Positions 1 through 20,256 of a stretch of 20,256 bases of DNA are shown here, one piece after another (the first letter of the stretch is position 1; every line of letters begins with the position of its first letter). Origin of the DNA: a virus. The notes beneath the pieces are model-generated. The model did not search any database and was not told the origin of the DNA. It was given only the letters and a program-made list of their open reading frames with translations. The stretch is from IMG/VR virus record IMGVR_UViG_3300045999_013045, positions 1-20,256 of that record. One strand, written 5' to 3'. The translations under genes and the position numbers were made by a program.

Positions 1-425
1 AAAGTGCTGTCTGCACGAATCTCAGAGTTCACATCCCCAGAGTTGGTGAAGTAAAGCTCATGCAGCTTAACACCGTTCATGTTATGAACTTCGTCTTGCT
101 TTAGTCTGCGATATTCACTATCATTGTTATTATCTGCATCTACTCTTGGGACTGTATCAAGCTTGCTGGAGATTTTGTTGAAGCTATCGACGTAACTCTT
201 GTAAAGCTTTTCATGATTTTCTTTTGTGGTAGGTGACTGAACATCACCTTTCATAACAAAAGATCTTGGCATAATGATAACAGCTTCTTGTAAAATCTTT
301 TTACCAGCAGCAACAATTTGTTTTACCGCAGGCTTCTCCAATACTCCACTGTTGCCCAAAACATTACCAACAGCTTCTTGAATCACTTTTTGTAAACGTT
401 CTTTGTCTAATATTTTTGTGGTCAT
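1..425 (-). CDS. Fe/Mn superoxide dismutase-like protein, N-terminal part (runs off left edge)
   Basis: Reading the minus strand from ATG at 425 gives 141 open codons up to the window edge, so the C-terminus is missing. Residues 1-60 form a helical, Ala/Lys/Gln-rich extension not typical of the enzyme. From about residue 64 the pattern fits Fe/Mn superoxide dismutase: H71 in NHEKLYKSYVDSFNKIS aligns with the first metal-binding His of the family (its H-x3-H-x2-Y-x3-N helix), and H122 in VKLHELYFTN aligns with the second (N-H-x-F-Y-W). The last two ligands (Asp, His) would lie outside the window. The second His of the usual helix is not kept, so a catalytically changed or structural relative is possible. 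The gene follows the 75-residue gene by 32 bases and has an AAAGG ribosome site inside a 17-base element repeated at 8446-8462. Assignment is by motif recognition and remains moderate. Confidence 0.55.
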   Translation of the reverse strand, partial: MTTKILDKERLQKVIQEAVGNVLGNSGVLEKPAVKQIVAAGKKILQEAVIIMPRSFVMKGDVQSPTTKENHEKLYKSYVDSFNKISSKLDTVPRVDADNNNDSEYRRLKQDEVHNMNGVKLHELYFTNSGDVNSEIRADST

Positions 426-434
426 GTGTCATAT

Positions 435-451
435 ACCTTTGCTCATAAGTA
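435..451 (-). repeat. 17-base leader element, copy at the SOD-like gene
   Basis: Exact match to 8446-8462. On the minus strand it reads TACTTATGAGCAAAGGT and lies between the stop codon of the 75-residue gene and the ATG at 425. A TATACT overlapping its upstream side could serve as a -10 box, but this is weak. Confidence 0.65.
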
Positions 452-457
452 TAGAAC

Positions 458-685
458 TTACGTCGTTATCTTGCTTTCCATTCTATCTTCTTGTGGAAAC
501 GTTGAATCCCAATCATCTTCTGGACTATCAACATCTAAATCCATCGTGTCAACAATATCCAGAAAACCATTGTCTTGTGCAGCAATACCTGTTCTGGAAA
601 CTCTTCTTGGATCATCTCCTAGAGTGGGAATAGCACTTTGAGCACTTGGACCTGTTTCAAATAGTATTTCGTATAACTTAGTCAT
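458..685 (-). CDS. small acidic protein with N-terminal LFE head-targeting-like motif
   Basis: A 75-residue acidic protein of unknown function. Its ATG at 685 overlaps the TGA of the upstream putative ADP-ribosyltransferase (ATGA), so translation is very likely coupled. The N-terminus MTKLYEILFETG closely resembles that of the upstream protein (MKLVDILFENS). Both carry an L-x-E element within the first ten residues, the kind of site the T4 prohead protease cuts in internal head proteins. The C-terminal half is Asp-rich (DSPEDDWDSTF) and likely disordered; the upstream protein has a similar DDWDFD stretch. It may be a packaged internal protein, an accessory to its neighbour, or a scaffold-type peptide. 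Coding status is supported by the overlap and shared N-terminus; function is unknown. Confidence 0.7.
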   Translation of the reverse strand: MTKLYEILFETGPSAQSAIPTLGDDPRRVSRTGIAAQDNGFLDIVDTMDLDVDSPEDDWDSTFPQEDRMESKITT

Positions 686-1503
686 TTGAGTAAATTTATT
701 AGTTCTGGGACAGGGTTTGTTGGTCCACTTATCTTCTTGTAAGCAACCTTGGATGCAGTAACATCTCCGTATGCCAATACTTCTTTTTGAAAGTCATAAG
801 GTGAACCACCAACAGAAAGATACTTCATTGCAGCATCAATGTTGAAAAAGAAAGGATTTGACTTGGTGTCACACTTGGCAAGAAGAACATACTTCTCCTC
901 TTTACTATCCTCTTCTTTTAAATATTCTGGTGGAAGATAAGGATGTTCTTCTTCTCTGTCTTCCACAGTTGTTGACTTTGCTGATTCGAACTTTGCTTGA
1001 CTATAAATTTTTATCGTTGCTTTTGCATCAAGAGTCCAACCAGTAAAACTAGAATCACTTCTGGGAGATATTACAACGTTGCTCTCGGTTCCAATCTGCT
1101 CGGTAACTTCCCTGTCAAGAATATTCTCTAAACTAGACTTGGAGAGTCCAATCAAAACTCGCCAAGCAGTTGCTGAAGGTACCGAAAAATAACTCTTGTA
1201 TTTTCCAGAATCACTTATTCTTTTCATCTCTTTAACAACGTTATTAAGCAGTTCTTTATTGTTAAACGAGGTATAAAAAACCAATGCGTTGTATATCTTT
1301 TTTTCAAGGTCTGTATCTGGCTCATTAATGTTTTGGCCAATAGATTTACGAATATCACCAAAAACATATTGGCCAAGACTTCCTCCATCTGGTTCGTCTG
1401 GTTCTTCTTTTGGTTGTTGCTTTTTTGGAGCAAGCTTACCTGTTCTTGGATCAAAGTCCCAATCATCCCAGCTGTTTTCGAAAAGAATATCAACTAACTT
1501 CAT
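682..1503 (-). CDS. putative phage mono-ADP-ribosyltransferase (Alt/C3-like motifs)
   Basis: A 273-residue protein starting at ATG 1503 with AGGAAGAG about 13 bases upstream. The frame stays open further into purA on the other strand, but that extension is rejected as a start. Residues 10-45 are an acidic/proline-rich linker after the N-terminal MKLVDILFE. The core has the three-part signature of R-S-E ADP-ribosyltransferases. R115 lies in a beta-strand-like segment (TAWRVLIGLS). An SSFTGWT segment at 151-157 sits where the STS strand is expected. QKEVLAYG at 239-246 gives a Q-x-E pair (Q239, E241) like the ARTT loop of C3-type enzymes. These enzymes move ADP-ribose from NAD+ to host proteins; T4 Alt, ModA and ModB act on RNA polymerase or translation proteins. 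The STS motif is degenerate (FTGWT), so activity is not assured. The target is unknown. Confidence 0.5.
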   Translation of the reverse strand: MKLVDILFENSWDDWDFDPRTGKLAPKKQQPKEEPDEPDGGSLGQYVFGDIRKSIGQNINEPDTDLEKKIYNALVFYTSFNNKELLNNVVKEMKRISDSGKYKSYFSVPSATAWRVLIGLSKSSLENILDREVTEQIGTESNVVISPRSDSSFTGWTLDAKATIKIYSQAKFESAKSTTVEDREEEHPYLPPEYLKEEDSKEEKYVLLAKCDTKSNPFFFNIDAAMKYLSVGGSPYDFQKEVLAYGDVTASKVAYKKISGPTNPVPELINLLK

Positions 1504-1548
1504 AACATTAAGTATCTCTTCCTTCTCTTGGTTATCTTCCACACCACA

Positions 1549-1554
1549 TATAAT
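1549..1554 (+). promoter_or_regulatory. candidate -10 box upstream of purA
   Basis: A perfect TATAAT lies 52 bases upstream of the purA ATG in the 102-base divergent gap between purA and the putative ADP-ribosyltransferase gene. The -35 region at the right distance (TCTTGG/CTTGGT) is poor, so this is a weak call. The other plus-strand promoters here use a TTTAGA-N17-TATTCT form instead. Confidence 0.3.
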
Positions 1555-1605
1555 CCTTTTATCTTTACCTAATCTTGTGTTAACGTGTTTATACAAGGAG
1601 CAAAT

Positions 1606-2730
1606 ATGCCAGCTGATGTAGTATTGGGTCTTCAATATGGTGATGAAGGGAAAGGTAAGGTTGTTGACTATCTTGCCAAAAACTATGAATATGTTGTAAG
1701 GTTTCATGGAGGTAACAACGCAGGACATACGCTTGTGGTAAATGGACACCGTATTGCTGTTCATGCTCTTCCTTCTGGAGTTCTTCATCCACATGTCAAC
1801 AACGTTATTGGGAATGGTTGTGTGATTGATCCAGAGCAGCTTGCCAAGGAAATCAATCAAGTAGGTGCGTCGAGTCTTGTTGGTCGTTTGTTTATTTCTC
1901 ATGCTGCTCACGTTATTCTTCCTACAGCTCGCACAGAAGATCAAGCAACAGGTAAAAAGGTAGGAACAACTGGACGAGGTATTGGTCCCACATATGCAGC
2001 TAAAATGCATCGCACAGGGTTGCGTATGGAAAACCTTGCAAAAGGTGAGTTGGATTCTCTATATCCAGAAGGCACTCTAGACGTTATTAAGCCTTTTGTA
2101 TCTGACACTACTAGCTTACTGCAAATGGCTGTTAAAAGCGGCGCTAATATTCTTCTAGAGGGTGCACAAGGCACTCTTCTTGATATTGATCATGGCACGT
2201 ATCCATATGTCACAAGTTCCAACTGTACTATTGGTGGAGCACTTACAGGAACAGGATTAAACCATAAATCTCTACGTAAGGTTATTGGTGTTGTTAAGGC
2301 ATATACAACACGGGTTGGAGAGGGACCATTTCCAACAGAACAAATGAATGAGATTGGTGATAAGCTTCGTGAAGTAGGTGGAGAATATGGCACAACAACA
2401 GGAAGAAACCGTCGTTGTGGTTGGCTAGATTATAATGATCTACGTCGAGCATGTGAACTTAATGGAGTTGATGAAGTTGTGATTACCAAGCTAGATGTAC
2501 TAGATGAATTTAAGATGATTCCTGTAGGTTATAGAGGTTTTGAAAATGGCCGTAAAGAGATTGTTTATTGTGATTGGAATGGCTGGAATCGTCCAACAAA
2601 AGGTTTGCGTGATAAAACAATGTTGCCACAGGATGCAATGAATTATATACAACATATTGCAGCAGTTGCCATGGCCCCAGTAACTCATATTTCAACATCT
2701 CCAGAAAGAGAAGACATGATTGTACTATGA
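1606..2730 (+). CDS. purA: adenylosuccinate synthetase (PurA), short form
   Basis: Catalyses IMP + aspartate + GTP to adenylosuccinate, the committed step to AMP, in the cytosol. ATG at 1606 is chosen because AAGGAG ends five bases before it; a GTG at 1585 in frame is less likely. The protein has 374 residues against about 430 in E. coli. Visible motifs are QYGDEGKGK (10-18, with the catalytic Asp at 13 as in E. coli), NAGHT with H41, GTTGRGIGPTY (120-130), EGAQG (185-189), the aspartate-binding TTTGR loop (263-267) and the guanine-recognising KLDVLD (295-300). The 36 residues missing between the GIGP motif and EGAQG make it like archaeal PurA and phage PurZ in length. PurZ, which makes 2-aminoadenine precursors, replaces the active-site Asp; it is retained here, so PurA (or a PurZ0-like intermediate) is the better call. 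It overlaps the next gene by ATGA. Confidence 0.93.
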   Translation: MPADVVLGLQYGDEGKGKVVDYLAKNYEYVVRFHGGNNAGHTLVVNGHRIAVHALPSGVLHPHVNNVIGNGCVIDPEQLAKEINQVGASSLVGRLFISHAAHVILPTARTEDQATGKKVGTTGRGIGPTYAAKMHRTGLRMENLAKGELDSLYPEGTLDVIKPFVSDTTSLLQMAVKSGANILLEGAQGTLLDIDHGTYPYVTSSNCTIGGALTGTGLNHKSLRKVIGVVKAYTTRVGEGPFPTEQMNEIGDKLREVGGEYGTTTGRNRRCGWLDYNDLRRACELNGVDEVVITKLDVLDEFKMIPVGYRGFENGRKEIVYCDWNGWNRPTKGLRDKTMLPQDAMNYIQHIAAVAMAPVTHISTSPEREDMIVL

Positions 2731-2990
2731 GTAAAATTCAAGTACAAAGAAACTATTGGTATAAAATCATTGAGTACTATAACAATGTTTTGAACGAAAA
2801 GTTTTTAAACCAACCTTTGACTCCTGTTACCCAACATTACATGAGGCAAACGTTCGAAACAACTGTTAATAGTGCCAAGCGTAGAGAAACACATCCAGCA
2901 TGGCATGTTCCTCTAGTGCTAACTTTTGAACCACTACACCAACGCTTTATCATCGAAGCCGCACAACCAGAAAACTTAGAAATAATCTAA
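2727..2990 (+). CDS. hypothetical protein coupled to purA
   Basis: An 87-residue protein whose ATG overlaps the purA stop (ATGA), which implies translational coupling and a possible shared role. It has an aromatic, helical N-terminal half (residues 5-25, rich in Tyr and Asn), a central basic patch (SAKRRE) and a beta-like end (WHVPLVLTF, RFIIEAA). No motif is recognised, and no signal peptide or membrane segment is evident. The next plus-strand gene has its own promoter, so the purA transcription unit may end here; a small hairpin without a U-run lies at 2996-3010. Confidence 0.65.
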   Translation: MSKIQVQRNYWYKIIEYYNNVLNEKFLNQPLTPVTQHYMRQTFETTVNSAKRRETHPAWHVPLVLTFEPLHQRFIIEAAQPENLEII

Positions 2991-3050
2991 GTTCAGTTTT
3001 CTACGAAAACCCCTAGAAATCCAGCCTTTTCAATAAAAAGAAGAATAACC

Positions 3051-3079
3051 TTTAGAATATCTGCCACGTTTGGTATTCT
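3051..3079 (+). promoter_or_regulatory. sigma70-like promoter TTTAGA-N17-TATTCT (copy 1)
   Basis: TTTAGA at 3051-3056 and TATTCT at 3074-3079, separated by exactly 17 bases. The predicted transcription start is near 3086, about 27 bases before the ATG at 3113. The same hexamers with the same spacer recur at 3468-3496 (plus) and 10840-10868 (minus), and the base after TATTCT is A in all three. This recurrence is the main support. Confidence 0.75.
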
Positions 3080-3112
3080 AACAATAGGAAGACAGGAGAG
3101 AGGGCAAAGCAA

Positions 3113-3319
3113 ATGAAATACCGCAACTGTTTCTGGTTCAGCTTTGGTGATTTGAAGGTTGGTGAAAGCTTTGTGTTCTGTAATCCTTTTACTCCTAGTG
3201 ATAGTGTAGACAATGTGAAGTTTCTCAAGATTTCTCCTCGCAAGTATCGTATATTGACCGGCCCCGGTGCAGGTCGTGAATGGCAAACAACTAGCAAGAC
3301 CAGCGTTAAGCGCATTTGA
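3113..3319 (+). CDS. small phage protein with a DLKVGESF-type motif
   Basis: A 68-residue protein directly downstream of promoter copy 1, with a purine-rich ribosome site (AGGAGAGAGGG) before the ATG. The pattern FGDLKVGESFVF, then KISPRKY and a final strand, is like a widespread group of small phage and bacterial proteins of unknown function that share a DLK-x-G-x-x-F start and a K-I-S-x-R core. It is probably a small beta barrel. The ORF is short but is supported by its promoter, ribosome site and recognisable pattern. Function is unknown. Confidence 0.75.
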   Translation: MKYRNCFWFSFGDLKVGESFVFCNPFTPSDSVDNVKFLKISPRKYRILTGPGAGREWQTTSKTSVKRI

Positions 3320-3333
3320 AAGGGTGAAAAAAT

Positions 3334-3453
3334 ATGTTTGATCTAATTGAGAAGTTTCTTTCGGTTTATCTCGCTTGGCTTTGGTTTCAAGTTATTGTTA
3401 TTCTTGTGGGAGTTGGTGGGTTGTTTTTGTTTGCTGCTTGGTTGACAAGTTAA
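3334..3453 (+). CDS. 39-residue single-span membrane protein
   Basis: A 39-residue frame from ATG 3334 to TAA 3453, preceded by AGGGTG at a spacing of eight bases and starting 14 bases after the previous stop. Residues 1-10 form a short amphipathic start (MFDLIEKFLS). Residues 11-37 are almost wholly hydrophobic with Trp at both ends (W15, W17, W36), which fits one membrane-spanning helix. Small phage membrane proteins of this size include lysis modulators and superinfection-exclusion proteins, but nothing here selects among them. It appears to be cotranscribed with the 68-residue gene from the promoter at 3051. Confidence 0.6.
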   Translation: MFDLIEKFLSVYLAWLWFQVIVILVGVGGLFLFAAWLTS

Positions 3454-3467
3454 AAGGTAAAATAATC

Positions 3468-3496
3468 TTTAGAAAATCGTCAACGTCTGATATTCT
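3468..3496 (+). promoter_or_regulatory. sigma70-like promoter TTTAGA-N17-TATTCT (copy 2), start at the ATG
   Basis: TTTAGA at 3468-3473 and TATTCT at 3491-3496 with a 17-base spacer, preceded by TGA as in an extended -10 context. Standard geometry places the transcription start at about 3503, the A of the ATG of the zinc-finger gene. The transcript would be leaderless or nearly so. Confidence 0.75.
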
Positions 3497-3502
3497 AAGA
3501 GC

Positions 3503-3871
3503 ATGAAGAACGAAGCAAGCAACGGTTACTGGAACAACACGCATCCTCGGGCTTTCGAGAATATGACTGTGCGGGTTAGCCCACACTCGCATTACGTCTC
3601 TTGCCCGGTGTGTCACGGTCATGGTGCATGGCATCTTGCACACTACCCTAACACTCGCAAGGACTTCTATGCGTACTTTGACGCTAGCTGCTCTCAGTGT
3701 TTTGGTTGGGGTTACGTTGATCCTAACACTGTGGATGCGTCGTGCACCCATGTTTGGGAACAGCTTTCTTACGAAGAGTCTCGCAATCGTGGTCTGCAAA
3801 CTGGTCGTTGCTGGACTAATCACAAGTGCTCGCATTGCAACAAGATCATGGGCGTTGATAGCTCAGACTGA
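3503..3871 (+). CDS. zinc-finger protein with DnaJ-type CxxCxGxG pairs
   Basis: A 122-residue protein with two zinc-binding regions. The first has CPVCHGHG (34-41) and CSQCFGWG (63-70), two CxxCxGxG elements like half of the DnaJ cysteine-rich domain. The second has C81-x-H83, C103 and CSHC (109-112), followed by a VDSSD end, a pattern typical of small phage zinc ribbons. Such domains usually bind protein or nucleic acid; no enzyme motif is seen. No convincing ribosome-binding site precedes the ATG at 3503, and promoter copy 2 places the RNA start at that ATG. The alternative start at 3563 (residue 21) would still keep all the cysteines. Base composition looks richer in G+C than purA. Confidence 0.8.
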   Translation: MKNEASNGYWNNTHPRAFENMTVRVSPHSHYVSCPVCHGHGAWHLAHYPNTRKDFYAYFDASCSQCFGWGYVDPNTVDASCTHVWEQLSYEESRNRGLQTGRCWTNHKCSHCNKIMGVDSSD

Positions 3872-3885
3872 AAAAAAGAAAAATA

Positions 3886-3902
3886 TTGGTTGAGAAAACC
3901 AA
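3886..3902. other. short hairpin between the zinc-finger gene and the next gene
   Basis: TTGGTT (3886-3891) and AACCAA (3897-3902) can pair around a 5-base GAGAA loop. There is no U-run after it on the plus strand, so it is not a clear terminator for the upstream gene. On the minus strand a T-rich stretch follows. Its role is unknown. Confidence 0.3.
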
Positions 3903-3924
3903 AAACAAATGGTAGAGTAAAAAC

Positions 3925-4188
3925 ATGGCAAGAGTAACACGATACAGGATTGCGGCGGTACCTGACAAGGATATAGGTTCTGTAACCTTTAAGAGTGATT
4001 ACGAATGCACTGTGTTTGGTAATCGTTTCTTTGAGGGTCAAACGGTAAAGGTAGGCAAAGCAATGCTAACACCGTTTGGTGAGGCATATTACAAGGTTTT
4101 CGGATCAAAGGTGTGGGTAACGGCAAAAGAAGTAACTAATATCAACGTCAACGTGAGCCATCGTCGAACATATCGTTCGGTGCTATAA
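3925..4188 (+). CDS. hypothetical 87-residue protein
   Basis: A basic 87-residue protein with GGTAGAG upstream as a plausible ribosome site. It appears beta-rich, with alternating strands such as RYRIAAVP, SVTFKSDYECTVFG and SKVWVTAKEV. A Thr/Tyr-containing segment (MLTPFGEAYYKVFGSKVWVT) resembles small phage proteins with a T-x-Y-x-x-x-G-K-x-W pattern. There is no membrane segment and no catalytic motif. It lies between the zinc-finger gene and the two-module gene, all on the plus strand, and is probably transcribed with them from promoter copy 2. Confidence 0.65.
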   Translation: MARVTRYRIAAVPDKDIGSVTFKSDYECTVFGNRFFEGQTVKVGKAMLTPFGEAYYKVFGSKVWVTAKEVTNINVNVSHRRTYRSVL

Positions 4189-4247
4189 CAATCAACAACT
4201 AACAATAAACCGTTTTCAACAACAAAGTTTTCAAAGGTAGGTACATC

Positions 4248-4928
4248 ATGGATAAGCACATTCTTCATTCGGTTCTTGAGACTCTCACTGCTGGCATGAC
4301 TGCCACTATTAACTTCAACGAGCCTTTCACCGATCTTACTGGTGATTATACGATTGTTGCATCTAAGGTTGGTCGTGGTCGTGGAGGCTCTCGGGTTATT
4401 GAGATTGCACCTGTTGGCAATCCAGATGATTCATTCGGTGCTCTTGAGATTAACGGCAAGGAAAAGGCTCTTGGCACTGGAACGTCGGAATATATCGCTA
4501 CCATGGTAATCGATGGTAAGACGTTCGGCATGGAAGATCCGATTGAGACTTCCCGCAAGTCGGGTGTACGTCGGCCTCGTAACGCTGGCACCGATGGGCA
4601 GACTGCTGCTCCTGTAACGGCTCGTCAGCGTGAAGCAGGCAAGCGTGCTAGGGTAAACAGTGATATCGCTCAAGGGCAGCGTGTTGCCAAGGCTCTTGGT
4701 GATATTCTCACTGAGAATCCTACAACCAACTTCAAGCTTATTGCCAAGGAGCGTACTTCTTCGATGAATGGTGAATGGAAGGTTGTATCATTTACATACG
4801 CCGATTCAAACCTTATGATGCATCTTGTTGATCTCGACAATCCAGAGCGAACGTTTGAGTTCGATTCGATTGTTCACGGTGTTGATGTTCGTGATGTGCA
4901 AGTGATTGGGATTGAGTCTGCTAACTGA
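4248..4928 (+). CDS. hypothetical protein with two related modules
   Basis: A 226-residue protein of unknown function with a strong ribosome site (AAAGGTAGGT). It seems to consist of two similar modules of about 75-90 residues. In module 1 (about 5-95), LTGDYTIVASK leads to SRVIEIAPVGNPDDSFGALE. In module 2 (about 145-222), MNGEWKVVSFT leads to MMHLVDLDNPERTFEFDSI. Each has a G-[DE]-[YW]-x-[IV]-V strand, then a hydrophobic strand, an NP-containing turn and an aromatic strand. A basic, Ala/Arg-rich linker (about 103-140) joins them and could touch nucleic acid. The gene looks richer in G+C than most of the window. It ends with its TGA directly abutting the stop codon of the convergent minus-strand gene. 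Confidence 0.75.
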   Translation: MDKHILHSVLETLTAGMTATINFNEPFTDLTGDYTIVASKVGRGRGGSRVIEIAPVGNPDDSFGALEINGKEKALGTGTSEYIATMVIDGKTFGMEDPIETSRKSGVRRPRNAGTDGQTAAPVTARQREAGKRARVNSDIAQGQRVAKALGDILTENPTTNFKLIAKERTSSMNGEWKVVSFTYADSNLMMHLVDLDNPERTFEFDSIVHGVDVRDVQVIGIESAN

Positions 4929-5603
4929 TTAATCCAGCATTCCCTTAAGCAACGTTTTCATACGTTGTTTCAAAGCCAGCTTCTCTGGCGATAGCTCAAC
5001 AACATTAACGGGCTCTGGTGTCTTAACTGATATCAGAGCCTTTTGCTTTTCTGGTGCTTTAAACAAAGCTTGTTTGACAAAATCTTCATCCAAAACTTTT
5101 GCGATTTCTTCGAGTTTGGTTTTCTTTTGTTCTGCTATTGGTATTGGCGCTACAACGGACAATACATCATCGATATCATCCACATCTTCTGATTCGTCAT
5201 TTAAAGGCTGTTCTGTGCTTATTGAGTTACTATCATCCTCTTGTTCGTCTTGTGCATTCTCGGGCTCTGTTAAGCCTTCTAAGTCGATTGTGCAACGAGA
5301 AATAAAAGGTGTAAGAAGTTGATCTTCTAAAACAAGTTCAGCCTTCAAGATATAAGTTTTTGCAGGATTAAAAATGCAAAGTTGTTCTGGGAGGTTGAAA
5401 GCTATTTCTTTGTCTTGTTTTAGTTCGGCTGGGAGTACAATACCAAAATCGTGTTCATCTTGAATAAGAACACGACAAAGATACACAAGACTATCTTTGT
5501 CTTCCACATCCATCAAACTAGTTAAACTGTTTTGATAAGCTTCAGACAAAGATAATGTTGTGATTTCGTTTGGTTTGATTGATAAAACAGCTAGGTCTTC
5601 CAT
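4929..5603 (-). CDS. hypothetical protein with acidic linker
   Basis: A 224-residue protein of unknown function. Residues 1-110 look like a globular alpha/beta domain (LCRVLIQDEHDFGIVLPAEL, TYILKAELVLED). Residues about 111-150 are a very acidic low-complexity linker (ESEDVDDIDDVL). The C-terminus is a Lys-rich helical region (EKLALKQRMKTLLKGMLD). This three-part layout is compatible with a virion or assembly protein, but no homologue is recognised. It starts one base after the stop of the Gln/His-rich gene, indicating one transcription unit. Its stop abuts that of the plus-strand gene with no bases between. Confidence 0.75.
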   Translation of the reverse strand: MEDLAVLSIKPNEITTLSLSEAYQNSLTSLMDVEDKDSLVYLCRVLIQDEHDFGIVLPAELKQDKEIAFNLPEQLCIFNPAKTYILKAELVLEDQLLTPFISRCTIDLEGLTEPENAQDEQEDDSNSISTEQPLNDESEDVDDIDDVLSVVAPIPIAEQKKTKLEEIAKVLDEDFVKQALFKAPEKQKALISVKTPEPVNVVELSPEKLALKQRMKTLLKGMLD

Positions 5604-5604
5604 C

Positions 5605-6408
5605 TTAGCCTTTTAAGATTCCACGACCGTTATGATTTGGATAATAGTTTTGTTGTGGATGTTGGCGGGCGTCGGTGATCATTTGTCTGCCACCACCATA
5701 TTGACCGGGGGCAACAACAGCTTCTCTTGGCACAAGCAGTGGTCCAAGAGAAGCCATGGGTGGAGCATGAACTTCAACCAGTGGAGAAAGTAAATGTGGA
5801 TTACGTTGAATCTCTTGAATATTGATTTGCGTTTGGTGTTGAGGAACAACGTAAGCTTGGATTAAACCTTTCATGAGAAAGGGTTGATTAGCCAACTGGT
5901 TGTTAACAACTCCAACTTCTCTTGCAAGAATAAATGTGTTACCAAAAGATTGTTGGATTGCACGGTATACAGGATATCCTTCACGCAAAACAACTTGTTG
6001 TGAGTTTTGTTGTGGATATTGATGTTGTTGACCGGGAAGGGGATGTTGATGGTGTGGAGCTGTGTGTCTTCCTTTATTGAATATCATATCCAAGTCTGCT
6101 TCACCCACAGGATTCACTCCACCAGTTTGTTGCAGCATATGTTGTTGGCGGGCGAAGGCTTCCATATCAACGTTGGTTTTTACTTCTTTTTCTAGGGGAA
6201 TAGGGCCATAGTGAGGTTGTTGAGCCCGTTTAGCAATAAGTTCACGAATAAATGGATCGTGGATTTCTGCTTCTTTGGCTGCTTGATCTTTATAAGTTAC
6301 ACGTTGATCTAATGGATTGGTATTGCGTTGATTGTGACGTTGTTGAGCACGCATACGCATTTGTGCATCAAACCATGCTTGGCTACCGTCATCATATTTG
6401 TTTGTCAT
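5605..6408 (-). CDS. Gln/His/Pro-rich hypothetical protein
   Basis: A 267-residue protein preceded by a strong GGAGG ribosome site. Residues 1-60 are charged and helical (AQMRMRAQQRHNQR). Residues about 85-145 are low complexity with many Gln, His and Pro (HHQHPLPGQQHQYPQQN). Residues about 150-215 look folded (FILAREVGVVNN, LMKGLIQAYVVPQ). The C-terminus is again Gly/Gln/His-rich. No known family is recognised. The ribosome site can pair with an upstream CCTCC (6415-6443), so translation may be controlled by structure. It is followed after one base by the 224-residue gene, and the two probably act together. Confidence 0.7.
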   Translation of the reverse strand: MTNKYDDGSQAWFDAQMRMRAQQRHNQRNTNPLDQRVTYKDQAAKEAEIHDPFIRELIAKRAQQPHYGPIPLEKEVKTNVDMEAFARQQHMLQQTGGVNPVGEADLDMIFNKGRHTAPHHQHPLPGQQHQYPQQNSQQVVLREGYPVYRAIQQSFGNTFILAREVGVVNNQLANQPFLMKGLIQAYVVPQHQTQINIQEIQRNPHLLSPLVEVHAPPMASLGPLLVPREAVVAPGQYGGGRQMITDARQHPQQNYYPNHNGRGILKG

Positions 6409-6414
6409 TTAAAT

Positions 6415-6443
6415 TCCTCCGTTTTGTTATTATGCGTGGAGGA
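6415..6443 (-). promoter_or_regulatory. hairpin that could hide the ribosome site of the Gln/His-rich gene
   Basis: On the minus strand TCCTCC (6443-6438) is complementary to GGAGGA (6420-6415), which is the Shine-Dalgarno sequence of the gene starting at 6408. The loop is 17 bases. Six pairs, four of them G-C, would block ribosome entry when formed. This is seen directly; its regulatory use is inference. Confidence 0.4.
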
Positions 6444-6453
6444 TGTAAAAAGG

Positions 6454-6750
6454 TTAGACTTTTACGAAACCTCTACGAACAAGAAGACGTTCAAGCATTA
6501 CTTCATCAGTTGATCCTACATCAAACTGTAGGTGAGCATAGCTGCTATCAATATCCTCTTTGATAACTTTTGCATGTGGCAACGCTGAACGAAGTTCTTG
6601 TTGAACAGAAATAAAATCACGGCGAATATCTTCACGCTTGCAAAACTTTGGATATTGCTTCATGAACATATTGCTTTGGCCTTTGCCGCTAATAGCAGGT
6701 TGTTCTGAACGTTCGTGGAACTCGCTTTGTAATGGAACTGCGTATCTCAT
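6454..6750 (-). CDS. hypothetical 98-residue protein
   Basis: A 98-residue basic protein starting at ATG 6750 with AGGAG nine bases upstream. The order of predicted elements after residue 25 (helix with REDIRRDFISVQQELRSAL, strand AKVIKE, strand AHLQFDVG, helix DEVMLERLLVRRG, strand FVKV) suggests a small alpha/beta fold of ferredoxin-like type. There is no catalytic motif or cysteine pair. A perfect 8-base inverted repeat directly precedes its ribosome site. It follows the DUF5872-like gene by 43 bases on the same strand. Function is unknown. Confidence 0.65.
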   Translation of the reverse strand: MRYAVPLQSEFHERSEQPAISGKGQSNMFMKQYPKFCKREDIRRDFISVQQELRSALPHAKVIKEDIDSSYAHLQFDVGSTDEVMLERLLVRRGFVKV

Positions 6751-6762
6751 TGTTTAACTCCT

Positions 6763-6781
6763 ATCGACTAACCTAGTCGAT
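6763..6781. promoter_or_regulatory. perfect inverted repeat before the 98-residue gene
   Basis: ATCGACTA (6763-6770) and TAGTCGAT (6774-6781) form an 8-base perfect inverted repeat with a 3-base loop. On the minus strand it ends just before the AGGAG of the gene at 6750. It has no U-run, so it could be an operator or a 5' mRNA hairpin rather than a terminator. Confidence 0.5.
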
Positions 6782-6793
6782 TGATGATTCTCC

Positions 6794-7309
6794 TCACTCA
6801 TAAAGAGTATCATCTGTATCTTCTTCTAAATAGCTTTCCGACTTAACTTTTGCTTTTTTTGTATTGGCAACAAACTGTTTGCGTCCACCTTGAGATTTAC
6901 TCTTCTTCTTCTTTGCTGTAGCTGCACGTTCCGTCTTAGACAAAGAGTAAGCCTTTGAAGCTGGAAGACAACGATCTGGGTTGCTTGTGTCTTTACTTGA
7001 TCCACACTCACCCTTCACTTCCCCAGAAGAGCTTATGCGTTTCCATTTTTCTTTAAACCAATCACGTAAATCTTCCATGATGATTTCTTTTAAAGCTTCA
7101 TCAAGCTCTATAGATTCGTTAGCTTTCTTTTTCTTTTTTCTCCAGCCACCGCCACGTTTCTTGTACCATTTAGAAGCCCACGCATTAGCATAAGCACTGG
7201 GATATTTGTCGAACTTACTTCTTGCAGCAGATTTTGCTCTTGACCATAGCTCGGGATTTGTTGGTGTGTTATCGCCTTCAAAAAGGAAATCAAAATCGTC
7301 GTCATCCAT
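6794..7309 (-). CDS. basic phage protein with DUF5872- and DUF6321-like domains
   Basis: A 171-residue protein. ATG at 7309 is preferred over an in-frame TTG at 7315. After an acidic N-terminus with LFE at 9-11 (MDDDDFDFLFEGD), residues about 19-60 contain ELWSRAKSAARSKFDKYPSA, then ANAWASKWYKKRGGGWRKK. I recognise this as the DUF5872 pattern found in large phages and giant viruses. Residues 79-125 (EDLRDWFKEKWKRISSSG, a CGSSKD turn and C114) fit the DUF6321 pattern. The C-terminus is Lys/Ser-rich. The family role is unknown. The basic character plus the N-terminal L-x-E element would suit a DNA-associated protein packaged in the head, but that is inference. The family names are from memory. 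Confidence 0.75.
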   Translation of the reverse strand: MDDDDFDFLFEGDNTPTNPELWSRAKSAARSKFDKYPSAYANAWASKWYKKRGGGWRKKKKKANESIELDEALKEIIMEDLRDWFKEKWKRISSSGEVKGECGSSKDTSNPDRCLPASKAYSLSKTERAATAKKKKSKSQGGRKQFVANTKKAKVKSESYLEEDTDDTLYE

Positions 7310-7390
7310 AGCCAATAACTATCTTACTTGTCTTGTTTTAGAAACAGTGTTAACACAAACAATAACCCAGATATCAACAAAACTGCAAGA

Positions 7391-7717
7391 TTAAGATAGA
7401 CGGGAATCATGATTAACTCTTTCAAAGGAAGTATATCCATCATCCAAAACATAAAGTATCTCGTCTTCAACCAACAACTCAAAATATATCGCTTCTTCAA
7501 ATATTGGATGCATTCTGAAATGCATCACAGGAACAACACACTGACCCAAATAAACAACCAAAGTGCCGTTGAAAATTGTTACTCCAACATATTCAACATC
7601 AGAATAAGGATCTTTTGTTGCAAAAACAAAAGTGCTAAAAGGTGAAGTAGTTGCATCTTCTTCATGCCTTAAGGCTGAATAGATCAAATACAGTTTCCCA
7701 CGCTCTAGTTCTTGCAT
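7391..7717 (-). CDS. hypothetical beta-rich protein
   Basis: A 108-residue protein from ATG 7717 (MQELERGKLYLIYSALRHEE). The frame is open to a TTG at 7795, which would give 134 residues but overlap the start of the divergent plus-strand gene at 7770; the start is therefore uncertain. The sequence alternates strands (LYLIYSA, FSTFVFAT, VEYVGVTIFNGTLVVYLG) and ends in an acidic strand-turn region (ELLVEDEILYVLDDG). This resembles small phage proteins with a G-x-L-Y-x-I start. No membrane segment or enzyme motif is seen. Function is unknown. Confidence 0.6.
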   Translation of the reverse strand: MQELERGKLYLIYSALRHEEDATTSPFSTFVFATKDPYSDVEYVGVTIFNGTLVVYLGQCVVPVMHFRMHPIFEEAIYFELLVEDEILYVLDDGYTSFERVNHDSRLS

Positions 7718-7769
7718 ATAACTTATCGATTCAATATGGAATCTTCCATCATTACATTTAGAGATATAT

Positions 7770-8132
7770 ATGGGAACTAACACAAAAGAAAACAATCAAC
7801 AACAGTCTACAAAAAACGTTGCAAGCTTCTTGTACGGAGTTATTGTGTTTGCCACAGCGGGTCTTGTTGCCAAAATGGCATGGAACTTGGGTTTGGCTTC
7901 TTTGTTTCCCGGTAAAGTTCCAGTAATAAACTATGGGCACGCTATAACATGGCTTACTATGCTTTACATCGCAGCAAGAGTTATATCAGCGGGATTTATG
8001 GCAGAAGTTGAAAATACTGTTGCAAGTTTTGTAGATCAACTGGAAAGATTTGTTGAAATCACTCAAGATTTGATCGATGTTGCTAACTCTAGAACCACCA
8101 AAAATGATATCGATGATTCTGATTTGAACTAA
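7770..8132 (+). CDS. small membrane protein with two hydrophobic helices
   Basis: A 120-residue protein and the only plus-strand gene between 4929 and 19987. The Gln/Asn-rich start (about 1-17) is followed by two hydrophobic stretches, about 18-47 (FLYGVIVFATAGLVAKMAW) and about 53-76 (AITWLTMLYIAARVISAGF). An acidic helical tail (VENTVASFVDQLERFVEITQ) then ends in Asp/Asn. This fits an inner-membrane protein with a cytoplasmic coiled-coil tail; a role in lysis control or superinfection exclusion is possible but unproven. Its ribosome site is weak (AGAG). Its TAA overlaps the stop of the convergent minus-strand gene by three bases. Confidence 0.7.
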   Translation: MGTNTKENNQQQSTKNVASFLYGVIVFATAGLVAKMAWNLGLASLFPGKVPVINYGHAITWLTMLYIAARVISAGFMAEVENTVASFVDQLERFVEITQDLIDVANSRTTKNDIDDSDLN

Positions 8133-8437
8133 CCGATAAGATATCGTAGGCGTAGAATGTTTCCTATGCCGTTACGTGTTTCTCTAAGATAACCAACCAA
8201 ACTTAAAATAACTCTGCGACGTTCTGTTGCTGCTGTGTTGTGAAAATAGTTTTCACGAAGAAGTGTTTCACCTTCTTCGGCAAGCTCGTCAGCACTTGCA
8301 AAAGTTTCATTCAAAAACTTTTCTACCTTTTTGTTGTATTCAGACAAACCACCTTCTCCACCAGAGAGAAGGATAGAGTCTACATCAAGGGCTTCTTTAA
8401 TCGCTGCCTTAAGTTGATTGCGTGTTTTGTTGTCCAT
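8129..8437 (-). CDS. hypothetical helical 102-residue protein
   Basis: A 102-residue helical protein of unknown function, starting at ATG 8437 with AAAGG eight bases upstream. That ribosome site lies inside a 17-base element identical to one before the SOD-like gene at 425. Charged helices (AAIKEALDVDSILLSG, KKVEKFLNETFASADELAEE) are followed by a basic helix (TERRRVILSLVGYLRETRNG). There is no cysteine, membrane span or catalytic motif. It follows the 380-residue gene by 42 bases on the same strand. Confidence 0.65.
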   Translation of the reverse strand: MDNKTRNQLKAAIKEALDVDSILLSGGEGGLSEYNKKVEKFLNETFASADELAEEGETLLRENYFHNTAATERRRVILSLVGYLRETRNGIGNILRLRYLIG

Positions 8438-8445
8438 GCTTTTAC

Positions 8446-8462
8446 ACCTTTGCTCATAAGTA
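8446..8462 (-). repeat. 17-base leader element, copy at the 102-residue gene
   Basis: The 17 bases here match those at 435-451 exactly. In both places the element is read on the minus strand, contains the AAAGG ribosome site and ends 8-9 bases before an ATG (8437 and 425). Equal placement suggests a shared translation-leader or promoter-proximal element. Confidence 0.65.
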
Positions 8463-8479
8463 GTTCTATTTCTAGAATA

Positions 8480-9622
8480 TCAACTCTTGTTAGGCCCATA
8501 TAAAATATTTGATATCAATACTCTACGCTCTTGTAAACCAACAGCTTGACGAACCGTCCCAACTGCTTTTCCAATCGCTTGTCCAGCTTTTTGTGTTGTT
8601 GATTGACCAAGTTCTGCTGCCCGAGCGTATGTTATATTAGGGTTTGTAATCTGATTATATCTATCGATAAAACTGTTTGTTACAGGTGATAATGTTTCTA
8701 TTATGAAACCCATGTTACCAACTATTTTACTTAGCGCAGTGACAAAAGGACCAATCGGACCAGCAAAAGAAGACAAAGCAGCTATAGCCGCTTGGCCAAA
8801 TATTTTTTCGATTACATTTTTTGCTAGCTCAGTTAGATTTTTTAAGATAGCTTTCGAAACAGATTCCGCTGACACACCAATACTTTTTTCCTCAAAGCTT
8901 TTTTTAAGTTCTTCTATTTTGCTGCTAGCTTGATCCCATGCCCATTTACCGACGATTAATAACCCAATTCCAAGCGTAGCCTTTTGCCAGCCTTGCAAGC
9001 CACGAAACTTTGATAATATATTTGTAATCCCATCATAAGCTTTGTTGAATACGTTCTTGACAAACTCCCACGCTTTCTCTGTTTTCTCTTTGAGCCAGTT
9101 TATCGCTTTGCCCATAAAGTCCTGCACAGGCTGAATATATCTTGAAATCTCTTTGCTAACCGATTGCCCAAACTCTTTTACCAATGTTGGATATTGAAAT
9201 ATCAAACCAAGAGCTTTAAAGATACCTGCTGCATCCTTTACTTTTTGTAGTTTGTCTTGAACTACATTTTGAACAGCACCTTTTGCTGCTTGATAGACAC
9301 CTGCTGGGGTTGCAGTTTTTACAGCCGTAACTGCATTAGAAACGTTTTGTTTTGCTTGCGTGGCAGCACCTCGTACAGCTTGTCCGGCCTGAGCAGCCGC
9401 ATTGCGAAGCGATTGCATAAACTGCTCAAATAAATACTGCTCACGCAATATACGCTCTTCCGTTCTTCGATCTATTGTTTCTAATAGAAAAGGAACACGT
9501 ATGCCAAGGGTTAACTCTATGTGTTCTCTGGATAAGCCATAAAACTTGTTAATGTCAACGTTTTCGATTAGGCTCTCGTTTATTATGCGACGTTTAAACT
9601 GACTATAAGTTTCATGCTTCAT
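8480..9622 (-). CDS. Ala-rich protein with hydrophobic core, possible packaged or injected protein
   Basis: A 380-residue protein of unknown family. The N-terminus (YSQFKRRIINESLIEN) resembles head-targeting peptides of T4 internal proteins and has L-x-E sites at 18-20 and 64-66. Residues about 74-130 are Ala/Gln/Val/Lys-rich amphipathic repeats (AGQAVRGAATQAKQNVSNAV). A similar segment occurs near the end (KAGQAIGKAVGTVRQAVG, 345-362). Between them, WQKATLGIGLLIVGKWAW (212-229) and IAALSSFAGPIGPFVTALSK (280-299) are hydrophobic enough to enter a membrane. This layout fits a virion protein that is injected or acts on membranes, but direct evidence is lacking. Ribosome site is weak. It follows the HNH gene by 21 bases. 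Confidence 0.7.
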   Translation of the reverse strand: MKHETYSQFKRRIINESLIENVDINKFYGLSREHIELTLGIRVPFLLETIDRRTEERILREQYLFEQFMQSLRNAAAQAGQAVRGAATQAKQNVSNAVTAVKTATPAGVYQAAKGAVQNVVQDKLQKVKDAAGIFKALGLIFQYPTLVKEFGQSVSKEISRYIQPVQDFMGKAINWLKEKTEKAWEFVKNVFNKAYDGITNILSKFRGLQGWQKATLGIGLLIVGKWAWDQASSKIEELKKSFEEKSIGVSAESVSKAILKNLTELAKNVIEKIFGQAAIAALSSFAGPIGPFVTALSKIVGNMGFIIETLSPVTNSFIDRYNQITNPNITYARAAELGQSTTQKAGQAIGKAVGTVRQAVGLQERRVLISNILYGPNKS

Positions 9623-9643
9623 ATCGGTAAATATGAGCTATAT

Positions 9644-9970
9644 TTACTTCCGCAAAACGTGTGGATTATCTTCTGGCAATATCTTCCAAAACTCACGTTC
9701 TAATGGTGGCTTGTCACCCTTTTTGAAGAACATAAGTTGGCGGCCATTTGCCTTGGTGCTGGGATACACACCAATAATCACGATATCCCCGGTATGAACA
9801 AGATTATGGCAGATAGCACAAAGGACAGCCAAGTTGCTCAAGTTGTTTGAGCACCTCGAATCTGCCCTTGGGATAATGTGATGAATATGAAGAGCGGCGG
9901 GATTGTTATAGCTGCAAACTTCGCAAGAAACCTTTTTCAAGGTTTCGCCTGTACGCTTTTTACGTTGCAT
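9644..9970 (-). CDS. HNH endonuclease
   Basis: A 108-residue nuclease. The chosen start is ATG 9970 (MQRKKRTGETLKK), inside the 3' end of the deacetylase gene with an 11-base overlap and GGAG ten bases upstream. A longer reading to 10111 would lie wholly within the deacetylase gene and is rejected. Motifs: C-E-V-C, then LHIHHIIPR with the catalytic His pair, NNLSNL with the Asn, and CAIC followed by HNLVH. The two CxxC pairs bind structural zinc. Such stand-alone HNH enzymes cut double-stranded DNA and are usually homing or packaging-associated. Lying beside tail genes and not terminase, homing or coupling to the deacetylase is more likely. Confidence 0.9.
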   Translation of the reverse strand: MQRKKRTGETLKKVSCEVCSYNNPAALHIHHIIPRADSRCSNNLSNLAVLCAICHNLVHTGDIVIIGVYPSTKANGRQLMFFKKGDKPPLEREFWKILPEDNPHVLRK

Positions 9971-10817
9971 CGATATAATGCTCCAAACAAGCTTGCAAAG
10001 TGTTGTTGTGAATATCCAACACGTTTTGCAACGGATGTTGATAACCACCAGCAAGATTCCACACAATAGGCTTGTTAAGCTTCTTCGCAACCTTAAAAAC
10101 AATATCGTCACGACGCTTCATCTGCTCGGTGGTAAGGTACCCACCAAGAGGATCATCAATATGAGGATCAGCACCAGCTTGGTAAAACAAAATATCACAA
10201 CCATGAAACTTTTCAATCAAATCAGCTTCAAGACGGTCAAGCCAACGATCAAAATTCATTCCAACCCTAGCAAAAGCACCAAACGTTAGATGCTCAATAA
10301 CATCCTGTGCACCATCAATACTCTTGATAATATCTTCGGTACCATCACCATAATGAGCATCAAAATCAATAATCCCAATCTTGTTAACTCCATGATTTTG
10401 CCACAGCAGCATTGCAGCAATCATAAGTCCATTAAACGTACAAAAACCATGACAACTGTTATATCCACTATGATGGAAACCGCTTGTAGGGCTCATTGCA
10501 GCCGTCTTATTTTCCAAGGCATACTCAGCCGCACGAAAGAAACTACCGGCTGTATAAGGCAAGCTAGAAGCTACAGAAGCCAACTTGTTACCAAATCCGT
10601 TTGGTTGACGAAGATTTAGAATGTCATCAACAAAACTAGATTCATGTGCAAGACAAATATCATCTTGAGTAAGAGGCATCCAACCACTACGCACATCAAC
10701 ACGACCTGTACGCATAAACTGATTTACAACATGCTCAGGCTTGCCAGCACTCGGAGAATAGCTGTTATTGTTACGAACAGTTTGATTGGGTGAATAAAAA
10801 ACCTTGAGATTCGCCAT
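9960..10817 (-). CDS. histone deacetylase-family amidohydrolase
   Basis: A 285-residue zinc-dependent deacetylase of the HDAC/AcuC/acetylpolyamine amidohydrolase superfamily, removing acetyl groups from lysine or polyamine amides. All catalytic elements are visible: the H115-H116 pair in SGFHHSGY, zinc ligands D153 and H155 in GIIDFDAHYGDG, the third ligand D217 in AGADPHIDDPLGG, and Y259 in GGY. The usual second His after DxH is Tyr here. At 285 residues it is compact compared with common bacterial members (about 300-375). The start at 10817 has GAGGAAAC upstream. The gene has its own host-like promoter and a strong terminator separating it from the tube gene, so it may be expressed apart from the structural genes. 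Substrate (host protein, polyamine or small molecule) cannot be told from sequence. Confidence 0.92.
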   Translation of the reverse strand: MANLKVFYSPNQTVRNNNSYSPSAGKPEHVVNQFMRTGRVDVRSGWMPLTQDDICLAHESSFVDDILNLRQPNGFGNKLASVASSLPYTAGSFFRAAEYALENKTAAMSPTSGFHHSGYNSCHGFCTFNGLMIAAMLLWQNHGVNKIGIIDFDAHYGDGTEDIIKSIDGAQDVIEHLTFGAFARVGMNFDRWLDRLEADLIEKFHGCDILFYQAGADPHIDDPLGGYLTTEQMKRRDDIVFKVAKKLNKPIVWNLAGGYQHPLQNVLDIHNNTLQACLEHYIDAT

Positions 10818-10839
10818 GTGTTTTGTTTCCTCTAGTATT

Positions 10840-10868
10840 AGAATAGCAAATATTATCGATAATCTAAA
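10840..10868 (-). promoter_or_regulatory. sigma70-like promoter TTTAGA-N17-TATTCT (copy 3) for the deacetylase
   Basis: On the minus strand TTTAGA (10868-10863) and TATTCT (10845-10840) are separated by 17 bases, identical in hexamers and spacing to the two plus-strand copies. The predicted start near 10833 gives a leader of about 16 bases containing GAGGAAAC before the ATG at 10817. Confidence 0.75.
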
Positions 10869-10870
10869 TG

Positions 10871-10907
10871 AATAAAGGCTTTTTTTGTTGCCAAAAAAGC
10901 CTTTATT
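10871..10907. terminator. strong bidirectional intrinsic terminator
   Basis: A perfect 15-base stem, with arms at 10871-10885 and 10893-10907 (each containing AAAGGC/GCCTTT and flanking A/T runs), surrounds a 7-base loop. The T-run inside each arm lets it work in both directions. It separates the tail tube gene from the deacetylase promoter. Confidence 0.85.
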
Positions 10908-10935
10908 TTAAAGGGAATATGAATACGAGAAAGAA

Positions 10936-10973
10936 ACTTCGATAAAAACGTTTTTGTACGCAGTTATCGAAGT
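10936..10973. other. 10-base inverted repeat just after the tail tube gene
   Basis: ACTTCGATAA (10936-10945) and TTATCGAAGT (10964-10973) pair perfectly around an 18-base loop, starting seven bases beyond the tube stop codon. No U-run follows. With the terminator at 10871-10907 it makes two hairpins in tandem, and may stabilise the 3' end of the tube mRNA. Confidence 0.5.
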
Positions 10974-10979
10974 ATACTT

Positions 10980-11471
10980 TCAATATTGCATGACACAGTT
11001 ATCAAAGCGAATGGTGAGAGAGATTTCGGCCATGTCTGCTGTGCTATCGTATGAGAGATCACCGAAACCTGCTGTTGTGCAGAAAGCTCCTTTGATATCC
11101 CAGAGTTGAATAACTGTACCAACTGGATCAAGCATCTTGAGTTGAATGTCACGCTTATAGAAGTCTGGGTAACCAGCACGACCTGAGACAGATTCAAAGC
11201 AAAGACGAACCCATTCCATTACTTGTTGTGCGCCGGATGGAGCGATTGGATCGTGTAGGGTTACAGCGAGAGTGCCGAAGGTTGTTTTACCAGCAACATA
11301 ACGTGTGCTGTTAATCCAGTTGATTGTAACTTCTTCGGTGGTGATTTCTGGACGGGCTGCTGTTTTTACCAAGAATGCGTCAATACCTTCGATAGCGAAG
11401 ATAAACTGACGTTTCATCATTGGGGTAAACTTAGCTGGAAGCATTTCCGTTACTGATAATGTTTGTGCCAT
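10980..11471 (-). CDS. tail tube protein (T4 gp19-like)
   Basis: A 163-residue structural protein, the same length as T4 gp19, which polymerises into the inner tube through which DNA passes. The start at 11471 has AGGAG upstream. The order of segments fits gp19: an early F-x-F-x-I-E strand (RQFIFAIEGIDAFLVKTAA), TTEEVTINWINSTRYVAGK (compare the V-x-F-x-N-R-K-I-x-V-A-G stretch of gp19), GTLAVTLHD, a central M-E-W helix, KRDIQLKMLDPVG, then the IKGAF segment and a final beta pattern (AEISLTIRFDNC). It is the last gene of the tail block, directly after the second sheath gene, as gp18-gp19 in T4. Confidence 0.88.
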   Translation of the reverse strand: MAQTLSVTEMLPAKFTPMMKRQFIFAIEGIDAFLVKTAARPEITTEEVTINWINSTRYVAGKTTFGTLAVTLHDPIAPSGAQQVMEWVRLCFESVSGRAGYPDFYKRDIQLKMLDPVGTVIQLWDIKGAFCTTAGFGDLSYDSTADMAEISLTIRFDNCVMQY

Positions 11472-11473
11472 TG

Positions 11474-11498
11474 ACTTAAACTCCTATTTTCTTTAAGT
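11474..11498 (-). promoter_or_regulatory. hairpin presenting the tube-gene ribosome site in its loop
   Basis: ACTTAAA and TTTAAGT (arms 11474-11480 and 11492-11498) pair with the AGGAG of the tube gene in the 11-base loop, read on the minus strand. A loop-exposed ribosome site could support high translation of an abundant structural protein. The structure is seen; the effect is inferred. Confidence 0.4.
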
Positions 11499-11522
11499 TA
11501 AATATTGCTTGTTTTATATTTT

Positions 11523-14500
11523 TCAGCCACCAACAAAGTTATTGCGGTTTGTTACGAAGAAGTCGATTGTGAAGAACTCTAGGGATGTGGTTGGGATTAG
11601 ATAAATCTTGCCACGAAGAGTTTTGTTATCTAGATCGGCTTGTGTTGTTGTTGTTGCATCGATAACAACTCTGTATCTTTCTACACCACCGGCTGCTTGA
11701 TAACGTGCCATGATTGGTTGAACAGCAGCGTTAAATGCTTGCAGTGTTGTTGATTGAGCTGGTTCGAACAAGAAGCGTGTTGCAACTTGACGTACATCAC
11801 GACGGATTGCAATCAAAAGTCTTCTTACGTTAACTCTGTTAAGCAAACTGTCTTTGTTGAGTAGAGTCTTTTGACCCCACACAACTGGACCAACACCTTG
11901 CTTGGAAAGCAGAAGGTTCAGTCTTGCCACGTAAAGGGTGTCAGAGTTGGCTTGGTTAAGAGCAACAGCAAAATCTGTTACGTTGGTTAGTGTACCTCTT
12001 GTAAAGCCTGCTGGTGCGTTGAAGGATTGACCAACTGTATCGTTCTTAGCATATGCACCAAGAACTGCAACAGAGGGTGGCATTTTTTCATATACAACAC
12101 CAGTGTTTGTTACGATGTTTACGTCTGGGAAATAAGCTGCTGCAAAGCTGCTGTTTACTCCACGAGTAACGAACTGTTGCGCTGTTTGTGAAACGTTAAC
12201 TGCTTCATAAGAGCCAGTTAGTGATGTGCCGTTGGCATCATATTGTTCTGGGTCCATGATGTAGAAGCAATCAAAGCGATCATTTTCTACAGCGTTGATT
12301 GCTGTGTCAGTTACGTAACGTACACGAATACCGGGCATTGTAAGAAGTTGGATATTAACGTCGTTAACATCTGAGATAATCCCAATGCTTTTCATGTAGC
12401 TTTGTACGGTTGGCCCGTTTGTTAGTCCACGGGTTGTTTGTGTGATTTCTTGAGCAACGGCTGCATTCTTAAGATAACGTGTGTCTGGATTAAAGATACG
12501 TGTTCCGTCGAAACCACGTTCGAGATAAAAGCTGAACTTAGCCAAACGTTGTACTGCGGCATTTTCAACAAGGTCACTTACTGACAAAGCTCTTGTTTTT
12601 GTTGCTTCGTCGGCAGCAATGTTTCCTGCACGAACATAACTCCAGCTTAGAAGTGCTGTTGTGCTTGTGTTTGGTACGTCGCCGCTACCTGTTACAACCT
12701 TAACTTTTTCTAGAGAGAAAAGGTTGTTGTTAAACAAGTCTGAGTCAATGATACCGTTTGCTGTTGTGGTAGCAGCACCGTTGTTATCAAACACTGCTGG
12801 TTGCACGTTTGTTGAACCTTCAAGATTTGGATAATACTTGCTGAACCCAAGTAAGCTTGGGTTAAAGATAGAACTTCCATTTGGGTCAGTAAGGCTTGTT
12901 ACGTTTTGGAACTGAACACCCCAGTAAAGACCTGTATCAACACCAGAAGAAGCAGACAGCTTCTTAAGATTTAGACGCATTGGAACAGGTGGTTGTGATG
13001 CTTTATAAAGTGGTACTCCACCACCTAAGCCACCTGCAAGAGTAGAGAAGTATGGGAACGCTGGGTCTAGTAGATCACCTTGTTTGATATTGTAAAGTGA
13101 GCTTGAACCTTGTGTTACAAGGTGTTGTGGACCACGGAAACCAAAAGGCATCGCTGAAGGATCGATTTCACCAGCATCTACTGCATCTGCAACTTCAACA
13201 CGAACGTAACGAGAGTTGTTTGGATAAGATCCATCTGTTGTTACTTTTTGTGAAGCTGTATCTGTGTCAAAGTTAAAAAAGGTGTTTATGTTGCCGATTT
13301 TCTTGGCAATATAGTTTGGTGAAGTTGGATCGAGTGAGCAGTTTGTAAATGTTTCCAAAGCTGCGTCGTTATCAGTTGAAGTCATTGAACGAACAAGAAC
13401 TGTAAACACACCGTATGGTTGTGTTGCTGTTCCGGGTTGAATGTTAGTGATTGAGATTTTTACATCACCATTGCTTGCTTCACCGTCTGAGAGATGGTGA
13501 AGGCGGAAAAGGTTTTGTGGTACTCCACCAAATCCTTGAGAAATAACCCAAGGTGAGAATGCGTGACCATAACGATCTTGGAAGCCTTCAAAGTTTGGTG
13601 TAATAGCTGAACCAATGTTTGATGTGTGGGTTGCGAGTGCGCCTGAGCTTGGTACCAAGAATGCGATGTTTTCTTTTGTGCCGTAAGCAGAACCCGATTC
13701 AACCAAAACAACTCCAGAACCTGTTGGAACTGCAAGAGCAGAGAATACATCAAAGCTACCATAAAGCAAGTGACCAGCTTCTTCTGTTTTAAGCGGATCG
13801 GTATTCAAAACGCTTGGGAAGTAGTTCGCAGCTTGTGGATCAAAGCTTGCAGTAATAACGTTTGGATAACGTGCATCTGTTCCTTTGTGACCATTAAGCA
13901 GCATCACAAAGCTTTGTTGGCCAGAGGCAAGTTCAACTGAGCCAGTGAAAGCACCAGAAAAACTTGATTCTGTGGCAACAAAGCTTGAAGCTGGGGCTGC
14001 TGAAGGTGCTGCTGCTGATGACAAACGAAGCACAACTCCAGAAGGAGCAAACACCACACCACGAATGATTGGTACAGATGTTGTTGAAGTTTGCAAGCTG
14101 GCATCAGAGAATACAGTTGAACCTACTGATTCACTCATAAAGCAGCCAAGCATATACACAGAGCCAGTTACGCCTGTTGCATTTGCAAAAACGTTATTGC
14201 CGAGAGCACCGACACTTCCACTGGGCTGTTGAGAACCAACAACGAAACCTGCATCTGTTACAGTTCCGTTAGCATTTCGTGCTAAACCTTGACCAGCCCC
14301 AAGTACTCTTAGTTGCATGAGTGGTACAGCTGTGTTGCTAAACCATTCTCTTGCTGAAAGATAACCTAGTGGAGTGTTAGCGTTTACACCACCAAACACT
14401 GAAACATATTGTGTTAGTGTTGTTGCCATAATAGGAACAAAAGCTGGTCCTTTGGCCGTTGTAGATATTACCAACGCAGGAACTCCTGATGGTGAGCGAG

Positions 14501-14558
14501 TTGTTGGTTGACTTATATCAAACTCTCTTGCTAGTACGCCGGGGCTTAGTTGTGCCAT
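11523..14558 (-). CDS. tail sheath protein, second copy (T4 gp18-like)
   Basis: A 1011-residue contractile sheath protein. The N-terminus has the family pattern (SPGVLAREFDISQPTTRSPS, then KGPAFVPI at 36-43). The C-terminal domain carries the conserved sheath core: PVVWGQKTLLNKDSLLNRVN, VRRLLIAIRRDVRQVATRFL, a V-E-R-Y-R-V-V-I-D strand and a final SLEFFTIDFFV. T4 gp18 has 659 residues; the extra ~350 here lie in the middle and probably form surface domains. It is a paralogue of the gene upstream (14673-17792), sharing KGPAFVPI, PFGFRG, an A-Y-F-P-[DN] site and the C-terminal core, but is well diverged from it. The start at 14558 has CGGAGAT upstream. The tube gene follows by 51 bases. Confidence 0.93.
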   Translation of the reverse strand: MAQLSPGVLAREFDISQPTTRSPSGVPALVISTTAKGPAFVPIMATTLTQYVSVFGGVNANTPLGYLSAREWFSNTAVPLMQLRVLGAGQGLARNANGTVTDAGFVVGSQQPSGSVGALGNNVFANATGVTGSVYMLGCFMSESVGSTVFSDASLQTSTTSVPIIRGVVFAPSGVVLRLSSAAAPSAAPASSFVATESSFSGAFTGSVELASGQQSFVMLLNGHKGTDARYPNVITASFDPQAANYFPSVLNTDPLKTEEAGHLLYGSFDVFSALAVPTGSGVVLVESGSAYGTKENIAFLVPSSGALATHTSNIGSAITPNFEGFQDRYGHAFSPWVISQGFGGVPQNLFRLHHLSDGEASNGDVKISITNIQPGTATQPYGVFTVLVRSMTSTDNDAALETFTNCSLDPTSPNYIAKKIGNINTFFNFDTDTASQKVTTDGSYPNNSRYVRVEVADAVDAGEIDPSAMPFGFRGPQHLVTQGSSSLYNIKQGDLLDPAFPYFSTLAGGLGGGVPLYKASQPPVPMRLNLKKLSASSGVDTGLYWGVQFQNVTSLTDPNGSSIFNPSLLGFSKYYPNLEGSTNVQPAVFDNNGAATTTANGIIDSDLFNNNLFSLEKVKVVTGSGDVPNTSTTALLSWSYVRAGNIAADEATKTRALSVSDLVENAAVQRLAKFSFYLERGFDGTRIFNPDTRYLKNAAVAQEITQTTRGLTNGPTVQSYMKSIGIISDVNDVNIQLLTMPGIRVRYVTDTAINAVENDRFDCFYIMDPEQYDANGTSLTGSYEAVNVSQTAQQFVTRGVNSSFAAAYFPDVNIVTNTGVVYEKMPPSVAVLGAYAKNDTVGQSFNAPAGFTRGTLTNVTDFAVALNQANSDTLYVARLNLLLSKQGVGPVVWGQKTLLNKDSLLNRVNVRRLLIAIRRDVRQVATRFLFEPAQSTTLQAFNAAVQPIMARYQAAGGVERYRVVIDATTTTQADLDNKTLRGKIYLIPTTSLEFFTIDFFVTNRNNFVGG

Positions 14559-14589
14559 GTTTTAAATCTCCGTATATCAAACGTTAACG

Positions 14590-14598
14590 ATAAATAGA
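14590..14598 (-). promoter_or_regulatory. TCTATTTAT-type element upstream of second sheath gene
   Basis: On the minus strand TTCTATTTATC lies just after the terminator U-run and 32 bases before the sheath ATG. A matching TCTATTTATG occurs in the same position before the first sheath gene (17832-17840). It could be a phage late promoter core, but only two copies are seen. Confidence 0.3.
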
Positions 14599-14607
14599 AG
14601 AACAAAA

Positions 14608-14637
14608 AAAAACTGCCACCTTTCAGCAGCAGTTTTT
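14608..14637. terminator. intrinsic terminator between the two sheath genes
   Basis: AAAAACTGC (14608-14616) and GCAGTTTTT (14629-14637) pair around a 12-base loop, with A/T runs on both outer sides so it can work in both directions. It lies 36 bases after the stop of the first sheath gene, so the second sheath gene likely has its own promoter in the remaining gap. Confidence 0.75.
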
Positions 14638-14672
14638 ATTTCAGTTGATTAACTGTAGATGTACTGTTTTGT

Positions 14673-17600
14673 TCAGATACTAACTCCTGATGGAAGAACA
14701 ACAAAGTCCATGACGATGTATTCGATTGCTCTTGTTGGAAGCACTCGGATTTGAGCATTCATGCGGTTGCTGTTAACATCTTCAGCGGTATTGTTACGTT
14801 CATCGCAGATTACTGCAAACTGTTCGATACCTTGTTGTGTTTGCACCGTTGAAAGAACCAAGCTAGCTTCATTAACAAAACGTGTACGAAGTGCTGGTGT
14901 GTTTTGCTCAAAGAGCAAACGGTTACCGATTGCAACAATTTGACGCTTGATTTCTAGTAACATTCTTTTAACGTTAATAGATTCCAAAGCACTTTCTGCT
15001 TGTTGCAATGTGTTTTGTGAGAAGAACACATAGTTGGCACCGGGGAACTTCACGATTGGGTTAATGTTGGCATCGTAAAGTGTGTTGCGATCATTTTGGT
15101 TTACTCTTATTGAAGTAAGAAGTACAAAACCAAGAGAACCACGATCAAACCCTGCTGGAGCGAACCAAGGGAACTTAACACGGTCGTTATAGCTCAATGC
15201 TGAGAGAGCAGCGATAGAAGCTGGGAGTTGTACACGGCGAGTGTTTACGGTGTCTTCAATAACGATGTTTGGGAAGTAAGCTGCACCACCGTTGTTGTCC
15301 AACGCACGGTTTATAAATGCATTAGATGTTTTGTTGATGGAAATAAATCGATTTGATTCACCATCAAAGATACGAACATCGTCTTTGTCATATGGTTGAA
15401 TGTCAAGAAGGTAGAAGCTCAAACCATAATCTGTGTTTTTCTCTAGTGCGTAGTTTGTGATAAGTGGATCACGTTGACCGGGTGTTGCAAGAACGTTGTT
15501 GTTTGCAATGCTTGTGTTGGTTGCAACATCAAGTGCTGTGCGATATGCAACAACGTTTTGGTTTGCAGATCCAACACCTGTGTAGTTTGTTAGAGCAGGA
15601 GCACCGGGAGAGACGTAGCTTGCGTTTGCAAGGCCGTATACACCACCAGCACCTGCTTCTGTAGATGTTGATTGATCTGTAAAGCGAGCAGCTTGTTTGT
15701 CAAAGATGTTAACACCATCCCAACCACCTTGCATGAATGTGGTAAACTTAGCGTAGTTAGAGAAGTTGTTAAACTGAACTGCGCTACTGCTGTTAACCAA
15801 CGAAGCAAAAGTAATACGGTTGCTGTAGTTTGTTGCAACATATGTTGTTGGATCGATTGTTGCGTTACGAAGATATGCAGCAGATTTCATAAGTGTTAGA
15901 ACATCTGTGGAAGCTACAGATGTCATTGAAGTGGCATTAAGAGCAACGTTTGCAAGAGTAAACTTGTTGTTGTTCAAAACGTCGCTAGCTGAACCAGTTG
16001 TGAGAACTTCTAGTTTTTCAATACCAGAGAACTTGGCAAAGTTTGCTACGATTGGGTTGATTGCTGCATTAACGTTAACGTTTAGAATATCGTTATTGTT
16101 ACGTTCGAACTTAACACCCCAGTATAGTCTTCCATCTACAACTGTTTGAGCGCCGGGGGCACCAAAGGTTGTACCAGAAGCAGTTAGTGGGTTACGTGTA
16201 ACTGTAAAGCGATATGGAACAGGTGGTACGATTGAACCAGACAGCAAACCTCCGTTTGGTACTGTGCTTGAAGATACACCAGTAATACGAGCTGTTGACA
16301 AAGGTAGCGTTCCAGCTAATGTATCTGAGAACGTTGTGTTTGTTAGCAGCATTTGATGACCACGGAAACCGAATGGAAGAGCTAGCTCTGGTACTTCATC
16401 ATTTTCCAGTTGTGAGCTTGGAACAACACGAATAAATCTGCTGCGATTACCATATTTTCCTTCAACAACGATACCACGGTCTTCTGCTTCAACTTGATCG
16501 AAGTTAAACTTGGTGCGTTTGTCACCAATCACTCTAGCAACATATTGGCTGCTATTTGGATCAAGTGACAGATTATTGAACTGTTCAAGGATTTGTGGTT
16601 GTTCGTCGCTGTCATTAAATGCTCTAACAGACAAAGTAAATGAACCATATTTTGATGATGGGTTTGTTGATGCTAGCAAGTTTGAAATGCTGATTTTGTA
16701 TTTATCGTTTGCAAACGCACCATCATCACGGCTTTCTACGTAGAATAGATCGTATTCAATTCCACCAAAAGGCTGTGAAACAAAGTATGGTGTTTTTGGT
16801 GTTTTGTAACGTGTATCAAATCTTCCAAATACTTTGCTAAATTCAAGACCAAGAGAGTTTATGTTAGCTGAACCAGAAAGAACAGCAACAGTTGGCACAG
16901 CATTGCTTGATGAAAGCGTTGCAACTTGTGAGTCTACAGCATAGTCAAGATAAAGAAGATGCTTCTTTTCTGCAAAGTTTTCTGGGTTTGTGTTTAGAAT
17001 CTTGCCAACATATTGATCTGAGTCTGGGTCGAAAGATGCTGAAAAGATTTGAAGACCTGCAAAACCATCGTCGGAAGAAAATGTAGAACCAGCAGAGCAA
17101 GAAAGCACGAGCTTGAACATTCCTTGTAGGGGGCCAGTTGTGCCAACTTGAGCGGCTTCATTGGTACCATTTCCAGCAGCAGCGGCTGCTGGATTGTATA
17201 GACCACCAGAATCTACTGCGCCGCTAAGAACAAGAAAGCGTGAATCTGGGGTAGTGAACAATACAGCACGAACAAGATTTACACCATCGTTATCTGGTGT
17301 AAAACCGTTAACAGTATAGCTGTTGTTGTTGGTAAATATTGGATAACCAAATACTTCGTTGTTTTGTACAAAGTGCTTACCAACCAAGAACTGTACACGG
17401 CCTTGAAGGGCTCCAGAAGCGAACGTAATACCACTACCAACAACTTGCATACCAGCATTTGTCACAGTACCACTTACTTCTGTTTGTGATATATCCAAAG
17501 ATGAACTGTTGGCACCACAACCAAGAACACGAATGTAGTTTACAGAAGCTACTTCGCTACCTTTAGCTTCAAGAAATTTTTGTACGCCGTATGTGCCAGC

Positions 17601-17792
17601 ATACTTCGAGTTAACAGGTCCAAACTTGTTTGAAAAATCTGTGTAACTTCCAAGGGTTATTGGCACAAAGGCTGGGCCTTTTTCTGCACCGCCGATAATG
17701 GTTGCTGGTGTTCCACCAACAGGTACTGTACGTTCGGTTAAGTCGAACTCTCTATCGAAATAATTGGGGGCTTTTAATACTGTTTCTGGCAT
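14673..17792 (-). CDS. tail sheath protein, first copy (T4 gp18-like)
   Basis: A 1039-residue contractile sheath protein and the larger of two tandem paralogues. N-terminal family pattern: APNYFDREFDLTERT, then KGPAFVPI at 38-45, and a V-x-Y-I-R-V-L-G strand. The C-terminal core reads YVFFSQNTLQQAESALESIN, VKRMLLEIKRQI, the I-E-Q-F-A-V-I-C-D strand, then RAIEYIVMDFVV. The large middle part, with Ser/Thr/Ala/Gly-rich beta segments, is absent from T4 gp18 and should project outward. The start at 17792 has GAGGAT upstream. It follows the gp15-like gene, so the first copy takes the position of gp18 in the T4 order but without terminase genes 16 and 17 between. Confidence 0.93.
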   Translation of the reverse strand: MPETVLKAPNYFDREFDLTERTVPVGGTPATIIGGAEKGPAFVPITLGSYTDFSNKFGPVNSKYAGTYGVQKFLEAKGSEVASVNYIRVLGCGANSSSLDISQTEVSGTVTNAGMQVVGSGITFASGALQGRVQFLVGKHFVQNNEVFGYPIFTNNNSYTVNGFTPDNDGVNLVRAVLFTTPDSRFLVLSGAVDSGGLYNPAAAAAGNGTNEAAQVGTTGPLQGMFKLVLSCSAGSTFSSDDGFAGLQIFSASFDPDSDQYVGKILNTNPENFAEKKHLLYLDYAVDSQVATLSSSNAVPTVAVLSGSANINSLGLEFSKVFGRFDTRYKTPKTPYFVSQPFGGIEYDLFYVESRDDGAFANDKYKISISNLLASTNPSSKYGSFTLSVRAFNDSDEQPQILEQFNNLSLDPNSSQYVARVIGDKRTKFNFDQVEAEDRGIVVEGKYGNRSRFIRVVPSSQLENDEVPELALPFGFRGHQMLLTNTTFSDTLAGTLPLSTARITGVSSSTVPNGGLLSGSIVPPVPYRFTVTRNPLTASGTTFGAPGAQTVVDGRLYWGVKFERNNNDILNVNVNAAINPIVANFAKFSGIEKLEVLTTGSASDVLNNNKFTLANVALNATSMTSVASTDVLTLMKSAAYLRNATIDPTTYVATNYSNRITFASLVNSSSAVQFNNFSNYAKFTTFMQGGWDGVNIFDKQAARFTDQSTSTEAGAGGVYGLANASYVSPGAPALTNYTGVGSANQNVVAYRTALDVATNTSIANNNVLATPGQRDPLITNYALEKNTDYGLSFYLLDIQPYDKDDVRIFDGESNRFISINKTSNAFINRALDNNGGAAYFPNIVIEDTVNTRRVQLPASIAALSALSYNDRVKFPWFAPAGFDRGSLGFVLLTSIRVNQNDRNTLYDANINPIVKFPGANYVFFSQNTLQQAESALESINVKRMLLEIKRQIVAIGNRLLFEQNTPALRTRFVNEASLVLSTVQTQQGIEQFAVICDERNNTAEDVNSNRMNAQIRVLPTRAIEYIVMDFVVLPSGVSI

Positions 17793-17831
17793 GTTTTATC
17801 CTCACTTTACAGTTGGTTAAAGTTCTACGGC

Positions 17832-17840
17832 ATAAATAGA
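17832..17840 (-). promoter_or_regulatory. TCTATTTAT-type element upstream of first sheath gene
   Basis: TCTATTTAT on the minus strand, 40 bases before the sheath ATG and directly after a T-run, matching the element at 14590-14598. A role as a late promoter core is a guess from its repeated position. Confidence 0.3.
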
Positions 17841-17843
17841 GAC

Positions 17844-17874
17844 AAAAAACCGGTTTGCCTTAAAGAACCCAGAG
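17844..17874 (-). terminator. weak terminator-like hairpin after the gp15-like gene
   Basis: Read on the minus strand, CTGGGTT can pair imperfectly with AAACCGG (one mismatch and one wobble) across a 9-base loop, and is followed by six T residues. It sits directly after the TGA of the gp15-like gene. The stem is weak, so termination may be partial. Confidence 0.4.
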
Positions 17875-19083
17875 TCACTTGTTGTCAACAAAGAAATCCT
17901 CTAATGCTTGTTGATCCGAAGCCGTATAAACAGTTTCACCTTGTTTTTGATTGTTAGACATTTGCTTGACGTACTTTGTTTGCGTAACGTTTTGGTTGAA
18001 CGGATCACGATAAACTCTTTGAAAAACAAGCTTGTCTTGTTCTGGTGGCATTTCTTTTGTTGCTGGGTCTTGTTCAATATCTGTAAGCACAAACTGGTTT
18101 TCTTTGGTGAAATCGTTTTTTGTTTCGTTGTATTGATCTTTGGCTGGTTGAGAGAAAACTTCGCCGGGAGCCACATAAGTTTCAAACGATATATTGACGT
18201 TTGAAAGATAACGCTTGAATGGCACTCTTTGACCGGGACCATTTGGAGCAAGTAAATAACCACGTACTGTGATGTTAAAGCTATACTTGATTAAACGTTC
18301 TGCATCTGTTATGTCATCAAAGTTATCTTGAGCATTTAACCCAGCATCAACGGTTGCAGCAAACCAATATCCTTTTTCAGTTTTGAGATAAAAACCTTTG
18401 CCGGGAGTTATTTGGCTTGCAAGAAACGTTTCAATCAAATAGTTCATGTGTTGGGTATAGTTTGTCCAAAACACAATCTCATACGTCGCCGTGAAAAACT
18501 GAGGAAACGGGATTGCAATAATCTCATAGATGTGATCGGCTCTTAAACGTTTTGTTTTATCGTCCAACAACATTCCTTCAACAATAGAAGGGTCTTTTGC
18601 ATTTTCTCCCTTGCTTTGCCTTAAGGTGTCTGGAGGAGTTGGTGTGTTGTTTAAAAGCAAACGGTTAATCAACGATTGATAATCTTTGTCAGATTCATCT
18701 AGTCTACGTTTGATTGTTAACTCTCCAACAAAAGTATCCCCAGAGTTTTGTTCTATACCTGTTCTACGCAACGATATTGCTGGCAGCAACAAAACACCAT
18801 TTCTATCTCTAAAAGGCTTTAGACGCTTTGCAAGGGCAAACCTTTCACCTGTTGCTAATATCACAAAAGGTTTCTTAAGGTTGATTTCCTTTTCATAGCT
18901 TGTGTTGATTTGGTATGTTTGAAATGGTATTTCTTTATCAAACAAGCCGTGCATTGCAGCATCAACATCTTCAATACCGCAAGAAGGAATATAATAGGTC
19001 GAAGGATCGTTATTGCGAAGATCGTAACCTGTTGGTTGTTGATCTTTGCCTTCTAAAAACGGTACATTAAAACGTGTTGTCAT
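17875..19083 (-). CDS. tail sheath stabiliser/completion protein (T4 gp15-like)
   Basis: A 402-residue protein with the marks of T4 gp15, the hexamer that caps the finished tail and joins it to the neck. The key similarity is the segment YEIVFWTNYTQHMNYLIETF (about 200-220), matching the Y-E-L-S-I-F-T-R-Y-x-D-D-M-x-Q-I-V-E-Q pattern of gp15. It is followed by a strand-rich part ending in KYSFNITVRGYLLAP, which matches the W-S-L-T-F-E-V-N-G-W-M-Y-P end of the gp15 core. It is longer than T4 gp15 (272 residues), with an extra N-terminal part and a charged, probably flexible C-terminal tail. Its position between a gp14-like gene and the sheath genes supports the call. Confidence 0.82.
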   Translation of the reverse strand: MTTRFNVPFLEGKDQQPTGYDLRNNDPSTYYIPSCGIEDVDAAMHGLFDKEIPFQTYQINTSYEKEINLKKPFVILATGERFALAKRLKPFRDRNGVLLLPAISLRRTGIEQNSGDTFVGELTIKRRLDESDKDYQSLINRLLLNNTPTPPDTLRQSKGENAKDPSIVEGMLLDDKTKRLRADHIYEIIAIPFPQFFTATYEIVFWTNYTQHMNYLIETFLASQITPGKGFYLKTEKGYWFAATVDAGLNAQDNFDDITDAERLIKYSFNITVRGYLLAPNGPGQRVPFKRYLSNVNISFETYVAPGEVFSQPAKDQYNETKNDFTKENQFVLTDIEQDPATKEMPPEQDKLVFQRVYRDPFNQNVTQTKYVKQMSNNQKQGETVYTASDQQALEDFFVDNK

Positions 19084-19102
19084 GTTGTATAACTAGACAA
19101 CA

Positions 19103-19822
19103 TCATTCATCATATATTCCTTTTTTGGCAGGCAATGGATCGTTGTTAAAGCTTGGTGTTTTGCCTTCAATAAAATCACCTTCTTCTCCTACGTTTGGTT
19201 CAACTTTGCGCTGACCAGTACCAAGAGCAATAGGAGCCATGTCTTGACCAAGACGTTCTCTCATTTCACGAACATCTCCGGTTTGCTTACCATCATCTGT
19301 TAAAGGTAAACCACGCTGTTGCTCAAAAACAGTTTGAATGTCATCTGGGGCAAGTCTTGGATTTGGAAGATTCGGTACGTCAAGCTGATTAAGTCTTGCA
19401 CTGCGAGCTGTGATTTTCCATGCTGTGTTGTATTCAGCTAAACCAAAGATGTTTTTCCCAGCATTGACAAAGGTAAGAACTTCATAAAGAATGTCGTCAT
19501 AAGAAAAGAAATCACCTTCGCTTAACACAATACCTTTATCTTGTAAATCTTTGTATTGAATCAACACTTCAATCTTAGCTTCAATATCTGGACCGAAGTT
19601 TGTTGTTTTACTTGAATACTCTGGCATTCCTACAAGAGCAGGAACCGATATAGGATTCTCAAAAATCTTTTGTACAGATTCGTTGTATATCTTGTGTACA
19701 GAGCTTTTAATGGAAGATACAGGAAAGTAGTTTATTGTTTGGCCTGCAACATCCTTTATGAACTCCTTGGCCAAATCATTGATAAACTGTACTTCTCTCA
19801 ATCCTATGAATAATCTTGCCAT
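19103..19822 (-). CDS. neck protein (T4 gp14-like head completion protein)
   Basis: A 239-residue protein comparable to T4 gp14 (256 residues), which with gp13 forms the neck to which the tail attaches. The core shows EGDFFSYDDILYEVLTFVNA, then an F-G-L-x-E-Y stretch and WKITARSARLNQ. This matches the gp14 order E-G-D-L-I-Y-F-x-x-D-x-L-F-E-I, Q-L-G, then R-K-I-T-A-G. The C-terminus TPSFNNDPL also resembles the S-S-P-F-D-N-D end of gp14. The ATG at 19822 has no clear Shine-Dalgarno sequence. The next gene (gp15-like) starts 19 bases after its stop, as in T4. It diverges from a GIY-YIG nuclease gene across 165 bases. Confidence 0.8.
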   Translation of the reverse strand: MARLFIGLREVQFINDLAKEFIKDVAGQTINYFPVSSIKSSVHKIYNESVQKIFENPISVPALVGMPEYSSKTTNFGPDIEAKIEVLIQYKDLQDKGIVLSEGDFFSYDDILYEVLTFVNAGKNIFGLAEYNTAWKITARSARLNQLDVPNLPNPRLAPDDIQTVFEQQRGLPLTDDGKQTGDVREMRERLGQDMAPIALGTGQRKVEPNVGEEGDFIEGKTPSFNNDPLPAKKGIYDE

Positions 19823-19987
19823 GAAAATATATATGTTCGTTTTTAGATTTTGCCAAATGCTTGTTTATAAGGATTTTATCAAAAGCTTTAGAGTCAACAG
19901 GAATAAAAAACATCTAAATGAAACCAAAACAATCACACTATCTATTGTTAACTCCAAGATAGGGGTATCCAAAAAAAGGTATGAAAT
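19823..19987. other. divergent intergenic region between neck gene and GIY-YIG gene
   Basis: An A/T-rich gap of 165 bases that must hold signals for both neighbours. I see no convincing -35/-10 pair. A CTATCT...AGATAG inverted repeat (6-base arms, 13-base loop) lies around 19939-19963, and AAAAAAAGG before 19981 is the ribosome site of the nuclease gene. A TTTAGA occurs here but without TATTCT at the right distance. Confidence 0.4.
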
Positions 19988-20256
19988 ATGGAATGGCAGT
20001 TTGATTACAGATATGGGGGCGCACAACATTCAAGAACCAAGAATGTGATCTATAAAATCGAAAATACGATTTCCGGCAAGATTTACATTGGACAGACAAG
20101 AAGAACAATAAGAGAGAGATGGTTAAACTACAAGTATGATCTTTTGAAACCAATACAAAAACAAAGAAAATCAGGGACAAACATAAAACTCAAACGTTCG
20201 GTGCAGAAACATTACCTAGAAACTGGTAACGTCGATTTTTTGAGATTTTCTATTTC
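19988..20256 (+). CDS. GIY-YIG endonuclease, N-terminal part (runs off right edge)
   Basis: Open from ATG 19988 to the window end (89 codons), with AAAAGG eight bases upstream. An ATG at 19981 in another frame stops after seven codons. After an N-terminal stretch of about 19 residues comes VIYKIENTISGKIYIGQTRR, the GIY-YIG core: Val-Ile-Tyr stands for GIY, and Ile-Tyr-Ile-Gly for the YIG strand. An RERW helix carrying the catalytic Arg follows. The Gln-Thr after YIG and a basic region fit phage homing endonucleases of the segD/Seg group. Any metal-binding Glu lies beyond the visible part. It faces away from the neck gene, as expected for an intergenic mobile nuclease. Confidence 0.88.
   Translation, partial: MEWQFDYRYGGAQHSRTKNVIYKIENTISGKIYIGQTRRTIRERWLNYKYDLLKPIQKQRKSGTNIKLKRSVQKHYLETGNVDFLRFSI

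What the first reader, a model, noticed from the sequence alone, without database searches (positions are those of the whole stretch)
682..1503. Possible new phage ADP-ribosyltransferase that is packaged like T4 Alt
R115, an SSFTGWT segment (151-157) and Q239-x-E241 occur in the order and approximate spacing of R-S-E ADP-ribosyltransferases, and the N-terminus MKLVDILFE has a prohead-protease-like L-x-E site. T4 Alt combines the same two features: it is an ADP-ribosyltransferase delivered from the head after N-terminal trimming. This would be a phage effector injected with the DNA. The motifs are seen; fold, activity and packaging are inferred. The STS motif is degenerate.
Basis: partly seen in the sequence, partly recalled or inferred. 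Interest (0 to 1): 0.72.

Follow-up and report, generated by a model that had tools for sequence, protein, structure and literature searches.

The report
Phage head-packaged ADP-ribosyltransferase with shared tag
This gene of an uncultured giant phage very probably makes an ADP-ribosyltransferase that is carried inside the virus head and injected with the DNA, and its first nine residues are a packing label that a sister phage puts on roughly 25-28 different proteins, which gives a readable list of its likely injected weapons.

Summary
The ORF is real, on the minus strand (273 aa). Its R-S-E motif alone could be chance: 65% of shuffles match a loose triad. Evolution settles it. Orthologues (70% and 34-35% identity) and divergent paralogues in six related phage records all keep R115, W156, F218, E241, G246 and V248; most paralogues have canonical YRG / SW[ST] / ExE. 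AlphaFold2 on the 11-member alignment gives a confident core (pLDDT above 90) with ART strand order. The only PDB fold hits with E below 0.1 are R-S-E ARTs (weak, E 0.02-0.09). No Pfam, PHROG, PDB-sequence or cultured-phage tblastn match exists.

The N-terminus MKLVDILFE belongs to a genome-wide tag. In the 260-kb relative G003, 28 of 354 ORFs start with it, against 0 of 1,074 internal methionines; two outgroup phages have 0 of 888. Tagged proteins include four ARTs, a Nudix enzyme and several paralogue clusters. Relatives encode a T4-type prohead protease and an L-x-E site at the capsid-protein junction. Elsewhere the same tag starts the gene between protease and scaffold. In phage G001 the ART is missing, with the breakpoint inside the tag. 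Best reading: tagged, protease-trimmed, head-delivered cargo. Activity and packaging remain untested.

The parts
682..1503 (-). ART-like gene (CDS 685-1503, 273 aa, stop 682-684)
1477..1503 (-). N-terminal tag MKLVDILFE; predicted prohead-protease cut after E9
   Evidence: L-x-E specificity of T4 gp21 from PMC9026906
1198..1377 (-). residues 43-102: N-terminal helical part with conserved G-x-Y-x-F-x(3)-R and G-x-Y, shared with most paralogues
1159..1161 (-). R115 codon, first catalytic-motif residue (NAD-binding Arg), invariant
1033..1041 (-). G155-W156-T157, position of the S-x-[ST] motif; Trp invariant, first Ser replaced by Gly
781..789 (-). Q239-K240-E241, position of the ExE/QxE motif; catalytic Glu invariant, Q in all four orthologues
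458..685 (-). partner ORF P0002 (75 aa), tag MTKLYEILFE then a 65-aa acidic tail; directly downstream of the ART (ATGA overlap), next to it in G003 and G008, fused to the ART C-terminus in G007
656..685 (-). tag of P0002 (MTKLYEILFE)
1606..2730 (+). divergently transcribed adenylosuccinate synthetase (purA), syntenic neighbour of the ART in G003, G007 and G008; absent together with the ART in G001
6794..7315 (-). DUF5872 protein whose N-terminus ends in DFLFE-G (G001 homologue DDILFE-G): possible but weaker tag candidate

Best explanation
The gene encodes a mono-ADP-ribosyltransferase of the R-S-E (R-S-[Q/E]xE) type made late in infection. Its first nine residues (MKLVDILFE) are a capsid-targeting peptide that brings the precursor into the prohead core; the phage's gp21-like protease cuts after E9. 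The mature enzyme stays in the head with the DNA, enters the new host at infection and uses host NAD+ to modify a host protein, or possibly a nucleic acid, as an early host-takeover or anti-defence step. The next gene (P0002) carries the same tag and probably travels with it. Shown here by computation: the family, conservation of the catalytic positions, predicted ART topology, the genome-wide tag, a T4-type protease in relatives, and a gain/loss breakpoint inside the tag. Inferred: late expression, cleavage, presence in virions, injection, catalysis and target. The Q-x-E form suggests, by analogy with characterised ARTs (general knowledge), a target other than arginine.
For: Homologues: orthologues at 70% and 34-35%; paralogues with canonical YRG, SW[ST], ExE; six invariant columns. 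Fold: mean pLDDT 78.6, core above 90; the seven PDB hits with E below 0.1 are pertussis S1 and cholera A1 chains, E 0.02-0.09; best viral hit phiN3 gp122, E 6e-5, prob 1.00, itself FRG/SWTTD/EEFE. Tag: 28/354 ORFs in G003 and 9/153 in G001 against 0/1,074 and 0/465 internal Met; 0/563 and 0/325 in two outgroup phages; conserved as protein with varied codons; Glu plus a following small residue conserved when the tag lengthens to IYxNE. Protease PF03420 in 7 of 10 relatives; portal; L-x-E at the capsid-protein junction. The same tag begins the gene between protease and scaffold in another phage. G001 lacks the ART with the joint inside the tag. Packaged ARTs are common in myoviruses (PMC9503650).
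Against: No profile library or PDB-sequence match to any ART. PDB fold hits are weak (prob at most 0.57). The AlphaFold alignment has only 11 rows and includes the canonical paralogues. G155 replaces the first Ser of STS, so activity may be reduced or altered. The window is a 20-kb fragment without the protease or capsid gene. No virion mass spectrometry exists; no cultured phage has the gene.
Confidence: 0.72

Rival explanations
1. ART fold retained but catalytically weak or dead: the orthologue group with AWRVL, G/SWT and QxE has become an NAD-binding, inhibitor or scaffold protein, still delivered from the head.
For: First Ser of STS is Gly in P0001, L117 and L118; YRG has become WRV.
Against: Arg and the catalytic Glu are invariant at 34-70% identity, orthologue L119 keeps SWS, and C3-type ARTs with QxE are active enzymes (general knowledge).
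Confidence: 0.17
2. An ART made after infection, like T4 ModA/ModB, and not packaged; the tag is a different sorting signal, for example for a membrane or a replication compartment.
For: No virion proteomics; the tag has been read only from sequence.
Against: L-x-E fits gp21-type cutting; the tag-start protein between protease and scaffold, the L-x-E capsid-protein junction and likeness to T4 ipII/ipIII MKTYQEFIAE-A all point to the head.
Confidence: 0.1
3. The ART and P0002 are a toxin-antitoxin-like pair: P0002 (acidic, disordered-looking) neutralises or chaperones the ART until delivery.
For: Adjacent in the window, G003 and G008; fused in G007.
Against: P0002 persists in G001 without any ART and has its own tag; fusion would hamper use as a free antitoxin. 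Compatible with packaging, so only a refinement.
Confidence: 0.1
4. Not an ART: chance motif in an unrelated phage protein.
For: A loose triad is found in 65% of shuffles; no library hit.
Against: Invariant triad over 11 diverse homologues and ART-only top fold hits.
Confidence: 0.05

Closest known systems
T4 Alt (virion ADP-ribosyltransferase)
   Same: Proposed mode of action: ART in the head, trimmed N-terminus, injected with DNA
   Different: No detectable sequence relation; 273 aa against an Alt gene of 2,049 bases; Alt's N-terminus MELITELFDE with a 7-residue propeptide (PMC9026906) differs from MKLVDILFE
T4 internal proteins IPI, IPII, IPIII and their capsid-targeting sequence
   Same: About ten N-terminal residues, MK start, hydrophobic centre, [IL]-x-E cleavage end (T4 MKTYQEFIAE-A); tag shared by unrelated cargo
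   Different: T4 has three such proteins; G003 has about 25-28, including enzymes; consensus MKLYxILFE or MKLYPIIYxNE
Sinorhizobium phage phiN3 gp122 (AKF13389.1, unannotated)
   Same: Best viral fold hit (E 6e-5) with FRG / SWTTD / EEFE motif
   Different: 167 aa, no tag, hypothetical, only a weak local profile match to this family
R-S-E ARTs, pertussis S1 / cholera A1 fold group
   Same: Closest solved structures by fold
   Different: Very low identity and weak scores; here a phage protein presumed to act on bacteria, with QxE in place of ExE
Packaged myovirus ARTs surveyed in PMC9503650, and polyvalent proteins of PMC5512222
   Same: Injected effectors including ART, GNAT, kinase and Nudix types
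   Different: There linked by MuF or portal fusion, gene neighbourhood or one giant polypeptide; here separate small proteins linked by a common cleavable tag

Membership tests
ART superfamily, R-S-E clade | Arg at the start of the first core strand | tested here: met
   R115 invariant in 11 homologues, inside strand 112-121 of the model
ART superfamily, R-S-E clade | S-x-[ST] motif at the end of a core strand | tested here: inconclusive
   G155-W156-T157 in strand 153-157; first Ser is Gly here, Ser in L119 and most paralogues; Trp invariant
ART superfamily, R-S-E clade | [EQ]-x-E with catalytic Glu | tested here: met
   E241 invariant; Q239 in four orthologues, mostly E elsewhere
ART superfamily, R-S-E clade | Split beta-sheet ART fold | tested here: met
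   Predicted topology with confident core; PDB hits with E below 0.1 are all ARTs but weak. Prediction only
ART superfamily, R-S-E clade | R115, W156 and E241 in one NAD pocket | not tested
ART superfamily, R-S-E clade | NAD+-dependent transfer | not testable with these tools
   needs an assay
T4 Alt / Mod sequence families | Detectable sequence homology | tested here: not met
   Profile A7 finds nothing in the T4 genome at E up to 10; hhalign with ModA prob 1.3%; no PHROG hit
T4-type capsid-targeted, gp21-processed cargo | Short N-terminal propeptide ending in [IL]-x-E, shared by unrelated cargo | tested here: met
T4-type capsid-targeted, gp21-processed cargo | gp21-type prohead protease in the same phage | tested here: inconclusive
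   Present in relatives G001, G003, G005 and G007; the window is a fragment without the head genes
T4-type capsid-targeted, gp21-processed cargo | Present and trimmed in the virion | not testable with these tools
   needs virion mass spectrometry

The most novel reading that the evidence does not exclude
A clade of uncultured T4-like jumbo phages loads its heads with an arsenal of 20 or more different small effectors (several R-S-E ARTs, apparent H-Y-type ARTs, Nudix, kinase-like and acetyltransferase-like proteins), each carrying one interchangeable cleavable address tag. New payloads are gained and lost by recombination within the tag-coding sequence, so the injected set of any such phage can be read straight from its DNA.
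Probability: 0.6. Interest if true: 0.85.

Novelty: new variant of a known kind. Interest (0 to 1): 0.7.

Why it matters
Which proteins a phage injects is normally learned only by virion proteomics, and for uncultured phages hardly at all. If the tag is a capsid-targeting sequence, one short pattern lists the injected effectors of a whole clade, most of which match no family library, and makes the question 'what acts in the first minutes of infection' directly testable by expression, proteomics and tag swapping. It also widens the T4 internal-protein idea from three proteins to a modular system of dozens, and adds a new ART family with an unusual Q-x-E form.

Tried and rejected
Direct searches with P0001 alone (viral contigs, phages tblastn, Pfam, PHROGs, PDB sequences) found nothing. 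Homologues came only via sheath/tube-related contigs and profile searches of whole records. Single-sequence AlphaFold was useless (pLDDT 36.7). A genome-contig scan found no bacterial relatives. Of the phage records tested, T4, Mel-JY01, immuto and two uncultured giants have no family member; phiN3 gives only a weak match. A PDB profile search with A5 gave chance hits only. The idea that the triad alone is significant was rejected. The idea that the tag is a conserved DNA signal was rejected because its codons vary. Classing the neighbour PurA as the 2-aminoadenine enzyme PurZ is unsupported: the sequence keeps GDEGKGK (interpretation from general knowledge). PDB profile searches of two other tagged paralogue sets gave nothing, so their acetyltransferase-like look stays a guess.

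Full report
Observation. The ORF at 682-1503 is on the minus strand: 273 aa beginning MKLVDILFE, with R115, SSFTGWT at 151-157 and Q239-x-E241. The window is itself the whole IMG/VR record of 20,256 bases, a fragment of a T4-like myovirus: tail tube, two sheath proteins and purA.

Homologues. Searches with the protein alone found nothing in Pfam, PHROGs, PDB sequences, 50,697 phage records or, at patterns of eight exact residues, viral contigs. I therefore fetched relatives through the sheath and tail tube. A two-sequence profile built from P0001 and a weak hit, P0003, reached more members. A four-row profile run over the 40 records behind these loci found ten distinct places in six records, two of them duplicated between near-identical records, including four copies in the 260-kb record G003 and two in G007. 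Orthologues L117 and L118 are 70% identical to P0001 and L119 is 34-35%. Across 11 members the only invariant columns are R115, W156, F218, E241, G246 and V248. Most paralogues carry the textbook form YRG, SW[ST], E-x-E. The orthologue group differs consistently: AWRV for YRG, GWT or SWS for SW[ST], and Q-x-E for E-x-E.

Fold. Without an alignment the prediction failed (pLDDT 36.7). With the 11-row alignment it gave mean pLDDT 78.6 and pTM 0.74, with 120 residues at 90 or more. Strand and helix order fit an ART: strand 112-121 holding R115, strand 153-157 holding GWT followed by a long helix, strand 204-212, then strands 241-245 and 248-257 starting at E241. Foldseek against PDB returned seven matches with E below 0.1, all pertussis S1 or cholera A1 chains (E 0.02-0.09, prob 0.16-0.57); the next match has E 0.78. 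These scores are weak but consistent. In BFVD the best match is phiN3 gp122 (E 6e-5, prob 1.00). This is an unannotated 167-aa protein with FRG, SWTTD and EEFE; its only Pfam hint is a sub-threshold match to dinitrogenase reductase ART.

The tag. The neighbouring ORF P0002 begins MTKLYEILFE. In G003 the same start recurs on many unrelated proteins: MKLYDILFE, MKLYSILFE, MKLFEILFE, MKLYHLIYE (a Nudix enzyme, E 1.4e-18), MKLDKFLYE and MKLTSLLYE (ARTs), and a variant MKLYPIIYLNE on a tandem paralogue set. A fixed pattern matched the start of 28 of 354 mechanical ORFs in G003 and 9 of 153 in G001, against 0 of 1,074 and 0 of 465 internal methionines. The outgroup phages G014 and G024 gave 0 of 563 and 0 of 325. 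The pattern was written after seeing the tags, and the gene calls are mechanical, so a few hits may be false; I read this as about 25-28. A broader pattern used before that gave 21/354 against 3/1,080. Codons vary, so the conservation is at protein level. Within the tandem family, ILY-E and IIYxN-E align on the same Glu, followed by Ala or Gly.

Link to the head. T4 gp21 cuts after [LI]-x-E, and the T4 capsid-targeting sequence is the first ten residues of IPIII, with targeting at residues 4 and 7 and processing at 8 and 10 (PMC9026906). T4 ipII and ipIII begin MKTYQEFIAE-A, close in layout to MKLYxILFE. Relatives encode a PF03420 prohead protease (7 of 10 records) and a T4-type portal. Their major capsid protein has L-x-E (LNE, LRE or LKE) at the junction before the mature part. 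A scan of IMG/VR for the DNA of MKLYxILFE found 17 stretches, several contigs holding two or more copies. The tagged proteins include further R-S-E ARTs in G055 and, by eye, proteins resembling H-Y-type ARTs. In two other phages a protein starting MKLYSILFE sits directly after the protease gene, and in one of them (L248) it lies between protease and scaffold. None of this shows the protein in virions.

Modularity. In G001, a close relative of the window phage, the ART and purA are both absent. The remaining P0002 gene keeps the ART's upstream leader and first tag codons, joined to P0002 from its LFE onward. The breakpoint therefore lies inside the tag. Either the ART was lost by recombination between two tag sequences, or it was gained at that point. 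In G007 the ART and P0002 are one ORF, and the joint reads ILFPLGE-SGPS where the window has ILFE-TGPS, so an L-x-E site is kept there too.

Mechanism and rivals. Best supported: a late-made precursor enters the prohead core by its tag, is cut after E9, stays in the head, is injected, and ADP-ribosylates a host target early. Fold, tag and module boundary are shown by computation; late expression, cleavage, packaging, injection, activity and target are inferred. Chief rivals are a catalytically degraded ART still delivered from the head, an ART expressed after infection with the tag serving another purpose, and an ART-P0002 neutralising pair.

Comparison and novelty. Packaged ARTs are well known: T4 Alt is the prototype, ARTs occur in over 40% of jumbo phages, and about 44% of phage ARTs lie in contexts suggesting packaging (PMC9503650). 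T4 itself has no sequence match to this family and ModA aligns only around the Arg, so this is not a member of the Alt or Mod families. The novelty lies in a new ART family without library annotation and, more, in one cleavable tag shared by dozens of unrelated effectors. No paper in the held library contains the tag sequences searched.

Noticed in passing
window 1606-2730 (+): Phage adenylosuccinate synthetase, about 374-381 aa, keeping the GDEGKGK motif, so probably an ordinary PurA and not the 2-aminoadenine enzyme PurZ despite the PHROG name; absent together with the ART in G001.
   Followed up: partly
window 9960-10817 (-): Histone-deacetylase-family protein (PF00850, E 7.4e-31) encoded beside the tail tube gene, an unusual place for such an enzyme.
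   Followed up: partly
window 11523-14558 and 14673-17792 (-): Two different tail sheath proteins of over 1,000 aa in tandem, about 1.5 times the length of T4 gp18.
   Followed up: no
L162:13908-17961, L163:1-4300 (G003 about 134-144 kb): Island of about a dozen tagged genes: Nudix, an apparent H-Y-type ART (YHATRKS..NAVYLTH) and three paralogues without any family match.
   Followed up: partly
L156:4325-9092 (G003): Tandem array of six paralogues starting MKLY[PQ][IL][IM]Y[LT][NH]E with no Pfam or PDB match; homologous array in G001 (L200:6183-9403).
   Followed up: partly
L160:18647-19375 (G003): Tagged protein with a kinase-like GAGMNGAAF..VLKL stretch, possibly an injected kinase; no Pfam match.
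   Followed up: no
L119 (G007 184327-185352): ART fused to the P0002 homologue, with an internal ILFPLGE-SGPS joint that may be a second cleavage site.
   Followed up: partly
L235:1294-1797 (phiN3 gp122): Unannotated ART-like protein in a Sinorhizobium phage, weakly resembling dinitrogenase reductase ART (E 0.16), in a nitrogen-fixing host.
   Followed up: no
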